Below, piece after piece: positions 1-64,000 of a stretch of 64,000 nucleotides of DNA. Made by a program: the position numbers and the translations under genes. How positions within the stretch are numbered: the first letter of the stretch is position 1; every line of letters begins with the position of its first letter. This stretch comes from Candidatus Thermokryptus mobilis (lineage in GTDB: Bacteria; Bacteroidota; Ignavibacteria; Kryptoniales; Kryptoniaceae): assembly GCF_900070205.1 (NCBI RefSeq), contig NZ_FAOO01000002.1:62001-126000 (forward strand), given 5' to 3'. A model generated the notes under the pieces. The model did no database searches, was not told the DNA's origin, and saw only the letters and a list, made by a program, of their open reading frames with translations.

Positions 1-942
1 CTCCTCGTAACCGGTATTTTCAATAACCCGTCTCGTCTCATTTATCAAATCATCAACCGCTCTCTCACGAACAGGTCTATAAATCATCCCGGCGTTACAA
101 AATCTACAGCCCTGGGTGCATCCGCGCATGATCTCAAGTTGAAATCTATCGTGTACAACTTCAATTAACGGGACAATGGGTCTGTCGGGATAATGCTCGG
201 GCTTTAACTCAGGTATGACATTTCTCTTCACAGGCAACGGAAGCTCATCAAATAACTTCCTAATCCCTTTATATTTCCCTTCTTCATAAATTGGCTCGTA
301 AAATTTCGGGACATATACACCTTGCAATTTCTTCCCCGCTGTCAGTAGAATCTCATCTCTGCTCGCTCCATTTTTCCTCATCTCACGGTAAAGTTCAAGA
401 AACTGGGGTAACAAATTCTCCCCGTCCCCAAGAAGGAAAGCATCTATAAAAGCCGACATCGGCTCTGGATTACAAGCAACAGGACCACCAGCTATAACGA
501 TCGGATCACTTTCACCCCTATCGCTTGAAAAAATAGGTATCTGACCAAGTTCAAGCATATTTAAAATGTTGCTATAGTGAAGCTCATACTGCAATGTAAA
601 GCCAACGATATCAAAATCCCTTAATGGTCTTTTCGTCTCAAGTGAAAAAAGAGGTATCCCCTCTCTTCTCATAAGTTCCTCAGCATCGGTCCAAGGAGCA
701 TAAACCCTTTCAGCACATGCCCATTCAATTTTATTGACGATGTTATAAAGAATTTTAAAACCAATGTAAGACATCCCTATCTCATAAACATCCGGAAAAC
801 AAAGAGCAATCTTAACTTCAGCGTCTTCCTTAACGAGGATATTGAACTCATTACCGATATATCTACCTGGTTTACTAACAAATGGCAAAACTTTTTCCTC
901 AAACTCCTTCCACATATTAGCAAATCTATCCTCAAGGGGCAT
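1..942 (-). CDS. Radical SAM protein with B12-binding-type N-terminus (TIGR03960-like), 3' part outside window
   Basis: About 314 codons of the N-terminal part are visible; the gene runs off the left edge. The radical SAM [4Fe-4S] motif CTQGCRFC lies near residues 275-282, after a region that resembles the cobalamin-binding N-terminal domain of the TIGR03960/YgiQ-like group (reads such as ALCFPDVYEIGMSY and VIAGGPVACNPEP). Family knowledge: these proteins are B12-dependent radical SAM enzymes of poorly known substrate, often fused or adjacent to a DUF2344 protein in tRNA or ribosome-linked loci. The start is the ATG at 942-940; there is no clear Shine-Dalgarno. It is downstream of surE on the same strand, with 134 nt between them. 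The family is fairly sure; the substrate is unknown. Confidence 0.8.
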   Translation of the reverse strand, partial: MPLEDRFANMWKEFEEKVLPFVSKPGRYIGNEFNILVKEDAEVKIALCFPDVYEIGMSYIGFKILYNIVNKIEWACAERVYAPWTDAEELMRREGIPLFSLETKRPLRDFDIVGFTLQYELHYSNILNMLELGQIPIFSSDRGESDPIVIAGGPVACNPEPMSAFIDAFLLGDGENLLPQFLELYREMRKNGASRDEILLTAGKKLQGVYVPKFYEPIYEEGKYKGIRKLFDELPLPVKRNVIPELKPEHYPDRPIVPLIEVVHDRFQLEIMRGCTQGCRFCNAGMIYRPVRERAVDDLINETRRVIENTGYEE

Positions 943-971
943 TTTTGACAACACTTATTTTATTATTGAAA

Positions 972-1041
972 AAACCGAAACAGGCGACCAAACTTTAAAA
1001 ATCTTCAAATCTTACCCTCCGACCTGTTCCGGTTTCGGTTT
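972..1041 (-). other. Long-loop inverted repeat between surE and the radical SAM gene
   Basis: AAACCGAAAC at 972-981 is the reverse complement of GTTTCGGTTT at 1032-1041, with a 50-nt loop that can add a short inner pairing (AGG 982-984 with CCT 1023-1025). It sits in the gap between two genes on the minus strand. It could be an RNA structure in the leader of the radical SAM gene or chance; there is no T-tract typical of a terminator. Confidence 0.3.
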
Positions 1042-1076
1042 CAAAATTACGAAAAAAAAGCAAGTATTCCAAAGTT

Positions 1077-1865
1077 TTAATCAAATTTGAAAATCTCCTC
1101 AAGCCCACTTTTTTTCAATTTGCCAATCGCTTCATAATCAGTAAGGTCAAAGTGAATCGGTGTGATTGAAATATAATTGTTTTGAACTGCCGTGTGATCA
1201 GAATTTATATCTTCATGCTCATAATTCACAAATTTTCCAGTCAACCAATAATATTCCCTGCCGTTGGGGTCTTTACGCAGGTCAAACCAATCATCCCAAA
1301 ACGCCTTGCCCTGCCTTGTAATCAAAACCCCCTTTATTTCACTCTCTGGAACCGGGGGAACATTGACATTTAAAAGCGTCCCACTTGGAATTCCATTTCT
1401 AAATATAAACTGCGCCAACTTAGCTGCAAACTTTGCCGCAAATGAGAAATCGGGATTCGGTTCATAAGTTGCAAGCGAGATTGCAAACGATGGTATTCCT
1501 AAAATAGTCCCCTCCGTTGCAGCAGAGACAGTGCCAGAGTAAATTATATTAATTGAAGTGTTCATCCCGTGATTTATTCCCGAAATTAAGAGGTCAATTT
1601 TTTTATCCCTCAGAAGTGCCTTTACAGCAAGTTTGACAGCATCAGCTGGAGTTCCATCAACGGCATAACCGAAAAATTCACCGTTTTTATAAAACGGATT
1701 CACACGCAAAGGATACTGAACTGTTATAGCATGACCAACAGCACTCATCTGCTTTTCAGGTGCAACAACGGTCACATCAGCTATTTTTTTCAATTCCACC
1801 ACAAGCGCATAAATCCCCTCGGCATTTATGCCATCATCATTTGAAACAAGAATATGCTTTCTCAT
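1077..1865 (-). CDS. surE: 5'/3'-nucleotidase SurE
   Basis: A 262-residue SurE, a metal-dependent cytoplasmic phosphatase that removes phosphate from nucleoside 5'- and 3'-monophosphates (established for the family). Visible hallmarks are the NDDG metal site at residues 9-12, the SAVGH segment near residue 41, SGINHG near 95 and SGTVSAA near 109. The length is normal for the family. The start codon overlaps the stop of the upstream TPR gene by 4 nt (ATGA), so the two are probably translated in a coupled way. In some bacteria surE lies with stress-survival genes; here it follows a secreted TPR protein. Confidence 0.95.
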   Translation of the reverse strand: MRKHILVSNDDGINAEGIYALVVELKKIADVTVVAPEKQMSAVGHAITVQYPLRVNPFYKNGEFFGYAVDGTPADAVKLAVKALLRDKKIDLLISGINHGMNTSINIIYSGTVSAATEGTILGIPSFAISLATYEPNPDFSFAAKFAAKLAQFIFRNGIPSGTLLNVNVPPVPESEIKGVLITRQGKAFWDDWFDLRKDPNGREYYWLTGKFVNYEHEDINSDHTAVQNNYISITPIHFDLTDYEAIGKLKKSGLEEIFKFD

Positions 1866-3778
1866 CTCTTCGGTTTTACCTCTTCTCTTTTTCCATTCTT
1901 AAGTTCTTTTAACTCTTGAATTCTCTTTAATTCTTCATACGCCTCCTTTCTATCCGGATTTATCTCGGCTGCTTTTTTCAATACACTTTCAGCTTCAGAA
2001 ATTTTCCCAGCATTTGCATACACAATCCCAAGATAAACATATTGCTCATAATTGAAGGGGTTATAGCTTATCGCCCTGTTGAGCGACTCTATCGCTTTAT
2101 CGTAAAGTTTAAGCTCGTTATAAACATAACCGAGAAGCGTTCTTATTATCCAGAAGTCATTTCCGCTTGAGAGCGCCGACTCAAGTACAGTCCTTGAATC
2201 CGCCCAATTGCCCTGCGCCTTGTAAACATCAAATAAACGCTCATAAGCAAGGACAAAATTTGAATCAAGCGAAATCGCCTTTGTCAAATAAATTATAGCA
2301 GGATAAAAATCGTTATCGCTCAAATATATTTCCGCTATCGTATAATTCGCCAATGGAAATCTCGGTTCAAGAAGAATCGCTCTCCTTATCGCATCAAGCC
2401 CACCGGTCTTGTCTCCCTTTGAAAATTTATCCAAACCATCGCGATAAAAAGCAATCGCCTCGGATTCCAAATTTTTCTCCTTGACAAAAATCATGCTTCG
2501 CAAAATCTCAAGTCGTCTTATAAGCTCCCTATCAGTTAATGACTTCAAAGCCTTGAAAATATAATTTTTGCTTTCAGTGTAGTTCCCTCGCACATAATTA
2601 TCAACAGCTAGGAAAATTTCATAGTATGGCTCTGGAAGTTGCTTTGAATTATTTAAAAGATTTACGAGAAACTTCTCGTCAAAAAGCGTTCCCTTTGTCT
2701 TTAAATTTGAGATGCAAACCCTTTGGAATATCTCATAATCTTTCTCAACTCCAAAGACCTTTAAATTTGCAAGAACCGTGTCGGGCAAAACGAACTCAAA
2801 TTTCGTCGTATCTGGGTTATTCCAAAATGATTCAGATGTGAAAGCATATGCAAGCGCCGAAATCACAAGGCGATACCTGAAATTTTCACCCCCTTCCGTG
2901 TTGAGCCAGCCGATACTTTTTACATCAAGGCGATATTTCTCTGCTTTGATCTCATTTTCAATCTTTTCAAAATAACTATTCGCTCGCGAAAGCATAGCAA
3001 ATACAGCTGTATCAGCAAGGACATTTACTTTCGGCGTCAAAACATTATTAACATAATTTTGAAACTTAACTTTCAAACTGTCATATTCCTTAAGTTTATC
3101 CTCCGGCTCCATTGACGCTGAAACAACCAAATTAAACTTATCAACAAGGTCAATAAGGATGTTATCAAGCGATTTTATACACTTTTCACGAGCATCTTTG
3201 TAAAAAGAAAATTTTTTCGCCATCTCGTCAGTGACAAGCTCAAACAAAACATTTGCTGAAGCGCTGTAATCGCCACCACTGTAAAGTTTAACCCCCTCTT
3301 GATATTTCGCTATCGCCTTTGAATAACCTTCCCATAAATTTTCCGGAACGCTCATATCACCCCTGCTGACAACCTTCTCAGAAATCGGATAAACTATCGT
3401 AAACGGTTTCTCAAGCTTAAATTTTTTCTCAAAACCAATCACAATCCCCATTTTACCATCAGATGTAACAAAATCATAAATTTCGGGATAAAAAACATTC
3501 CCACCCTGCTGTATCAAAATCTTCCCCGTGAGCTCTTTCGCAAATTCCTCATCAATCTTCCAATCCCCCTCAGGAGTGCAGAAAAAATAATAATATGCTC
3601 CTTTTGACACATCAACATCCGTGAAATCTTTCTTCACATTTTCAACCGTAAAACTAATAGTTACATATCTCTCCCCCCTGAGCAATGTTTTCTCCCTTAC
3701 TTTCAATGTCAAACTTTGCGAAAAAACCCATGTGGTAGATAAAATGAGAAACAACGCTACAATGGTTGACTTTCTCAT
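1862..3778 (-). CDS. Secreted TPR-repeat protein
   Basis: A 638-residue protein with a signal peptide at its N-terminus (MRKSTIVALF, hydrophobic core, ending VFSQ) and a run of tetratricopeptide repeats in roughly the last 200 residues (for example LPLANYTIAEIYLSDNDFYPAI-type helices with the usual Gly/Ala/Pro positions). The middle is helical and unrecognised; the first 150 residues look beta-rich. I chose the ATG at 3778 because it begins the signal peptide; an in-frame codon 20 residues upstream would bury it. It probably acts in the periplasm or at the outer membrane as a scaffold. It is coupled to surE by a 4-nt overlap. Function unknown. Confidence 0.8.
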   Translation of the reverse strand: MRKSTIVALFLILSTTWVFSQSLTLKVREKTLLRGERYVTISFTVENVKKDFTDVDVSKGAYYYFFCTPEGDWKIDEEFAKELTGKILIQQGGNVFYPEIYDFVTSDGKMGIVIGFEKKFKLEKPFTIVYPISEKVVSRGDMSVPENLWEGYSKAIAKYQEGVKLYSGGDYSASANVLFELVTDEMAKKFSFYKDAREKCIKSLDNILIDLVDKFNLVVSASMEPEDKLKEYDSLKVKFQNYVNNVLTPKVNVLADTAVFAMLSRANSYFEKIENEIKAEKYRLDVKSIGWLNTEGGENFRYRLVISALAYAFTSESFWNNPDTTKFEFVLPDTVLANLKVFGVEKDYEIFQRVCISNLKTKGTLFDEKFLVNLLNNSKQLPEPYYEIFLAVDNYVRGNYTESKNYIFKALKSLTDRELIRRLEILRSMIFVKEKNLESEAIAFYRDGLDKFSKGDKTGGLDAIRRAILLEPRFPLANYTIAEIYLSDNDFYPAIIYLTKAISLDSNFVLAYERLFDVYKAQGNWADSRTVLESALSSGNDFWIIRTLLGYVYNELKLYDKAIESLNRAISYNPFNYEQYVYLGIVYANAGKISEAESVLKKAAEINPDRKEAYEELKRIQELKELKNGKREEVKPKR

Positions 3779-3896
3779 CTTTGTTTCGCCTTTTAGTTTA
3801 CTTTTTGATAAGTTACCAAAATATTGCATTAAAATCAATCAGCGATTTGCAATTTAATTCGGCAAAGTTTAAATTTTTTCAAAAAAGGGTAAAGAA
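3779..3896. promoter_or_regulatory. Divergent intergenic region, likely promoters both ways
   Basis: These 118 nt separate a minus-strand operon (TPR protein, surE) from a plus-strand gene, so each strand needs a promoter here unless read through. The region is AT-rich. I could not pick a convincing -35/-10 pair on either strand. Confidence 0.3.
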
Positions 3897-4529
3897 ATGG
3901 TTGAACAAACGATCAAAGCCAGAAGGATTCCCGATTATCTTTATCCAAGAAGGGGCTCCGCCGTGATGTTTAAAAATAGATTTCTTGAATCATTGACCAA
4001 AACACATCCATTGACCCCGCTTATAGTTTATCTTCCCGTTGTCATTTACTTTATCGCTTACTCATCCTACAAGTTAAACTTCAAGACATTGGCGATATTC
4101 GTTTTGTTTCTCACGGGCGCTTTTTCATGGACGCTTGCAGAGTATCTTTTACACAGGTTTGTATTTCACTTTGAACCGAAGACACCTATTGGTTTAAAAA
4201 TACAGTTTATGATACACGGTGTCCATCATCAATATCCTCGCGACCCCAAACGTCTCGTAATGCCCCCGGTGGTTAGCTTAACGCTTGCGGTTTTATTTTG
4301 GTATTTGTTTAGATATTCGCTCGGCATTTATGCCTTTGCATTTTTCCCGGGATTTGTCGCTGGTTACATCGCCTATGATATGACTCATTACGCAATTCAT
4401 CATTTTAAACCGCCAAAGAATAAACTACGCACACTCTGGAAACATCATCTTAAACATCATTACCAAGCACCTGATAGATCTTTTGGCGTTTCAACCCCAC
4501 TATGGGACTATATTTTTAGGACGATATAG
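3897..4529 (+). CDS. Fatty acid hydroxylase / sterol desaturase superfamily membrane protein
   Basis: A 210-residue integral membrane protein of the FA_hydroxylase family (PF04116). The histidine clusters that bind the di-iron centre are all visible: HRFVFH at residues 86-91, HGVHH at 107-111, HYAIHH at 164-169 and HHLKHH at 183-188. Hydrophobic helices lie between them. Family members use O2 to hydroxylate or desaturate lipids such as fatty acids, sterols or carotenoids; the short length resembles FA2H-like or carotene-hydroxylase-like members. The substrate cannot be told from sequence. It lies 40 nt upstream of the large hybrid kinase on the same strand, so the two may share a transcript. 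Confidence 0.88.
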   Translation: MVEQTIKARRIPDYLYPRRGSAVMFKNRFLESLTKTHPLTPLIVYLPVVIYFIAYSSYKLNFKTLAIFVLFLTGAFSWTLAEYLLHRFVFHFEPKTPIGLKIQFMIHGVHHQYPRDPKRLVMPPVVSLTLAVLFWYLFRYSLGIYAFAFFPGFVAGYIAYDMTHYAIHHFKPPKNKLRTLWKHHLKHHYQAPDRSFGVSTPLWDYIFRTI

Positions 4530-4569
4530 AGCTAAACAAGCTTGGTCAAAAAATTAAGAAAGTTTCAAA

Positions 4570-7500
4570 ATGAACTTGAAAATTGACCCCGGGATTAAGG
4601 AAACTTCAAATGTTCAATCATTCTCACTGAAAACAGCCTTACTCTATTCTATACTTACCGCCTTAATTATAAATTTTGCGGTATTTCTGAATCAATGGTT
4701 TTACGGTGGAGAAATTGAACTTGACCTTTTCATCATACCTTCAGCAGTTGGAGCAATTTTTGGGATTATATTTTCAATGTTGAGATTGGCTGTTGAAAGA
4801 AAAATAGCAGAGGCGAAGAGATTCTGGGAAGGTGTGTTTCAGTCCGCGATAAATGGAATAATTTTAACCGATTTGACCGGAAAGATAAAATATGCAAACG
4901 ATTACGCCATCAATTATCACGAGTATACGCTTGAGGAGTTAAAGGAATTTTACATATTTGACCTTGTCACGCCTGAATTTATTGAAATAGTCCGCGAGTA
5001 TATAAAGGACTTAATTGAGCGAAATGAAACGGAAGCGCTTGAGATTGGGTTTTTAACAAAGAGTGGCAAAGTAAAATATGCTGAATTAAGCGGGAGGTTG
5101 GTAAAGCACGGTTCAAGTGAATTGATTCAATTTGTTGAGATTGACACAACTGAGAAAAGAAGATTTGAAAATGAACTGATTGAAGCAGAGAAAAAATACA
5201 GGGAACTTTTTGAAAACGCGGTCATCGGCGTATACAGGACAACACCAGACGGCAAGATAATTGATGTCAATCCTGCCTTTGTGAAAATGTTTGGTGCGAA
5301 GGACAAGTTTGAGATATTGCGAATGAAGGCATCCGATCTTTACGCTGACCCAAGGGACAGAGAAATTTTCATCCGCGCACTTGAAATTTCCGACTCAATA
5401 TCAAACTTTGAGAACAGATTAAAACGACTTGACGGGAAGGAAATAATAGTGCGTGAGCATGTAAGGGCTGTAAAGGACTCACTTGGAAATGTCATCTTTT
5501 ACGATGGAATGATTGAGGATATAACAGAGCAGAGAAAAGCAGAGGAGAAGCTAAAGGAGTCGGAAGAAAAATATAGAACGCTTGTTGAGGGTTCACTTGC
5601 TGGGACATATATCTTTCAGGATGGCAAATTCAAATTCGTCAGCGGTCAAATTCTTTCAATCTTCGGATTTACACCACAAGAAGTGCTTAACACAAGGAGA
5701 ATTTTAGAAATTGTTCATCCCGAAGACAGGAAAAAAGTGATTAAATTGTTCACTTCAAACTTGAAAGGTGATATTTCAAAGTCGGGCTCTCAATTCAGGA
5801 TTATTAAGAAGAACGGAGAAATAGCTTGGGTTGAGGTTCTTAATAATTTGATCAATTACGAGGGCAAGCCGGCGCTTTTAGGCACCATGCTTGATATAAC
5901 CGATAGAATAAAGGCAGAGCAAAGAAACAGGATAATGTCCCAGCTTTTACTTTCGCTTAACGATGCGGTTGTATTAACTGATGAAAATGGGAACATACTT
6001 GAAGTCAACGATGCCTTCTGCAGGGTAACCGGTTATTCAAAAGATGAAGTGATAGGCAAAAACCCAAGAATTTTAAAATCCGGGCTTCACGATGCGAATT
6101 TTTATAAAGAAATGTGGGAGTCAATTTTAACGAAGGGATATTGGAGAGGCGAGATAATAAACAAAAAGAAAAACGGGGAATTTTACTTCGCTTTACTTTC
6201 AATATCTTCAATTAAAGACGAGATTCACGGTTTGACTTATTATCTCGGGATTCAGTCCGATATAACCGAGCGAAAGAAAGCAGAGGAACAAATAAGATAC
6301 CAGGCGAATCTTCTTGAAAATGTCAACGACGCAATAATCGCAGCTGATTTGAATTATAGAATCACATCCTGGAACAAAGCAGCTGAGAAAATGTATGGAT
6401 ATAAAGCTGAGGAGGTCATTGGAAAAGAGATAAGCGAAGTTGTTAAAGTTGAATTCCCTGACTTGACGCGTGAGCAGGTAAGGCAAATACTTCAAGAAAA
6501 GGGATTTTGGAAAGGTGAAGCGATTCATTACAATAGATTTGGCGAAAAAATCTATGTCAGTTCTTCTCTTTCAATTATAAGAGACATCAACGGAAACCCG
6601 ATCGGAACGGTTGGGATAAACCGCGACATAACCGAGCAAAAGAAGGCGGAAGAGAAATTAAAACTTTACGCTGAACAGCTTGAACTAGCTAACGCACAAC
6701 TTCAGGAGCTGAACAAACTTAAAAGTGAATTTCTCGCTAATACCTCGCATGAACTTAGAACCCCATTGAATTCAATAATTGGATTTCTAAATCTCATCAA
6801 AGAAGGTCTTTACGAAAGTAAAGAAGAGATGATGCAATTTGTTGACAACGCTTTGATGAGTGCGAGGCATCTTTTGAACATAATAAATGACATACTTGAC
6901 ATAGCCAAAATTGAAGCTGGAAAACTTGAATTGACAATTGAAGATGTTGAGGTATCTGAACTTCTTCAAGAGGTTTGGACCCTGTCACATGTTCAGGCGG
7001 AGCAGAAAAAGCTTGAATATAGGGTGATATATCCCGAGAAGCCGATTTTCATAAGAGGGGACAGAAACCGTTTGAAACAAATTTTATTGAATTTGATCGG
7101 GAACGCAATAAAATTCACACATAAGGGTGGCATAACTGTAAAAGCGGAGGTTTTTGAGGAAAAAGGTCATTGCCAATTTTCTGTAATTGACACAGGAATT
7201 GGGATATCAAAAGAGAAGCAAGCGAAACTCTTCCAAAAGTTTGTTCAAGCTGATGGAACAACCACAAGAAAATACGGCGGAACAGGACTTGGCTTAGCCA
7301 TAACGAAAAGCTTGGTTGAGATAATGGGCGGTGTAATTGAACTTTTCAGCGAAGGTGAAGGCAAAGGAACAACAGTAACTTTTACGATACCACTGTCAAC
7401 GAAATCGTTTGATAAAGAAATCACGATAAAACAAGGTGAAATCTACGGCGATTCAGGCCTTCTGATACTTGCAGTTGATGACGACCCTGGATTTGCTGAA

Positions 7501-8244
7501 TTTTTGAAGACATTTCTTGTGAAAAACTCATTTAGGTTTTTATGGGTTGATAACGCAGATGACGGTTGGGATTACATATTGAAATTTAAGCCAGATGTTT
7601 TGATACTTGACTATGCAATCCCGCATAAATCTTCAGCAAAATTGAAAAACGGTTTTGATATAGTTTTGAGAATTTACGACACGCCCGAACTCAAAGACAT
7701 GCCTATAATCATCGTCACAGGTCATCTGCAAAAGGTAAATGAACTCCTGAAACTTTCATTTATAAATTTTAAGCCCAGCGTCGTTGAAAAACCAATTGAA
7801 CCTGAACATTTGCTCAAGATTTTGAAACAATTTGTAAAAGAAAAAAACGAAATTGACATATTGCTTGCTGATGATGACCCGAACATTGAAATTTTCCTTA
7901 GAAAAATTTTGCCACATAAATTTAAAATTGACTACGCAAAAAACGGAAAAGAAGCGATTGAAAAGATTAAATCCAAAAATTACGATATACTCCTGCTTGA
8001 TTTGATGATGCCTGAGCTAAATGGCTACGATGTCATCAGAGAACTCAGGATAAAAAAACTTGCCCCAGAACTCCCAATTCTTGTTATAACAAATTACCCA
8101 GAACCAACTACACAAGAAGAGAAAGAACTTCTCTCAAAGAGCATGGGGATAATCGTCGTTGATAAAAGCGAGCTTAACAGTCAGCCAGAAAAACTCATAT
8201 CATTGATAAACAAAAGCATTAAAACAAATCAAAGGATTGTTTGA
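4570..8244 (+). CDS. Multi-PAS hybrid sensor histidine kinase with two receiver domains
   Basis: A 1224-residue membrane-anchored sensor. Order: two transmembrane helices (about residues 22-70), five PAS/PAC units (about 85-200, 205-325, 330-440, 450-570, 575-695), a short coiled coil, a HisKA domain with the phospho-accepting His727 in SHELRTP, a complete HATPase (N-box LIGNAIKFTH, D-box DTGIGIS, G2 box GGTGLGLAI), then two receivers. The receivers carry acid pockets DDDP near 970 and 1099 and phosphoacceptor aspartates at about 1014 (LILDYA) and 1144 (LLLDLM). It probably autophosphorylates and passes phosphate to its own receivers or to the two response regulators that overlap it downstream. 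What the PAS domains sense is unknown. It is the only fully intact kinase in this block. Confidence 0.95.
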   Translation: MNLKIDPGIKETSNVQSFSLKTALLYSILTALIINFAVFLNQWFYGGEIELDLFIIPSAVGAIFGIIFSMLRLAVERKIAEAKRFWEGVFQSAINGIILTDLTGKIKYANDYAINYHEYTLEELKEFYIFDLVTPEFIEIVREYIKDLIERNETEALEIGFLTKSGKVKYAELSGRLVKHGSSELIQFVEIDTTEKRRFENELIEAEKKYRELFENAVIGVYRTTPDGKIIDVNPAFVKMFGAKDKFEILRMKASDLYADPRDREIFIRALEISDSISNFENRLKRLDGKEIIVREHVRAVKDSLGNVIFYDGMIEDITEQRKAEEKLKESEEKYRTLVEGSLAGTYIFQDGKFKFVSGQILSIFGFTPQEVLNTRRILEIVHPEDRKKVIKLFTSNLKGDISKSGSQFRIIKKNGEIAWVEVLNNLINYEGKPALLGTMLDITDRIKAEQRNRIMSQLLLSLNDAVVLTDENGNILEVNDAFCRVTGYSKDEVIGKNPRILKSGLHDANFYKEMWESILTKGYWRGEIINKKKNGEFYFALLSISSIKDEIHGLTYYLGIQSDITERKKAEEQIRYQANLLENVNDAIIAADLNYRITSWNKAAEKMYGYKAEEVIGKEISEVVKVEFPDLTREQVRQILQEKGFWKGEAIHYNRFGEKIYVSSSLSIIRDINGNPIGTVGINRDITEQKKAEEKLKLYAEQLELANAQLQELNKLKSEFLANTSHELRTPLNSIIGFLNLIKEGLYESKEEMMQFVDNALMSARHLLNIINDILDIAKIEAGKLELTIEDVEVSELLQEVWTLSHVQAEQKKLEYRVIYPEKPIFIRGDRNRLKQILLNLIGNAIKFTHKGGITVKAEVFEEKGHCQFSVIDTGIGISKEKQAKLFQKFVQADGTTTRKYGGTGLGLAITKSLVEIMGGVIELFSEGEGKGTTVTFTIPLSTKSFDKEITIKQGEIYGDSGLLILAVDDDPGFAEFLKTFLVKNSFRFLWVDNADDGWDYILKFKPDVLILDYAIPHKSSAKLKNGFDIVLRIYDTPELKDMPIIIVTGHLQKVNELLKLSFINFKPSVVEKPIEPEHLLKILKQFVKEKNEIDILLADDDPNIEIFLRKILPHKFKIDYAKNGKEAIEKIKSKNYDILLLDLMMPELNGYDVIRELRIKKLAPELPILVITNYPEPTTQEEKELLSKSMGIIVVDKSELNSQPEKLISLINKSIKTNQRIV

Positions 8245-8636
8245 TGCCTCATATACTTGTCGTTGAGGATGACAAATTAACTGCGCAACTTTTTGAAATA
8301 ATTTTGAAAAGGAGAGGGAAATTTGATGTGACCGTTACAGATGACGGGGATAAGATCATGGAAATTTTAAACTCGGGAAATGTTGACCTGATAATCATGG
8401 ATGTTTCGCTTTCGGGAACTATCGTTAACGGTTCCCAAGTTGACGGAATAAAACTTTCCAAGATGATAAAGGAGAATGAAAGGACTGCAAAAATTCCAAT
8501 AATACTTGCAACTGCACATGCCATGAGAGGCGATGCTGAAAGATTCCTTGAAGAAAGCAAAGCGGATGATTACATTTCAAAACCGATAACTGATCATAAC
8601 TTCTTGATTGAAAAAATTAAAAGGTTTCTAAAGTGA
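8244..8636 (+). CDS. Single-domain CheY-like response regulator
   Basis: A 130-residue stand-alone receiver domain with no output domain. It has the acidic pocket (VVEDD near residues 6-10), the phosphoacceptor Asp in IIMDVSL, the conserved Thr/Ser segment (LATAHAM) and Lys in ISKPI. I chose the ATG at 8244, whose A is the last base of the kinase stop codon, over the TTG one codon earlier. The overlap means translational coupling, so this is a likely direct phosphate acceptor for the hybrid kinase. A 5-residue insertion after the phosphosite (SGTIVNGSQVDG) is longer than usual. Confidence 0.92.
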   Translation: MPHILVVEDDKLTAQLFEIILKRRGKFDVTVTDDGDKIMEILNSGNVDLIIMDVSLSGTIVNGSQVDGIKLSKMIKENERTAKIPIILATAHAMRGDAERFLEESKADDYISKPITDHNFLIEKIKRFLK

Positions 8637-9304
8637 GCGATGAAATAAAGGGTAAAGTTTTAATCGTTGAAGACGATAAAAATTACGCTGAGATTTTGAA
8701 AAGGGTGATAATGAAAAACGAATATGAAATCAATTTAGCATACGATGGCAAGGAAGGTCTTGAACTTTCAACTAAATGGAAACCGGATGTGATAATTGTT
8801 GATTGGATGATGCCTGGGATGTCGGGGATTGAGTTGATCTCAAAGTTGAGGGAACATCCCGAATTGAGATTTTCATATATCATTATGCTAACAGCGAGAG
8901 TTGAAACCGAGGATAAAATAACCGGGCTTGAAGCTGGAGCCGACGATTTCATAACAAAGCCGGTTGATTTCGGTGAGCTCATCGCAAGGATAAGAGTCGG
9001 GTTTAGGATAAAAAAACTTCAAAGTGAAATAGCGGAGCTTCAACACGAATCCGCACTTCTTGAAATGGCAAGGACCCTTGGTCACGAGATAAACAACCCA
9101 CTCAACATAATTTACCTTGCGCTTGAACTTATAAATCGTGCCTTCAAAGAGGACAACCCCGACAAGGAAAAAATAATAGAAAATCTAAACCGTATCCATC
9201 AAGCTTCAGAAAGGATAAAAGAAATCGTCAACAAACTCATATCCTTGCGAAAACCCGCCTTTAAAGAATATGTAAACGGCAAAAGAATGCTTGACCTGGG
9301 TTAA
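8633..9304 (+). CDS. Receiver fused to a lone HisKA dimerisation domain (no ATPase domain)
   Basis: A 223-residue protein with a complete receiver (EDDK near residues 12-15, phosphosite IIVDWMMPG, TKPVD lysine) followed by a coiled linker and a HisKA-type dimerisation helix pair with an intact H-box (GHEINNPLN, His at about residue 151). The protein then stops; no N, D or G box follows, and the bases after the stop are non-coding in all frames, so this is not a recent frameshift. It may be a phosphotransfer protein (like Spo0B or ChpT in principle) or a dimerisation partner for the upstream kinase. The start is a GTG overlapping the previous stop by 4 nt. Confidence 0.85.
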   Translation: MSDEIKGKVLIVEDDKNYAEILKRVIMKNEYEINLAYDGKEGLELSTKWKPDVIIVDWMMPGMSGIELISKLREHPELRFSYIIMLTARVETEDKITGLEAGADDFITKPVDFGELIARIRVGFRIKKLQSEIAELQHESALLEMARTLGHEINNPLNIIYLALELINRAFKEDNPDKEKIIENLNRIHQASERIKEIVNKLISLRKPAFKEYVNGKRMLDLG

Positions 9305-9313
9305 AAAGCATAT

Positions 9314-9342
9314 AAAAATTACCCACCGTTTTTGTAATTTTT
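9314..9342 (+). terminator. Possible weak terminator hairpin after the signalling genes
   Basis: A perfect 9-bp inverted repeat, AAAAATTAC (9314-9322) and GTAATTTTT (9334-9342), with an 11-nt loop, lies just after the stop at 9304. The stem is AT-rich and its right arm supplies the T-run. It could weakly end the kinase transcript before the next gene, which starts about 120 nt later. Confidence 0.35.
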
Positions 9343-9463
9343 ACAAAGTCAATCGTTTAACCCCACTTTAAACTCCAATTTTTCAATTCTTTTCAAAACC
9401 TTCTACTTTGGCACAATAGTTGAGATTTTACTTTGTTAGAAGCGAACAAATTTGGTTTTAGAG

Positions 9464-9841
9464 ATGTCACTCGTTTGTAAAATTGTGGTTTATACCTCGG
9501 ACGAAAATTTCGCCAAGAGAGTTAAAGAAAATCTCGGTGAGGAAAAGTTCATCATAAAAGTTTTTGACCTTTTCTCCGATGTCGTTAAATCGCTTCAGGA
9601 AGAACTTCACGATATTCTAATTGTTGAGACGAACTTTCCGAACGAAGTTGAAGGTCTTTTGAAGGTTGCAGATAATATATTGTATGGGATTCCGATAATC
9701 GTTGCCTGTGACGACAAAACTTTCAAAGTTGAGGAAGGAAATAATTCAAGGTTTTACTTCATAAATAAATTTTCAAACGCAGAGGAATGGTTGTCGCTTC
9801 TCAAACTTGTGATAAGTGAAAACTATCTTATAACACTATAA
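9464..9841 (+). CDS. Degenerate receiver-like protein lacking the phosphoacceptor aspartate
   Basis: A 125-residue protein with the alternating strand/helix pattern of a response-regulator receiver: VVYTSD at strand 1, DILIVETNFP at strand 3, IPIIVACDD at strand 4 and a closing amphipathic helix. The position that normally holds the phosphoacceptor Asp is Glu55 (IVETNFP), and the N-terminal acid pair is reduced to a single Asp. Glu can mimic phospho-Asp, so it may be a constitutively 'on' or phosphate-independent adaptor. The ATG at 9464 is preferred to a TTG four codons upstream. The kinase-like gene starts 5 nt after it, so they likely act together. Family assignment by pattern only. Confidence 0.65.
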   Translation: MSLVCKIVVYTSDENFAKRVKENLGEEKFIIKVFDLFSDVVKSLQEELHDILIVETNFPNEVEGLLKVADNILYGIPIIVACDDKTFKVEEGNNSRFYFINKFSNAEEWLSLLKLVISENYLITL

Positions 9842-9845
9842 CGCT

Positions 9846-11012
9846 ATGACATCAATTGTGATTCAAAATATCATATTCATCGTTCTCGTCATTGGTTTCA
9901 GCTTTGTAGCAAAAAGATACGGGAGGAAAATTAAAAGTTCATTTAAAATTTTGGCTGGAATTATAATTCTGTGGTTTGCTTCACTTCTTAGTTTTTTTGA
10001 TCAATTCTGGCTTCAAATTTTTCTGTTAACTGCAGGTGTGTTTATCAGCGTAGCAGGCATGGTTTCATTTACAAGGGAATTAAAGAGGACGGATTTCAAC
10101 ATTGACTCGGTTGAGAAAGCTGTTGATTCAATTTTAATGGGTGTTGGAGGTAAGACAGCTTTAATTTACTTGATCAATGGGGGAAAAACCATCCGAAGTT
10201 TAAATTCACTCAAAGATGCAAGTTTCGCCTTATCAATCCCGATTTATAAAAATGCCGATATGATTGGTTATCTTGTTTTGTTTGGAGAACGACCCTTCAG
10301 CAAATTTAACGAGGAAAAATTTAAGACCGAGCTCGCGTTCCTTAAACTCTACCTTGAAAACCTATCCTTGAAAGAGAAGGAAGCGAAAAACATGAGCTCA
10401 CAGTATTTGTCAATTCTTGTGCATGATTTGAAAAAACCGCTGACGGCTATTTTGGGATTTTCCGAAATTTTAAAAGAGGAGATAAAAAATCTTTCTGAGG
10501 AAGAAGCGCTTGATTTAATCACCAACATAAACAAGGCAGGATTGGAGATGTTAGCGAACTTAAACCGATTAAACGAGTTATATGAAATTGAAGCCGGGCG
10601 ATATAAGTTAAAATTTGAGAGGTTAAACTTGTTGGACGAGATAAGAAATTCTCTTGCTTCCTTTTCAGACGAGATTGAAAAGAAGAAGATCAATATAATC
10701 ATTGACTCCGAACATGGATTTGAAATTTCAGCTGACAGGGAGAAAATAAGGGTTATGCTTTGTTATCTGTTTTCAAATGTCCTAAAATCGCTTGGTGAAA
10801 ATTCAACTTTGAGGATAAACATTCAGGAATTTGAAGAAAAAATTGAAATTTCAATTAAAGGGTTTACCCTTGGTTCGGGTCTTGATAGTGTTTTAATAAA
10901 AAGCATCGCTGAACTTCACGGTGGCTGGATAAGTTTAAGCAACGGGCATTTAAAACTTTACCTTCCGAAATTTAAAATTGAGGAAGGCGAAGAAAACTTC
11001 GCTTTAAATTAA
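9846..11012 (+). CDS. Membrane histidine kinase-like protein with shrunken ATP-binding domain
   Basis: 388 residues. Three hydrophobic helices fill about residues 1-75, then a GAF-like stretch (80-165), then a HisKA domain with an intact H-box (VHDLKKPLT, His193). The C-terminal ATPase region keeps an N-box-like segment (LFSNVLKSL) and a G2-like box with HGG (GSGLDSVL...AELHGG) but the D-box (DxGxG) and the whole ATP-lid loop between them, normally some 25 residues, are missing. It may bind nucleotide poorly and act as a sensor-scaffold for the degenerate receiver encoded 5 nt upstream. It ends before a strong terminator. Confidence 0.8.
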   Translation: MTSIVIQNIIFIVLVIGFSFVAKRYGRKIKSSFKILAGIIILWFASLLSFFDQFWLQIFLLTAGVFISVAGMVSFTRELKRTDFNIDSVEKAVDSILMGVGGKTALIYLINGGKTIRSLNSLKDASFALSIPIYKNADMIGYLVLFGERPFSKFNEEKFKTELAFLKLYLENLSLKEKEAKNMSSQYLSILVHDLKKPLTAILGFSEILKEEIKNLSEEEALDLITNINKAGLEMLANLNRLNELYEIEAGRYKLKFERLNLLDEIRNSLASFSDEIEKKKINIIIDSEHGFEISADREKIRVMLCYLFSNVLKSLGENSTLRINIQEFEEKIEISIKGFTLGSGLDSVLIKSIAELHGGWISLSNGHLKLYLPKFKIEEGEENFALN

Positions 11013-11042
11013 GCTTCTCCTCATGGCGTCCTCCACATAAAT

Positions 11043-11074
11043 AGCACGGGTTATCCCTATCCCGTGCTTTTTTT
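11043..11074 (+). terminator. Rho-independent terminator between convergent operons
   Basis: An 8-bp stem AGCACGGG (11043-11050) pairs with CCCGTGCT (11061-11068) around a 10-nt loop and is followed by a T-run to 11074. It ends the plus-strand kinase-like gene. The stop codon of the opposing minus-strand gene (11073) lies inside the T-run. Confidence 0.9.
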
Positions 11075-11927
11075 ATTTAATTTCGCCGTCAACTATCTTC
11101 TTTATTACAAGGATATGTTCTGGTCCTGTCCCACAACAACCACCGATGATGTTCACGCCGAGTTCAATCATCTTTTTAACAGCTGGTATGATTTTATCTG
11201 GGGTTTCCGGATAAACTAATTCATCGCCGACTTTCCTCGGTGTCCCAGCGCTTGGTTGGATCAAAAGGAAAAATTCCCGCGTAATGGACCTGAACCCCTT
11301 AACTATCTCAACCATCTCACCAAAACCGTTTCCACAATTTGCCCCGATGATTTCCGCCCCAAGTTTCAGCATCTCCCTCACAGCAACTTTAAAATCAACC
11401 CCTTGATAAGTTTTTATCCCTTCTTTTGTGACTTTAAAACTCATTGTTACAGCAATAGGTAATTTCGTCTCGCCTCGCGCAACTTCAAAGGCAATTTTCA
11501 TTTCCTCAACATTTGTCATCGTCTCAATTAAAATCACATCCACACCACCATCTCTCAAACCTGATATTTGCTCCGAGAAGTAATCATACATCTTTTTAAA
11601 ATCACCGATATTTTTCAAACCGATCGGGCCAACGCTACCAAATAAAATTTTCCCCTTTGATTTTACGAACTTAGCTATCTGAGCCGATTTTTTGTTAAGT
11701 TCATAAATGTTGACCCCAAATTCGGCAAAGCGCGGTGAATTTGCACCAAAAGAATTTGTGGTTATTATATCAGCACCAGCATCAATATATCTACCATGTA
11801 ACTGAGAGACGACCTCAGGTTCGGTTAAATTCGCTAACTCAGGATATTCAACTTTTGCTCTTTTTAAAATCTCTGTCCCAACAGCTCCATCGCAGACGAG
11901 GATTTTATCCCTCAAAATTTCAAACAT
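11073..11927 (-). CDS. Homocysteine S-methyltransferase family protein
   Basis: A 284-residue stand-alone homocysteine-binding barrel (PF02574), like MmuM or the first domain of cobalamin-dependent MetH. The three zinc-ligand cysteines appear in GANCGNG and in GGCCGTGPEH at the C-terminus, and the N-terminus has the family's DGAVGTEI. The family moves a methyl group onto homocysteine from S-methylmethionine, betaine or methyl-cobalamin; the missing B12 and folate domains mean the donor is unknown. The start overlaps the end of the glycerate kinase gene by 16 nt, so it is the last gene of an operon with pdxA and a GWxTD protein. Confidence 0.9.
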   Translation of the reverse strand: MFEILRDKILVCDGAVGTEILKRAKVEYPELANLTEPEVVSQLHGRYIDAGADIITTNSFGANSPRFAEFGVNIYELNKKSAQIAKFVKSKGKILFGSVGPIGLKNIGDFKKMYDYFSEQISGLRDGGVDVILIETMTNVEEMKIAFEVARGETKLPIAVTMSFKVTKEGIKTYQGVDFKVAVREMLKLGAEIIGANCGNGFGEMVEIVKGFRSITREFFLLIQPSAGTPRKVGDELVYPETPDKIIPAVKKMIELGVNIIGGCCGTGPEHILVIKKIVDGEIK

Positions 11928-13054
11928 AAACCTTCAATCAAATTGGCGATTTGAACAGCAGTGTTGAACAAAATTTTATCTGCGTTTTTCATAGCGAAAT
12001 TTTCGGTCATTGATAAATTCGTCATACTGAATATACTTACAAGTCCAATGGACCTTGAAAGTTGCAACATATCACCTTCAATTTTTCCGGTGATCGCAAC
12101 AACAGGGACATTCCATCGCTTGGCTTTTTCAACAATCCCAGTTAACACTTTCCCATATTTAACTTGTGAATCAATTTTTCCCTCGCCTGTTATGATAAGT
12201 TTTGCATCTTTGATTTTTTCATCAAACTTGACCATATCAAGGAAAAGGTCAATTCCCTTAACAATTTCAGCGCCACAAAAAGCAACAAGCCCACCTGATA
12301 GTCCACCCGCTGCCCCTGCCCCGGGGAGATTCTCTATGTCAATTCCATATTTTTTCTTAACGACCTTTGCGAGTTTTCGCAAAGCCATGTCTAGTTTCTT
12401 GAGGTCGCTTTTTTTAGCCCCCTTTTGAGGTCCATACACAAAGGAAGCCCCGCTTGGACCGCAAAGCGGATTTAAAACATCAACTGCAACTTTGAAATTA
12501 ACACTTCTAATCCTCTCGTCAACTTCTGAATCATCAATATCTTTAAGTTTGAGTAAATTTATACCGCCTTGCTTTATTCTTTTACCGTTTTCACCGATAA
12601 ATTTGTATCCAAGCGCTGAGGCCATTCCCATACCGCCGTCGTTCGTTGCGCTTCCACCAACACCGACAATTATCTGTTTTGCACCAAGTTCAATCGCTTT
12701 CTTAATCAATTCACCAACGCCGTAAGTTGTTGTTACCTTCGGGTCTCTTTTCCCCTCGGGCACAAGCGTCAAACCACTTGCCGATGCCATTTCAATTACT
12801 GCGGTTGAATCAAAAGTCAAAAACTTCGCCTTGACCCTCTGATAAGGCAACGGACCCGTGACGATGCTTTCAATTAATTTACCCCCGATTGAAAAATGCA
12901 ACGATTCAACAAATCCTTCACCACCATCTGAAACAGGAACCGTGAGGACCTCAAATTTCTCGTTAACTGATTTAAAAGCATTCGCTATTATCTGAGCTGC
13001 TGAAACTGAACTCAAAGAACCCTTAAACGAATCAGGTGCGATGACAACTTTCAT
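11912..13054 (-). CDS. Glycerate kinase (GarK/GlxK family)
   Basis: A 380-residue glycerate kinase of the PF02595 type, which phosphorylates D-glycerate (2-phosphoglycerate-forming in the bacterial members studied). Seen: IAPDSFKGSLSS at the N-terminus, the glycine-rich GVGGSATNDGG near residue 130, and GAGAAGG with a downstream TGEG. The length is normal. Its 5' end overlaps pdxA by 4 nt and its 3' end overlaps the methyltransferase by 16 nt. Pairing with pdxA suggests salvage or catabolism of small hydroxy-acids or a serine/glycerate branch feeding the same pool; this is inference. Confidence 0.93.
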   Translation of the reverse strand: MKVVIAPDSFKGSLSSVSAAQIIANAFKSVNEKFEVLTVPVSDGGEGFVESLHFSIGGKLIESIVTGPLPYQRVKAKFLTFDSTAVIEMASASGLTLVPEGKRDPKVTTTYGVGELIKKAIELGAKQIIVGVGGSATNDGGMGMASALGYKFIGENGKRIKQGGINLLKLKDIDDSEVDERIRSVNFKVAVDVLNPLCGPSGASFVYGPQKGAKKSDLKKLDMALRKLAKVVKKKYGIDIENLPGAGAAGGLSGGLVAFCGAEIVKGIDLFLDMVKFDEKIKDAKLIITGEGKIDSQVKYGKVLTGIVEKAKRWNVPVVAITGKIEGDMLQLSRSIGLVSIFSMTNLSMTENFAMKNADKILFNTAVQIANLIEGLCLKF

Positions 13055-14049
13055 CTCTCGTTTCTTTTTCTGTTTATAGAAATTTTTGCGGATAAAATCA
13101 TCGCCCTCTCCATACTTTTTTCATTTGCGATGAACTTGCCAGCGATATCATAAGCAGTTCCGTGATCTGGTGAAGTCCTCACGACTTTAAGTCCAGCGGA
13201 AAAGTTAACAGTCGTGTAAAAATCAATCAGTTTAACGGGTATCAATCCCTGATCGTGATACATCGCAAGAATTGCATCGTAATTTTTATATTTTTTCTCA
13301 CCGAAGAAACCATCTGCGGGAAAAGGACCTTCAACTATTTTACCCTTTTTCAAAAAAGATCTAACAACTGGCTTCAAGATTTTCTCCTCTTCATCCCCAA
13401 GCAATCCTTCTTCCCCAGCGTGAGGATTTAAACCAAGCACTGCAATTGATGGAGAGCTAACACAAAAGTCAAAATTCAAAGAGTCAATCAAAATCCCAAT
13501 TTTTTCCCTCAAAAGTTCCTTTGTTATAAATCCACTAACATCCTTAAGGGGCGAATGTATCGTCGCAAGCGCAACTTTTATCTTGTCATTTACGAACATC
13601 ATCAGATAATGTTTTGAGTTTGATAACTTCGCTATCATCTCAGTTTGTCCGGGAAATTTAAAACCAGCGCTGTTAAGTGCTTTTTTTGAGATGGGGGAAG
13701 TGCAAATCGCATCCGCTTTGCCTTCAAGACATAAATTTACAGCAATTTTAATTGATTCACCCGCTATCATCCCGGAGATTTTTGTCGGCTTCCCGAAATT
13801 AATTTCAAAGTTTTTAAAATCAGACATTGGTAAAACATTGACAACTTCACCATCTTCAAAATCGCTCTCGTCATTCATAATATGAAATTTCAATTGCAAA
13901 AACTTTGAATAGAAATTGATGACTTTGACCGGGGAGATAAGAAAAGGGTGACATTTTGAGCGAACACTTTTTTTGACCATCGCTTTTAAAGCTACCTCTG
14001 GACCAATCCCATTTATATCTCCGACGGTGACAGCAATTTTAGGGCGCAT
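13051..14049 (-). CDS. pdxA: 4-hydroxythreonine-4-phosphate dehydrogenase PdxA
   Basis: A 332-residue PdxA, which oxidises and decarboxylates 4-phosphohydroxythreonine with NAD in pyridoxal phosphate synthesis. Visible motifs are TVGDINGIGPE at the N-terminus, SPISKKA near 125, the metal-binding GLNPHAGE and MYHDQGLIP, and GTAYDIAG near the end. I chose the ATG at 14049 (MRPKIAV) over a TTG three codons upstream. It overlaps the GWxTD gene by 11 nt. Paralogues (PdxA2) work in D-threonate/erythronate breakdown, usually next to a DUF1537 kinase; the glycerate kinase next door makes that alternative worth keeping in mind. Confidence 0.92.
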   Translation of the reverse strand: MRPKIAVTVGDINGIGPEVALKAMVKKSVRSKCHPFLISPVKVINFYSKFLQLKFHIMNDESDFEDGEVVNVLPMSDFKNFEINFGKPTKISGMIAGESIKIAVNLCLEGKADAICTSPISKKALNSAGFKFPGQTEMIAKLSNSKHYLMMFVNDKIKVALATIHSPLKDVSGFITKELLREKIGILIDSLNFDFCVSSPSIAVLGLNPHAGEEGLLGDEEEKILKPVVRSFLKKGKIVEGPFPADGFFGEKKYKNYDAILAMYHDQGLIPVKLIDFYTTVNFSAGLKVVRTSPDHGTAYDIAGKFIANEKSMERAMILSAKISINRKRNER

Positions 14050-15400
14050 AAGTTTCAATCAATGTTAATTTGAAACTTCCATATTGATCAACGAAGACAA
14101 ATTTTCTCCTTATAGGTTCATAATACCAAATTTCTTCAGTTGGTTTTCCTGGGGTATATTTTCTCTCAATTTTTGTCGGTTGTCCATAGATAATGTAAAT
14201 TCTGCCTCTATCGGTTCTTGCACCGTCTCTTTCACGCAAAGTTGAAAAATTCATAAAAGCGTAATCAACCCTTCTGTAAAATTCAGCCATAAGCTCATTA
14301 TAAACGGTTTTTGGGGTCGGGTCCCTTTGCGCCCAAAACTCCTTGAATTTCTGCAACCTTGCTTGTGGAGTCCCAAACCTCAATTTAGCCATTTCATCTG
14401 ACGAAGCGATGTATTCAAGAATACCTATCGCATAATCAAGATTTTGAAGTGAAAATGGCATATCAACCCATTCAACAGTGAATTTTCTCGTGAACTCCTT
14501 TTCAACCTGAATTTTATCTACATCTTCAAACTTAACCGCAAGCGTCAATTCATATTCACCGAGATCAAGCGAATCCCCGCTAACCGGGATCAAAAGTGAA
14601 TAATAATTTTTCGGAGCAGATGGGCTTAGAAGATAAGTGAAAATCGTATCCCCGGGGTTTTCCCTGAACACAAACTCCATATCATTTCTTATCTTGTCAA
14701 CCTCAATGCTCTCACTCTTTATCACCCTTTTTTTGCCAAATTCAGCAAAATAAGTTATTGAATACTTAACCTCGCTTGCCTTGTCAGTGAATTGAATATA
14801 CGCTATAAAACCTCTCCCAAAATTGACTCTATTGCCAATGTTCGTCGGGATCAAAACCATAGTATCGCCACTCTCTTTAACTTCCTGAATTATAACGAGG
14901 TCTGACGCATCAAAGAAACCAGGCTTAAATGCCTTAACTTTGAGTTTTCTCTCGCGCTTTAAAATTTGATTTGACTGTTCATCTTCAAGTATAAGTGTAA
15001 GGCGATAATTCCCAGGGGCAATATCAAAGCGGAAATTTCCCTGGGTGTAAATATCTTTTGAGTTCGTTTCATCATAATTATCTGTCCCTCTAAATCCGCG
15101 AAAACTTTTTCGTCCAACTGTTCTGCCATCATCTGTGAAAATTTCAGCTGTGACGGTAAAATTTGAAATATACTCAGGTGAACCGAGGGGATTTTTAACA
15201 AAGGTTAAAATATCGTTCGCTATTCTGAAATTTATATCAATTCTGCTTTTTGATGTATCATCGCTAATGAGGTTTACGACTTCATAGAAAAAAAGGCGCG
15301 TTTCTCCCCCAAGGGTTGAAAAGAAAGGTCTAAAAAAAGGGAGTTGGGCATTTGCTACAAAACTTGCGAAAACAATAGCTAAAAAAAATATCTTTTTCAT
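14039..15400 (-). CDS. Secreted GWxTD-domain protein
   Basis: 453 residues with a clear signal peptide (MKKIFFLAIVFASFVANAQ). The C-terminal region (about 330-450) matches the GWxTD domain found in many Bacteroidota, Acidobacteriota and related groups: RGRIYIIYGQP, EIWYYEP and a final beta-hairpin. The canonical GWxTD tetrad itself reads FWAQRDPTP here, as in many divergent members. The N-terminal 300 residues are beta-rich and probably form Ig-like domains. Function of the family is unknown. It is the first gene of an operon with pdxA, with a perfect AGGAGG ribosome site. Confidence 0.88.
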   Translation of the reverse strand: MKKIFFLAIVFASFVANAQLPFFRPFFSTLGGETRLFFYEVVNLISDDTSKSRIDINFRIANDILTFVKNPLGSPEYISNFTVTAEIFTDDGRTVGRKSFRGFRGTDNYDETNSKDIYTQGNFRFDIAPGNYRLTLILEDEQSNQILKRERKLKVKAFKPGFFDASDLVIIQEVKESGDTMVLIPTNIGNRVNFGRGFIAYIQFTDKASEVKYSITYFAEFGKKRVIKSESIEVDKIRNDMEFVFRENPGDTIFTYLLSPSAPKNYYSLLIPVSGDSLDLGEYELTLAVKFEDVDKIQVEKEFTRKFTVEWVDMPFSLQNLDYAIGILEYIASSDEMAKLRFGTPQARLQKFKEFWAQRDPTPKTVYNELMAEFYRRVDYAFMNFSTLRERDGARTDRGRIYIIYGQPTKIERKYTPGKPTEEIWYYEPIRRKFVFVDQYGSFKLTLIETYAP

Positions 15401-15407
15401 CTTTGTG

Positions 15408-15413
15408 CCTCCT
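15408..15413 (-). promoter_or_regulatory. Strong Shine-Dalgarno AGGAGG for the GWxTD gene
   Basis: AGGAGG on the minus strand, 7 nt from the ATG at 15400. It fixes the start and shows that this organism uses Shine-Dalgarno pairing at leading genes, although most internal genes lack it. Confidence 0.85.
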
Positions 15414-15478
15414 GAAGTTTTTCTGGGACTAATTTAAAAATATAGACAGGAAAATTCAATTTGAGGTTTAACGAGGGA

Positions 15479-16210
15479 TTAATCCGAGAGAAGAATATAA
15501 ATTCCAAGTAATGTTGTCGCCTCAAAAATTACAAGTGTAAAAGCCGAGATCCTATCGTATGTCTTTATGGTGTTAAGTTTTCCGGCATCGCCTGTTCTCA
15601 GATATTCCTCGTAAAGGGCATCTGCTTTTGTTTTGAAATAAATTGAAAAAAGACCGCTTGATAAACTTATCACAGCAATTGGCAAGACCATTTTAAGTTT
15701 ATCCCTTGAACCTTTACGAAGTTCATCATCAACCCCATTTTTCGGTTTTAAATTAACCTCAAATTTCCTCGCTTTGCCATCAATGAAAATTTCAACTTCG
15801 TCATAACCCTTCTTTGAAATTTTCAACCTCTTTCCGATCAATTCCTTCAACTTAAAAACAGACGGCGTCACCCCCAAAATTGAATCCCCGAGAAAAATAT
15901 CCGCACCAAACGGGATGGAATTTATCTTAACATATTTATCAAATGTCACAAACAAATTCAGCGTATCCCCAGCCCTGACATCAATTTTTTGTTCGTAGTC
16001 AGATTCAAGCCAATCGCTCATTTCGGGATTTTTAACCTTTAAAATGTATGCTCCCGGCTTAACTTTAAGATTTACGATAGGTGTAAGCCCAATTAGCTTT
16101 GAATCAATATAGACAAGTGCCTTTTCAGGATCGGAATTTATGTTCAGAAACCCGAAATCATCCTGAGCGAAAACTTTTGAGACGAAAACCAAAATGAAAA
16201 TTACCAACAT
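15479..16210 (-). CDS. Secreted PEGA-domain protein with C-terminal membrane helix
   Basis: 243 residues. After a signal peptide (MLVIFILVFVSKVFAQ) come two PEGA-type repeats, about residues 20-95 and 98-160, each with the pattern SxPxGAxIxxDxxxxGxTP (SDPEKALVYIDSKLIGLTP and SIPFGADIFLGDSILGVTP). Near residue 185 there is a hydrophobic helix and a second one at the C-terminus. PEGA domains are thought to act in surface-layer or envelope-linked proteins. I chose the ATG at 16210, 1 nt after the stop of the PQQ-repeat gene, because it starts the signal peptide. Confidence 0.85.
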   Translation of the reverse strand: MLVIFILVFVSKVFAQDDFGFLNINSDPEKALVYIDSKLIGLTPIVNLKVKPGAYILKVKNPEMSDWLESDYEQKIDVRAGDTLNLFVTFDKYVKINSIPFGADIFLGDSILGVTPSVFKLKELIGKRLKISKKGYDEVEIFIDGKARKFEVNLKPKNGVDDELRKGSRDKLKMVLPIAVISLSSGLFSIYFKTKADALYEEYLRTGDAGKLNTIKTYDRISAFTLVIFEATTLLGIYILLSD

Positions 16211-16211
16211 T

Positions 16212-17345
16212 TTACTTGGTTTGTTCTGTTTTAAATGCATAAATATACCTGTCCTCACTCGCAACGACGAGAAAATTCTTCCAAGCAATCGGACTTGACT
16301 TTACCCGTCCCCTAGTTTCATATTTCCATATTAAATTCCCGTTTTCAATTTCAATTGCATAAACATTTTTGTCAAGCGAACCAAATATTATGGTTTTCCC
16401 AGAGATCACGGGTGCGGAGTTTATCAAACTTTTTGCGGAAAATGTCCAAATTAACTCACCATTGTTTTTGTTAAGTGCGAAAAATTTTCCAGACGCCGTC
16501 CCGAAAAAAACAAGCGTATCGTTTAAAGCACAACCACCGTAAATTTTTGAACCAGTGTTAAACCTCCATTCTTCTTTTCCAGATTTAATGTCAACGCAAA
16601 AAAAGTCCCCACCAAGCGTTCCAAAGTATATCTTTCCGTCGGATATTGAAATCGGTGCAAATATAGGGGAGTTAGCATTAAACTTCCAAACCAATTTCCC
16701 ATCCTCAATCCCGAGGCAGTAAAGATTCCCATCGTCACATCCAAACAAGATGAACTTGCCATCAGATGCGGGCGATGAATGAATCGGCTTTTGAACCTTA
16801 AACTCCCAAATTTTTTCGGGAAGCTCATACTTAAGATTGTAGTTTATAACTTCACCTTCAAGTGTGGCAACTATCAAATTGTCATACACAAGGAGAAGGG
16901 ACGACTCAATTGGTCCGATTTTCTCCTTCCATAGAGATTTACCAAGGTTTAAATCAAAACATTCAAGCGTATTTTTCCCCAAAGCGCTTGGGATGATAAG
17001 TTTATTTCTGTATAAAACTGGGGTTCCATGGACGGGGGATTCGGCACCGATGGTTCCGATTTTTTTCCCCGTTTCAATATCAACAAGGTGTATTTCACCG
17101 GCGAGCGTTGCTACAAATAAAATTCCATCGGCGATGAGCATCGGCGCGTTTGAAAAGCCAGCACCAGCGTTGTAAGTCCAAGAGAGCTGAAACGGTGGAG
17201 ATACTTTATAATAAGATTTGTTTGATCTCGTGGGTGAATTCCCGTATTGAACCCAGTTGAATTCACCAAGTATGATGTTTTTTTCAAGTTTGAAAGACGA
17301 GCAAGATGTCAAAATTAATAGTGCAAGGGGGAAAAATTTTTTCAT
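16212..17345 (-). CDS. PQQ-like beta-propeller lipoprotein (BamB-like)
   Basis: 377 residues beginning with a lipoprotein signal (KFFPLALLILTSCSS; Cys in the LTSC lipobox). The rest is a series of about seven PQQ/BamB blade motifs, each with a G-x-ly-A/C-l-d/n-x-x-x-G-x-x-W pattern (for example DGNLYCLGIEDGKLVWKF and SGKFFALNKNNGELIWTF). BamB is an outer-membrane lipoprotein that scaffolds beta-barrel assembly; such folds also occur in other envelope proteins, so the BamB role is possible, not proven. The ATG at 17345 begins the signal. It lies 20 nt after the protease/Omp85 fusion gene, which makes an outer-membrane assembly role more attractive. Confidence 0.88.
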   Translation of the reverse strand: MKKFFPLALLILTSCSSFKLEKNIILGEFNWVQYGNSPTRSNKSYYKVSPPFQLSWTYNAGAGFSNAPMLIADGILFVATLAGEIHLVDIETGKKIGTIGAESPVHGTPVLYRNKLIIPSALGKNTLECFDLNLGKSLWKEKIGPIESSLLLVYDNLIVATLEGEVINYNLKYELPEKIWEFKVQKPIHSSPASDGKFILFGCDDGNLYCLGIEDGKLVWKFNANSPIFAPISISDGKIYFGTLGGDFFCVDIKSGKEEWRFNTGSKIYGGCALNDTLVFFGTASGKFFALNKNNGELIWTFSAKSLINSAPVISGKTIIFGSLDKNVYAIEIENGNLIWKYETRGRVKSSPIAWKNFLVVASEDRYIYAFKTEQTK

Positions 17346-17365
17346 CTTAAAGGTCAATTTTCAAT

Positions 17366-20206
17366 TTAAAAATCCCAGCCGAAGAAAAATTGGTGAAAGA
17401 ATGACCTTTGAACCTGGGAGAAATTGTTCTCAATCCTTTTGCCCACATCATATCTCAAGACGAGAACCCCGCCGATGTTAAATCTTATCCCGAAGCCAAA
17501 ACTTCCGAGCGTTTCCCGATATTTATTGTCCCATGCGCTACCTGAGTCAAAGAAGAAAGCCCCTCTTATTGAACCGATGAAAATTCCGCCGAATGGGAAT
17601 TTAATCTCAAACTTATCAATGAACGGGAACCTTAACTCCTGACTTACAAGCCAAAGTTTTTTGCCTCTTATTGACCATCTTTCATATCCACGCAGGTCCC
17701 AACTTCCACCCATAAACCAACGCCTTGCTTCCTTCCCCTCGTTGTAGAAAAGCATCAATCTAACGGCATAAGCGGAACGCAGTGATAACCTAAGATAATG
17801 GCGATAATCAAAAATAACAGTGTAATAATTAACATTTGAGAATTGAACATCCGTTGTCCAAGCAAGTGTTAAATTAAATCTTTTTCCATCAATTGGACCA
17901 GTTGGCGACCAAAGTGAATTGTCAAATATGTATGAGATTGAATTTGAAAGCAACATCGCTTTTCTCTCACCGGTTCCGAAAAGTATCTCTTTGTCAGACC
18001 TATTCAACATTATGCTTGACTCAACCCTTCTGAAAACTGAAATCGGATAGCTCAGGGCAAAATAAGCGCCATATGCCTTTTCATAATAGAAAAGGTCGGG
18101 GTCAGTTAAATCGTATCTTCTCCCAGCGAAATGGAAAATACCGTAAGCAAAGTTTGTCCTCTTGCTCAGCGAGACACGAGATATTGCGATGTTAAAACTC
18201 TTTAAAATTTCATCCTTCGTTTGAGCGGTGTTGTAAACCAGGAAATAATATCTTTCGTTACCAAGCAAATCACTTAAGGCGATTGCTGCACCACCAACGG
18301 TTCCAAAAATTGGATCGGTTGAGATTTGACTCTGGGCTATATCAAGGTCATATTTGCCACGATATGTCAGAACATTTATCTTTTGAATTCCCTGTATTCT
18401 TGGGGTATCCCAATGTGTTTTCTCAATATCAGCGTGGTTTATTTTCTGCGTAAAAATTGGTTTCTCCATTTTCCCTTCAAGGACAAAAATTTTAAACTTC
18501 AAATTTTCAAGCGCGACGAAAATAATTTTCCCATCATCTGTCCAAGATAGGTCAAATGCGGATGTCGTCAAATTCGTAATTTGCCTTATTTCAAAAGAGT
18601 TCAATCCATTTACACCTGAAACGCCGTCAAGTTCAGCGATAAATTTCGGCTGAGACAAATCCAAAGTCCAGATGTTCTGTGTCCCATCTATGTCGCAAAC
18701 AAATGCAAGAAAACGACCATCAGGTGACCAAGCTGGAGATGAGCATGAAAAGTTCCCATAAATCAAGTAGTTTATCTTATCATCCTTTACATCGTAGAGG
18801 AATATGTTGTATTTGCCGTCTTTGCCGAAAATTGTTCTATCCGAGACAAAGGCAATTTTATCACCTCTTGGAGACCAAGCAACTTCTTTGTCATCGTAAA
18901 AATCAAAAGTTAACTTTTTAAGCGTTCCCGACTCAATGTCAAAAATATAAAGGTCACTATACCCGGATTTATCAATTGCGCTTAAAGCAAGATTTCTGCC
19001 ATCGGGTGAGAAAGAAAGCGATGTTATCATAACAAGTGAATTAAATTGAAATGTCTCAAGGAGTTTTTCGCTTTTCAAGTCGTATATATGTATTGCGTCG
19101 TGATCACCGGATTTAGTTATAAAAGCAAGTTTGCCGTCTTTTGATACATCAATTTTCGTTTTGAAGAAGTGAAATGATTCAAATTTATCCGTTCTTTCCC
19201 CTTCAATTATAACTTTCGGTTTTGCTTTTTCGCCAATTTCAACTTTATAGATATTCGTGTAACCCGTCAAATTCCCAACAAAATAAATTTCACCTTTGTC
19301 GTTGTTTCTATAGAACACAGGTCCCATACTGAAGCCGTCATCAACGATTGGTTTTGCAACCGCGCTCGGCGGGTCACTATATTTCAAAAGCGGGTAATAT
19401 CTTTTCTTCAAATGGTAAAGCCATTCCTCATCAAATTGTTTGTAATTTTTCCCTATCGTCATCTCAAACACTTTTTCAAACGAATTAGCTTTCCAAAAAT
19501 TTTCAAAAAGCAAAAGTATTTTTTCCTCGCCGTATTTTTCGGCAATATATTCAAGGATGTTTTGTCCTTCTTTATACATCAAAAAAGTCCCAAGAATTCT
19601 ATCCATTTCTGAAAGCGGGACGATGTAGTTATTCAAGACCGCATCCCTTAAAAGCATTTCCGCTTGATTGTCCCATTTGGTGGACCAAAATTCCGCAAGT
19701 CCTTCTGTAAACCAAAGTGGTGGCATCTTTTCAGTTGGCTGACGATGGTCTTTCAAAACACGCTGAATTTTGTGAAGTGTGAAGACATGGACCAACTCGT
19801 GTTTTATTACATGCCTGAATTGATAAATTGAACCATCAAACGGGATTACAACGCGCCCTTTTATAAACTCAAAGAAACCACCAACCCCTTCAGGAATTAA
19901 ACCACTCGTCGTATTCGTCTGTTGAAAATAAAGATGAGAACTGTAAAACACAAGCGGGATTTTATTCAAAATGTTTATATTGAACTTCTCCTGTAGCTCA
20001 GCGTATGCCTCCTCAGCAAAGTAAGCACCTCTTTCAGCGATATCTCTCATCTCCGGGTGGTAGTAAATGTCAAAGTGCTCCGTAGTCAAAATGTTCCACT
20101 GAAACTGCGTATATTGAACCTTGTTCCGCCCGAAGTAATACCATTGCGATAGGCAATCTGAACTCAGGAAAAAGAAGAGAAGGGAAATTTTTAAAACCTT
20201 TCTCAT
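17366..20206 (-). CDS. Metalloprotease / TolB-like propeller / Omp85-like barrel fusion
   Basis: 946 residues with a signal peptide. The N-terminal 260 residues form a gluzincin peptidase of the Peptidase_MA kind: HELVH at 136-140 with WFTEGLAEF supplying the third ligand, Glu168. Residues 270-600 are a WD40/PD40 (TolB-like) propeller with repeats such as SFSPDGRNLALSA, WSPRGDKIAFVSD and WSPDGRFLAFVCD. Residues 650-946 are a barrel like the Omp85/BamA surface-antigen domain (GGSWDLRGYERWSIRG, a beta-signal ending FFGWDF). It is likely an outer-membrane protein with the protease and propeller in the periplasm. Such three-part proteins are seen in the FCB group; substrate unknown. Confidence 0.88.
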   Translation of the reverse strand: MRKVLKISLLFFFLSSDCLSQWYYFGRNKVQYTQFQWNILTTEHFDIYYHPEMRDIAERGAYFAEEAYAELQEKFNINILNKIPLVFYSSHLYFQQTNTTSGLIPEGVGGFFEFIKGRVVIPFDGSIYQFRHVIKHELVHVFTLHKIQRVLKDHRQPTEKMPPLWFTEGLAEFWSTKWDNQAEMLLRDAVLNNYIVPLSEMDRILGTFLMYKEGQNILEYIAEKYGEEKILLLFENFWKANSFEKVFEMTIGKNYKQFDEEWLYHLKKRYYPLLKYSDPPSAVAKPIVDDGFSMGPVFYRNNDKGEIYFVGNLTGYTNIYKVEIGEKAKPKVIIEGERTDKFESFHFFKTKIDVSKDGKLAFITKSGDHDAIHIYDLKSEKLLETFQFNSLVMITSLSFSPDGRNLALSAIDKSGYSDLYIFDIESGTLKKLTFDFYDDKEVAWSPRGDKIAFVSDRTIFGKDGKYNIFLYDVKDDKINYLIYGNFSCSSPAWSPDGRFLAFVCDIDGTQNIWTLDLSQPKFIAELDGVSGVNGLNSFEIRQITNLTTSAFDLSWTDDGKIIFVALENLKFKIFVLEGKMEKPIFTQKINHADIEKTHWDTPRIQGIQKINVLTYRGKYDLDIAQSQISTDPIFGTVGGAAIALSDLLGNERYYFLVYNTAQTKDEILKSFNIAISRVSLSKRTNFAYGIFHFAGRRYDLTDPDLFYYEKAYGAYFALSYPISVFRRVESSIMLNRSDKEILFGTGERKAMLLSNSISYIFDNSLWSPTGPIDGKRFNLTLAWTTDVQFSNVNYYTVIFDYRHYLRLSLRSAYAVRLMLFYNEGKEARRWFMGGSWDLRGYERWSIRGKKLWLVSQELRFPFIDKFEIKFPFGGIFIGSIRGAFFFDSGSAWDNKYRETLGSFGFGIRFNIGGVLVLRYDVGKRIENNFSQVQRSFFHQFFFGWDF

Positions 20207-20262
20207 CTTTATGCTAAAATTAATTTGGTTCTCTCAAAATTTATAAACCGCCCAACGAAAAT

Positions 20263-21168
20263 TTAAGTTCTCTTCCACCAAAGCACTGATGTGTTCGCAT
20301 ATTTTTTGCTCTTCTCAATCAAGGCGTCAATCTCATTTCTCGTCATCGGGATGAAATTTCTCGCTATCTCAACATTTTGTTTTAACTCAGCGATGCTTTT
20401 AACGCCAACTATCGCAGTACTTATCGGAAGTGAAAAAACATATCTCAAGCTATCCTCAACGAAATCTATCACCCTACCATCTGATAGAACCTTCATTGCT
20501 ATGACGCCGATATTTTTCTTTTTAGCCACCGGGAAGATAACATCGCCGAAATCGTTCAAAAGTTTATCAACGGAACTCAATGGGATAAGCACTGTCTCAA
20601 AGTCAAATCTGTTAAGTGCTTCTTTTATAACCTCGGGTCTTGTATGTCCAGTGATTCCAATATGTTTGCACAACCCCTGTTCTTTTGCTTTTATCACTGA
20701 ATAAAGCGAGCCGTTTTTAGATGTAATTTTATCAAGTTCAGCCATGGTATTCACGGAATGAATTTGAAGTATATCAACATAATCGGTTTTTAATCTTTCA
20801 ATGCTCTTGTTTATTTCACGCCAGGAGTTTTCCTTGTCCCGTTGAAGTGTTTTCGTGGCAAGTATAACCTCGTTTCGTCTTGACCTCATGACTTCACCGA
20901 CTTTCTCCTCAGCGTTGCCGTATGTGCTTGCGGTGTCAATATAATTTATGCCGAGGTTTATCGCTGTCTCAATTATTTCAACCGCGAGTTTGAAATTACG
21001 CAAAGCCCCAATTTGAGCACATCCAAGACCGAGAATTGTAACCTTAAGTCCCGTCTTTCCAAGCTCCCTTTTCTCAATTTCAGCATTTGAGCCTTTAATC
21101 CCCACTAAACCAGCGCCAATTATAGCAGTGCTTGTTTTCTTTATAAACTCCCTGCGTGAAATTTTCAT
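20263..21168 (-). CDS. Tat-exported aldo/keto reductase
   Basis: 301 residues of aldo/keto reductase fold. The N-terminus is a twin-arginine signal (SRREFIKK followed by a hydrophobic stretch with AGLVG). The catalytic tetrad is visible: Asp in YIDTAS, Tyr in STYGNAE, Lys in LATKTL and His in LQIHSV. The family reduces carbonyls with NADPH; Tat export of a folded, cofactor-loaded enzyme is a recurring feature of this subgroup. It overlaps the upstream amidotransferase-like gene by 4 nt (ATGA), so they are coupled. Substrate unknown. Confidence 0.9.
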   Translation of the reverse strand: MKISRREFIKKTSTAIIGAGLVGIKGSNAEIEKRELGKTGLKVTILGLGCAQIGALRNFKLAVEIIETAINLGINYIDTASTYGNAEEKVGEVMRSRRNEVILATKTLQRDKENSWREINKSIERLKTDYVDILQIHSVNTMAELDKITSKNGSLYSVIKAKEQGLCKHIGITGHTRPEVIKEALNRFDFETVLIPLSSVDKLLNDFGDVIFPVAKKKNIGVIAMKVLSDGRVIDFVEDSLRYVFSLPISTAIVGVKSIAELKQNVEIARNFIPMTRNEIDALIEKSKKYANTSVLWWKRT

Positions 21169-22430
21169 GTCTTTAACTTTTTCTTTTTTGCTGCTGGGAA
21201 AAGGACATTGTTTAAAATCAAGCGATATCCCGGCGAATTTTTATGAAGCGATAGATCAGTCGGAGGATCACCAACAGCGTGTTGATAATCTTCAGGGTCG
21301 TGTCCACCAAGAAATGTAAAGGTCCCACGCCCGTAATTACCATGAATATATTTAACTTCGTCAGTGCCCTCTTTCTCGGCAAGTATCACGACGGATTTCT
21401 TTATGACTTTCCTGTTAAACGAGGTTGTTTGCCCCATGAAATTGTGAATGACATTGACATGGTTTTGAGTTAGCATTGTCGGCACGGGGTCATATTTAGC
21501 GGAAAATTCAAAAAGCGTGAAATAATCTGTTGAAGGGTCACGAAGTGGAGGTGGATCGCTGGGTGGAAGGTCAATATCAGAATACTCGTATCTGTATGGG
21601 TTCATTTCAAGTTTGAAATTTTCAAATGCCAGAGTTTTTGAGAAATCAAGTTTCTGCTGACAATCTGGATCGGGTGGGTCTCCATCATACATAACATCGC
21701 ATATATCGGTGTTTTCAGCTGCAAGGGCTATATCAAGCGCATCGGTTGCCGAACACATAGCGAAGACGAAACCACCAGAAGCGATATATTCCTTTATGCC
21801 ACGTGCAACCGCCTTCTTTAATTCTGATACCTTTTTAAACCCCAACCTTCTTGCTTCTCTTTCATACATCATCTGCTCCTCAACATACCACTGTGTCTTC
21901 CCAAAAGAGGCATAGAATTTGCCATATTGACCTGTGAAATCCTCGTGATGAAGATGAAGCCAATCATATTCAAAAACTTTCCCATTTAAAATTTCCTCAT
22001 CCCAAATTTTATCGTAAGGAATTTCAGCGTATTCAAGCGCCAGTGTTACAGCATCATCCCAAGGTCTAAAGTTTGGCGGGACATAAACAGCTATTTTCGG
22101 TGCCTTTTCAAGCCGAACGACATCCATATTGCTATTTTCATCCTGAATCAAAGCATAAATTTTCAACGCCTCAGAATTTGATATAACCTCAAAAGCCACA
22201 CCGCGAACCCTGCACTCATTTACAATCTCATCGTGATAATCCATCATAAACGAACCACCGCGATAATTCAAAAGCCAATCAACATCAACACCGTGTTTAA
22301 GCGCAAAATAAGCTATTCCATACGCCTTCAAATGGTCAGTTTGTTTCAAGTCCATATAAATTAAAATTTTATTCTGTCCCGATGCCAAACCCAAAACGGA
22401 AAAAATTAGAAGAAGAAATTTTTTCATCAT
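21165..22430 (-). CDS. Secreted amidotransferase-like protein of unknown function
   Basis: 421 residues with a signal peptide (KKFLLLIFSVLGLASG). The fold looks like a class I glutamine-amidotransferase/DJ-1-type Rossmann domain: a nucleophile-elbow-like FAMCSATDA with Cys226, and GGHDPEDY near residue 390 where such domains often carry their His. From memory, relatives in Bacteroidota are often auto-labelled 'asparagine synthetase B', but I see neither an N-terminal Cys nor a synthetase domain, so I would not use that name. The motif NYRGGSF at about 55-61 is conserved among those relatives. It overlaps the TPR gene upstream and the reductase downstream by 4 nt each. Confidence 0.6.
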   Translation of the reverse strand: MMKKFLLLIFSVLGLASGQNKILIYMDLKQTDHLKAYGIAYFALKHGVDVDWLLNYRGGSFMMDYHDEIVNECRVRGVAFEVISNSEALKIYALIQDENSNMDVVRLEKAPKIAVYVPPNFRPWDDAVTLALEYAEIPYDKIWDEEILNGKVFEYDWLHLHHEDFTGQYGKFYASFGKTQWYVEEQMMYEREARRLGFKKVSELKKAVARGIKEYIASGGFVFAMCSATDALDIALAAENTDICDVMYDGDPPDPDCQQKLDFSKTLAFENFKLEMNPYRYEYSDIDLPPSDPPPLRDPSTDYFTLFEFSAKYDPVPTMLTQNHVNVIHNFMGQTTSFNRKVIKKSVVILAEKEGTDEVKYIHGNYGRGTFTFLGGHDPEDYQHAVGDPPTDLSLHKNSPGYRLILNNVLFPAAKKKKLKT

Positions 22431-24253
22431 TGTATCTCGCCTCTCAATTCTCTAACTCTCTTCCTTGCTTCGCTCACATATATAGAATTTGGAAATTTTG
22501 AAATAAGTTTCATAAATGTGTCAACCGCAACTTCCCTATTTCCCAAATTTTCTTGATAAATTATTCCCTTCTGCATCATCGCATCATCTGCGTAAATGCT
22601 TTCAGGGTGCTCATTTATGATAAGGTCAAGATATTCAATTGCCTTATCAAGTTTATCCATCGCCTTATAAGACATCGCAAGCGTGAAAATCGCATCATCA
22701 ACAATAGGACAATTTGAACAGTTTGAGATTATATCTTCAAGGATTGATATCGCTTCACCGTATTTTCTTTGCTTGAGTTTCAACTCAGCAAGGGCAAATT
22801 CTCTCAAAGGTTTATCTGACGGGAAACGGTTGGTTTGAATTTTCAAAAGCAATTCTATTGCATCGTTTGAGTAATCCGAAGAGGTTATCTTTGAAACATC
22901 CTCAAGGACCCTTCTCGCCCTTTCAAATTCACCTTGATAATACCAAACCTGAGCAAGCGAAAATTTCACCTTTAAAGTATCGGGAAAGTTTTTGAAGTTG
23001 AGCAAATACCTATATTTTTCCTCAGCTGCGTTCAAATCCCCCTTTAATGTCAAAATCTCCGCTATTTTAAAAATCGCTTCCCTTCCAAGATAAAGCATAA
23101 ATTTTTTCTCCACTTCTTCAAAATATCTCTGCGCCCTGTCAAGATCAAAGAAAACATCAAGCTCTATAAGCCCAATTCTAAAAAGCGCTTCTGCTTCATA
23201 TTTCGTCGCTGGAAATTCTTTTGAAATTTCAGTGTAATCACCTTCAACCTTTTTGAACTCTGAAAAAAGAAGCGTGTCGTCTTCAATTTTATTTTTCAAC
23301 TTTTGACGAAGGATTTCCTCACGAGAACGAATATACCCAAATTTTGCTTCCGGAAGAAGCTTTGAATTCGGGAAATTTTTTATCACCTCATCGTATGCCT
23401 TTAAAGCCATGTTGAAAATTCGCCTATTGAAAAGGTCATTCGCAAAATTCAAAATCACATCACCATTTGCGAATGTAATTTTATCAAGTTGTTTATAAAC
23501 ATCCAGTGCCTTGTCAAAATCTCTCACCTCGTTCAAAACCCAGGCGTAAAGTTCAAGTATTCCGATATTCGTCTTTGAAACCCTCGCTTCAGAATCAAGT
23601 ATAGGTATAATCTGTTTCAAAACATCCGCTCTATCTATATATGACGACATCCTTGATTTAACACTCGGAAGCATGCTCGGCGTCCTTCTCAAAAGTTTTA
23701 TGTATTCTTCAATAGCTTTGTCAAATCTCATTGTGAACTCGTAAAGCATCGCTATTTCATAAGAGTAAAGTTCTTGCACGCCGGCAACCCTTTGAGCTGT
23801 CCTCAAGTAATCAATCGCCTTATCAAAAAGTCGGTTCTGAATTAAATAATCAGCCACCATCCTGTAAACACCCGGGTTATCCTTGTATGTCTTTATGATT
23901 TTATCCCATATCTCAATTGCTTCTTTTTCCTTACCCGCTTTGAAGTGAACATCCCCAAGCTTAGCCATCATGTCAATATCATCTGGATGATTTGAAAGCC
24001 AAAGGCGGGCAAGATAAATAGCTCTTTCATAATTTTTCGTTTGGGAGTTTAATCTCACAAGGGCATCAAGATAAGTTCTATTGTCGGGATTTTTGAAGTA
24101 GAGTTCCTCGTAAATTTTTAAAGCTCTCTCATACTCACCCGCTCTTTCAAAAGATTGAGCCAAACGCCAAAGGTTGAGCTCGTTCTGGGATTGAGAAAGG
24201 AGAAGTTCAAAAGATAAAGCAAACAAAATTATTTCTAATAAATTTATCCGCAT
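22427..24253 (-). CDS. Secreted TPR-repeat protein
   Basis: 608 residues with a signal peptide (LLEIILFALSFELLLSQ) and TPR repeats through most of the chain, for example GEYERALKIYEELYFKNPDN near residue 37, KEAIEIWDKIIKTY near 110 and KYGEAISILEDII near 500. The C-terminal third resembles the YbgF/CpoB or BamD-like outer-lipoprotein TPR style (SIYADDAMMQKGIIY...SIYVSEARKRVREL). It probably acts in the periplasm, perhaps helping the penicillin-binding protein encoded directly upstream, with which its start overlaps by 1 nt. Confidence 0.83.
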   Translation of the reverse strand: MRINLLEIILFALSFELLLSQSQNELNLWRLAQSFERAGEYERALKIYEELYFKNPDNRTYLDALVRLNSQTKNYERAIYLARLWLSNHPDDIDMMAKLGDVHFKAGKEKEAIEIWDKIIKTYKDNPGVYRMVADYLIQNRLFDKAIDYLRTAQRVAGVQELYSYEIAMLYEFTMRFDKAIEEYIKLLRRTPSMLPSVKSRMSSYIDRADVLKQIIPILDSEARVSKTNIGILELYAWVLNEVRDFDKALDVYKQLDKITFANGDVILNFANDLFNRRIFNMALKAYDEVIKNFPNSKLLPEAKFGYIRSREEILRQKLKNKIEDDTLLFSEFKKVEGDYTEISKEFPATKYEAEALFRIGLIELDVFFDLDRAQRYFEEVEKKFMLYLGREAIFKIAEILTLKGDLNAAEEKYRYLLNFKNFPDTLKVKFSLAQVWYYQGEFERARRVLEDVSKITSSDYSNDAIELLLKIQTNRFPSDKPLREFALAELKLKQRKYGEAISILEDIISNCSNCPIVDDAIFTLAMSYKAMDKLDKAIEYLDLIINEHPESIYADDAMMQKGIIYQENLGNREVAVDTFMKLISKFPNSIYVSEARKRVRELRGEIQ

Positions 24254-26502
24254 TAAAACATAATCCTTGGTTTTTGCTCCGATGTATGGATGTCACACTC
24301 TTTTGTTGGGAGATACTTTCTTATAAATAGGTCAGTTATCTTCTGTGGACAATAAGGGGTAGCAAGTTTTTGGGACTCAGCACAAACCGTAGCAGTCACA
24401 ACATCAGGGGGTTGTTCAAAATCAAGTATAGGCATATTTATATCTGGGTCATCGTAGACATATTTCATAAATCTTCCCCACATTGGAGCAGCTGCTCTAC
24501 CACCTTGACCGAAAGTTCCACCGAAAGTTATTCTTCTATCATCAAAGCCGAGCCAAACGCCAGCTACAAGGTTTGGTGTATAACCGATGAACCAAGCGTC
24601 TGCGAACTCCTGCGTTGTGCCAGTTTTTCCAGCACAAGGTAGATGGAAAAATTGCCTAACGCGAGTCCCTGTCCCAGAATTTACAGCATCCTCAAGTATA
24701 TCAGTTATTATGTAAGCCGTCTCAGGGCTTATCACAACCCTTTTCTCCGGCTTTGCCTCTTCAATGACATTACCGAACCTATCCTCAATCCTCAAAATAG
24801 CCACTGGTTCAACATAAATCCCATCGTTTGCAAAAACACCATAAGCGGAAGTCAATTGAAGCGGTATAACCTCCGCGGTTCCAAGGGCAATTGATTCGTA
24901 AGGCGGTATGTCAGTTGTTATGCCCATTTTATGAGCGTAATCAATGACTTGATTTATCGGTGCAAGTTCCTGTAAGACCCTGACTGCAACTACATTTATT
25001 GACATCTTCAATGCTTCCCTTAAAGTTACTTTTCCGCCGAAAGTTCCATCAAAATTTGACGGCGTCCATCTCTCACCATTTGCCATAATTATGGTTATTG
25101 GCTGATTTAAAAGTTGATAAGCCGGTGAATATCCATTGTCAATTGCGACGGTATAAACGAACGGTTTAAAAGCGGAACCCGGCTGTCTTTTTATCTGTGT
25201 TACATGGTTTAAACCATACTTGAAAACCTCAAAATTTGAGCTCCCAACCATCGCCTTTATATAACCTGTTTGCGGTTCAATCGCAACAAAACCAACTTGA
25301 ATTCTTGTTGCTTCCCTTTTGACTGAATCAACGAAAGCATTGTCATTTAAAAGTTGAGCATAAATCTTTGGTTTCTCGGTGGAATCCGCATTTACATATC
25401 TTAAGTCCTGCCTTATCGCTTTATCAAGGATAACTTTCAAAAGATTTTTATCCCAGCGCCAACTTTTATCAAATTCCTGCTGGAGTTCGGCAAGCTGTTC
25501 CTTTACAGCCCTTATGGCGTGCCTTTGCATCCGAGCATCAAGGGTCGTATATACAACAAGTCCATCCCTATAAATGTTAAATCCGTATTTCTCCGCCTTC
25601 TTTTGGAGTTGCCATCTGATATATTCAAGGAAATGTGGCGCAATTCCAGAATAAATGTACTCACGACCACGATTTAAATTAAGAGGTTCCATTTTCGCCT
25701 TCTTATACTCCTGCTCGGTGATGAAACCAACGGTTAACATATTCTTTAAGACGACATCCCGAATCCTTATCGCTCTATCTGGATATTCAAAAGGATTATA
25801 CTTCGCTGGTGATCTAAGCATTCCAACAAGAAGCGCACACTCAGCAAGCGTCAATTCACTTGGACTTTTCCCAAAATAAACAAACGAAGCGGACTCAACC
25901 CCATAAGCGCTCATTCCAAAATATGCGATGTTCAAATACATCTCAAGTATCTCCTCCTTCGTATATGTGCGCTCTATTTGAACCGCTGTTATAGCTTCAC
26001 GAATTTTCCTCGTGATTGAAAGCTCTTGAGAAAGATAAAGGTTTCTTGCAAGTTGTTGTGTTATAGTGCTTGCCCCCTCACGAATCCTTAAACTCAAAAT
26101 GTTTTTCACCATCGCTTTCAAAACCCTGTCAAGGTCAATACCCCAGTGCTTGTAAAACTTTCTATCCTCCGTCGCTATCAATGCCTTTATTAAGTTCTTC
26201 GGTATGCTGTCAATGGGCGTATAAGTCCTCTGCTTGATATAAAATTGACCAAGTAGCTCACCATCGTATGAGTAAACTTTTGTCGCAAGCTCCGGGGTTG
26301 GATTTTCAAGCTGCTGTAAAGATGGAAGCCCAACAGCAAGATAGACAATATAAGCAGAAAGCAAAACAGCAAGCAAAATTATAACGATGTTTTTTATTTG
26401 TTTCCTACGCTTCAACATTCTTAAAATTTTCAACCTATAATCGGGATCATTAAAATATCTTTCCTTGTCAATCTCACTTCTGAAGTAATTTCTTAACTTC
26501 AT
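24253..26502 (-). CDS. Bifunctional penicillin-binding protein 1A
   Basis: A 749-residue class A PBP that polymerises lipid II into glycan strands and cross-links the peptides. One membrane helix lies near residues 37-58. The transglycosylase (about 65-240) has the catalytic Glu in ATEDRKFYKHWG and STITQQLARN; the transpeptidase (about 340-680) has active-site Ser443 in PGSAFKP, an SxN-type motif (SINVVAV) and KTGTT near 626. It works in the inner membrane. Its first 29 nt overlap the end of the lpxH-like gene, and its end touches the TPR gene, so it sits in a long envelope-biogenesis operon. Confidence 0.95.
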   Translation of the reverse strand: MKLRNYFRSEIDKERYFNDPDYRLKILRMLKRRKQIKNIVIILLAVLLSAYIVYLAVGLPSLQQLENPTPELATKVYSYDGELLGQFYIKQRTYTPIDSIPKNLIKALIATEDRKFYKHWGIDLDRVLKAMVKNILSLRIREGASTITQQLARNLYLSQELSITRKIREAITAVQIERTYTKEEILEMYLNIAYFGMSAYGVESASFVYFGKSPSELTLAECALLVGMLRSPAKYNPFEYPDRAIRIRDVVLKNMLTVGFITEQEYKKAKMEPLNLNRGREYIYSGIAPHFLEYIRWQLQKKAEKYGFNIYRDGLVVYTTLDARMQRHAIRAVKEQLAELQQEFDKSWRWDKNLLKVILDKAIRQDLRYVNADSTEKPKIYAQLLNDNAFVDSVKREATRIQVGFVAIEPQTGYIKAMVGSSNFEVFKYGLNHVTQIKRQPGSAFKPFVYTVAIDNGYSPAYQLLNQPITIIMANGERWTPSNFDGTFGGKVTLREALKMSINVVAVRVLQELAPINQVIDYAHKMGITTDIPPYESIALGTAEVIPLQLTSAYGVFANDGIYVEPVAILRIEDRFGNVIEEAKPEKRVVISPETAYIITDILEDAVNSGTGTRVRQFFHLPCAGKTGTTQEFADAWFIGYTPNLVAGVWLGFDDRRITFGGTFGQGGRAAAPMWGRFMKYVYDDPDINMPILDFEQPPDVVTATVCAESQKLATPYCPQKITDLFIRKYLPTKECDIHTSEQKPRIMF

Positions 26503-27271
26503 CGCTTGTGAATTCCCATTTTTTTATCTCAAATTCTGTCTCAAAAAATCCATATGTGAAGTTCCAAAGCCAATCACCTATATTTACATAATAACCATCC
26601 CCGAGCTTTTTTATCCCAGGCTTATGAAGGTGTCCCATGACGACATAGTCAAAACCATCTTCTATTTTCCCCTGCGCAAATTCAATCATGCTTTTCTCCT
26701 CACGAAGCCGATTTTCACTAACTGAAGCTCTATTTGTTGAATACTCCCGGCTTTTCCTTGAAAATGCGCTCGCAAGTTTAAGACCTAAATCAGGATGAAA
26801 TAAAGAATAAAGAAAGATGCTTGTCCCATTTCTTAAAATTTTCTTCAGCACCTTGTATCCGATATCATCTTTTGAAAGCCCATCACCGTGGATGATGTAA
26901 AACTTTTTCCCATTTAACTCAACTTTTAAATCGTCTTTAAAAACCTTTATCCCTATCTCATCCTCAAAGTAATTTCTAACCCAGAAATCGTGATTCCCAA
27001 GGACATAAAAAACCTCAACTCCTGAATCAACAAGTTCAGCGAGTTTACCAAGCACTCTGACAAATCCCTTAGGCACAGCAAGTTTATACTCAAACCACAC
27101 ATCAAAGAAATCACCGACTATAAAAAGTTTTCCCGAACTTTGACCAACTATATCAAGGAAACGTAAAAGTTCAATTTGCTTTGCGCGTTCGCTTTCCTTT
27201 GTTCCGTGTCCGAGATGAACATCGGATATAAAAAAAGCCCTCTCCAAATCACTTCCAGATTTAATTTGCAA
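26474..27271 (-). CDS. lpxH: UDP-2,3-diacylglucosamine diphosphatase-like phosphoesterase (LpxH type)
   Basis: A 265-residue calcineurin-like phosphoesterase. All metal-site motifs are there: SDVHLG near residue 16, GDFFDVW near 53, GNHDFW near 93, HGDG near 130 and GHLHKPG near 212. LpxH removes UMP from UDP-2,3-diacylglucosamine to give lipid X in lipid A synthesis, at the inner face of the inner membrane. This and the LptE-like gene elsewhere in the window support an LPS-bearing outer membrane. It starts inside the last 11 nt of folD. Close relatives (LpxG or other UDP-sugar hydrolases) are an alternative. Confidence 0.82.
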   Translation of the reverse strand: MQIKSGSDLERAFFISDVHLGHGTKESERAKQIELLRFLDIVGQSSGKLFIVGDFFDVWFEYKLAVPKGFVRVLGKLAELVDSGVEVFYVLGNHDFWVRNYFEDEIGIKVFKDDLKVELNGKKFYIIHGDGLSKDDIGYKVLKKILRNGTSIFLYSLFHPDLGLKLASAFSRKSREYSTNRASVSENRLREEKSMIEFAQGKIEDGFDYVVMGHLHKPGIKKLGDGYYVNIGDWLWNFTYGFFETEFEIKKWEFTSDEVKKLLQK

Positions 27272-28163
27272 GTTCCTTAACTTTAATCTGGTTTAATGCT
27301 GCTTGTAATGTATTTTTCATCAACATTGCGATAGTCATCGGACCAACTCCACCCGGGACCGGAGTTATAGCACCGGCGACTTCAAAAGCAGATTCAAAAT
27401 GGACATCGCCGACGATCCTATAACCTTTCTCAACATTTGGGTCATCAATTCTATTGACACCAACATCAATCACAACAGCGCCCGGTTTTATCATATCCCC
27501 TTTTATAAATTCAGGTTTTCCCATCGCGACGATTAAAATATCCGCCTGACGCGTGAAATAAGCGATGTCTCTTGTTCCAGTGTGGCAAACTGTGACAGTC
27601 GCATTAGCCCAGTCCCTCTTCTGAAGAAGTATATTCGCTATCGGTTTTCCAACTATATTACTTCTTCCAACGACGACGACATGCTTTCCCGAAGGATTGA
27701 TATCACTCCTTTTTAAAAGCTCCTGTATCCCTGCAGGTGTACAAGGAAGATATGTGTCAAGTCCAATGACAAGTTTCCCGACATTTACAGGATGAAAACC
27801 GTCAACATCTTTTATCGGATCAATCGCTTGAAGTATTTTTTGTTCATCAATGTGCGAAGGTAAGGGAAGTTGAACGAGGATTCCGTGAATTTTTGAATCA
27901 TTGTTCAATGTCTTGATTTTTTCAATTAATTCATCCTCAGTTGTTTGAGCTGGCAACTTAATCGTCACGGAATAAAACCCGAGCTCTTCACAAGCTTTAC
28001 CTTTCATATTGACATAAACTTGCGAGGCGGGATTATCACCTACAAGTATAAAAGCAAGCCCGGGGACAATTCCTGTTTCGTTGAAAAGTGCTTCTTTTTT
28101 TTGTTTGACTTCTTTTTTGATCTCTTCAGAGATTTTCCTCCCATTGATTATTTGTGCTGGCAT
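27261..28163 (-). CDS. folD: Methylenetetrahydrofolate dehydrogenase/cyclohydrolase FolD
   Basis: A 300-residue FolD, interconverting 5,10-methylene-, methenyl- and 10-formyl-tetrahydrofolate with NADP in the cytoplasm. Signature segments: YVNMKGKACEELG (catalytic Lys region), LPLPSHID, PIKDVDGFHPVN, VVGRSNIVGKP of the Rossmann half, and PVPGGVGPMT at the C-terminus. Its first 38 nt overlap the end of the ymdB-like gene; the start (MPAQIINGRKI) is the right place for the family, so the overlap is real. Confidence 0.97.
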   Translation of the reverse strand: MPAQIINGRKISEEIKKEVKQKKEALFNETGIVPGLAFILVGDNPASQVYVNMKGKACEELGFYSVTIKLPAQTTEDELIEKIKTLNNDSKIHGILVQLPLPSHIDEQKILQAIDPIKDVDGFHPVNVGKLVIGLDTYLPCTPAGIQELLKRSDINPSGKHVVVVGRSNIVGKPIANILLQKRDWANATVTVCHTGTRDIAYFTRQADILIVAMGKPEFIKGDMIKPGAVVIDVGVNRIDDPNVEKGYRIVGDVHFESAFEVAGAITPVPGGVGPMTIAMLMKNTLQAALNQIKVKELAN

Positions 28164-28986
28164 TTTGAAGTGCCCCCTCGTTTATTGTTTTATTGAACTC
28201 GGGATAAATCACACTTTCAATTTTAAGCGCCTTTCCTGTCTCAGCATCAATTGAGATTAAAACAGATGAAAATTTAACATCATTTTGAGCGACTTCATAC
28301 TTATGAGGCGTCTGGTAAAGAAATCTTAAAATTGAGCTTCTTTTCTCCATCCCGATAACAGAGTCATAAGGACCCGTCATTCCGATGTCGGTTATATAGG
28401 CGGTCCCACCTGGGAGAATTCTACCATCAGCTGTGGGGATATGTGTGTGCGTTCCAACGACTGCGCTCACCCTTCCATCAAGATACCAACCCATGGCCAT
28501 TTTTTCAGCGGTCGCATCAGCATGCATGTCAACGATGATAATTTTCGTCTCCTTTGAAATCTTAGCAAGCGCCATTTCAGCCGTTCTAAACGGACAATCA
28601 ATCGGATAAAGGAAAATCCGCCCTTGTAGATTTATAACAGCGATCTTAACATTTCTACTTGGCAGATTATACACGACATAACCCTTACCATATGTACCCT
28701 TTGGATAGTTAAGGGGTCGCAAGATATTTGGCTCATTTATCAAGTAATCCTTGACAAACTGCAATTTATCCCAAACATGATTTCCAGTTGTTATGACATT
28801 TACGCCCGCTTTAAAAAGACGCTGTGCTGTTTCTGGGGTTATACCTTTGCCATCAGCGACATTTTCACCATTGGCGATACAAAAATCAACATTATAAATC
28901 TTTTTGAAATTCGGCAAAAGCATTTCAACAATCCTCAACCCTGGTTCACCGACAATATCGCCGATAAAGAGAACATTTATTTCCAT
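28126..28986 (-). CDS. ymdB: YmdB-family metallophosphoesterase (TIGR00282)
   Basis: 286 residues of the TIGR00282 phosphoesterase family. Motifs: GDIVGEPG at 9-16, NGENVADG near 39, GNHVWD near 67 and GTHTHIPTADG near 180. Bacillus YmdB is a cyclic-nucleotide phosphodiesterase that affects biofilm versus motility choice; that role is only known in Firmicutes. This is the first gene of the minus-strand chain that runs through folD, lpxH, PBP1A and on to the aldo/keto reductase. Confidence 0.92.
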   Translation of the reverse strand: MEINVLFIGDIVGEPGLRIVEMLLPNFKKIYNVDFCIANGENVADGKGITPETAQRLFKAGVNVITTGNHVWDKLQFVKDYLINEPNILRPLNYPKGTYGKGYVVYNLPSRNVKIAVINLQGRIFLYPIDCPFRTAEMALAKISKETKIIIVDMHADATAEKMAMGWYLDGRVSAVVGTHTHIPTADGRILPGGTAYITDIGMTGPYDSVIGMEKRSSILRFLYQTPHKYEVAQNDVKFSSVLISIDAETGKALKIESVIYPEFNKTINEGALQNASTNNQWEENL

Positions 28987-29120
28987 CGCGGGAAAGGCAT
29001 CGTTTTTTTATTTTTCAATAATATAGCAAAAGCACCGTTTAAATAAAAAACGAACCAGCGAGCTCACTTGTTTTTAAGGTCTATGTTTTTTAAATTTAAA
29101 CAAAAAATCCAACAGTAAAA
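28987..29120. promoter_or_regulatory. Divergent intergenic region between ymdB and miaB
   Basis: 134 AT-rich nt that must serve both long operons. No Shine-Dalgarno stands before either start. I see no promoter pair I would defend. Confidence 0.3.
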
Positions 29121-30485
29121 ATGGGCGAATCCAAGAGAATTTACATAGAGACATACGGATGCCAGATGAATTTAGCCGATTCCGAAATCGTGCTTGGTAT
29201 TATGAAAAAGCATGGCTATTCACTCACAGATGACATCTCAAAAGCAGATGTAATCCTCGTGAATACATGCAGTGTCCGTGAACACGCAGAGCAAAGAGTT
29301 ATAGGAAGATTGAGCTCCTTTTTGAGATATAAAAAGCGCAAGCCAGACCTTGTGATAGGGGTTCTCGGTTGCATGGCTGAGAGATTGAAAAAAAGATTAA
29401 TAGAGGAAGAAAACCTCGCTGATATAGTTGTAGGTCCAGATGAATACAGGAAACTTCCACAGCTTGTAAATGATGCTTTCGCAGGGCATAAGGGGATAGC
29501 AGTTAAATTATCAAAGGTTGAAACATACGACGATATCACACCGCTTAGAACCGAAGGCATAAGCGCATGGATAACTGTTATGAGAGGTTGCGATAAATTT
29601 TGCACATTTTGCGTAGTTCCATTCACCCGTGGAAGGGAAAGAAGCAGACCTCTTGATAGCATTGTAAAGGAAGTTGAAATGCTTTCATCCCAAGGTTATC
29701 GCGAGGTTACACTCCTTGGTCAAAATGTCAATTCATACCGCGATGGAAACTATGACTTCGCAGACCTTTTATCAGCGGTTGCTCAAGTTGACAGAAACAT
29801 GCGTATCAGATTTACAACTTCACACCCCAAAGACATGTCCAATAAATTGATACAAACCATAGCTGAACATCCGAACATATGCAACTACATTCATCTCCCA
29901 GTTCAATCTGGCTCAGATAGAATTCTTGAATTGATGAACAGAACCTATGATAGAAAACATTACCTTGAGCTCGTCAGGAAAATAAGGGAAACGATTCCTG
30001 GCGTTAGTTTGTCTACGGATATAATTGCTGGTTTCCCAACCGAAACGGAAGAGGACCACAAGATGACCTTGAGTTTGCTTGAAGAGGTCAGATTTGACGG
30101 CGCATTTATGTTCAAGTATTCACCAAGAGAGGGGACAAAAGCATATGCGATGGGTGACGATGTCCCGGATGAGGTTAAGGTCAGAAGATTGATGGAGATA
30201 ATTGAATTGCAACAGAAAATCTCCTATGAGATAAATCAGGGGTTGATCGGGAAAGAGGTTGAGGTCTTAGTTGAAGGAGAGAGCAAGCGTTCATCCGAGC
30301 AATGGATGGGAAGAACCGATACAAATAAAGTTGTCATATTCCCAAAGCATGAAAGCGTAAAACCGGGTGATTATGTCATAGTTCGCATAAACAAGGCAAA
30401 TTCAGCAACTTTGTTTGGAGATATAGTTAAAATTCTACATGAAAAAAACCTTTCTAAAAATAGCCTCGTTTCTTCTCTTAATTAA
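29121..30485 (+). CDS. miaB: tRNA-2-methylthio-N6-dimethylallyladenosine synthase MiaB
   Basis: A 454-residue methylthiotransferase that converts i6A37 of tRNAs reading UNN codons to ms2i6A. The N-terminal domain holds three cluster cysteines (Cys14 in YGCQMN, one in NTCSVREH, one in LGCMAER); the radical SAM motif is Cys157, Cys161, Cys164 (CDKFCTFC); a TRAM domain occupies about 375-440. The exact motif CTFCVVPFTRGRERSRP separates MiaB from MtaB and RimO. The last 47 nt overlap the SPOR gene. Confidence 0.95.
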   Translation: MGESKRIYIETYGCQMNLADSEIVLGIMKKHGYSLTDDISKADVILVNTCSVREHAEQRVIGRLSSFLRYKKRKPDLVIGVLGCMAERLKKRLIEEENLADIVVGPDEYRKLPQLVNDAFAGHKGIAVKLSKVETYDDITPLRTEGISAWITVMRGCDKFCTFCVVPFTRGRERSRPLDSIVKEVEMLSSQGYREVTLLGQNVNSYRDGNYDFADLLSAVAQVDRNMRIRFTTSHPKDMSNKLIQTIAEHPNICNYIHLPVQSGSDRILELMNRTYDRKHYLELVRKIRETIPGVSLSTDIIAGFPTETEEDHKMTLSLLEEVRFDGAFMFKYSPREGTKAYAMGDDVPDEVKVRRLMEIIELQQKISYEINQGLIGKEVEVLVEGESKRSSEQWMGRTDTNKVVIFPKHESVKPGDYVIVRINKANSATLFGDIVKILHEKNLSKNSLVSSLN

Positions 30486-31104
30486 TTTCACCTTTTCGCA
30501 AGATGTTGATATAAGCAGGTATCTTTATTTTCTGCGCATCGGGAATGTTGACAGTGTCAAAGTTGCCCTTGACAGTTTAAAAAAGTTATATCCAAACTCC
30601 CCTAATTTAAAATTCCTTGACGCCATCCTGAAAGAAAACGCAGAGGAAGCTGTAAAGATTTACTATGATATAGTTTTGAACCATCCCGAGGGTGAATACT
30701 CTGATGAAGCGCTCTTTAAAATTTTTCAATTTCACTATGCGAAAGGCGATTACGAACAAGCGAAACGAGAGCTTGAGCGTTTGAAGAAAACCTATCCCTC
30801 TTCCCCGTACGCTGGGATAAATGTAAAATTCCCATCCCTTGAGAGAACAACCACAGAGGTTAAATGTGCCTTTTCAATTCAAGTTGGGGCTTTCACAGAC
30901 AAAAGAAATGCTGAAAAGGAAAAAAGTTTTTTTGAAGAAAAGGGCTATAACGTTGAACTCCACACAAAGATAAAAGATGGGAAGTTATTCTACCTTGTCT
31001 GGGTTGGTTGTCTACAAGATAGAAAAGATGCCGAAAGGTTGAAAAAGGAGATAAGGGAAAAATTTGAAAGGGATGGTTTCATAATAAGTTCAGAAACAAG
31101 ATGA
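30439..31104 (+). CDS. Secreted TPR-like protein with C-terminal SPOR domain
   Basis: 221 residues: signal peptide (LKIASFLLLINFTFSQ), a TPR-like helical part (about 30-135, with GDYEQAKRELERLKKTYP) and a SPOR domain (about 145-221: FSIQVGAFTDKRNAE, LFYLVWVGCLQDRKDAE). SPOR domains bind denuded peptidoglycan at division sites, so the protein probably sits in the periplasm near septal wall. The start lies 47 nt inside miaB; the signal peptide begins exactly there, which makes it the likely start. Confidence 0.85.
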   Translation: MKKTFLKIASFLLLINFTFSQDVDISRYLYFLRIGNVDSVKVALDSLKKLYPNSPNLKFLDAILKENAEEAVKIYYDIVLNHPEGEYSDEALFKIFQFHYAKGDYEQAKRELERLKKTYPSSPYAGINVKFPSLERTTTEVKCAFSIQVGAFTDKRNAEKEKSFFEEKGYNVELHTKIKDGKLFYLVWVGCLQDRKDAERLKKEIREKFERDGFIISSETR

Positions 31105-31877
31105 AAATCACAATTTTCGGAAGCGCATCTGGAATACCTGAAAAAGGGAAAGCTCATTCATGCGTTGGTGTTGAAGTGGGAGAGAAGATGTTCCTCCTTG
31201 AAATTGGAGAAGGGGCTTCATCATCAATAGCGGGAGATGACCTTGACATTGAAAAAATAGAAAAGGTCTTCATATCCCATACTCACGCTGATCATTTCAT
31301 CGGTTTGCCGAGATTTTTACAATACTTAAAATGGCGTGGAAGAAAGAAAGATATTGAAATTTATCTCCCCGAGAAACACATTGATGCCGTTGAAAAGTTT
31401 TTGCCTTTTTTATACATTTTTAGAGAAAGGTTTGAATTTGAATACAAATTTCTTCCACTACCAAAAGATGAACTCATTTTGACCGAAAACTTAAAAATCA
31501 AACTTTTCCCGACATCTCATCTAAAAAAATACCGTAAGTATTCCGACATTTACGGCGTAGAAACAACATCATACGGATACCTCGTTGAAGAGGTTTTAAA
31601 CGATGGAATCGGAGTGAAGCGATTTCTATTCTCATCGGACATTGATTCGGTTGGCGAACTGAAAAATTTCATTGAAGGCGTTGACCTTCTTCTGATAGAA
31701 TGCGCACATATCGGGATTGAAGATATAATTGAGTTTGTCTCCGAATACAATGTTCCAAAGGTGATTTTGACGCATATCTCACCGGATAGAGATGTAAATT
31801 TCATGCTTGAATATGCGAGGGCTAAATTTGACCTTAATATAGAAGTCGCATTTGATGGAATGAAAATAGAGATTTAA
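31101..31877 (+). CDS. MBL-fold hydrolase, ribonuclease Z-like
   Basis: 258 residues of the metallo-beta-lactamase fold. The zinc-binding motif is HTHADH at 60-65, with further ligands likely in FPTSHL, LLFSSDID and LTHIS. It resembles RNase Z/ElaC, which trims tRNA 3' ends, but is shorter than typical RNase Z (about 300) and has no clear flexible-arm exosite, so it may be a related nuclease or phosphodiesterase. It overlaps the SPOR gene by 4 nt. Confidence 0.75.
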   Translation: MKITIFGSASGIPEKGKAHSCVGVEVGEKMFLLEIGEGASSSIAGDDLDIEKIEKVFISHTHADHFIGLPRFLQYLKWRGRKKDIEIYLPEKHIDAVEKFLPFLYIFRERFEFEYKFLPLPKDELILTENLKIKLFPTSHLKKYRKYSDIYGVETTSYGYLVEEVLNDGIGVKRFLFSSDIDSVGELKNFIEGVDLLLIECAHIGIEDIIEFVSEYNVPKVILTHISPDRDVNFMLEYARAKFDLNIEVAFDGMKIEI

Positions 31878-31884
31878 ATTCGCA

Positions 31885-33051
31885 ATGTCAAAAAGAGAAG
31901 AGATACAGGAAAAATACGGTATCTACGGCGAGTCACAAGCGATAAAGGAAATAATCGCAGTCATAGAGCAGGTTGCGCCAACGGATATAACCGTTTTGAT
32001 AACTGGTGAAAGTGGCGTTGGGAAAGAACTTGTCGCAAGGGCGATTCACGGTGAAAGTAAAAGGGCAAACGGTCCTTTTGTGATTGTAAATTCTGGAGCG
32101 ATACCAGAGGGGATACTTGAATCGGAGCTCTTTGGACATGAAAAAGGAGCCTTCACCGGGGCAATTGAAACGCGCAAGGGTTATTTTGAGATGGCTGACG
32201 GTGGAACAATTTTTCTTGACGAGATCGGGGATATGCCGATGACAACACAAGTAAAAATTTTAAGAGTGATTGAGACGGGCGAATTTATGAGAGTGGGTTC
32301 ATCTCAACTCAGAAAAGTTGATGTCAGAGTTATAACCGCAACGAATAAAAATCTTGAAGATGAGGTAAAAAGAGGTAATTTCAGAGAGGATTTGTATTAT
32401 CGTCTCAGAAGTGTCAATATCTACATCCCTCCTTTGCGTGAAAGAAGAGAGGATATACCTATTTTATTTGAAAAATTTGTTGCTGAATTTTGCCAAAAAA
32501 ATAAAGTCGCCTTCGCCGGTATAACAGACGATGCGATGCAAGTTCTGATAAGCTATCACTGGCCTGGGAATGTCAGAGAGTTAAAAAATTTTGTTGAAAG
32601 CATCCTCGTTCTTGAGAACGGGAAAATCGTTGACGCGAACATGGTTCGTAAATATCTGAAATACGACCTGTCCGGATTTGATTTTACGCGCAATTTACCT
32701 ATCAGATACGGGAAGACAAGTGAGCAAGCCGATAGAGAACTGATTTACCGAGCTTTAATTGACATTAAAGGTGACTTGATTGAAATAAAAAATTTACTTG
32801 ACAATCTTGCGACTTTCATTTCAAAACAGATAACATCACCGCTTGCTTTGCCTGAGGCAAAGGTTGACTTTAAAACTGGAACTGTAATAGAAAATTTTTC
32901 ACTTGTTGATATGGAAAAGCGTATGATACAGGCTGCATTAGAAAGGTTCAACTGGAACAAGCGTCTTGCTGCAAGGGCTTTAAAGATTAGCGAAAGAACA
33001 CTTTACAGGAAAATAAAGGAATATGGGCTGGAAAGGAAGCGTGAAAATTAA
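31885..33051 (+). CDS. Sigma-54-dependent transcriptional activator
   Basis: 388 residues. The AAA+ domain starts almost at the N-terminus: Walker A GESGVGKE at 41-48, the sigma-54-contacting GAFTGA at 88-93, Walker B FLDEIGD near 113, and arginine fingers further on. A Fis-type helix-turn-helix closes the protein (KRLAARALKISERTLYRKI). There is no receiver or sensor domain before the AAA+ part; instead a linker of about 70 residues lies between AAA+ and HTH. It activates promoters read by RpoN. It is followed by the lptE-like gene, overlapping by 11 nt, so it may regulate envelope genes. Confidence 0.93.
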   Translation: MSKREEIQEKYGIYGESQAIKEIIAVIEQVAPTDITVLITGESGVGKELVARAIHGESKRANGPFVIVNSGAIPEGILESELFGHEKGAFTGAIETRKGYFEMADGGTIFLDEIGDMPMTTQVKILRVIETGEFMRVGSSQLRKVDVRVITATNKNLEDEVKRGNFREDLYYRLRSVNIYIPPLRERREDIPILFEKFVAEFCQKNKVAFAGITDDAMQVLISYHWPGNVRELKNFVESILVLENGKIVDANMVRKYLKYDLSGFDFTRNLPIRYGKTSEQADRELIYRALIDIKGDLIEIKNLLDNLATFISKQITSPLALPEAKVDFKTGTVIENFSLVDMEKRMIQAALERFNWNKRLAARALKISERTLYRKIKEYGLERKREN

Positions 33052-33550
33052 ACTCGTTTTTATTATATTTGCAATTGCTTTTTCAAGTTGTAGATACTCG
33101 TTCACTGGGGCATCCGTTCCGCCCCATTTGAAAACCATAGCGATAACACTTTTTGACGACCAAAGCGGTTATGGTCGTGCAACCTTGAGAGAAGAATTGA
33201 CGGAAAAGTTGATTGAGAAATTCATCAAGGATAATACATTGAAAGTCGCTGATAGAAACACGGCTAATTCAATACTTGAAGGCGTTATCGTAAGTGTCCA
33301 AGATAACCCGGTTGTAGTCGGAACTGGTGAAAGAGTCAAAAAATCAAGGATAACGATAACTGTCAAGGTCAGCTATTACGATATGGTGAAAAGGACAAAA
33401 CTTTGGGAAAGGACTTTCTCAAACTGGGGCGAATACGAACTTGAAGGAGATACCCAGGCAAATTTACAATTTAGGATTCAAACGGCGATTCAAACGGCTA
33501 TAGATAAACTTTCTGAAGATATTTTACTTGCAACAGTTTCAAACTGGTAA
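33041..33550 (+). CDS. lptE: LptE-like LPS-assembly lipoprotein
   Basis: 169 residues with a lipoprotein signal (KIKLVFIIFAIAFSSC). The body matches the LptE family of Bacteroidota (PF04390): YSFTGASVPPHLKTIAI near the start and TARLREELTEK-like, LEGVIVSVQDNP segments. LptE plugs the LptD barrel and helps place LPS in the outer membrane. I chose the GTG at 33041, preceded by AAAGG, because it begins the signal sequence; the ATG 18 nt upstream adds MGWKGS, also possible. The LptD partner is not in this window. Confidence 0.82.
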   Translation: MKIKLVFIIFAIAFSSCRYSFTGASVPPHLKTIAITLFDDQSGYGRATLREELTEKLIEKFIKDNTLKVADRNTANSILEGVIVSVQDNPVVVGTGERVKKSRITITVKVSYYDMVKRTKLWERTFSNWGEYELEGDTQANLQFRIQTAIQTAIDKLSEDILLATVSNW

Positions 33551-33556
33551 AAAACA

Positions 33557-33562
33557 AAGGAG
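33557..33562 (+). promoter_or_regulatory. Shine-Dalgarno AAGGAG for the GT2 gene
   Basis: AAGGAG 6 nt before the ATG at 33569; it fixes that start. Confidence 0.8.
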
Positions 33563-33568
33563 ATCCCG

Positions 33569-35140
33569 ATGTTAGAGGACTTAATTCTGGTTATTTATTT
33601 CCTTTCAATTTTAGCCCTTTCAATTTTCGGAGCCCATGGATTTGTCCTCGTCTATTATTATTTAAGGATTAAAAAAGAGGAAGCGGAGGGGAAGAGGAAA
33701 AAATTAAAACCGAAGTTGCTTGAGGAACTTTTCGGCGATGAGAAAAACTTTCCAGCTGTCACAATTCAACTTCCAATTTATAATGAAGTTTATGTTGCAC
33801 CACGCCTTCTTGATGCAATAAGCAAGATAGATTACCCGAAGGAAAAAATGCAAATACAAGTCCTTGACGATTCAACCGATGAAACAGTTCAGGTCGTAGC
33901 TTTGAAAGTCATGGAGTTAAAGTCAAAAGGTTTTGATATTGAACATATCCGTCGGGGGACAAGAGAGGGTTTTAAAGCTGGAGCGTTAAAGTACGGGTTA
34001 AAATTTGCAAAGGGCGATTTCATCGCAATTTTTGACGCTGATTTCGTTCCGAATCCCGACTTTCTAAAGAAAACATTGCCTTATTTTTACCTTGATGGGA
34101 ACATCGGGATGGTTCAAACGAGGTGGGAGCATATAAATGAAAATTATTCGCTTCTAACCCAAGCTCAAGCTCTTGCTCTAAACGGTCACTTTATAATGGA
34201 ACAGTATGTAAGGAATGAAGTTGGATTTTTCATAACATTCAATGGAACTGGGGGAATTTGGCGAAAGGCGTGCATTGAAGATGCAGGAAATTGGGAAGGT
34301 GACACGCTCGCAGAAGATATGGATTTAAGCTACCGCGCTCAGTTAAAGAAATGGAAATTTATCTTCTTAAAAGATGTTGTTTCCCCAGCAGAACTACCCT
34401 CGGAGATAAACGCCCTGAAATCACAGCAATTTAGATGGACAAAAGGAGCAATTGAAGTCGGGCTTAAATATCTAAAGACAATTTGGAAGGAAAGTTTGCC
34501 TCTAAAAATTAAACTTGAAGCGACATTTCATTTAACGAACAACTTCGTCTTCCCATTTATCCTTTTGACCGCGCTTTTGAATCCAATCGTAGTTATGATC
34601 AAAGAAAGCGGAAATTACGACTGGTATTACTTTATCCTGGGAATTTTTGTCATACCATTTTTTGGACCATTTCTCATTTACACTCTCGCTCAAATGGAAA
34701 TTTATAAAGATTGGCGTGATAAGATAATCCTGTTTCCACTTTTTCTTGCTGGGAGTATGGGGCTTGCGGTCAACAATACAAGAGCTGTAATACTGGCATT
34801 GATCGGCAAAAAGACAGAATTTGTCAGGACACCAAAATATGGAATTAAAGAGGAAACAGAAAAATGGGAAAATAGAAAATATGTCGCTTCAAGGGTTGAG
34901 TGGGTCACATTTGTAGAGCTTTTCCTTGCTGGATATATGCTTGTGGCGATTATTTTAAGCGCTTACTATCTTGAACTTGCAGCTATACCTTTCCAAGCGA
35001 TGTTCTTCGCTGGGTTCTCATTTATCGGAGCTTTATCAATAAAGCATTCAAAGGTTTGGAACGAATATATCAGGAGGGTTTCGCTTGTGTGGAATATAAT
35101 CAGGGGGAAATTTGCTCTTCAAAGGTTTAGAGTAAGATAA
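33569..35140 (+). CDS. Membrane glycosyltransferase family 2, cellulose-synthase-like
   Basis: 523 residues. A helix at 1-30, a cytosolic GT-A domain, then about four membrane helices (330-480). The processive GT2 signature is complete: Asp100-Asp101 in LDDSTDE, DAD at 156-158, the catalytic Asp250 in AEDMD and QQFRW at 286-290. Such enzymes make beta-linked glucans, mannans or glucomannans, or glycosylate lipids; there is no PilZ domain, so no c-di-GMP link. Conserved relatives occur across Bacteroidota/Chlorobi. It lies after lptE. Confidence 0.9.
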   Translation: MLEDLILVIYFLSILALSIFGAHGFVLVYYYLRIKKEEAEGKRKKLKPKLLEELFGDEKNFPAVTIQLPIYNEVYVAPRLLDAISKIDYPKEKMQIQVLDDSTDETVQVVALKVMELKSKGFDIEHIRRGTREGFKAGALKYGLKFAKGDFIAIFDADFVPNPDFLKKTLPYFYLDGNIGMVQTRWEHINENYSLLTQAQALALNGHFIMEQYVRNEVGFFITFNGTGGIWRKACIEDAGNWEGDTLAEDMDLSYRAQLKKWKFIFLKDVVSPAELPSEINALKSQQFRWTKGAIEVGLKYLKTIWKESLPLKIKLEATFHLTNNFVFPFILLTALLNPIVVMIKESGNYDWYYFILGIFVIPFFGPFLIYTLAQMEIYKDWRDKIILFPLFLAGSMGLAVNNTRAVILALIGKKTEFVRTPKYGIKEETEKWENRKYVASRVEWVTFVELFLAGYMLVAIILSAYYLELAAIPFQAMFFAGFSFIGALSIKHSKVWNEYIRRVSLVWNIIRGKFALQRFRVR

Positions 35141-35229
35141 AGGGAAACGCCCGCCGTTTTTTAACTTGCTTTATTTTAACGGCTGGTTTAAATTTATTTG
35201 GCTTGCTTAAAAATTTTATAAAGGCTGAA

Positions 35230-36606
35230 ATGGCAAAGCAAAGGACTCATTTTGTCTGCCAAAACTGTGGCTACATTTCGCTAAAATGGATGGGGCGTTG
35301 CCCGGAATGTAACGAATGGAACACCATGGTTGAGGAAATAATAATGCCCGAGGATAAACTTCAAGAGCAGATTTCTCTTTTGAAACAGCCAGCAATAGCT
35401 CTTGACATTGAAAAAATTGACCTGAAAGAAGAAGAAAGGATAAAGACGGGGATAAATGAACTTGATAGAGTTTTGGGTGGCGGAATTGTCCCAGGGTCAG
35501 TTGTCCTTATAGCAGGAGACCCCGGGGTCGGCAAATCAACACTTATGACTCAAATAATCCCTGGACTGAAAGGGAAAAAAATACTTTATGTAACTGGTGA
35601 GGAATCAGCAAAACAACTTAAGCTTAGAACCGAAAGGTTGAACTTCCCGAAATCATTTCAATCAAAGAACTTCCTTGTCCTTGCCGAGACAAATTTAAAT
35701 CTTATTATAAATGTGATTGAGGAGGTAAATCCAGATGTAATCATCATTGATTCAATTCAGACAATGTATCGTCCGGAATTGGAGAGCGCACCCGGAAGCG
35801 TAAGCCAAGTCAGAGAATGTGCCTCTGTTTTAATGCAAATCGCTAAAAACACGGGTAAGTCAATTCTTCTCGTAGGTCATGTGACAAAAGACGGTCTAAT
35901 AGCTGGTCCAAAGGTTCTTGAACACATGGTTGATACGGTTCTTCAATTTGAAGGTGAAAGACATCAATCGTATAGGATTTTGAGAGCGATAAAAAATAGG
36001 TTTGGTTCAACGAATGAGATTGGGATATTTGAAATGACCACAGAGGGTTTGAAGGAGGTAAAGAACCCATCGGAAATTTTTCTATCCGAGAGGACATTTG
36101 GTGTTTCTGGTTCAGCTGTTGCGGCTTGCATTGAGGGCACAAGACCGCTTCTTGTTGAAGTTCAAGCACTTGTCACTCCAGCAAGCTATGGAACACCCCA
36201 AAGAACAGCAATTGGATTTGATTATCACAGATTATCGGTTCTGCTTGCGGTTCTTGAGAAGAAAATAGGCATACGACTTGGCGGACATGATGTCTTTATA
36301 AAGATCGTGGGCGGATTAAGAATTGAAGAACCCGGGATTGACCTTGGAATTGTGAGCTCCATTGTATCAAGCTTGAAAGATATACCCGTGGATTCTCAAT
36401 CGGTTGTCGTAGGTGAAGTTGGACTTGCTGGGGAAGTAAGGTCGGTAATTCAAATTGAAAAAAGAATTCAAGAGTCAGCAAAACTTGGTTTCAAAAAAAT
36501 TATTATACCGAAAAATAATACAAGGGGTTTGAAAATTGACGCCGAAATTGAAATAGTCGGAGTGAGAAAGGTTAATCAGGCACTTGAAGAACTTCTCGGA
36601 ATTTAA
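35230..36606 (+). CDS. radA: DNA repair protein RadA
   Basis: 458 residues: a C4 zinc finger (Cys10, 13, 24, 27), RecA-like ATPase with Walker A GDPGVGKST near 96-104, the RadA-specific KNRFG at 255-259, and a Lon-like C-terminal domain (inactive in RadA). It acts in branch migration of recombination intermediates. The ATG at 35230 (MAKQRTHF) is the canonical start; a codon nine residues upstream is possible but not conserved in the family. Confidence 0.96.
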   Translation: MAKQRTHFVCQNCGYISLKWMGRCPECNEWNTMVEEIIMPEDKLQEQISLLKQPAIALDIEKIDLKEEERIKTGINELDRVLGGGIVPGSVVLIAGDPGVGKSTLMTQIIPGLKGKKILYVTGEESAKQLKLRTERLNFPKSFQSKNFLVLAETNLNLIINVIEEVNPDVIIIDSIQTMYRPELESAPGSVSQVRECASVLMQIAKNTGKSILLVGHVTKDGLIAGPKVLEHMVDTVLQFEGERHQSYRILRAIKNRFGSTNEIGIFEMTTEGLKEVKNPSEIFLSERTFGVSGSAVAACIEGTRPLLVEVQALVTPASYGTPQRTAIGFDYHRLSVLLAVLEKKIGIRLGGHDVFIKIVGGLRIEEPGIDLGIVSSIVSSLKDIPVDSQSVVVGEVGLAGEVRSVIQIEKRIQESAKLGFKKIIIPKNNTRGLKIDAEIEIVGVRKVNQALEELLGI

Positions 36607-36623
36607 AACCAACGGGGATTAAA

Positions 36624-36926
36624 ATGAAAGAAGCACTCGGATTAATCGGTCTAATAGCTATCGTGATATGCTGGATACCGCAAACTTATGAATCAATAAA
36701 ACGCGGTTATACAACGATGAACCTTTATTTCCTCATAATTTACTTCATCGGCAGTTTATCACTCACCATTTATGCGATTGGAAATTTTGTATTTTTCACA
36801 TTGAATCTCCTTGCATCGGTCGGAAGCCTAATAAACCTTTATCTTAAATTTTTCCCGAGGTTAAAACTAAACCCAAATTTAAAAAGTGAAGATAGTTCTC
36901 GCCACGCGGAACAAAAACAAGGTTGA
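36624..36926 (+). CDS. Small PQ-loop (SemiSWEET-like) membrane protein
   Basis: 100 residues with three hydrophobic helices (about 4-22, 33-52, 56-78) and a PQ-loop motif in the first (CWIPQTYESIKRG). SemiSWEETs dimerise to carry small sugars; other PQ-loop proteins carry amino acids or sit near lipid A genes. A charged tail of about 20 residues follows, and its last 41 nt overlap rdgB. Confidence 0.75.
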   Translation: MKEALGLIGLIAIVICWIPQTYESIKRGYTTMNLYFLIIYFIGSLSLTIYAIGNFVFFTLNLLASVGSLINLYLKFFPRLKLNPNLKSEDSSRHAEQKQG

Positions 36927-37500
36927 AGAGATAAAGCAAATCCTGAAAATGTATCTTGAGGATGAGATTTTCTCTCAGATTGAGTTTTTAAGCTCTGATG
37001 ATTTTCAAATCCCGGAAATAGAAGAAGACGGGGAAACATATGAAGAGAACGCTTTAAAGAAAGCGAGGGAAGTTTACAAATTTACCGGGCTTCCATCTAT
37101 CGCGGATGATAGCGGTATAGAAGTTGAAATTTTGGGTGGAAGACCCGGGGTCTTCTCGGCAAGATATGCTGGTGAGGGGGCAACAGATGAAGAGAATAAT
37201 AAAAAGCTCCTAAAAGAGCTTGAAAATGTCCCGATTGAAGAGAGGAAAGCAAAATTTAAATGTGTAATCGCTTATGTTGATTCAGTTGAAGAGAGAATTT
37301 TTTACGCTGAGACATTGGGGAAGGTTATTTTTGAACCGCTTGGAGATGGTGGATTTGGCTACGATCCGCTTTTTTTACCTGACGGTTTTGACTTAACATA
37401 TGCTCAACTCCCAAGGGAAGTAAAAAACAGGATAAGTCACAGATCAAAGGCGCTTAAAAAGTTTGCCGAGTTTTTAACGCTAAAACTAAAACAAAGATAA
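36886..37500 (+). CDS. rdgB: RdgB/HAM1 non-canonical purine NTP pyrophosphatase
   Basis: 204 residues. It hydrolyses ITP, dITP and XTP to monophosphates, keeping them out of nucleic acids. Motifs: ATRNKNK at the N-terminus, ADDSGIEVEILGGRPGV near 76, GFGYDPLF near 160 and ISHRSKAL at the end. The start is a GTG at 36886, well inside the upstream SemiSWEET-like gene; the family N-terminus (KIVLATRN) begins exactly there. Confidence 0.95.
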   Translation: MKIVLATRNKNKVEEIKQILKMYLEDEIFSQIEFLSSDDFQIPEIEEDGETYEENALKKAREVYKFTGLPSIADDSGIEVEILGGRPGVFSARYAGEGATDEENNKKLLKELENVPIEERKAKFKCVIAYVDSVEERIFYAETLGKVIFEPLGDGGFGYDPLFLPDGFDLTYAQLPREVKNRISHRSKALKKFAEFLTLKLKQR

Positions 37501-37507
37501 GTTTAAA

Positions 37508-38803
37508 ATGAAGACGACCAAAAGCGAAAAACTTTTTAAAAAAGCCTTAAACTTAATTCCAGGTGGGGTTAATTCACCAGTGAGAGCTTTCAAGGCGGTA
37601 AATTCAAAACCACTTTTTATAACAAAGGCATCCGGTTCAAAAATTTGGGATGCTGATGGAAATAAGTTCATTGACTATGTGATGTCGTGGGGACCTTTAA
37701 TTTTAGGACATGCTCACCCGGAGGTTATTTCAGCGGTTAAAAATGTTTTGAAAAACGGGACAAGTTACGGCGCTCCAACGGAGATTGAAGTCAAGTTAGC
37801 TGAACTCATTAAAAAAATGATGCCATCTGTTGAACTTGTCAGAATGGTTAACTCTGGAACTGAAGCGACGATGAGTGCAATTCGCTTGGCAAGGGCTTAT
37901 ACTGGGAGAAAGAAAATTATAAAGTTTGAGGGTTGCTATCACGGTCATGCCGATAGCTTTCTTGTAAAAGCCGGCTCCGGGGCAACAACGCTTGGAATAC
38001 CAAGTAGCCCAGGCGTCCCAGATGAAATGGCGGGTTTGACGCTGAACGCAAAATTCAACGATATAAACTCGGTTGAAAAACTCGTCAAAGAAAATAAAAA
38101 TGAAATCGCTTGCATCATAGTTGAACCAGTTCCCGGGAATATGGGTGTCGTATTACCAGAGGATAACTTTCTTTTGAAACTAAGACAAATCTGTGACGAG
38201 GAGAAAATCCTACTTATATTTGATGAGGTAATAACTGGATTTCGTCTTGCCCCAGGTGGGGCTCAGGAATTTTTCGGGGTCAAAGCTGACCTCACGACGC
38301 TTGGAAAAATCATAGGTGGCGGATTCCCAGTTGGAGCTTATGGAGGTAAAAAGGAAATTATGGAACTTGTTGCCCCATCAGGACCAGTTTATCAAGCTGG
38401 AACTTTATCCGGAAACCCAGTTGCTATGACAGCAGGTTATACGACGCTTAAAATTTTATACGAAAACAGAAAAAGAATTTATAAACAGCTTGAAGAAAAA
38501 GCTAAAACTCTCGCTGAAAACTTCAAAGCGATCTCCAAAAAGAACAATGTGAAAATTCAGATCAATCAAATTGCTTCAATGATGACCGTTTTCTTTGCTG
38601 AAAGTGAAGTTAAAGATTATGGCACTGCCTTAAAATCTGATACTAACAAATTTGCTCGTTTTTTCAATTTGATGCTTGAAAATGGCGTTTACCTTCCACC
38701 ATCACAATTTGAGGCGATGTTCCTTTCAACAGCTCACAGCGATGATGACATTGAAAAGACGATAATCGCATTTGAAAACTCAATAAAAAAATTAACACTT
38801 TGA
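37508..38803 (+). CDS. hemL: Glutamate-1-semialdehyde 2,1-aminomutase HemL
   Basis: 431 residues, PLP enzyme that turns glutamate-1-semialdehyde into 5-aminolevulinate, so this organism uses the C5 haem pathway. Seen: NLIPGGVNSPVRAF near the start, GTEATMSAIRLARA, GCYHGHAD, FDEVITGFR and the PLP lysine at about 267 in LGKIIGGGFP. Normal length. It stops at 38803 with a TTGA overlap into the next gene. Confidence 0.97.
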   Translation: MKTTKSEKLFKKALNLIPGGVNSPVRAFKAVNSKPLFITKASGSKIWDADGNKFIDYVMSWGPLILGHAHPEVISAVKNVLKNGTSYGAPTEIEVKLAELIKKMMPSVELVRMVNSGTEATMSAIRLARAYTGRKKIIKFEGCYHGHADSFLVKAGSGATTLGIPSSPGVPDEMAGLTLNAKFNDINSVEKLVKENKNEIACIIVEPVPGNMGVVLPEDNFLLKLRQICDEEKILLIFDEVITGFRLAPGGAQEFFGVKADLTTLGKIIGGGFPVGAYGGKKEIMELVAPSGPVYQAGTLSGNPVAMTAGYTTLKILYENRKRIYKQLEEKAKTLAENFKAISKKNNVKIQINQIASMMTVFFAESEVKDYGTALKSDTNKFARFFNLMLENGVYLPPSQFEAMFLSTAHSDDDIEKTIIAFENSIKKLTL

Positions 38804-39642
38804 GACCACTCCGCGAATTTGCGAAATTAACATTTTTGACCTTTTGTTTCAGCTTAAACATCATAGCTGATTCAACCCGGGTTAATCCATATCGCCTTGG
38901 CGTTGTGCTTGGGACGACCGCTGGGATTTTCACGCTCGCACATGTTCAACAATACAGCTCCTGGTGGAAGGGTGAACTAACGAAATTTCATTTCAAAGAT
39001 GATTTCAATCAGGTCCTAAATTCTGACAAACTCGGTCACGCTTATTTTTCATTTCTAATATCGGATTTGCTCGGGAGGTCTCTTGAATGGTCTGGCGTCA
39101 GAAAAGATAAAGCTATCTTACTTGGTGCCGTTGCAAGTTTGATTTTTCAGACATATGTTGAAGTTGAAGATGGGTTCAGACCATCGCTCGGGTTTAGCGT
39201 AAGCGACGAGGTTTCAAATTTCATAGGCGCTTTCCTCCCCCTTTTCAAAGAGAAATTCACAATGCTTAAAATTGTGAATTTTAAAATGAGCGTCTTCCCC
39301 TCAGAAAAATTTAAATCGGGAGCGCATAGATTCATAGTTGATGACTACGAGAGTTTATATTTTTGGTTGTGTTTTGATGTAGCTGAAATCCTGAAATTAA
39401 AACAACTTAAACTCTGGACATTTGATATATTTGACCTCGCCATCGGTTACAGTGTTAAGAAAATTGATTGGAAGGGAAACGGGGAAAGGGAATTATTTCT
39501 ATCGCTTGACTATGACTTGAGTAAAATCCCGACGAAGATATGGTTTCTAAAACAAATTCTTCACTTGTTCAACTATTATCATTTACCCGCCCCAACTTTA
39601 CAAATCAAACCAATGGTGAGATTTTTCATCATTAAAATTTAA
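38800..39642 (+). CDS. DUF2279/YfiM-like envelope protein
   Basis: 280 residues with a hydrophobic N-terminus (signal-like: LTFLTFCFSLNIIAD). Residues 30-155 match the YfiM/DUF2279 family: DKLGHAYFSF near 77, FQTYVEVEDGF near 115 and SVSDEVSNFIGA. The rest is beta-rich and unrecognised. The start is a TTG overlapping the hemL stop; no ATG is available nearby. It runs 11 nt into the convergent receiver-kinase gene. Function unknown; probably at the outer membrane. Confidence 0.7.
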   Translation: MRPLREFAKLTFLTFCFSLNIIADSTRVNPYRLGVVLGTTAGIFTLAHVQQYSSWWKGELTKFHFKDDFNQVLNSDKLGHAYFSFLISDLLGRSLEWSGVRKDKAILLGAVASLIFQTYVEVEDGFRPSLGFSVSDEVSNFIGAFLPLFKEKFTMLKIVNFKMSVFPSEKFKSGAHRFIVDDYESLYFWLCFDVAEILKLKQLKLWTFDIFDLAIGYSVKKIDWKGNGERELFLSLDYDLSKIPTKIWFLKQILHLFNYYHLPAPTLQIKPMVRFFIIKI

Positions 39643-40735
39643 ACCCCTTTGGAATTTGAATCAAGAACGCTGTTCCCCCTTCAAATGGTTCAGCCCATAT
39701 TTTCCCATTGTGTGCCTCAATTATGATCCTACATATCATCAAGCCAAGGTCTTTATATCTTGGGATTTTCTGCTTCAGCGCTTGCTTATATCTGTCAAAG
39801 ATATACTCTGCTTCTTCTATTTCAATTTTGGTATTTTTGTCCCAAACCTTTATAATGCAAGATGTCTCATCGTCTTTTAAAGAAATTTCCACATCCCTAC
39901 CGCCAGTGTTGAAAATTGCGTCAAATAAAAGTTCAAAAACACGAGAAACCTTTTTAATATCAACCTCCAAATTAACATCCAAGTCAGAGGAGAAATTTAT
40001 GGTGAGGTCTTTATACTTTTGATCGTTTTTAAACCTGTTTATCACTCCTTGAATGAGATGGGCGATATTAGCGTTTTCCCTTATGATTTTATCAATGTTA
40101 AGTTCAAGGCGTGAAAGTTCAAGGTATTCATCAAGAAGCTTGATGTGGTTGTTTATCGCCGATTCAGCGATATCAAGTATGAGTTTTTGATCTTCCGTCA
40201 ATTCACCGAATTTATCTTTGAGTGCGAGTTCAAATGTCGCTTTTATAACCGAGATGGTATTTTTAAGGTCTTGGACGAGAAGGTATGTAAATTCAGAGCG
40301 AAGTTTTTTAATTTCGTCATTTGCCTTTTTTATCTTCAAGACGGTGCCGACACGAATTAAAAGCTCCTCAATGTTCACCGGCTTTGGCAAAAACTCCGTC
40401 GCACCAAGTTCAAAAACTGTCCTAACACTATATGGATCTGAATTTGCGGAAAGGATTATAACTGGTATATCTCTCGTTTCAACATTTGATTTTAAAATCC
40501 TCATCGCTTCGTATCCGTCCATAACTGGCATTTGCAGGTCAAGAAGTATAACATCTGGTTTTGAACTTTTCGCAAGCTCAACACATTCAGCGCCATTTTC
40601 AGCACTTACAACTTCATATCCCTCGTCTTGGAGGAAAGTTGAGAAAATGAGGCGTGTTGTTGGCTCATCCTCAGCTATTAAAATTTTGTCGGGCACTTCC
40701 AAACTAAATTTTGTTTTTTCATATGATTTTAACAC
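39632..40735 (-). CDS. Receiver fused to a degenerate histidine kinase (pseudokinase)
   Basis: 367 residues. An intact receiver at 15-135 (AEDE near 21, phosphosite Asp66 in ILLDLQMP, PKPV lysine) is followed by a HisKA/HATPase pair that has lost key residues: the H-box reads LVQDLKNTIS, with Gln155 (codon CAA) where His belongs; the N-box reads LLFDAIFN; the D-box reads DKNTKI instead of DxGxG. The G2 region keeps DLGLMICRIIIEAHNG. It is probably a phosphorylation-controlled scaffold, not a kinase. The start is a GTG at 40735. Confidence 0.85.
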   Translation of the reverse strand: MLKSYEKTKFSLEVPDKILIAEDEPTTRLIFSTFLQDEGYEVVSAENGAECVELAKSSKPDVILLDLQMPVMDGYEAMRILKSNVETRDIPVIILSANSDPYSVRTVFELGATEFLPKPVNIEELLIRVGTVLKIKKANDEIKKLRSEFTYLLVQDLKNTISVIKATFELALKDKFGELTEDQKLILDIAESAINNHIKLLDEYLELSRLELNIDKIIRENANIAHLIQGVINRFKNDQKYKDLTINFSSDLDVNLEVDIKKVSRVFELLFDAIFNTGGRDVEISLKDDETSCIIKVWDKNTKIEIEEAEYIFDRYKQALKQKIPRYKDLGLMICRIIIEAHNGKIWAEPFEGGTAFLIQIPKGFKF

Positions 40736-40817
40736 AAATCCGAAAAAATTTCAAGTTTTTGCTTTAAAAAGGTCAAAGCGTTAATTTTAACAGAGGAAAA
40801 ATTTTGAAGTCAAGGAA

Positions 40818-41585
40818 ATGGAAAGCTTCTTCGTTGATCCGAAAAACATAAGAAATGGGCTGGCAAAGATTGAAGGCGAAGAATACCATCACCTCGCTCA
40901 TTCGTTAAGAAAGAGGGTTGGGGAAAGGATACTTCTTTTTGATGGGAGCGGTAAAGTTTACATGGCAACGATCACCAAAATAACAAAGGAATACGCTGAA
41001 TGTGAAATCATTAATGAAAATTTTATGCTTGGTGAAATTGAAGCTGAAATCGCCGTGGCACAAGCAATTTTAAAAAATACGGATAGATTTGAATTCGCGA
41101 TTGAAAAACTAACCGAAATCGGCATAAAAAGGATAATCCCGATCATCACATCAAGGGTTATATCACCGAAATCAAAAATAGACAGATGGCAAAAGATAAT
41201 ACTTTCCGCCTGCAAACAATCAAACAGAGCAATTATACCTGAAATAGACGAACCGATTAAGTTTGACGAACTCCTTGAGATATCATCCAAGTTTGAAATA
41301 AAAATCATATTTCACGAGAGCGAGTCAACGGAATTTAAACGAGGTTTTCTTTTTGATCACCTCAAGAAAATTAAAAATGCAAATTCAATCATACTTGCTG
41401 TTGGTCCTGAAGGTGGTTTTACAGAAGATGAAATTTCAAAAGCGGTTAGATTTGGGTTTGAGGTTGTCTCACTCGGACAAAGAAGATTACGCTCCGAGAC
41501 AGCAAGTATAGTTGGAGCTGGGGTCATAGCCCAATTCATATTTGCAAATTTAAAAAGAAAGGAAATTGAAGATTGCAGAAGGTAG
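40818..41585 (+). CDS. rsmE: 16S rRNA m3U1498 methyltransferase RsmE
   Basis: 255 residues of the SPOUT (alpha/beta-knot) class. N-terminal PUA-like part (EEYHHLAHSLRKRVGE), then the knot with AVGPEGGFTEDEI near 195 and LGQRRLRSETAS near 222, both diagnostic. It methylates N3 of U1498 in 16S rRNA. The end overlaps the ABC ATPase gene by 13 nt. Confidence 0.96.
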   Translation: MESFFVDPKNIRNGLAKIEGEEYHHLAHSLRKRVGERILLFDGSGKVYMATITKITKEYAECEIINENFMLGEIEAEIAVAQAILKNTDRFEFAIEKLTEIGIKRIIPIITSRVISPKSKIDRWQKIILSACKQSNRAIIPEIDEPIKFDELLEISSKFEIKIIFHESESTEFKRGFLFDHLKKIKNANSIILAVGPEGGFTEDEISKAVRFGFEVVSLGQRRLRSETASIVGAGVIAQFIFANLKRKEIEDCRR

Positions 41586-42340
41586 TCGCAAAAGACCTGA
41601 AAAAGCATTTCAAAACTGGGAAAAAAATTATAAAAGCAGTTAACGGTGTTGACATCTCAATAAAAGAGGGTGAAGTTGTAGCGCTTGTTGGGGAGTCAGG
41701 CAGTGGCAAATCAACGCTCGGGAAGTTGCTTTTAAAATTAATTGAACCGGACGCCGGTGAGATATTCTTCAACGGGATGAATATAACCGACCTTGATAAA
41801 AATGAGATTAGACCTTTGAGGAGAAAAATGCAGATGATATTTCAAGACCCGTTTACTACCTTTAACCCCATTTATAAAATAGGGACACAAATAATTGAAG
41901 CGATCAAGTTTCACAAAATTGTTGATGAAAATTCAGCAGAAGATTATCTCGCGGAATTTATGAGGATGGTTGCGCTTCATCCAGATATATTGAAAAAATA
42001 TCCACACCAATTGAGTGGCGGTCAACTACAAAGATGTGCCATCGTCAGAGCGATTTCACTAAAACCAGAATTTTTAGTCTGTGATGAAATCATATCAGCA
42101 CTTGATGTCTCGGCTCAAGTCCAAATAATTGACCTTCTGAAAATGCTTGAAGGGGAACTGAAACTAACGATACTATTTATAACGCACGATATAGGAGTAG
42201 CAAGAAGAATTGCAAAAAATGCACTTGTGATGAAGGATGGTAAAATAGTTGAAAGTGGAGTTATTGAGAAAATTCTCTACGATCCGAGCGAGGATTACAC
42301 GAGGAAATTAATAAGTTCTGTCTTAAGCATCAAAAAATAA
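41573..42340 (+). CDS. Lone oligopeptide-type ABC transporter ATPase (DppF/OppF-like)
   Basis: 255 residues: Walker A GESGSGKST near 40-48, Q-loop in MIFQDPF, signature LSGGQLQRCAIVRA near 145 and Walker B FLVCDEI with ALDVSAQVQ. This is the PepT/DppF class of nickel or peptide importers, normally encoded with permeases and a binding protein; none lies here. The start is a TTG inside rsmE. It may serve a transporter elsewhere. Confidence 0.88.
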   Translation: MQKVVAKDLKKHFKTGKKIIKAVNGVDISIKEGEVVALVGESGSGKSTLGKLLLKLIEPDAGEIFFNGMNITDLDKNEIRPLRRKMQMIFQDPFTTFNPIYKIGTQIIEAIKFHKIVDENSAEDYLAEFMRMVALHPDILKKYPHQLSGGQLQRCAIVRAISLKPEFLVCDEIISALDVSAQVQIIDLLKMLEGELKLTILFITHDIGVARRIAKNALVMKDGKIVESGVIEKILYDPSEDYTRKLISSVLSIKK

Positions 42341-42353
42341 AAACAACATCACA

Positions 42354-43925
42354 ATGAAATTAAAATCAATCAACCCCGCAACACTTGAGGTTTTAGCTGA
42401 AATTGAAACGACGCCAATTGACAAAGTTTTTGAAATAGCGGAAAAAGCACAACTTGCTTTTAAAAGCTGGTCATCTAAAACAATTGATGAAAGGTTGGGA
42501 CTTTTAAAAAGGGCGAGGGGAATTTTTTATGAAATTAAAGATGAACTTGCAAGATTGATAACGCTTGAAAATGGTAAACCGATAGTTGAATCATATTCAA
42601 TGGAAATTTTCCCAACGCTTGACCTCTTTGACTTTTACATAAAAAACGCCAAAAAAATTTTGAAAAGGAAGAAAGTTCGCTCCCAAATCCCCTTGTTCTG
42701 GATCAAAAGAAATTACATACATTTTGAACCGCTCGGTGTTGTCGCTGTGATTTCACCGTGGAATTACCCGCTTTTGCTCCCAATTGCTCCGATAATATCT
42801 GCACTCGTTGCCGGTAATTGTGTTATTTTTAAACCTTCTGAATACACGAGCTTGATTGGGTTGAAGATTGCTGAAATTTTCCATAAGGCGGGATTTCCAG
42901 ATGGCGTTTTTAATATCGTCATAGGTTATGGTGATGTCGGCGAAGCACTCGTGAATTCAAACATTGATAAAATTTCCTTCACTGGAAGCACAAAAACAGG
43001 ACGCCTAATTATGCAAAATGCAAGTAAAAAACCAATCCCAGTCACACTTGAACTTGGTGGCAAGGACCCGATGATCGTTTTTGACGATGTTGATATTGAA
43101 ACTTCAGCCACATCAGCTGTATGGAGCGCATTTGCAAATGCTGGGCAAACCTGCGTCTCGGTTGAGGTCTGTTATGTCCATGAGAAAATTTTTCAAGAAT
43201 TTGTTGAAAAAGTCGTTGAGAAGACAAAAAAACTTAAAATTGGCAACGGACTTGACCCAGATGTTGAAATAGGTCCAATAAACAACGAAAAACAGCTCAA
43301 GATAATTGAAAACCAGATTCAAGACGCGATTTCAAAGGGAGCGAAGATACTAACTGGAGGCAAAAGGATAAAACCAAAAGATAAAAACGGAAGTGAACTT
43401 GCAGGCTATTTCTTTGAACCGACAGTTATAATTGATGTTGACAATTCAATGCTTTTAATGAAGGAGGAGACATTCGGACCTGTCCTACCGATATTAAGTT
43501 TTAAAGACGAGGATGAAGTCGTTGAAAAGGTAAATTCAAGCGAATACGGACTTTCAGCAAGCGTTTGGACCAAAGATAAAAAAAGAGCAGAAAGGGTCGT
43601 TGAGAAAATAAAATCGGGCTCTGTCCTTGTTAATGAATGCATCGTCCATTACGGGGATGCAAAAGCACCGTGCGGAGGTGTAAAGTCAAGCGGTTTCGGT
43701 AGAGTTCACTCCGAATTTGGTCTCTATGATATGGTCAATATAAAATTTGAAAGCTTTGATTATATCTCATCATACCGACTTTGGTGGTACGGCTACGATG
43801 AGAAACTTTTAAACACGATGAAGAAAGCGATCGCTTTTCTCTACTCGCCTTCGTTAACTGAAAAGTTGAAATCAGCGCCGGGTCTTCTTTTAAACCTGTT
43901 CAGAAAAAATGAAAGCAAAATATAG
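42354..43925 (+). CDS. Aldehyde dehydrogenase family protein
   Basis: 523 residues. Catalytic Cys267 lies in NAGQTCVSVE, the general base Glu233 in LELGGKDP, and the NAD-binding SFTGSTKTGR near 205. A C-terminal extension of about 50 residues with hydrophobic and basic segments (LLLNLFRKNES) suggests membrane attachment, as in fatty-aldehyde dehydrogenases; that is inference. It follows the ABC ATPase by 13 nt. A convergent phosphatase gene ends 5 nt after it. Confidence 0.9.
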   Translation: MKLKSINPATLEVLAEIETTPIDKVFEIAEKAQLAFKSWSSKTIDERLGLLKRARGIFYEIKDELARLITLENGKPIVESYSMEIFPTLDLFDFYIKNAKKILKRKKVRSQIPLFWIKRNYIHFEPLGVVAVISPWNYPLLLPIAPIISALVAGNCVIFKPSEYTSLIGLKIAEIFHKAGFPDGVFNIVIGYGDVGEALVNSNIDKISFTGSTKTGRLIMQNASKKPIPVTLELGGKDPMIVFDDVDIETSATSAVWSAFANAGQTCVSVEVCYVHEKIFQEFVEKVVEKTKKLKIGNGLDPDVEIGPINNEKQLKIIENQIQDAISKGAKILTGGKRIKPKDKNGSELAGYFFEPTVIIDVDNSMLLMKEETFGPVLPILSFKDEDEVVEKVNSSEYGLSASVWTKDKKRAERVVEKIKSGSVLVNECIVHYGDAKAPCGGVKSSGFGRVHSEFGLYDMVNIKFESFDYISSYRLWWYGYDEKLLNTMKKAIAFLYSPSLTEKLKSAPGLLLNLFRKNESKI

Positions 43926-43930
43926 AGATT

Positions 43931-44650
43931 TCACCTCTCTGAGTTTAACTTTACGATGTAAACTCCTGTGAAATATCCAATCGCAGAACCAAGGAATACA
44001 TCCGAAAACCAATGTTGATTGTTATAGACCCTCGCCAAAGCGGTTAAAACAGCTGGTGTGTAAATTATCGCTTTTACAATTTTATTTTCAAATCGTGACG
44101 CTAAAACACTTGAAATCGCAAACGAAAGGGTCGCATGCCCGGATGGAAGCGAATAATATGGGTTACCTTTAAAACTAAACGGGCGGAACTTAAATTTATC
44201 ACCGCTCACAAAAGGTCTTTCCCTTCCGAAGGCGACTTTTAAAACAGTTGTAACCGTCCCAGCGAACACCCCTGATTCAAAAACCATTAGTCCTGTCTCT
44301 CTTAATTCTCCTTCGTTAAGCAAAAGCCCGCTCAAATAAAGCGAGCCTGAAATTACACCGAAAACCCAGACAGTGCCATAATAACTGTCAATTTTCATCA
44401 GCGTTGTAAAAAAGTCATTGTCAATTTTTTGAATATCTTTGTTTAAGTGATCAAATCCAAAAAGAGCTATTGTCCCAAATCCAACAAACGCCAAATTAAC
44501 ACGATCGCGAGCATTGAAATTTAACGGCGCAGTAAAATAATTTTTTGCATTCTTTGAGAACAATTTTATATCCGCGCTGACTCTGTCATACAAACCTTGA
44601 GCGAAAGAGACTTGAAACGAAAAAATGAACAGAAGAAGTAAATTTCTCAT
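43931..44650 (-). CDS. PAP2-family membrane phosphatase
   Basis: 239 residues with a signal-like N-terminus (MRNLLLLFIFSFQVSFAQ). The three PAP2 motifs are present: KVAFGRERP, PSGHATLSFA and ARVYNNQHWFSDVF. Members remove phosphate from phosphatidic acid, undecaprenyl pyrophosphate or lipid A. I chose the ATG at 44650; the in-frame codon at 44704 would place the start inside the upstream terminator hairpin. Confidence 0.88.
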   Translation of the reverse strand: MRNLLLLFIFSFQVSFAQGLYDRVSADIKLFSKNAKNYFTAPLNFNARDRVNLAFVGFGTIALFGFDHLNKDIQKIDNDFFTTLMKIDSYYGTVWVFGVISGSLYLSGLLLNEGELRETGLMVFESGVFAGTVTTVLKVAFGRERPFVSGDKFKFRPFSFKGNPYYSLPSGHATLSFAISSVLASRFENKIVKAIIYTPAVLTALARVYNNQHWFSDVFLGSAIGYFTGVYIVKLNSER

Positions 44651-44672
44651 CTTACCGAGAAAATTTTTTAAT

Positions 44673-44700
44673 AAAAAACCCCGACCGTAAAGTCGGGGCT
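44673..44700 (-). terminator. Rho-independent terminator of the transhydrogenase operon
   Basis: On the minus strand, CCCCGAC (44698-44692) pairs with GTCGGGG (44685-44679) around a 6-nt loop, followed by six Ts (44678-44673). It lies just after the pntB stop and before the PAP2 start. Confidence 0.92.
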
Positions 44701-44724
44701 TCAAAGACCTCGCGATTTAATTCT

Positions 44725-46110
44725 TTATGACTCTTTCAAAGCGTTTATAAGTTCTTGGACCATTTTCTTCGCATCGCCAAATAACATCAATGTGTTATCA
44801 GCTGCAAAAAGTGGATTTGGTATGCCAGCAAACCCAGGGGCTAAACTTCTTTTGATTACAACAACTGTTTTTGATTTATCAACATCAAGTATTGGCATCC
44901 CAGCGATCGGGCTATTTGAGTCGGTTCGTGCAAGCGGATTTACAACATCATTTGCACCAATCACAATTGAAACATCCGTCTGTTCAAATGTCGGGTTTAT
45001 TTCATCCATTTCTTTTAATTTTTCATATGGTATATTCGCTTCAGCTAGAAGAACATTCATATGCCCGGGCATCCTTCCAGCAACAGGGTGAATTGCGAAT
45101 TCAACTTCTATACCTTTTGATTCAAGGATTTTCATAAGGTCGCGAATAGCAAATTGCGCTTGCGAGACAGCCATACCGTAGCCGGGGACAATGACAACTC
45201 TTCTTGCATTTTCAAGCAACATAGCAACTTCTTCCGGTGTTGCGGACTTTATCTTCCCACCATAAATTTTGTCCTCGTCGGTCTCTGCGACAATCTCACC
45301 GAAACCTCCAAACAAAACATTCAAAAGTGACCTATTCATCGCCTTGCACATAAGATTAGTCAATATAATTCCAGAGGCACCGACCAAAGAACCAGAAATT
45401 ATCAAAACATTATTGTTCAAAACAAAACCCGTCGCACAAGCAGCTAATCCCGAATAAGAGTTCAAAAGCGATATAACAACTGGCATATCAGCACCACCTA
45501 TCGGAATCGTAAGCAAAACGCCAAGAACGGAAGCAGAAGCAGTCAAGTACCAGTAATAATTCATTTCCCTTTCCGTCCCAAAAATAACACCGAAAACGAT
45601 TGACGCTAAAAGGAACAAAACTTTTACAAAATGTTCACCTTTATAACGGATGGGTCGTTCTTCAATCAATCCTTCAAGCTTTGCAAAAGCCACTAAACTT
45701 CCCCAGAAAGTCACAGCACCAATTATCCCTGATGCTACGGTTGCAACTGTTTCTTGAGCCCCCATTGTTTTTCCTACTTCTACCGCCTCAATAAATGCAA
45801 GCGCAGCTACTAAAGCTGATGCACCACCACCAAAACCATTAAAAATAGCAACCATCTGAGGCATTGATGTCATCGGGACCTTCAAAGCAGATATAGTCCC
45901 AACGACAGCACCAATTAAAAGACCGAGAATTATAAGCTCATAACTTACAATTGCTTTATCCATTAATGTGACGACAATTGCTATCAACATCCCAAGTGCA
46001 CCGAGGAGATTCCCCCTTACAGCTGTTCTCGGATGCGACAAACCTTTCAGAGCGAAGATAAATAATGCAGCTGAAATTAAATACGCTATATTTACAATTG
46101 CCTGTGGCAT
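44725..46110 (-). CDS. pntB: Proton-translocating NAD(P)+ transhydrogenase subunit beta
   Basis: 461 residues: about nine membrane helices, then the soluble NADP(H)-binding domain (about 285-461; PGYGMAVSQAQFA, HPVAGRMPGHMNVLLAEA, KRSLAPGFAGIPNP). It couples proton movement to hydride transfer from NADH to NADP+. The three genes follow in the order pntAA, pntAB, pntB and end at the hairpin at 44673. Confidence 0.97.
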   Translation of the reverse strand: MPQAIVNIAYLISAALFIFALKGLSHPRTAVRGNLLGALGMLIAIVVTLMDKAIVSYELIILGLLIGAVVGTISALKVPMTSMPQMVAIFNGFGGGASALVAALAFIEAVEVGKTMGAQETVATVASGIIGAVTFWGSLVAFAKLEGLIEERPIRYKGEHFVKVLFLLASIVFGVIFGTEREMNYYWYLTASASVLGVLLTIPIGGADMPVVISLLNSYSGLAACATGFVLNNNVLIISGSLVGASGIILTNLMCKAMNRSLLNVLFGGFGEIVAETDEDKIYGGKIKSATPEEVAMLLENARRVVIVPGYGMAVSQAQFAIRDLMKILESKGIEVEFAIHPVAGRMPGHMNVLLAEANIPYEKLKEMDEINPTFEQTDVSIVIGANDVVNPLARTDSNSPIAGMPILDVDKSKTVVVIKRSLAPGFAGIPNPLFAADNTLMLFGDAKKMVQELINALKES

Positions 46111-46140
46111 AGCAGGTTCTTTTTTGTTTTAATTAAAGCG

Positions 46141-46443
46141 TTATTTTTCACTTTTTCTATCGGTCTTAGGTTTCTGGAACATTTCAAGCATTCTATGTGT
46201 CACAAGGAAACCGCCAACGACATTGACTGTTGCAAAAGCAACAGCAATAACACCAAGCACAGATGCAAGCGTTGTATATTTAGCACCAGCTGCGATTAAC
46301 GAGCCAATTATCGTGATTCCAGAAATCGCATTTGAACCAGACATCAAAGGAGTATGTAAAATCGGTGGGACCTTTGTTATAACTTCAAAACCGACAAATA
46401 AAGCAAGTACAAAAACTGTTAGAGCCGGAATGAAGGTGTCCAT
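46141..46443 (-). CDS. pntAB: NAD(P)+ transhydrogenase subunit alpha, part 2 (membrane)
   Basis: 100 residues with three membrane helices; GFEVITKVPPILHTPLMSGSNAISG is the typical N-terminal half. It is the membrane part of the split alpha subunit. Gene spacing is 23 nt from pntAA and 30 nt to pntB. Confidence 0.95.
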   Translation of the reverse strand: MDTFIPALTVFVLALFVGFEVITKVPPILHTPLMSGSNAISGITIIGSLIAAGAKYTTLASVLGVIAVAFATVNVVGGFLVTHRMLEMFQKPKTDRKSEK

Positions 46444-46466
46444 GTTCGTTTTGAAAAATTTTGTTT

Positions 46467-47606
46467 TTAATCAAAAATTGAATTGACAACTTTACCATCC
46501 TTCGTAAGCAATGTGCTTGACAAGATATCGTCCTGCAAGTTTAGCTCAATTTTCCCATTTTTAATGAAAAGCATGCAAAAGTTCGTTATGTTTTTTGAAT
46601 ACATTTGACTTGCGTGGAATGGAACACTCGCCGGGACATTTACAGGTCCAATTATCGTCACACCATACTTTTGGATGGTTTTCCCAGCTTCGGTCAATTC
46701 ACAATTTCCTCCTCTTTCAGCAGCAAGGTCAACTATGACAGAACCGGGTTTCATCCCCTTAACCATTTCTTCAGTGATCAAAACGGGCGCTTTCTTACCC
46801 GGAACAACAGCGGTTGATATGACAACATCACTTTCAGCTATGACCTTGGTCAACATTTCCCTTTGTTTTTTGTAAAATTCATCACCCATATCTTTTGCAT
46901 ATCCGCGTTTATCTTCCGCTTCTTGGGTTTCAAGTCCAAGTTCAACAAATTTAGCGCCCAAACTTTCAACTTCCTGTTTCGTTGCCGGTCTGATGTCATA
47001 GGCTCTGACTACAGCTCCAAGACGTTTTGCGGTTGCAATCGCTTGAAGTCCCGCAACCCCAGCACCTATAACAAAAACCTGCGCAGGCAAAATCGTCCCA
47101 GCAGCTGTTGTAAGCATCGGGAACATCTTCGGAAGGTAATTTGCTGCCATAAGAACAGCCTTGTAACCGGAAATTGTCGCCATTGAAGATAGAACATCCA
47201 TTGTCTGAGCCCTTGAAGTCCTCGGCAAAAGTTCAAGCGCAAAAGAGATCACCCCTTTCTGAGCCACTTTTTCAACGATCTCCTTCGCAAAGAACGGCTC
47301 CATAAATCCAATCAAAATTTGACCTTCCCTCATCAAAGCAATATCCTTGCTCCCTTCAAAGGGATTTGCCCCAACAGCACGCACTTGAAGAATCACATCA
47401 GCATTTGAAAAAATCTCTTCCCTGCTTTTCACAATTTGCGCTCCTTTGCTAAGATATTCCGAGTCCAAATAACCAGCCCTTTCCCCAGCCCCAGATTCAA
47501 TTAATACCTCAGCCCCAGCTTTTTGAAATTGAGAGATGTTAGCAGGTATAAGTGCTACTCTTGTTTCTCCCGGATAGGTCTCCTTCGGGACTCCAATTTT
47601 TATCAT
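46467..47606 (-). CDS. pntAA: NAD(P)+ transhydrogenase subunit alpha, part 1 (NAD-binding)
   Basis: 379 residues of the soluble NAD(H)-binding dI component. Motifs: GVPKETYPGETRVA at the start, GAGVAGLQAIATAKRLGA near 178, and the mobile loop region near 230. It resembles alanine dehydrogenase, but the operon with pntAB and pntB settles the identity. Split alpha subunits are known from Rhodospirillum. Confidence 0.96.
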   Translation of the reverse strand: MIKIGVPKETYPGETRVALIPANISQFQKAGAEVLIESGAGERAGYLDSEYLSKGAQIVKSREEIFSNADVILQVRAVGANPFEGSKDIALMREGQILIGFMEPFFAKEIVEKVAQKGVISFALELLPRTSRAQTMDVLSSMATISGYKAVLMAANYLPKMFPMLTTAAGTILPAQVFVIGAGVAGLQAIATAKRLGAVVRAYDIRPATKQEVESLGAKFVELGLETQEAEDKRGYAKDMGDEFYKKQREMLTKVIAESDVVISTAVVPGKKAPVLITEEMVKGMKPGSVIVDLAAERGGNCELTEAGKTIQKYGVTIIGPVNVPASVPFHASQMYSKNITNFCMLFIKNGKIELNLQDDILSSTLLTKDGKVVNSIFD

Positions 47607-47664
47607 AGGTTCTGATTTTTTATTTTGAAATTTGCATTCAAAATTAACAAAAAAATCCAGCTTT

Positions 47665-48369
47665 TCAAAATTTCCCCGGGAATTTTATAACAGCGCCGTT
47701 AATCCCGCGCGCCTCTTCACTACAAAGATAACCTATAAATTTAGCCAAATCGCTTGGGTCAACCCAACGAGTATAATCAGCCCCGGGCATAGCTTCTTTA
47801 TTTTCTTGTGTCGCAATGATACTTGGCAAAATCACATTGCAAGTTATATCAAAATCCTTAACCTCTTCAGCTATAACCTCCGTTAAAGCTATCAACGCAG
47901 ATTTTGAAATAACATAAGCCCCTCGCCCCGGGGACGGTCTCAAAGCAAGTAAAGCAGAAATGTTCACAATTCTTCCCGACCTCTTCGGTATCATATCCCT
48001 CAAAGCCCACTTTGAACATAAAAAAGCGGAACGAAGGTTCATATCAAGCATCTCATCAAATTCATCCTCTTCAAGCTCAAATATCATCTTTCCCTCGCGA
48101 TAACCACCAACACAATTTATCAAAAAATCAACCCCGCCACTTTTCCTAACAAGCTTGAAAATCCTCTCAACCTCCCTTTCAACTGTCAAATCAGCTTTAA
48201 CGCCGATAAGATTTTCAACCTTTTGAAATTCCTTATAAACCCTCTTGAACTTTTTCTCATCTCTATAAACTGCGAAAACACGAGCTCCAACGCTAATGAA
48301 ATGCTTGACAACTTCAAATCCAAGCCCACCCGTTGAACCGGTGACGACAACATTTTTCCCATTAAACAT
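47665..48369 (-). CDS. Short-chain dehydrogenase/reductase
   Basis: 234 residues of the classical SDR fold: cofactor loop TGSTGGLGFEV at the N-terminus, NCVGGYREG near 85, catalytic Ser in NISALLALR and YVISK near 150. It uses NAD(P)H on an unknown alcohol/ketone. I chose the ATG at 48369, 2 nt after the threonine-synthase-like stop, over a TTG two codons upstream. Confidence 0.88.
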   Translation of the reverse strand: MFNGKNVVVTGSTGGLGFEVVKHFISVGARVFAVYRDEKKFKRVYKEFQKVENLIGVKADLTVEREVERIFKLVRKSGGVDFLINCVGGYREGKMIFELEEDEFDEMLDMNLRSAFLCSKWALRDMIPKRSGRIVNISALLALRPSPGRGAYVISKSALIALTEVIAEEVKDFDITCNVILPSIIATQENKEAMPGADYTRWVDPSDLAKFIGYLCSEEARGINGAVIKFPGKF

Positions 48370-48371
48370 AT

Positions 48372-49538
48372 TCAAACGCTGTTTTTGTTTTGAATGTATT
48401 TTAAACCTGAAGCAGTGTTAAATACGATAACAACCTCATCACTTTTTATAATCCCGCTTGCGACAAGCTTTTTAACACCAACAACACTTGCTGCACCCTC
48501 CGGGCAAAGCAAGATACCTTCCATTTCAGCGAACTCCTTTTGCATCTTAAATATCTCATCATCTTCCACCTCAATCGCTAACCCATTGCTATCACACAGA
48601 ACTTGGAGTATCAATCTATCTGCAAACGGTTTTGGAACCCTTAAGCCGTAAGCAATTGTCTTCGCATTTTCCCAAAAATCAGCCCTTGGTTTATTCTCAC
48701 GAAATGCTTTTACTATAGGAGCACATCCCGAAGATTGAACAGCAACCATTTTCGGTAACCTTCTTTCTATCAATCCAACTTCAATCATCTCATTTATCGC
48801 AATCCAAATCCCAATTAAACCCGTTCCACCACCAGTTGGATAAACTATCCAGTCGGGAACTTCCCAACCAAGTTGTTCAACGATTTCAAAACCGAGCGTT
48901 TTCTTCCCCTGAAGCCGATACGGTTCTTTCATCGTTGAAATATCAAAGTAATCAACTTTTTGTTTTATCAACTTGACAGCGTCAGAAATCAACCCGTCAA
49001 CCAATTCAACTTCAGCACCGTAAAATTTGCATTCATCTAAAATTAACTTAGGCGTATCTCTTGGTGCACCTATGAAGCACTTTATTCCCGCCTTCGCACA
49101 ATAAGCACTTAAAGCGCTTCCTGCGTTCCCAGCCGTTGGAACAGAAATTTTATCTACGCCAAGCTCAACCGCCTTTGAAACAGCGCACGACATTCCTCTC
49201 GCTTTAAACGATAAAGTTGGGTTAAACGACTCATCCTTTAAAAACAAATTCTTCAAACCAATTTCTCCACCAAATCGCTCAAGCTTTAAAAGAGGAGTCC
49301 ATCCCTCACCCAAACTTACAATTTTCCTTTCATCAATTACAGGCAAAAATTCAAAGTATCTCCACATCCCATTTGATCTCTTACTAAATGTCTCTTTACC
49401 AACGCTTTTCCTTATACCGTCAATATCATAAACTGCGATCAACGGCTCGTTGCACAATTCACAAAATTTTTGAATTTCCCTGTGGTCAAATATCCGACCA
49501 CAAACCGAACATTTTAAATGCAAAATATACGAGCGCAT
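48372..49538 (-). CDS. Threonine synthase-like PLP enzyme with N-terminal zinc ribbon
   Basis: 388 residues. The first 35 carry a CxxC...CxxC zinc ribbon (Cys10, 13, 26, 29). The rest is a fold-type II PLP enzyme: PLP Lys in TLSFKARGMS, SLGEGWTPL, AGNAGSALSAYC and the glycine loop PTGGGTGLIG. Family members make threonine from O-phosphohomoserine, but threonate or cysteate synthases share the fold. The next gene upstream ends 6 nt before it. Confidence 0.85.
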   Translation of the reverse strand: MRSYILHLKCSVCGRIFDHREIQKFCELCNEPLIAVYDIDGIRKSVGKETFSKRSNGMWRYFEFLPVIDERKIVSLGEGWTPLLKLERFGGEIGLKNLFLKDESFNPTLSFKARGMSCAVSKAVELGVDKISVPTAGNAGSALSAYCAKAGIKCFIGAPRDTPKLILDECKFYGAEVELVDGLISDAVKLIKQKVDYFDISTMKEPYRLQGKKTLGFEIVEQLGWEVPDWIVYPTGGGTGLIGIWIAINEMIEVGLIERRLPKMVAVQSSGCAPIVKAFRENKPRADFWENAKTIAYGLRVPKPFADRLILQVLCDSNGLAIEVEDDEIFKMQKEFAEMEGILLCPEGAASVVGVKKLVASGIIKSDEVVIVFNTASGLKYIQNKNSV

Positions 49539-49544
49539 TAAACC

Positions 49545-50369
49545 TCAAGATTTATTTGTGATATAGTGCGTTATAAAAGCCCCATCAACGATTTCAAATA
49601 GCAAACTCAATTCTTTAACCTTACCCTTGCTTTTCAATTCAACAGCATCTTTAAAAATTTCATCAAAATTGACCCTTTTATTAACAAATTTCAAAAAATC
49701 TGCAAGCACAACGCTCACCTTCTTGAAGTTTTTCGCCAATATAAAAAGAGGCAAAGTTCCAGCTTTATTCAAAATTGAACCATCCTCAAAAACAGCATCA
49801 CAGCCAGTGACAACCAAATCAACTTTCTTCACAACATAACTTAAACCAAAATCATTCACAACGGAAACATTGAACCCGCTTTTAAAAAGTAAATCAGCCA
49901 TCTTCTCCCCCTCACACCTCGGACATGAACGAAAAACATAAACCTCGTTTATAAAATCCCTCGCTTTAACAAGCGAATTAAAAACCGTCCCGCTGTGACT
50001 TAAAGTCGCAATTGAAACCTTCCCCCTTTCACTGAGAAATTGCCTGAAACCTTCCGCCACCCTTGAAGCTGAATTTTCAAATCTCTCCCTTAACGAAAGA
50101 ATTTCGCTCAAAATTTCTTCCTTATCCCGAACCTCTTTTGAAAAGCCATGGACTATATCAATCAAATTCCGAAGTTGAAACAAAAGCGGATGATGTTTCC
50201 TCAATTCAACCCCGATTGAAATTAAAAACGAATCAAAATCTCCAACGCTGTCAACTTCCTCAATCGCATCAATCAAGACGGCGAACAATTTCGTTGTTAA
50301 AACAGACGCCCCCGATTTTTTATCTCTGTAGATCGCTTTTAATTTCCTATCAATCCTACGACTTCTCAC
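49545..50369 (-). CDS. IF-2B/MtnA-superfamily protein (isomerase-like, catalytic Cys replaced)
   Basis: 274 residues of the eIF-2B alpha/beta/delta and MtnA/ribose-1,5-bisphosphate isomerase superfamily. Seen: TLSHSGTV with Ser124 where the sugar-phosphate isomerases have the catalytic Cys (THCNTG type), FRSCPRCEG in place of the usual RPxxEG, Asp191 in TGCDAVFEDGS, and NKAGT at 201-205. The missing Cys resembles eIF2B subunits, so it may not be an MtnA-type isomerase. I chose the GTG at 50369, 1 nt after the upstream stop; a TTG 18 codons earlier is possible. Confidence 0.75.
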   Translation of the reverse strand: MRSRRIDRKLKAIYRDKKSGASVLTTKLFAVLIDAIEEVDSVGDFDSFLISIGVELRKHHPLLFQLRNLIDIVHGFSKEVRDKEEILSEILSLRERFENSASRVAEGFRQFLSERGKVSIATLSHSGTVFNSLVKARDFINEVYVFRSCPRCEGEKMADLLFKSGFNVSVVNDFGLSYVVKKVDLVVTGCDAVFEDGSILNKAGTLPLFILAKNFKKVSVVLADFLKFVNKRVNFDEIFKDAVELKSKGKVKELSLLFEIVDGAFITHYITNKS

Positions 50370-50370
50370 A

Positions 50371-51159
50371 TCAAATTTTCCCCTTTTCCCTTGCGAAGAT
50401 GAAATAGGCGGAAACAAGAACAAAAAAGGAAATCAAAGTTGATGCAATGAAACTCTCAGATGGATTCAACCCCTCACCTTTTATCACTATTTCGGATGGA
50501 AATTGCGCTTGAACTGGAACTTGCTTTTTTCTCGGTTGATAAACTCCAACCTCACGCACACCTGTTATCTCAAACTCAAAGTAATAATCATAGATTTCTT
50601 TTTCCGTTTCAACTGGAATATAAATTCCGACTCTCTTTCCGACATTGCTGTAAATTTCTCTAATTTTTTCGCTATCGTTAAAATCAACCACCGGATAAAG
50701 CCAGCCAACCTCATAATCACCAGAACTTGTGAAAACATTATCCGCTGGAGCAAGATGTAGGATAACGAAAGTGTTTGGGAAAACATCTATCTGCTCGGGC
50801 TTTAAACCAACAGGTGAATAATTCAACTCGTTAATATAGTTAAAGTTGATAACCTTGGACGATTTCATACCGATGAAAATTTGTGCCTCGTTCAAGTTCA
50901 ACCAGATTTTTTCACTTGTTTTATTTTTCAATCTCAAATGAATAAAAGAATCATCAATCACAAAATCAACCCCGATATTTTGGTCAGAAAAATAAAGCTT
51001 ATCCCTTACGACTGGCTTGATGATTCTGTAAACATACTCGTATTTTTTCCCGTAGGGAAAGACCTTGTGGTTTTCTTTTTGGGGTGGTTTTTCAATGACT
51101 TGTTTTGAGCTGGTGCAACCCAATAAGAAAAGCAATAAAACAAAAGAAAATTTTCTCAT
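50371..51159 (-). CDS. Lipoprotein with C-terminal membrane helix, unknown function
   Basis: 262 residues: lipobox LLGC (Cys15), a beta-rich middle, and a hydrophobic helix near the C-terminus (FIASTLISFFVLVSAYFIF) followed by KGKI. A lipoprotein that also has a C-terminal helix would be doubly anchored. I do not recognise the family. It is followed closely by the IF-2B-like gene. Confidence 0.65.
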   Translation of the reverse strand: MRKFSFVLLLFLLGCTSSKQVIEKPPQKENHKVFPYGKKYEYVYRIIKPVVRDKLYFSDQNIGVDFVIDDSFIHLRLKNKTSEKIWLNLNEAQIFIGMKSSKVINFNYINELNYSPVGLKPEQIDVFPNTFVILHLAPADNVFTSSGDYEVGWLYPVVDFNDSEKIREIYSNVGKRVGIYIPVETEKEIYDYYFEFEITGVREVGVYQPRKKQVPVQAQFPSEIVIKGEGLNPSESFIASTLISFFVLVSAYFIFAREKGKI

Positions 51160-51183
51160 TTTTAAGGCATTGCGAATTTATTT

Positions 51184-52584
51184 TCAAAACCTATATCGCA
51201 ATGTCAAAACAAAACTCCGAGTTGAGTTCTCCTCATCGGTGACTAAGCTATAATATGAATTCCCAAGACTATAACTATATTGTGTGTGGATTGTGCTCCA
51301 TTTGCCCGTCACGTAAGCGAAATCAACAAGGAGCGTCTTTTGTAAAAGAACGCTTAAACCGAAACTTAAATACTTGATAGACCTACTTGTGATTCCTTTG
51401 TCTTCAAGATAAGGTGATGGTCGGTAAGAGTAACCCATCCTTAACTTAACCTGTTCAAAAAAAGGAAGCGTAACTTCCACACCACCATTCAAAATAAATG
51501 TCTCAGTGAAAATCTGCTTTATTTCCCTATTCAGCTGAACAAGGTCTGGATTATTTTTAAACTCCATTTGTCTCCAATCAACATAAACAACATCTCCAGC
51601 TACCAAGACGACATCTTTTAAGTTAAAAGACATACCAGCGCCAAAATAAAAAGGTGACACAACATCATATCTTGAAACCCCAGAGTAAGAATAAGAAAAC
51701 GAATCGCCATTATCAAAAGAGCTTTCACCGCTCCTTGAATAGTTCTCTTTAACACTCAATGACATCGGTAATCTCGTCATCAACCCAAATCTAAAAGTCC
51801 TGCTTCTATACATCAAACCAGCATTTGCAGAGAAACCACTGACGCTTGCATCTATCAAATCTGAAACTGTCAAACTTTTAAAATCCCACGGGTAATCCCT
51901 GTAAAAATTTCTAACATCACTCTCAATAAATTGGCGATCGTATTTATAACTTCCAGTTACAATTGCCAATGTTAATCCAACCGATAAATTTTCCGCTATG
52001 TCAATTGCCCCGGAGACGAACCATTGATTTAAACCGCCACTTTCATATAATGTTATCTTTTGTTGAACATTGCGCAAAATTTGGGTCGCCCCGGTTGAAT
52101 CTTCAAGTCCGAGATTCCAAGCAAGGTCAAAATCGGGGTTTGGGTCATAAAGTGAAGGAACTATTGAACTTTCTGAGTTGAAAAGTGAAAGGGATAATGT
52201 CCCTGTGAAATCCGAGACCTTTGCGTATCCACCGGCAAATACCAAACTCCCGCGTATAGTTGGAACCGGCATGACAAGTGCAATTGTCCCAAGCGATGTG
52301 TTTGTATTTTCAAATGAATTTGAATATCCCGTAACCCTTGACAAATTTTTCAAACTGAAATAATTCAAACCACCAGCAAACTCAAATCTTTTTATCTGCG
52401 CAAGCCCAGCTGGATTCCAGAATATAGCCGAGTAGTCATCTGAGACACCAATATAAGAAAATCCAAGCCCAATAGCTCTTGCCCCAAGACCGAGATTTAA
52501 ATTTGAATACCTCAAAGCATCGTCAGGAAATTGCGAATAAGCGAGGTTGAAAACGAAGAACAATATCGCTGTTAATTTCTTCAT
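51184..52584 (-). CDS. FadL/OmpP1-family outer-membrane transport protein
   Basis: 466 residues, signal peptide (MKKLTAILFFVFNLAYS), then LGLGARAIGLGFSYIGVSDDYSAIFWNPAGLA, the hallmark N-terminal hatch of FadL-like proteins (PF03349); beta strands follow to a terminal FVLTLRYRF. Members import hydrophobic compounds such as fatty acids or aromatics. It overlaps the CxxCH lipoprotein gene by 4 nt, part of a lipoprotein cluster. Confidence 0.85.
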   Translation of the reverse strand: MKKLTAILFFVFNLAYSQFPDDALRYSNLNLGLGARAIGLGFSYIGVSDDYSAIFWNPAGLAQIKRFEFAGGLNYFSLKNLSRVTGYSNSFENTNTSLGTIALVMPVPTIRGSLVFAGGYAKVSDFTGTLSLSLFNSESSIVPSLYDPNPDFDLAWNLGLEDSTGATQILRNVQQKITLYESGGLNQWFVSGAIDIAENLSVGLTLAIVTGSYKYDRQFIESDVRNFYRDYPWDFKSLTVSDLIDASVSGFSANAGLMYRSRTFRFGLMTRLPMSLSVKENYSRSGESSFDNGDSFSYSYSGVSRYDVVSPFYFGAGMSFNLKDVVLVAGDVVYVDWRQMEFKNNPDLVQLNREIKQIFTETFILNGGVEVTLPFFEQVKLRMGYSYRPSPYLEDKGITSRSIKYLSFGLSVLLQKTLLVDFAYVTGKWSTIHTQYSYSLGNSYYSLVTDEENSTRSFVLTLRYRF

Positions 52585-53120
52585 TTTCTTCTTGAACCAA
52601 TATTTCTTTTTCCTTCCTTGTTTTGTTCGCTTTCTTTATTCTGCTCTCGGGAGTTCCCATCCGATGAACGCAAATTGCCAAGACTTCTTGCCCCTTCGGA
52701 ATTCACCTCACTTCCCTTGCTAATTGAACCGGTTGACGATGATTTTGAAGAGGAATCCGAACCCGATGGTGTCCTTGAAGGCGGTGGCGAAAACGACTCG
52801 TTTGACGGTGTCCTATGTGTCCCAAACTCACGCACTCTTTCAAAAACCGAACCAGTTGAAGAACCAGTATCTGCTTCCATATTAACCCAAGAAAACCACC
52901 AAGGATAATTGTAATAAACCCAAGCCGATGCATCCTGAGATGGCATCAAGTCATAAAAATAATCAAGGTCAGCCCTTGAATGACAACCTGAACAATTGCT
53001 CCTATAACTCACATGTGAAGTATAAACCCCACCGGAGGAATCTTCATAATTCACCTCAGGATGTTTTATAATTGTATAACAGCCAGCGAAAATCAAAAGG
53101 ACGAAAATTAAATTTCTCAT
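52581..53120 (-). CDS. Small lipoprotein with one CxxCH motif and disordered tail
   Basis: 179 residues. Lipobox FAGC (Cys14), then a CxxCH haem-type motif (Cys43, Cys46, His47: CSGCH) and a 100-residue Ser/Pro/Arg-rich tail ending NIGSRRK. A single c-type haem is possible but unproven, as no axial ligand is clear. The tail resembles that of the neighbouring Trp/Tyr-rich lipoprotein. It overlaps that gene by 4 nt and the FadL-like gene by 4 nt. Confidence 0.7.
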   Translation of the reverse strand: MRNLIFVLLIFAGCYTIIKHPEVNYEDSSGGVYTSHVSYRSNCSGCHSRADLDYFYDLMPSQDASAWVYYNYPWWFSWVNMEADTGSSTGSVFERVREFGTHRTPSNESFSPPPSRTPSGSDSSSKSSSTGSISKGSEVNSEGARSLGNLRSSDGNSREQNKESEQNKEGKRNIGSRRK

Positions 53121-54070
53121 TTTCTTCTATTCCCTGTTTGTCTCCTCCCTTGCGTTACAGTATTATCACCTTGTCCGGAACTATTAGATGTTCCTGAATA
53201 ATGCGGTGTTAAACCGATCCGGGGCTGAAAGCCTCGGGAATCTTCAATCAACATACTTCTGCCAGTGTTATAATCTCTATACAATTGAATTTTTGAGGTC
53301 CTGTTAGAACCGCTTCTGCGTGGGGGCGTTGAATCATTTCTCGGTTTCTGTTCTTTATCCCCAGACCTTGGTTCAATTCTTGGCGCAGATGTCCCTCGTG
53401 ATGAACCTATATTTCTCGGTGATTCACTTCTTACACCACCCCTTTCAACCCCGGGTGTTTCTCTACCTGAAGACCCGGACGGTTTTCTCAAAGTTCCCTC
53501 AGTAGAACTTCCTTGAACATTGCCACCCGAATTTATTGCAGGCGCAGACCTCGTCGGCGGAGAGAAAGTTACACCTGTTTCATCACTATTTCTACTCTCA
53601 CCCGAACGCGTTGAGCCGAAGTTTCTCGTCCTATAAACGATCGCCTTGCCACCGGAGACAGGATAATACGGATTATTAATCACAATTATAATCGGAGCCC
53701 TATACCACCACGGGTAATAATACCATCCCGGGAAATAAAGATATGAATAGTATCTATCCCACCAATACCAATCCCACCACCAATATCTATCCCACCAAAA
53801 CGGGTCATAATACCACCACTCACCCCATCCAACGACGAACCCTGGCGTATAATACCTGAAGAAAAGGTAATATCTCGGATAAGGAAGGTAATAACGATAG
53901 GTGTAACCTTGATAATACCAAAAATTGTAATCGTCGGTGTAGTAGGAATAATTTTTCTCTTTTTTGCTCTCAAAACTCTGATAGCCCTCATCTTCCCTTA
54001 TAGTTCCGATCTGTGTATAACACCCCCAAAGGAAAAGCGTTGCAAGAGCGAGAAAAATTAATTTTTTCAT
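53117..54070 (-). CDS. Extremely Trp/Tyr-rich lipoprotein with Ser/Arg-rich tail
   Basis: 317 residues. Lipobox LWGC (Cys17), then about residues 40-135 in which over 40% are Trp or Tyr (runs such as WWYYDPFWW and DRYWWWDWYWW), a short hydrophobic IIIVINNPYY strand, and a 170-residue Gly/Ser/Arg-rich tail ending TGNRRK. I do not recognise a catalytic domain. The open frame is intact, with a strong GGAGGT ribosome site, so it is not an artefact. It could be a surface, matrix or electron-relay protein. Confidence 0.72.
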   Translation of the reverse strand: MKKLIFLALATLFLWGCYTQIGTIREDEGYQSFESKKEKNYSYYTDDYNFWYYQGYTYRYYLPYPRYYLFFRYYTPGFVVGWGEWWYYDPFWWDRYWWWDWYWWDRYYSYLYFPGWYYYPWWYRAPIIIVINNPYYPVSGGKAIVYRTRNFGSTRSGESRNSDETGVTFSPPTRSAPAINSGGNVQGSSTEGTLRKPSGSSGRETPGVERGGVRSESPRNIGSSRGTSAPRIEPRSGDKEQKPRNDSTPPRRSGSNRTSKIQLYRDYNTGRSMLIEDSRGFQPRIGLTPHYSGTSNSSGQGDNTVTQGRRQTGNRRK

Positions 54071-54077
54071 GGCTCAC

Positions 54078-54083
54078 ACCTCC
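54078..54083 (-). promoter_or_regulatory. Strong Shine-Dalgarno GGAGGT for the Trp/Tyr-rich lipoprotein
   Basis: GGAGGT on the minus strand, 7 nt from the ATG at 54070; it fixes the start and suggests efficient translation. Confidence 0.85.
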
Positions 54084-54142
54084 AAAAATATCTTAAAGTT
54101 CCTTTTCAAATACTTTAACAAAACAAAAAAGCAAAAAATTCT

Positions 54143-54904
54143 TCAAAGTCCCTGAATATACTCAAGTTTCACAACCCTTGAATTTCCCGGGTCTTTATTC
54201 ACAAGTATATCTTTCCAATTAAACTCAATCGTGAAGCCACTCCCAAGCGACCACCTTATCCCAGCGTTTAAATAACCTTTCCCAGAGCCAAGTGCATTTG
54301 CAGAATTATCATTCACAGCGAAATTATATTCAACGGAAAAAGTTATATCTTTCCCTATCGTTTTATCAAAGCCAATGTAATAATTCAGCGACTTATCTCC
54401 GTCATCTTTTTCAAGTGAATAATTAATCCCACCGTGAACGGATGAATATCCTAGGAACTTAAACGACTTACTCGCAACAGCATAAAACCCAGGCGATTTA
54501 AATTCATATCTTTTCAAACTATCAATATACCCCTCTCTTCCCTGCGAATCAAAGCCAAGAGCGATCGCTGGAAAATTCAAGCTTTCATCAATTATCCTTA
54601 TCTTCAAATTCACCCCGGGAAGTCTATACCAATTCACATTTCCATTGCCGATTATCTCTGTCCCGCCGTAAGAGATACCAAAATTCAATCTGTTAAATGC
54701 AGATGCGGTAAGGCGAAGCATTAGACCGCCATCTGCGAAAAAATCAGCATCAAGTGCCACACTATTTGATTTCAAAAGCCCAGCCGTTGGCATATCAACG
54801 ATAAATCTTTGCTGAAAATTTGCCGATGCCCCAGCTGAACCTTGCCCACATAAGTAGTTGGCTAAAACAACAAACAAAACCAAAAACCTCAAGACCAAAC
54901 CCAT
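54143..54904 (-). CDS. Outer-membrane beta-barrel protein (YjbH-like)
   Basis: 253 residues, signal peptide (RFLVLFVVLANYLCGQ), then a series of alternating strands typical of a barrel. Segments such as LNFPAIALGFDSQG and GRDITFSVEYNF-like strands resemble YjbH domains of exopolysaccharide export. The end (KLEYIQGL) lacks the usual aromatic terminal residue. It is placed about 140 nt from a second barrel gene on the other strand and close to the Pel-like operon, so a role there is possible. Confidence 0.65.
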   Translation of the reverse strand: MGLVLRFLVLFVVLANYLCGQGSAGASANFQQRFIVDMPTAGLLKSNSVALDADFFADGGLMLRLTASAFNRLNFGISYGGTEIIGNGNVNWYRLPGVNLKIRIIDESLNFPAIALGFDSQGREGYIDSLKRYEFKSPGFYAVASKSFKFLGYSSVHGGINYSLEKDDGDKSLNYYIGFDKTIGKDITFSVEYNFAVNDNSANALGSGKGYLNAGIRWSLGSGFTIEFNWKDILVNKDPGNSRVVKLEYIQGL

Positions 54905-55045
54905 TTACAAAACTCCTTTAAATTTGAATGCTACACTAAAAATAGCAAAAAAATTAAAACTTTTCAATTCCTTAAAAGCGCAGTCAAGCGAACCTTGAAA
55001 ATCTTATAAATTTTTGATAACTTTTTTGAAAAAAGGCGCACCAAT
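54905..55045. promoter_or_regulatory. Divergent intergenic region between two barrel genes
   Basis: 141 AT-rich nt. AAGGAG (54918-54913, minus) stands 8 nt before the ATG at 54904. Promoters for both directions should be here; TTGAAA near 54993 is the only -35-like box I noticed, with a poor -10, so I give no firm call. Confidence 0.35.
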
Positions 55046-55486
55046 ATGAAAAAGATATTCCCGTTAATTTTAGCTCTTGCGATTTTCCAACCGTTACAAT
55101 CTCAACATAAACTCGGTCTTGGCGTTTATCTTGGAGCACCAACCGGCATAACAGGTAAATTCATTCTTTCAAGTTCAAACTCATTTGACTTAACCTTAGC
55201 GTGGCGTTTTAACGATGCTTTATTCCTACAAGGACATTATGTCTTCAACTTGAATGAACTTCAAAAATACGGCGACGGAACTTTTAATCTATACGCAGGA
55301 CCAGGTTTATTTTTCAGAGCCTCTTCAAAGAAAGATGACTTCATCGGTGCAAGCGCTAATCTCGGTGTGAACTTTTTCCTGAAGAAAAGATATGAATTTT
55401 TCATAGAAATCTCACCAAAACTTGGACTGATCCCAGGAACGGATTTTGACATAACCGGCGGAATTGGATTTAGATTTTTCTTCTAA
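55046..55486 (+). CDS. Small outer-membrane beta-barrel protein
   Basis: 146 residues, signal peptide (FPLILALAIFQPLQSQ), about eight predicted strands and a terminal FRFFF aromatic signal for the barrel machinery. GLGVYLGAPTGITGKF and YAGPGLFFRA are typical of the small Bacteroidota barrels. Function unknown. It ends 20 nt before an AtuA-like gene and could be the first gene of the following transcript. Confidence 0.75.
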   Translation: MKKIFPLILALAIFQPLQSQHKLGLGVYLGAPTGITGKFILSSSNSFDLTLAWRFNDALFLQGHYVFNLNELQKYGDGTFNLYAGPGLFFRASSKKDDFIGASANLGVNFFLKKRYEFFIEISPKLGLIPGTDFDITGGIGFRFFF

Positions 55487-55505
55487 ATTAAATCCGTTCG
55501 CTAAA

Positions 55506-55841
55506 ATGAAAAAAATAAAACTTCTTGAAATAGCCCATGCAAGATCGGGTGATAAAGGAAATTCTGCAAATATCGGCTTGATAGCAAGGAAACCAGAATA
55601 TTATCCCCTGCTTGTTGAGAAAGTAACCGCAGAAGTGGTAAAAAAACACTTTGAGGGAATTTGCCTTGGTGAAGTTGAAAGATGGGAATTGCCAAACCTT
55701 TACGCTTTAAATTTCCTCCTACATGATGCACTCGCGGGCGGTGGCACCATCTCGCTAAGAAACGATGCACAAGGCAAAACACTTGCCTTCGCCCTCTTGC
55801 GACTTGAAATTGAAGTTCCCGATGACTTTGAGATAAAATAA
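55506..55841 (+). CDS. Stand-alone AtuA-like C-terminal domain protein
   Basis: 111 residues with the motif HARSGDKGNSANIGL at the N-terminus and ARKPEYYPLL, GVERWELPNLYALNFLL-type strands further on: the ferredoxin-like domain usually fused to the C-terminus of AtuA/DUF1446 proteins in acyclic terpene and leucine breakdown. It is free-standing here. I chose the ATG at 55506 (MKKIKLLEI); an upstream codon at 55464 lies inside the barrel gene. Confidence 0.8.
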   Translation: MKKIKLLEIAHARSGDKGNSANIGLIARKPEYYPLLVEKVTAEVVKKHFEGICLGEVERWELPNLYALNFLLHDALAGGGTISLRNDAQGKTLAFALLRLEIEVPDDFEIK

Positions 55842-55851
55842 AAGTTCAAAT

Positions 55852-55956
55852 ATGGGGAAAGTTGAAAAATTAATCAATGAAATGGACAAGCTCTTGAGCA
55901 TTATAAATTCAAAAAATCCATCAAATGCTGGTATTGATCTGCCTTCTGACGATTAG
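55852..55956 (+). CDS. Possible 34-residue small protein before the GH114 gene
   Basis: An intact ATG-to-TAG frame reading MGKVEKLINEMDKLLSIINS followed by KNPSNAGIDLPSDD. The first half forms an amphipathic helix; codon use resembles the neighbours. It starts 11 nt after the AtuA-like stop and overlaps the start of the GH114 gene by 32 nt, matching the tight packing of this locus. It could instead be a chance frame in the leader. Confidence 0.45.
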   Translation: MGKVEKLINEMDKLLSIINSKNPSNAGIDLPSDD

Positions 55957-56698
55957 TTCAATATCTCAAGCTCAAAAAATTGATCACATAAAAAAGTATG
56001 CTGTCTGCTACGCAAAAATAACCCCTCAAGAAACGAGCGGTTTTGAGCTTTTAATACTTGACCCCGACATCTACACTAAAGATGAAATCCTTGACTTTAA
56101 AAAAAGAGGCGTTAAAACGATCGCCTACCTTAACATCGCAGAATTTGAAACATACCGAAAACCTGCTCTCCCAGAGTCAATAATTATCAGTAAAAATCCA
56201 CTATGGGAAGGACATTTTTATGTTGATATAAATTCACGAGCATGGGAGGATTACATCTTTTTTGATAGGATTCCGAAAATAATATCAAAGGAATTTGACG
56301 GCTTCTTCATTGACATGGTTGACATCGTGAGCATTTTCCCGAACTTTGAAGATAAAATCATTGATTACATAAAAAGAATAAAAATCCAAAACGATGACAA
56401 AATTTTGATCATAAACAACGGTTGGGTCTTGCTTGATACATTGAAAAGTTTCGCTGATGCTTTTTTAATTGAAGGGCTATTCACACGCTACGATTTCAAA
56501 ACAAAAAGATATTTCGTGCGATTTGAAAAGGAATACAAAGACAGAGTTGAAATCCTTAAGAAACTCGGTAAAAAAATTTTTACGCTTGATTTTCTCCCCG
56601 AGAATGACAAAAGAAAATACTTCGTCAAATCACTTTCGTTGAAATACGGGTTCACACCTTATATATCAACCATAGAACTAAACAAGATCTACAGATGA
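55925..56698 (+). CDS. Secreted GH114-family glycoside hydrolase (PelA-hydrolase-like)
   Basis: 257 residues with a signal peptide (MLVLICLLTISSISQAQ). The body is the endo-alpha-1,4-polygalactosaminidase fold (GH114, TM1410-like): YAVCYAKI near 25, ILDPDIYTKDEI near 45, AYLNIAEFE near 67 and the catalytic-strand DGFFIDMVD with Asp130. PelA of Pseudomonas carries the same hydrolase domain, fused to a deacetylase that is absent here. It stands before two PelF-like genes and likely trims the polymer in the periplasm. It overlaps the RsbW-like gene by 4 nt. Confidence 0.82.
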   Translation: MLVLICLLTISSISQAQKIDHIKKYAVCYAKITPQETSGFELLILDPDIYTKDEILDFKKRGVKTIAYLNIAEFETYRKPALPESIIISKNPLWEGHFYVDINSRAWEDYIFFDRIPKIISKEFDGFFIDMVDIVSIFPNFEDKIIDYIKRIKIQNDDKILIINNGWVLLDTLKSFADAFLIEGLFTRYDFKTKRYFVRFEKEYKDRVEILKKLGKKIFTLDFLPENDKRKYFVKSLSLKYGFTPYISTIELNKIYR

Positions 56699-57102
56699 AA
56701 TTTGAAATCAAAGACAGGGTCAGCGCAAATAAAATTTCAGAGATAAGATCAAAGCTGAAAAACTTTTTGCTTTCAAATGAAATTCCAGAAGAGACCGCCT
56801 CTGACATTGAACTTGTCATAAGCGAAATGCTGACAAATGTTTATAAGCACTCATATAAAGAGAAAGAAGGCGAGGTGATTGTAAAAGCATCAATTGACGG
56901 TGATGAATTAACTATTTCAATCAGGGACTTCGGAGAGAAATTTTCGCCAGCGGATATAAGAGAGCCAGACCCTGATTTCCTCGCCGACCATGGTTATGGG
57001 CTTTACATAGCAAGTCAAATAATGGACAAAATTGAATACATCCTGTCACATGAAACCGGGACCGAGGTAATTCTAAAAAAACTGCTTAAAAGTAATGGTT
57101 GA
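56695..57102 (+). CDS. RsbW-like anti-sigma/serine kinase ATPase domain protein
   Basis: 135 residues of the GHKL ATPase fold without HisKA: N-box ELVISEMLTNVYKHSY (Glu44, Asn48), D/G1-box RDFGEKFSP, G2-box HGYGLYIASQIMD near 99-111. RsbW/SpoIIAB proteins bind a sigma factor or phosphorylate an STAS partner on Ser/Thr. It lies between the GH114 and PelF-like genes, overlapping each (4 and 8 nt). Its natural opponent, an RsbU-like phosphatase, is encoded at 63181. Confidence 0.87.
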   Translation: MKFEIKDRVSANKISEIRSKLKNFLLSNEIPEETASDIELVISEMLTNVYKHSYKEKEGEVIVKASIDGDELTISIRDFGEKFSPADIREPDPDFLADHGYGLYIASQIMDKIEYILSHETGTEVILKKLLKSNG

Positions 57103-58300
57103 TGTCTGTCTTATACTTGAGGGAACATATCCTTACGTCGTTGGTGGCGTTTCAAAGTGGACACATGCATTGATAAAAAATTTAAGCCATTTGAAATTTT
57201 CAATCGTTCATCTTTATGAGGAAAGGAAAGAAACGATGAAATATCCAATCCCTGAAAATGTTGAATCAATTATTGAGATTGATGTAAAAAATGGTCTAGG
57301 TTTCAAATTTGATTTTAGAGATGTTCTTTACCTAATCCCTCGGGCGAAGGTTTATCATTGTCTATCAACTGGATTTGCTGGGGTTTTGGGGTTGCAGATA
57401 AAATCGGCACTAAAAAGACCGCTCATCGTAACTGAGCACGGGATTTATTGGAAAGAGCTTGAGTTTGGCGTTTACGAAGTTGAATGCGGATTTAAAATTT
57501 TCAAAAGCGAAAAAGAAAAAATGAATATTTGCATCGCACGAAGAGAATTTTTGCGAATATTCAAAGAGATCGCACTTAAATGTTATCTTAAAGCTGACCT
57601 CGTGACGACGGTTTGCAAATATAATCTTGAACAACAATTAAGTTTAATCCCTGCGCAAATGGTTGAAGATGTAAAGCATAAATTCAAAGTTATAGAAAAT
57701 TTCATTGAACCTGGATTTTTTAACCCAGGGGGGAGATCAACCAATGATGAAAAGGTTGTAACTTTCATCGGCAGAGTTGTCCCGATAAAAGATGTTAAGA
57801 CATTTATAAAAGCAATGCCTTTAATTTCACGGCGCTTTCCAAATGTTAAATTTCTAATTGTGGGCGATCTTACACAAGATAGCAGTTACTCATCAGAATG
57901 CATTGAACTCGCTGACTCGCTTGGGGTTTCAGATAAAGTTAAATTCATCGGTGAAGCAAGAGCGCTTGATTATTTAAAATCAACCGATATCCTCGTCCTG
58001 CCAAGTGTGAGTGAGGCTCAACCGTTTGTCATCCTTGAAGCCATTGCATCGGGAATCCCAGTTGTCGCAACATCGGTTGGGGGTATTCCAGAAATTCTGA
58101 ATGAAAGGGGTATTGAATGTGGTCTTTTGTTTGAGGCTGGAAATCATGGAAAACTCGCTGAACATGTAATCAAACTTTTAATAGATGAAAACCTGTGGAA
58201 AAAGTTTTCTGAAAATGCTATTAAAAAGGCACAGAAATTCACACTTGAAAATTTTATAAAAAGCTATTCCAAAATTTACAGCGAATTTATAAAGAGCTGA
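57095..58300 (+). CDS. PelF-like GT4 glycosyltransferase (copy 1)
   Basis: 401 residues. The N-terminal EGTYPYVVGGVSKW at 9-22 is the PelF hallmark. TEHGIYWKE near 115, FIGRVVPIKDVKTFI near 228 and the GT4 ExxxxxxxE motif in SEAQPFVILEAIASGIPVVATSVGG near 308 are also present. PelF uses UDP-sugars (UDP-GlcNAc/GalNAc in Pseudomonas) to build Pel. At about 400 residues it is shorter than most PelF (about 500). It overlaps the RsbW-like gene by 8 nt and the next copy starts 5 nt after its stop. Confidence 0.9.
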   Translation: MVDVCLILEGTYPYVVGGVSKWTHALIKNLSHLKFSIVHLYEERKETMKYPIPENVESIIEIDVKNGLGFKFDFRDVLYLIPRAKVYHCLSTGFAGVLGLQIKSALKRPLIVTEHGIYWKELEFGVYEVECGFKIFKSEKEKMNICIARREFLRIFKEIALKCYLKADLVTTVCKYNLEQQLSLIPAQMVEDVKHKFKVIENFIEPGFFNPGGRSTNDEKVVTFIGRVVPIKDVKTFIKAMPLISRRFPNVKFLIVGDLTQDSSYSSECIELADSLGVSDKVKFIGEARALDYLKSTDILVLPSVSEAQPFVILEAIASGIPVVATSVGGIPEILNERGIECGLLFEAGNHGKLAEHVIKLLIDENLWKKFSENAIKKAQKFTLENFIKSYSKIYSEFIKS

Positions 58301-58305
58301 CGAAA

Positions 58306-59841
58306 ATGGGCAAAAGACCGGCGGTTTTATTTGAAACAGAGGGGACATATCCATTCGTTGGGGGTGGAGTTAGCACCTGGGCTGATATACTTGTGAATAA
58401 TCTTCCAGAGTTTGATTTCTACATTTACGCTATCACTGGATTGCCGTATGTTGAATTCAAATATAAATTGCCGAAAAATGTAAAACTTGTCAGACAAATA
58501 CCGCTTTGGGGTTCGGAGGAACCGTTTGAGGACATCTTCTTTGAGGTTCCGTTTTCAAGCATTTATATGAGAAAAACCAAGGTAAATGAAAGAGCAGTTT
58601 TGAGAAAGTTCATCCCAATTTTCATTGAATTTTTGTCCTCATTGATGGACCCATTTTCAAACCCTGAGGATACAGCCGGGTATATATGGCTTATGCATAG
58701 ATATTTCAGCGAGTATGATTACAAAGAGACCTTTAGAAGTTTTACACTTTGGCAAGAATTCAAACGCTTCGTGATTTTGAAATATATTGAGGATAATCAA
58801 TTTCTTCACGAGGATGAGATGCCATCAGTATATGATTTAACGCTTGCCATGCGTTGGCTCTATCATTATTTGATGCCACTTTATGTTGATGTCCCTGAAG
58901 TAGATTTAAGCCATGCAACAGCTGCGGGGTTTTGCGGGATTCCAAGCGTAGTTGCAAAGATGCGCGATGGCACACCGTTGATAGTCACGGATCACGGCGT
59001 CTTCGCAAGAGAAAGATACATAGGGATCGGCAGTGAAAAAAGTTTGAGTTTCTTTGCGAAAAAATTTCTCATAAACCTTTCAATACTTGTCAGCAAAATG
59101 CTTTACAAACTTGCGGATAAAGTTTTGCCGGTGTGTAGATTCAACACGGTTTGGGAAAGAATCTTCGGCGTTGAAGAGGAAAAGATAAAAGTGATATACA
59201 ATGGGGTTGATCCGGAGGTCTTTAAGCCGAAGCCAAAACCCCAGAAAAATCAAGGGATACCAACGGTCGTAGCAGCTGCACGGATAATGCCACTTAAAGA
59301 CATTGAAACGATGATAAAATCGTGTGCAATCGTAAGGGAGGAAATCCCAAATGTTAAGTTTATCGTCTACGGCTCGCTTGATGTTGATCCACTTTATACA
59401 AGGAAATGTCAGCTTTTGATAAAACAATTAAAGCTTGAAGATAACTTCATACTTGCGGGACATCATCCAAATCCGAGCGAAATTTACAACGAAGGGGATA
59501 TTTCAGTTTTATCAAGTATTTCAGAAGGTTTCCCATATACAGTCATTGAGTCAATGGCATGCGCAAGACCTGTAGTTGCGACAGATGTTGGGGGTGTTAG
59601 AGAAGCCCTTGAAGGATTTGGAATAATTGTGAGACCCAGGGACCCAAAAGCCCTTGCTGAAGGGATAATAAAACTTCTAACTGACCACGAACTTCGCGAA
59701 ACCCTCGGAAGAAGAGCAAGGGAGGAGGTCCTCGCAAAATACAGGATAAATTCAACGATTGAGGAATACAAAAAATCCTATTTTGAGGCAATCCAAAAAT
59801 TAAAAGTAGATGAAAGGGAAGAACTTTCCGTCAAATACTGA
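58306..59841 (+). CDS. pelF: PelF-like GT4 glycosyltransferase (copy 2)
   Basis: 511 residues, full PelF length. ETEGTYPFVGGGVSTW at 10-25, a PelF-typical insertion rich in aromatic residues (about 95-190; HRYFSEYDYKETFRSF), TDHGVFARERYIG near 227, ARIMPLKDIETMI near 325 and the GT4 motif SEGFPYTVIESMACARPVVATDVGG near 405. This is closer to canonical PelF than the copy before it. Its last 32 nt overlap the pelG-like gene, implying coupled synthesis, as in other pel operons. Confidence 0.93.
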   Translation: MGKRPAVLFETEGTYPFVGGGVSTWADILVNNLPEFDFYIYAITGLPYVEFKYKLPKNVKLVRQIPLWGSEEPFEDIFFEVPFSSIYMRKTKVNERAVLRKFIPIFIEFLSSLMDPFSNPEDTAGYIWLMHRYFSEYDYKETFRSFTLWQEFKRFVILKYIEDNQFLHEDEMPSVYDLTLAMRWLYHYLMPLYVDVPEVDLSHATAAGFCGIPSVVAKMRDGTPLIVTDHGVFARERYIGIGSEKSLSFFAKKFLINLSILVSKMLYKLADKVLPVCRFNTVWERIFGVEEEKIKVIYNGVDPEVFKPKPKPQKNQGIPTVVAAARIMPLKDIETMIKSCAIVREEIPNVKFIVYGSLDVDPLYTRKCQLLIKQLKLEDNFILAGHHPNPSEIYNEGDISVLSSISEGFPYTVIESMACARPVVATDVGGVREALEGFGIIVRPRDPKALAEGIIKLLTDHELRETLGRRAREEVLAKYRINSTIEEYKKSYFEAIQKLKVDEREELSVKY

Positions 59842-61432
59842 AATTGAAAGATTAAAGAAAATTGAAAAGGTCGCTGATGAAGTAATTGAGAAAATTGGCA
59901 ATCCAGTAAGCCCACTTCAAGTTTCCGCCGTGATTGAAAGCCTAGGATATAGACACGCAGATTGCCCAACCGAATTTGGGAAAAAGAACATTTTTGAGTT
60001 AAGTAAGGATGTGTATAAAATTTGCAAGCTGAAAGTAAGAAGGGGAAAAGCCAAGAAAGGGAAAACAAAACAACTTGGCTTTCTTCATTCATTCTGGATT
60101 TTTATAAGATATTTTTCTGGTGGAATTGCACTTGGACTCCCTATAGCAAGTCAAATCGCCTTTATCGCCTTCACTGGTTATTCTCTATGGGCGTGGATTA
60201 AATTCACTGAACTTCAAGCAACGATTGTTGCTCTGGGAACGATTTTAAGTTTTATCGTCACCGGTGGATTTACACAAGTTATAGGAAGAGAAGTGACATA
60301 TTACTTAAGCATAGGAAACAAAATAACAGCAAGGGCAATCGCATTTAAACTTTTCAACTACGGGTTTGCAACATCCATCGCCTTTGGCTTTTTACTTTTC
60401 ATCTTAAATTTAGTTTTTGAAATCTTCCCCAAAAAATTTCTTTTAATAGCCCTCGTTTACTATTTTCTGCTCTCAATCCTTTGGCTTTCAACAAGCTTGA
60501 TTTATTCGGCGAAAAGAAAACTTGCGGTATTCACAATTCTTTCAATAGGAACACTCGTTGTGATCTGGCTTCACAAGTTCAATTCCCTCAACATACATAT
60601 CGCGCATATAATTGGTTTGACGACTTCGGATGTCTTAATGACGCTATGGGCAAGGTTTATTTTTAGATTAAAAAAAGGCGAAAAGAAAATCACCTATGTC
60701 TCATTAAAAGTTAAAAGGCGTTCTGTTTTAGCTTATGTCAATAGCCCGTTCTTCAAATTTGGGCTTTATTATTTCCTGCTACTTTTCCTTGACAGGTTGA
60801 TCTCGTGGAGTGCCCCCTCAAAGGGGAAATTTTATCTCTTTTGGTTCAGAACTCCTTATGAGCTTGGGGTGGATTGGGCGTTACTTTCCTTCGGGCTAAT
60901 GCTAGCCATGCTTGAATATACGGTTAATGATTTCTCAGAAAAACTCATTCCAACGCAAAAGAAATTTCCCGCGTTTGAGATAAAATCTCATAATGCTTGG
61001 TATCTTAACTTTTACCTTGTTAAATTTTCACTTCTTGTTATTTTCGGGCTTGCAAGTATAATAGCGGTATATTTAATCGTGATGAAACTCGGTGAGGTGT
61101 ATCAGCACATAAAAGAAGTAAGGGAATTCTTTTCAAGCCCGATTACATTTAAGGTTTTTTACTTGGCTTCAATTTCATATTTATTTCTCGCTATCGGATT
61201 ATTGAATAATCTTTTCTTCTTCACCCTTTGGAAACCCGAATTTGGACTTAAAGCGATAAGAAGCGCTCTCCTCGTTGACCTTGTAGTTGGATTGATCTCA
61301 AGCAGATTGATAAGTTGGGAATACGGAGTGCTCGGCTTTACACTTGGTTCACTTGTGTTCGCAATTACTACAACTTGGCATATGCTGAAATTTTTAAAAA
61401 CGATAGATTACCAATACTATTCCGCTTTTTGA
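59810..61432 (+). CDS. pelG: PelG-like polysaccharide transport membrane protein
   Basis: 540 residues. A cytosolic N-terminal part of about 85 residues is followed by about 12 membrane helices. RYFSGGIALGLPIASQIAFIAFTGYS, the PYELGVDWALLSF loop near 350 and the closing YQYYSAF agree with PelG, the MATE-like (polysaccharide flippase superfamily) protein that moves Pel across the inner membrane. The N-terminal extension has a helical segment seen in few PelG proteins I know, so its origin is unclear. Confidence 0.85.
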   Translation: MKGKNFPSNTEIERLKKIEKVADEVIEKIGNPVSPLQVSAVIESLGYRHADCPTEFGKKNIFELSKDVYKICKLKVRRGKAKKGKTKQLGFLHSFWIFIRYFSGGIALGLPIASQIAFIAFTGYSLWAWIKFTELQATIVALGTILSFIVTGGFTQVIGREVTYYLSIGNKITARAIAFKLFNYGFATSIAFGFLLFILNLVFEIFPKKFLLIALVYYFLLSILWLSTSLIYSAKRKLAVFTILSIGTLVVIWLHKFNSLNIHIAHIIGLTTSDVLMTLWARFIFRLKKGEKKITYVSLKVKRRSVLAYVNSPFFKFGLYYFLLLFLDRLISWSAPSKGKFYLFWFRTPYELGVDWALLSFGLMLAMLEYTVNDFSEKLIPTQKKFPAFEIKSHNAWYLNFYLVKFSLLVIFGLASIIAVYLIVMKLGEVYQHIKEVREFFSSPITFKVFYLASISYLFLAIGLLNNLFFFTLWKPEFGLKAIRSALLVDLVVGLISSRLISWEYGVLGFTLGSLVFAITTTWHMLKFLKTIDYQYYSAF

Positions 61433-61433
61433 G

Positions 61434-63188
61434 ATGTTTGAAAAAGTTCTCTACATATTAAAACTTCATCTCGGCATAGCTTTAATCTCGTTTATCTTAT
61501 GGAAATTAAGGTTTTGGAGCGAGTGTGATAAGCGGATTTGTTTTTGGAGACATTTCTATTTGTTCTTTACAATTTTGCTGTTCGCATCATCGGTTACGAT
61601 CGCTTTAAAATCGTTTGACATAATTTTCATAATCTTTCTCATCTTTCTTTTCATCTCGTTTGATTTCTTCGTCGCGAAAAGAGGCAAAAAAATTGAGATT
61701 TTTAAAATAACTTTGAATCAAAAAATTTACGACTTGCTTGACGGAAACATCACCTTAAAAGTGAAACTTTTCAAAACGAAACCAAACATAACAAATATCA
61801 TCGCGATCTTCATCATATATGTGCTTGGGTTATTTATGTGGGTAAAGCCAGCGCTTGAAAACGCTTCATTTTTCAATCTCCACCAATATAATCTCCTTGT
61901 CAAAACAACATCAATTTTAACAAACAGCTCTAACTTAACAATTGCAAATCTTGGGATATGTTCACTTTCCGCTTTTTTTGCCTCAATTTTCAATGTAAAC
62001 CAACATCAAGTGATTCACTTATTCGGTGCGTTTAACTTCATGCTGTTATTTTCCGGGGTTTCCATCTTAACATTTAGGTTGACCAATGACTTAAAATCAG
62101 TGATTTTGAGCGGTTCAATTATAGCGTTTGTCTTCCCACATCTTAATTTAGTTTCAAACCCCGTTGAAGGAAGTTCCTTTTTACTTGGGATTTCATGGGC
62201 TCTTTTCACCTTATACTTCTGGAAGGATGAAAACCTAAACTTTACCTTCAAACTCGCTGGAATATTGAGCGTATTTTTGATTGACATATTCATCGGATTT
62301 ATTTTAAGCATCTTGATCTTAACGGGAGAAACTTTTGAAACTTGGAAAAAAGAGAAAAGTTCTCGTTTGATCTTTACTGCTCCTTTAATTTTCCTCTCAC
62401 TTCTTGTTTTTGAGTTTTATATTTTCCGCCATGACCCCAAACTTATGACCCTCGCTTACGCTTTGCTCTACAATCAAGAGATATCCAGCGTTGTATCCCG
62501 AGACATTGGGATATTTTTAATTCTCATCTCACTCCTTGGCTCCGTCATTGGAATTTTCTCCGGGTTGATGTTTTACAGCGTATTAACTTTTACCCTGGTA
62601 ATATTGATTTCTCTCTGCGAGCTTTCAATTTTAAGCTTCATACCATACGAGCAATTCTACCCGCTTGTGTTTGTTCTCTCAACCCTTTGGCTTTCCTTTT
62701 TGATTTCAAAAATTTTAAATCATAGAAAATTTTTGCGCGATGTTATAACTTTACTTACGGCTCTTCTTGTCACGCTCAATGGTCTTCTTGCTGGTTCTGT
62801 GAAACTTGATACACCAATTGAACCCGACGAATTCGTCGTCCTTGTTGATAAAATCAGTAAAGATAACCTGCCGTTTTCATTCGCTATCGTCTCCCATCGT
62901 GGGACAAAGGCAATGGTGGAAAACTTATCATGGTTTATGGATTGGGAATATTTTGCAAAAAATTATATTTTTATAGATGATGTCAAAAAAATTTACGATG
63001 TGGTTTACATACTCGTTCCAGAGAAAGAAGCAATTGACAAGATAAACAAAGCATTTTTACCGCCAATTGAAAATTTACCCGAAGTTCTTGACTCAATTTG
63101 TGTAAACTACAAATACGCAAGGGCACAGGTATATTTTAAAGGCAGATATGTGAAAGCTTATAAACTAACGAAGTTGAGAAATGATTGA
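61434..63188 (+). CDS. Large polytopic membrane protein of the Pel-like locus
   Basis: 584 residues: about a dozen hydrophobic helices (residues 10-480), then a soluble C-terminal domain of about 110 residues (FVVLVDKISKDNLPFSFAIV and IYDVVYILVPEK). The shape fits a polymerase or GT39/Wzy-like protein or a positional replacement of PelE/PelD, but I found no diagnostic motif. ATG is 1 nt after the pelG-like stop. It ends 8 nt into the phosphatase gene. Confidence 0.75.
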   Translation: MFEKVLYILKLHLGIALISFILWKLRFWSECDKRICFWRHFYLFFTILLFASSVTIALKSFDIIFIIFLIFLFISFDFFVAKRGKKIEIFKITLNQKIYDLLDGNITLKVKLFKTKPNITNIIAIFIIYVLGLFMWVKPALENASFFNLHQYNLLVKTTSILTNSSNLTIANLGICSLSAFFASIFNVNQHQVIHLFGAFNFMLLFSGVSILTFRLTNDLKSVILSGSIIAFVFPHLNLVSNPVEGSSFLLGISWALFTLYFWKDENLNFTFKLAGILSVFLIDIFIGFILSILILTGETFETWKKEKSSRLIFTAPLIFLSLLVFEFYIFRHDPKLMTLAYALLYNQEISSVVSRDIGIFLILISLLGSVIGIFSGLMFYSVLTFTLVILISLCELSILSFIPYEQFYPLVFVLSTLWLSFLISKILNHRKFLRDVITLLTALLVTLNGLLAGSVKLDTPIEPDEFVVLVDKISKDNLPFSFAIVSHRGTKAMVENLSWFMDWEYFAKNYIFIDDVKKIYDVVYILVPEKEAIDKINKAFLPPIENLPEVLDSICVNYKYARAQVYFKGRYVKAYKLTKLRND

Positions 63189-64000
63189 ACGTCTTATAAA
63201 AATATACACCGAGAAATTCTCAAAGTTTTCACGAGCCAGGTTTGCTGTATTTGATAGGAACGGAAGGTTAATAGCGAAGACAGGTGAGTTTGAGGATTTT
63301 GAGAATGGGATAAAGGTTGATCTTATGTCAAGTTATGGTGAGATGTTTCTCTATGTCAAGCCATCGGAAAACGCAGAAATGGAGATTGAGCTTTTGAAAT
63401 TTTTATACACTGAGCTTTTAAACTACGAGGGTTATATAGAGCAACTCGTCAAGGAGCTTGCAAACAGACAAGAGGAGCTCAGCATCGTTTATGATATTAT
63501 AGCAAGGGCAAGTTTGGTATTTGATGAGGCTGAGATAGCGAAAATAGTTATGGGTAAAATCAACTCAATGCTATCACCAAAGGCATGCATAATTGGAATT
63601 TTTGAGGGGGATACTTTAAATCAAAAGTATGCAAGCGGTGTGATTAACGGGGATATGAAGTTTGAAGCTGAAAAATTGATTGATAGAGCAATTAAGCAGA
63701 GAAATTTTATAATTTTGTCCAGGAAAATGGCTGTCCCGATGCTTTCCGGGGAAAAACCTATAGGTGGAATTTTTGTCTATAGCGATAAAACTGAATTTGA
63801 CACAACGGATGCAAAACTACTTTTAACGCTTGGGAACTATGCTGGTATTATACTTTATAGGAACCAACTTATTGAGGAGATAAAGAGGGCTGAAGTTGTA
63901 AGACACGAGATTGAGCTCGCAAAAAGGATTCAAGAAAATTTGCTCCCCAAGTTCATACCAAGATTTGAAGGTCTTGATATATTTGCACTTATAAAGCCAA
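63181..64000 (+). CDS. GAF-domain RsbU/SpoIIE-like phosphatase, 3' part outside window
   Basis: 273 codons visible; the gene runs off the right edge. A first short domain (1-90), a coiled linker (about 85-115), a GAF-like domain (about 110-240; PKACIIGIFEG, MAVPMLSGEKPIGGIFVY), then the start of a PP2C-type phosphatase: ELAKRIQENLLPKFIP, the linker seen before RsbU/SpoIIE catalytic domains. These dephosphorylate STAS anti-sigma antagonists. Overlap by 8 nt ties it to the Pel-like operon. The catalytic Asp/Gly motifs lie beyond the window, so activity is inferred. Confidence 0.82.
   Translation, partial: MIERLIKIYTEKFSKFSRARFAVFDRNGRLIAKTGEFEDFENGIKVDLMSSYGEMFLYVKPSENAEMEIELLKFLYTELLNYEGYIEQLVKELANRQEELSIVYDIIARASLVFDEAEIAKIVMGKINSMLSPKACIIGIFEGDTLNQKYASGVINGDMKFEAEKLIDRAIKQRNFIILSRKMAVPMLSGEKPIGGIFVYSDKTEFDTTDAKLLLTLGNYAGIILYRNQLIEEIKRAEVVRHEIELAKRIQENLLPKFIPRFEGLDIFALIKP

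Follow-up and report, generated by a model that had tools for sequence, protein, structure and literature searches.

An aspartate-less receiver beside a histidine kinase without its ATP lid in Candidatus Thermokryptus mobilis: a probable stepwise loss within one genus

In the genome of Candidatus Thermokryptus mobilis, most likely a member of the Kryptonia group of hot-spring bacteria, a single-domain receiver without the phosphoacceptor aspartate is followed by a histidine kinase without most of its ATP lid, and the locus raises the question of when each half lost the residues for phosphate chemistry and how such a pair might still signal. A first-pass annotation of the window (the whole stretch of 64,000 nucleotides that was analysed) had proposed that both halves of this two-component pair diverged together into a phosphate-independent signalling unit. 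We compared the pair in seven genomes of the family, all of one genus, namely the genome of the window (G000, 2.42 Mb), its sister G006, with which it forms the lidless clade, and five relatives with an intact kinase (G001 to G005). The literature listings that we searched contained no paper on this receiver-kinase pair, and four two-component or sigma-54 terms gave no hits in the Kryptonia paper (PMC4737851).

Residue losses in the receiver and the kinase

9464–9841, + strand: aspartate-less single-domain receiver (pREC) of 125 aa, from the ORF, the alignment and the receiver fold of its AF2 model
9626–9628, + strand: codon of Glu55 (GAG, counted from the ATG at 9464) in the phospho-Asp position of the alignment
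9846–11012, + strand: membrane-type HisKA histidine kinase of 388 aa without a functional-looking ATP site, from the ORF, the HisKA match and the alignment
10422–10424, + strand: codon of the retained phospho-acceptor His193 (HDLKKP), from sequence and alignment
10853–10854, + strand: junction of kinase residues 336 and 337; the alignment with five intact orthologues shows a 22-residue block, D-box and lid included, to be missing here

The replacement of the phosphoacceptor by Glu55, reported at first pass, was confirmed by the alignment, and other active-site positions are altered as well: Thr11 and Ser12 stand where the acidic (Mg-binding) pair is expected, and Cys82 replaces the conserved (switch) Thr. 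All seven orthologous receivers have Glu at the phospho-Asp position and lack the acidic pair, its columns reading Thr and Ser/Thr/Asn, and the Thr column holds Cys in five genomes, Ser in one and Tyr in one; Lys102 and Phe99 are kept throughout. Asp13, one position past the lost acidic pair, is also invariant, so that metal binding is still conceivable. The protein thus combines a receiver fold with loss of the phospho-Asp and of other active-site residues, which makes it a pseudo-receiver. Its match to the Pfam receiver family PF00072 (E 0.093) was below the cut-off, as were weak matches to DpnII (E 0.0056) and KaiA_N (E 0.013), which were set aside. The AF2 model built from the seven sequences has a receiver fold (pLDDT 75.9; 40.6–62.9 for the other four models) in which a short strand takes the place of helix alpha4, and its best VIA match was 2qxy_A (Z 16.2, rmsd 2.1, 114 aligned). 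Foldseek E-values were modest (best 1.4e-4), and the PhoB D10A/D53E variant (2jb9, titled constitutively active) ranked 11 and 26 among many ordinary receivers. A sequence search of the PDB with the receiver profile gave a designed protein as best match, at E 0.046.

Clear orthologues of the receiver were not found outside the genus: a search of 54 such genomes returned a weak match in two, within frames of 462 and 472 residues, and a wider search matched eight of 395 genomes including G000, the other seven weakly (best E 8.1e-8), with Asp kept in six of these, Ala in one and Glu in none. The match with Ala (L051) comes from another family of the phylum and lies in a 317-residue frame.

To our knowledge, little is known of how pseudo-receivers act outside plants. 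The receiver resembles the aspartate-less and pseudo-receivers ChxR, RitR and FrzS in its Glu replacement and in the altered alpha4 region of its model. ChxR and RitR are DNA-binding regulators, unlike the receiver described here, a free-standing domain next to a kinase. Helix alpha1, with which receivers usually dock onto their kinase, has only one of its 11 positions invariant across six genomes (6/11 in each of two neighbouring receivers), which argues against textbook kinase docking; helix alpha3 has 6/11 (7/10 and 3/10 in the neighbours), and alpha3 would be the likelier contact of the two if the receiver binds a partner through a conserved face. The face used by FrzS is reported to be alpha3-beta4-alpha4 (PMC12632262). 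Pseudo-receivers make up about 6% of a representative bacterial receiver set (PMC12632262), and in aspartate-less receivers the phospho-Asp is most often replaced by Glu, in 26% (PMC4395418).

The kinase follows on the same strand, directly next as first annotated, with a gap of 4 nt (9842–9845) rather than 5. The D-box and about 25 residues of lid had been described as absent from it, in agreement with the block of 22 residues that is gone by comparison with the five intact orthologues and that covers the D-box, the F-box and most of the ATP lid. Further smaller gaps lie downstream of this block in the G000 kinase, and its G2 box reads GSGLDS in place of the GSGLGL or GTGLGL of the five orthologues. 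The HisKA domain (PF00512) was matched at E 9.9e-10 (38.8 bits), and no HATPase_c match was listed up to E 10. His193, Asn311 of the N-box and Lys314 are retained, the histidine being invariant in all seven kinases, and the protein thus has a DHp domain with the phospho-His. The N, D/G1, F and G2 boxes and the lid that characterise an active CA domain are all present in the five orthologues and incomplete in G000 and G006. The motif loss strongly suggests that ATP binding has been lost; with the fold kept, the gene under selection and kinase function gone as judged from its sequence, the protein belongs with the pseudo-histidine kinases. The membrane helices were judged by eye.

The acidic residue next to the histidine is Asp in the lidless clade only and Glu in the five other kinases; CrdS, with the same E-to-D change, had no detectable kinase activity (PMC3510030). 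Position H+4 holds Lys in six of the kinases and Arg in one, and a phosphatase role is disfavoured by these residues, since the HisKA phosphatases tested need Thr or Asn there (PMC3510030). The kinase model (mean pLDDT 69.6, pTM 0.45; 81–91 over residues 261–340 and 68 in the junction block 341–350) keeps a Bergerat (CA) core without the lid and matched many histidine kinase structures, with Z up to 18.6, among them HK853, CusS, DivL (4q20) and RetS; ChpT and Spo0B were not among the structure matches listed, which is neutral either way.

The G000 genome has 26 HisKA matches (25 over the cut-off), 23 of them with HATPase_c just downstream (lists compared by eye); the three without are the lidless kinase and two REC-DHp proteins. 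Among the matches listed, full-length relatives of the N-terminal part of the kinase (residues 1–172; 9846–10361) occur within the genus only, and those outside it start at residue 116 or later.

History and selection across seven genomes

The two genes are adjacent, on one strand and in the same place in all seven genomes, and in each are followed by genes matching a homocysteine methyltransferase-like protein and glycerate kinase. The D-box, lid and G2 box of the kinase are intact in G001 to G005 and lost in G000 and G006, whose kinases share 93% identity and the same lesion, which rules against an assembly error in a single genome. An unrooted tree of control genes set G000 and G006 apart from the other five with a support of 100. 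The joint divergence proposed at first pass does not agree with this distribution, as the receiver is Asp-less in all seven genomes, in five of them beside an intact kinase. That annotation had named orthologous pairs keeping both the Asp and the D-box as the observation that would speak against it; the Asp is kept in none of the seven and the D-box in five. With Glu in every receiver and intact kinase motifs in five genomes, and because regaining a lid is implausible, parsimony places the phosphate-dead receiver first and the kinase loss later. The simplest history would thus be that the receiver lost its site long ago, when its kinase presumably still worked, and that the kinase of one clade followed later. 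The features first annotated are real, and both halves in G000 do lack the residues for textbook phosphate chemistry while the gene pair is maintained, but the history drawn from them was wrong.

Rates of change led to the same conclusion. The stem ratio, which is the mean distance of G000 to the other genomes divided by the mean distance among those others, came to 1.41 when three control genes were joined; the receiver gave 1.38, the N-terminal part of the kinase 1.56, DHp 1.99 and the CA core 2.10. The fractions of 1000 bootstrap replicates at or below the controls were 0.598, 0.18, 0.029 and 0 for the four parts of the pair, respectively. Maximum likelihood branch-length ratios were 1.64 for the receiver and 1.66, 2.19 and 2.45 for the N-terminal part, DHp and CA (1.44 to 1.78 for single other genes present in all seven genomes). 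Single control genes spread from 1.27 to 1.68, the highest, GlyK (1.68; 1.44–2.00), overlapping the interval of the CA core (1.67–2.86), and the excess of the CA core is less clear against the kinase's own N-terminal part (fraction 0.03) than against the joined controls. The crown/stem ratio is distorted by saturation in fast genes and was left out of the argument. The rate burst on the stem of the lidless clade sits in the kinase transmitter, in CA and more weakly in DHp, and not in the receiver, which has no stem excess, contrary to joint divergence.

Between G000 and G006, dN/dS (Nei-Gojobori) was 0.054 for the receiver and 0.156 for the kinase, with 0.12 for the first 80 kinase residues, 0.315 for the middle domain, 0.133 for DHp and 0.116 for the CA remnant; four neighbouring genes, two of them partial, gave 0.054 to 0.186. 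The CA remnant carries 12 synonymous and six non-synonymous changes (p 2.7e-5, simple binomial test), a synonymous share above the neutral one, which indicates that the lidless gene is selected as a protein.

Promoter region and upstream neighbours

4570–8244, + strand: PAS-rich hybrid histidine kinase with two receivers, a possible phosphodonor, from domain content
8241–8636, + strand: receiver of 131 aa with an intact active site, from domain match and alignment
8633–9304, + strand: REC-DHp (HisKA) protein without CA, a possible partner, from domain matches and six orthologous loci (partial on the G003 contig)
9331–9347, no strand assigned: palindrome TTTGTAATTTTTACAAA, a possible activator-binding site upstream of the promoter, from intergenic alignment
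9409–9423, + strand: candidate sigma-54 (-24/-12) promoter of the pair, TGGCAC-N5-TTGA, conserved in 7/7 genomes
11043–11068, no strand assigned: terminator-like hairpin after the kinase with an 8-bp stem, a 10-nt loop and a T run, read by eye

The element before the receiver gene has the -24/-12 form of the sigma-54 promoter consensus, and its TGGCA and TTG are invariant and at fixed spacing in all seven genomes, the base after TTG being variable (T in G006). It was the sole match in the window, against a mean of 0.18 expected; one or more turned up in 15 of 100 shuffles. RpoN is encoded in the G000 genome, and a looser form, YTGGCAY-N5-TTGM, had 182 matches in the seven genomes (a G003 site on two overlapping contigs being counted twice) against 33 for the reversed control. 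For TTGGCAC-N5-TTGM, ten sites were found in the G000 genome against four for the reversed control, four of the ten lying inside same-strand ORFs of more than 100 aa. Two such elements lie 57 nt (L094, inside an opposite-strand ORF) and 54 nt (L101) before ORFs that we take to encode DnaK and a small heat-shock protein, respectively, which hints at a link of sigma-54 to heat stress. The palindrome block aligns in all seven intergenic regions, 61 nt upstream of the promoter element; TTTGTAA-TTT-TTACAAA is perfect in G000 and G002 only and near-perfect in the others. A genome search with TTTGNAATTTTTACMAA returned the palindrome as the only exact match, and six hits when one mismatch was allowed, against two for the reversed control, and this AT-rich palindrome is a possible activator site. 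A hairpin scan with a loop limit of 8 listed no terminator after the kinase.

The hybrid kinase, the free receiver and the REC-DHp protein encoded upstream are plausible partners of the pair. In the REC-DHp protein the motif around the histidine is HEINNP; its H+4 residue, Asn, is one that HisKA phosphatases have there, and the protein may therefore be a phosphatase or a phosphotransferase. It is one of two REC-DHp proteins without CA in the genome, the other (L080, 1468–2184) lying two genes after what is presumably the gene of a KaiC-like ATPase.

Possible roles of the pair

The receiver should not accept phosphate and thus most likely acts by binding, and in the intact relatives the phosphate of the kinase must then go elsewhere. 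Our tentatively preferred reading, which we regard as quite possible, is that the pair is a FixT/Osp-like Asp-less receiver modulating a membrane kinase, the kinase having become a pseudokinase in the G000/G006 clade. The two genes would form a co-expressed accessory signalling module. The pseudo-receiver, not phosphorylatable in the usual way, would be held in one state, perhaps through Glu55 facing Lys102, and would bind a transmitter protein, most likely the partner kinase. In the five relatives this partner looks like a working membrane kinase that would pass its phosphate elsewhere; in the G000/G006 clade it would have lost ATP binding while keeping the membrane portion, the DHp bundle and a reduced CA shell, and would now signal by contact with other two-component proteins in the style of RetS and DivL. 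Adjacency is the one link between receiver and kinase, and the contact proposed from it, like the direction of regulation and the signal, is presumptive.

FixT and Osp are receiver-like inhibitors that block the ATP-driven autophosphorylation of the kinases FixL and CckA (PMC9430884; PMC7078487) and, like the receiver here, are single domains that lack the acidic pair and are unphosphorylated, regulating their kinase by contact (PMC9430884). The likeness, for which we claim no orthology, has its limits, since Osp has the Asp but no Lys, the opposite of the Glu and Lys found here, and this counts against the preferred reading. In the G000/G006 clade, moreover, the adjoining kinase should hardly be able to autophosphorylate, unlike the targets of FixT and Osp, so that the receiver needs another role or target there than such inhibition. 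DivL and RetS, both among the structure matches, resemble the lidless kinase in that the fold is kept and kinase chemistry is lost or not needed; RetS is reportedly a pseudokinase. DivL has Tyr for His and keeps its lid (PMC4211667), whereas the kinase described here keeps its His and has lost the D-box and most of the lid. The CA-frameshift pseudokinase ChrS of Corynebacterium likewise lost CA function and gained a useful role, but arose in laboratory evolution. Two further points weigh against the preferred reading: His193, which is retained, would be dispensable in a pure scaffold, and the middle domain of the kinase has the higher dN/dS of 0.315.

A protein that hardly binds ATP may be either a pseudokinase acting by contact or a phosphotransferase charged by a receiver. 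The main rival reading is thus that the lidless protein is a histidine phosphotransferase like ChpT or Spo0B, in which only ATP use was lost and His193 relays phosphate from a receiver. A similar build, probable for the lidless protein, is seen in ChpT and Spo0B, where a dimeric DHp-like bundle is joined to a CA-like domain without ATP use; ChpT moreover has its lid replaced and its nucleotide pocket closed (PMC3433190). Phosphotransfer is established for these two and would be a prediction for the protein described here, which has helices that look membrane-spanning. A relay is favoured by the retained histidine and DHp bundle, by an H+4 residue (Lys or Arg) other than that of phosphatases, and by the three two-component genes next upstream (hybrid kinase, free receiver, REC-DHp protein), but the DHp domain changed faster than the controls on the stem (1.99, bootstrap fraction 0.029; ML 2.19), and we consider this reading rather unlikely. 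The kinase activity that was undetectable in CrdS (PMC3510030) is a further point against it, one that concerns ATP-driven phosphorylation only. Another protein might charge the phospho-His that the kinase has kept, and signalling without phosphate is thus no more than a possibility as far as the sequence goes. This bears on the fully phosphate-independent switch of the first-pass annotation, with a sensor that alters the state of the receiver by contact alone: purifying selection on both genes and the absence of each partner's own phosphate-chemistry residues in the G000/G006 clade agree with it, but His193 is kept, the receiver is Asp-less beside intact kinases too and there was no joint acceleration, which makes such a switch more unlikely still.

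With its DHp and histidine retained, the lidless kinase could also receive phosphate in trans from the CA domain of a second kinase, in heterodimers such as those seen for native ChrS and HrrS (PMC9491836), and could remain an ordinary phosphodonor. We consider this improbable: the kinase has no close paralogue, the next match in its own genome among those listed being at E 4.2e-13, and in the ChrS pseudokinase the histidine is reported as uninvolved and a truncated form as giving no two-hybrid interaction (PMC9491836). The least credible reading is that the kinase gene is decaying with no function left. The loss of CA motifs and the fast stem would fit decay, but the frame is open in both G000 and G006, the lesion is shared, and dN/dS is as low overall (0.156) and in the CA remnant (0.116) as in the neighbouring genes (0.054 to 0.186), which disfavours a pseudogene.

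More broadly, the pair may record a conversion within the genus of a membrane kinase into a kinase-dead DHp protein, a pseudokinase or a phosphotransferase, beside a receiver that was dead earlier, the pair now signalling without ATP or Asp chemistry of its own; we hold this to be possible, if somewhat more doubtful than the preferred reading. Pseudo-receivers and pseudo-histidine kinases are known kinds, and the useful part is the stepwise loss with an intact comparison set. In our judgement, pseudokinases and kinase-derived phosphotransferases have mostly arisen too long ago for their origins to be followed. In this genus the probable sequence of losses, with the receiver dead first and the kinase second, can be read, and five intact and two lesioned pairs in one genus, in the same place and with the same promoter element, allow a direct comparison of before and after. 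The lidless kinase, still kept by selection, thus offers a natural case of a kinase changing into another kind of protein.

Follow-up and report, generated by a model that had tools for sequence, protein, structure and literature searches.

Pel is the classic example of a polymer machine under c-di-GMP, which acts on it through PelD. In the pelABCDEFG system of Pseudomonas aeruginosa, PelD is the c-di-GMP receptor (PMC2170427). The Gram-positive pelDEADAFG system of Bacillus cereus has PelD with c-di-GMP and the streptococcal PelD has lost its GGDEF domain; neither system is described as having a partner switch (PMC7112168, PMC13254593). The nearest analogues of the regulatory genes reported here are SypA/SypE of Vibrio fischeri and HmpU/HmpV/HmpW of Nostoc. 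SypE is a single protein, a receiver with kinase and phosphatase outputs, and SypA is a free-standing STAS protein; the syp locus is not described as Pel, and the target of the STAS output in polysaccharide loci, as for SypA, has long been unknown (PMC4517449). The Nostoc proteins are a separate phosphatase, STAS protein and RsbW-type kinase tied to hormogonium motility and polysaccharide, and they belong to the hmp locus rather than to a Pel synthesis cluster (PMC8256260).

The window, the whole stretch of 64,000 nt that was analysed, comes from Candidatus Kryptonia, a hot-spring bacterium. It contains most of a Pel-type cluster of 11 same-strand, mostly overlapping genes that runs past the window end and stops at about window-equivalent 69759. 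These genes follow one another from GH114 to the UbiA-fold gene in the order below, where coordinates are those of the window or, beyond it, of the locus L002.

55852..55956, + strand: 34-aa ORF directly upstream of GH114, without a Pfam match
55925..56698, + strand: GH114 glycoside hydrolase of the PelA-hydrolase type, with a signal peptide-like N-terminus (PF03537, 59 bits; PelA 9cgy, E=1.1e-11)
56695..57102, + strand: RsbW-like serine kinase/anti-sigma-type HATPase (HATPase_c_2 PF13581, 87 bits; RsbW 6m36, E=1.8e-8)
57095..58300, + strand: PelF1, short PelF-family GT4 glycosyltransferase, 401 aa (NF038011, 265 bits)
58306..59841, + strand: PelF2, full-length PelF-family GT4 glycosyltransferase, 511 aa (NF038011, 170 bits)
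59810..61432, + strand: PelG-like polytopic protein, predicted exporter, 540 aa (PF16933, 11.5 bits)
61434..63188, + strand: GT-C-fold polytopic membrane protein, 584 aa (AF2 model and Foldseek)
63181..64000, + strand, cut by the window end: RsbU-like GAF and SpoIIE/PP2C phosphatase, 480 aa (PF07228, 162 bits); the gene ends at L002:9623 (window-equivalent 64623)
L002:9631-10002, + strand, beyond the window: CheY-like REC protein
L002:9999-12050, + strand, beyond the window: GAF-HD-STAS protein
L002:12007-13872, + strand, beyond the window: DUF2194/PelADA protein, first ATG at 12031
L002:13869-14759, + strand, beyond the window: UbiA-fold protein
L002:14738-16837, - strand, beyond the window after the UbiA-fold gene: hybrid histidine kinase, convergent to the operon

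The seven contiguous ORFs of the first-pass annotation lie where it had placed them, with its overlaps of 4 nt (GH114/RsbW), 8 nt (RsbW/PelF1), 32 nt (PelF2/PelG-like) and 8 nt (polytopic protein/GAF-phosphatase), and with gaps of 5 nt between PelF1 and PelF2 and 1 nt between the PelG-like and polytopic protein genes. Its feature start at 55852 had to be moved, as this is the start of the 34-aa ORF and GH114 begins at 55925. The ORF, being without a family match, was rejected as an intact gene of the system. Five congeners encode an HPt phosphotransfer protein (about 96-116 aa) at this position, scoring 42-50 bits against Hpt PF01627 in the 4 scanned, and the ORF is a putative, unproven remnant of that gene. 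A promoter and terminator scan gave a result no better than shuffles.

Judged from its encoded proteins, the locus is best read as a Pel-family exopolysaccharide system, with GH114, two PelFs, a PelG-like protein and a PelADA-type deacetylase. The profile scores agree with the GH114, RsbW-like and PelF-like assignments made at first pass, both PelFs exceeding the NCBIfam cut-off of 100 bits. For the PelG-like protein the scores are mixed: the source protein falls below the Pfam PelG cut-off (11.5 versus 29 bits), while a full-length homologue in G286 (L064) passes it with 29.9 bits, its alignment spanning almost the whole profile. A PelG profile search against the PDB gave no match. PelA functions are encoded as two genes, the GH114 hydrolase and the DUF2194 deacetylase-type protein; the latter is a homologue of B. 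cereus PelADA (PDB 9ZAU, E=1e-50), with which its motifs IDDFP, HGYNH, PP, PR and HPDD align (PMC13254593). Like B. cereus, the locus encodes PelF and a PelG-like protein together with a separate hydrolase and a PelADA of the DUF2194 type that has the same catalytic motifs (PMC7112168, PMC13254593).

PelF, a PelG-like protein, a GH114 hydrolase and a de-N-acetylase are shared with P. aeruginosa, and a candidate TPR/barrel outer-membrane protein is encoded elsewhere in the genome. This PelB-like candidate is an unlinked 555-aa TPR and barrel protein with an orthologue in all 7 congeners, and it matches the C-terminal part of the DUF2194-TPR-barrel fusion (E=1.4e-24). Unlike P. aeruginosa, the locus divides PelA between two genes, encodes a second PelF and additional GT-C- and UbiA-fold proteins, and has an RsbW/RsbU/STAS switch; neither PelC nor PelE was detected in Pfam scans of the cluster proteins. 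The GT-C fold was assigned from an AF2 model (pLDDT 78.6, pTM 0.77) with Foldseek matches to OST/STT3 (8age, E=5.2e-5) and also to DPY19, PglB and ArnT, and the protein is kept in related clusters.

The product may not be Pel itself, a partially deacetylated alpha-1,4-GalNAc polymer, but for instance another N-acetylhexosamine polymer or a capsule, with a locus that is Pel-related in its enzymes only. Canonical pel operons lack a second PelF and the GT-C- and UbiA-fold proteins, and the PelG-like protein is divergent. However, the combination of GH114, the PelADA-type deacetylase, PelF and the PelG-like protein corresponds to the Gram-positive pelDEADAFG set, which has a separate hydrolase (PMC7112168), and the G510 cluster contains a gene for an NAD-dependent sugar epimerase, which a UDP-GalNAc precursor would lead one to expect. 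We consider a non-Pel polymer unlikely, and it can be compatible with control by a partner switch.

A complete RsbW/STAS/RsbU trio with its key residues is encoded in this one operon. The SE..TN box of RsbW is conserved in the alignment, including the N-box Glu and Asn of RsbW/SpoIIAB-type serine kinases. The PP2C domain and the STAS domain sit just past 64000. A phosphatase without a catalytic domain was rejected, given the intact SpoIIE/PP2C domain found there (3es2, E=5.5e-17), in which the motifs GGD, DVSGHG, FTDG and DD are invariant or near-invariant and the metal-binding Asp residues are kept. The STAS component, not found in the window at first pass, is part of the GAF-HD-STAS protein in Kryptonia, whereas two other families of the class (G286, G510) have it as a gene of its own immediately following GAF-HD. 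Its phosphorylatable Ser lies in a DSSG motif that is invariant in Kryptonia, and the Ser is retained within DSSC in G286 and G510; the PP2C and STAS catalytic motifs are kept across the genus and in G286/G510. As in V. fischeri, an exopolysaccharide locus has a built-in Ser kinase/Ser phosphatase/STAS switch, apparently with a receiver-containing phosphorelay as its input (PMC4517449), and as in Nostoc the three activities are on separate proteins (PMC8256260).

Such genes could also form a classical anti-sigma module, in which RsbW would sequester a sigma factor and dephosphorylated STAS would release that factor for transcription of the pel-like operon, among others. Anti-sigma and anti-anti-sigma proteins are the closest matches of RsbW and STAS, sigma factors occur as possible alternative RsbW partners in every Kryptonium genome searched, and the source genome has two with regions 2-4. 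One of these two, however, is FliA, encoded in a flagellar operon, and the other is RpoD-like; no SigB/F/G-type sigma exceeded its cut-off in the genus, the loci read have no sigma gene within or next to the cluster, and in Kryptonia the GAF-HD protein carries the STAS as a fused domain. A sigma-directed role seems improbable.

The cluster gene order is the same in 7/7 congeneric species wherever contigs extend far enough, and the core recurs with the same switch in G286 and G510, where the positions of the switch genes are unchanged; in G510, GH114 and RsbW may form one ORF. This make-up is thus not due to chance. Adjacency of RsbW as a chance insertion was likewise rejected, with the gene in the same place in clusters of nine genomes, where contigs reach. 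In phylogenetic analysis, the PelF2 tree places the partner-switch clusters together on a single branch (87/80), as does the PelG tree without two long branches or without f22 (100/99). Order-level searches around G510 and G286 found the cluster in only 2 of 98 genomes and no further loci. A PelF2 search of genome contigs matched mainly Kryptonia, and no PelF1 relatives were found in viral contigs. Related Bacteroidota clusters (f37, f26) share PelF1-PelF2-PelG-GAFHD-GH114-(GT-C-like)-DUF2194 and differ in having two-component genes (HK-REC and REC) upstream in place of RsbW/RsbU/STAS, and in a long C-terminal extension of DUF2194 that resembles TPR and barrel.

No c-di-GMP receptor of the PelD type, which combines TM, GAF and degenerate GGDEF regions, follows the phosphatase; the REC and GAF-HD-STAS proteins do. 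PelD_GGDEF (Pfam) matched no cluster protein. It also had no match across the genus, which is weak evidence because the search was silent even in controls. The only GGDEF protein of the genus has lost its motif, reading KLDENLIG or similar there, and no GGDEF protein is encoded in four f37 genomes that carry the sister cluster. Neighbour conservation, phosphatase residues and the gene downstream, the three points named at first pass as able to overturn the partner-switch reading, all favour it.

That the HD domain is an active phosphodiesterase for c-di-GMP or another cyclic dinucleotide, lowering the signal locally and tuned by the STAS/RsbW pair, is very unlikely: despite homology to HD-GYP structures (5z7c, E=2e-25; 4mcw, E=4e-19) and HH and GYP motifs kept in G286/G510, the HDxGK Lys is lost in all loci aligned, the Kryptonia proteins are further degenerate (HDVGM, HQ and GFP for intact HDxGK/HH/GYP; relative to 4mcw, the second H of HH is Q, GYP has an F and a metal-ligand D is E), and intact GGDEF was found neither in the genus nor in most sister-cluster genomes tested. 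The GAF-HD protein and PelF1 are both present in f1, f4, f17, f26 and f37 and both missing in f35, f42 and f22 among the loci read, which links GAF-HD to the synthase side. This diverged HD-GYP protein may stand in for PelD. The first-pass annotation had given that place to the partner switch; as at first pass, no PelD was found, but GAF-HD is the more likely replacement because sister clusters without the switch retain it.

We put at roughly 0.5 the probability that this is a Pel-family system with a dedicated phosphorelay and partner switch and with GAF-HD in PelD's place, and that c-di-GMP probably does not control it. A sensor kinase would phosphorylate the receiver, via HPt where a congener has one, and the phosphorylated receiver would set RsbU activity. 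RsbW would add phosphate to the STAS serine and RsbU would remove it; the STAS state could then alter how the GAF-HD protein, in the role of PelD, or RsbW engages the PelF/PelG complex, turning polymer synthesis on or off. We infer such gating of synthesis or export, for which co-location of switch and enzymes is insufficient as proof. More tentatively, and at somewhat below even odds, this Pel branch may have dropped c-di-GMP altogether, with the diverged HD-GYP protein replacing PelD and RsbW/RsbU phosphorylation of the attached or adjacent STAS switching synthesis post-translationally. Our literature search found no paper joining pelF, pelG and partner switching, and none on a Kryptonia Pel locus.

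With its own complete phosphorylation switch and no sign of a c-di-GMP sensor, a well-known biofilm machine may have an undescribed form of control. If true, the same synthase would be rewirable to another signalling chemistry, the receptor being missing and the kinase, phosphatase and STAS being operon-borne. The natural fusion of STAS to GAF-HD, conserved alongside PelF1, would provide a concrete candidate for the STAS target in polysaccharide loci.

The Pel-like exopolysaccharide cluster that begins at 55925 of the window is real and conserved. The open reading frames, gene order and overlaps of 4, 8, 32 and 8 nt in the first-pass annotation are correct, and a family profile search assigned GH114 and HATPase_c_2 families to cluster proteins. 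Its identification of PelF stands for both PelF-family GT4 enzymes, which exceed the NCBIfam cut-off; the PelG-like protein itself falls below the Pfam PelG cut-off, which is passed by its homologue in G286 (a genome of f17, another family of the class). An AF2 model of the polytopic protein from 21 homologues (pLDDT 78.6) groups in Foldseek with the GT-C transferases OST/STT3, DPY19, PglB and ArnT, a match at the level of fold only (TM about 0.4). Separately, Trp and Tyr are extremely abundant in the first half of a predicted secreted protein at 53117-54070 of the window.

The window corresponds to 62001-126000 of contig C2 in the G000 genome (2.42 Mb, 35 contigs), which was also read past the window end, in locus L002 (window position = L002 + 55000). 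There the phosphatase proves to have a full SpoIIE domain (162 bits). It is followed by a receiver and a 683-aa GAF + HD-GYP-like + STAS protein (GAF-HD), which supplies the STAS domain missing from the window, and then by a member of the DUF2194 family and a protein with a UbiA fold. The first of these last two matches PDB 9ZAU (1e-50). This structure is B. cereus PelADA, the founding member of CE26, with motifs D262/D263, HxxxH, P405, R458 and H488/D491 (PMC13254593); the corresponding motifs in the cluster protein are IDDFP, HGYNH, PP, PR and HPDD. The cluster GH114 matches PelA, thus both parts of PelA (hydrolase and deacetylase) are encoded, as separate genes like those of Gram-positive pel loci.

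No PelD was found, in line with the first-pass annotation: cluster proteins, including those encoded past 64000, gave zero PelD_GGDEF matches. The sole GGDEF-family protein found in five of seven genomes has KLDENLIG or similar at the GGDEF position. The only one found in the window genome (L101:8449-10170, contig C8) has KLDENLIG there, and the protein is conserved in the genus. Ten genomes with related clusters encode no GGDEF protein (7/10), one each (G286 and G510, the latter of family f4) or six (G069). The HD domain retains H348, H380, D381, H400 and H424. The HDxGK lysine is lost in all aligned loci, and in Kryptonia HH also lacks its second His and GYP its Tyr; therefore, judging from these residues, an ordinary c-di-GMP phosphodiesterase is unlikely. 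Between HD and STAS, at residues about 512-555 of the protein at L002:9999-12050, seven cysteines are invariant in Kryptonia and absent from G286 and G510, a possible metal or Fe-S site.

Cluster order is identical in all six congeners (tblastn with cluster proteins; G001 and G006 limited by contig ends), and the presence, residues and synteny of the switch components are observed. PelG profiles match 27 of 396 genomes phylum-wide and 13 of 391 class-wide, and related clusters have three architectures.

Architectures among related clusters
Partner-switch (Kryptonia; G286, f17; G510, f4): GH114, RsbW, PelF1, PelF2, PelG, GT-C-like, RsbU, REC, GAF-HD, STAS, DUF2194
Two-component (f37, f26): HK-REC and/or REC genes ahead of PelF1; GAF-HD retained
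Minimal (f35, f42): PelF2, PelG, GH114, GT-C-like, DUF2194 only

STAS is free-standing in G286 (115 aa) and G510 (112 aa), and no RsbW, RsbU or STAS was seen in the two-component clusters. All partner-switch clusters form one branch (100/99) in PelG trees without two long f22 rows; PelF2 gives the same grouping with weaker support (87/80). PelG trees with the f22 rows did not recover it, and there the program flagged a meeting of long branches. In G510, GH114 and RsbW domains share one 432-aa reading frame (L081:4730-6028), stop-free between the domains and with a nearby GTG as possible internal start. This would be an unusual pairing of secreted hydrolase and cytoplasmic kinase, and may be an assembly error. 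Broken extra PelF2 and PelG pieces adjoin the intact cluster of another genome (G404, L055:15418-17089).

For export, sister clusters, clearly in G286 and G510, encode DUF2194 followed by TPR repeats and a putative barrel (weak PgaA barrel match, E=0.006), a natural PelA-deacetylase/PelB-like fusion whose outer-membrane barrel is putative.

DUF2194-TPR-barrel fusions
L086:4905-8933
L063:342-4268
L081:17332-19998 plus L088:1-1827

Kryptonia, a group reported from neutral high-temperature springs (PMC4737851), have a DUF2194 protein without this extension. A 555-aa TPR and barrel protein on a different contig, kept in 7/7 congeners, matches it.

For signal input, an HPt-like gene immediately precedes GH114 in five congeners; in the window species a 34-aa reading frame (55852-55956) is all that stands at this site.

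HPt genes before GH114 in congeners
L013:14797-15087
L015:17951-18250
L017:11173-11472
L016:452-802

A convergent hybrid histidine kinase lies at the far end of the cluster. The wiring would run from kinase to HPt to receiver to RsbU/RsbW/STAS, resembling the V. fischeri chain to SypE and SypA (PMC4517449), with the parts here in separate genes.

We infer phosphorylation, binding and gating by the switch. Its main rival output is a sigma factor: FliA and RpoD-like sigmas exist, but no sigma gene lies inside the cluster. In the loci read, GAF-HD and PelF1 are either both present or both absent, which probably places GAF-HD with the synthase and makes the input module the exchangeable part. Since the Kryptonia STAS is also physically joined to GAF-HD, the STAS phospho-state would act on PelF/PelG by way of GAF-HD. 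As the first-pass annotation had anticipated, no Pel cluster of such make-up was found in the literature searched; the cluster is a variant combining two known kinds.
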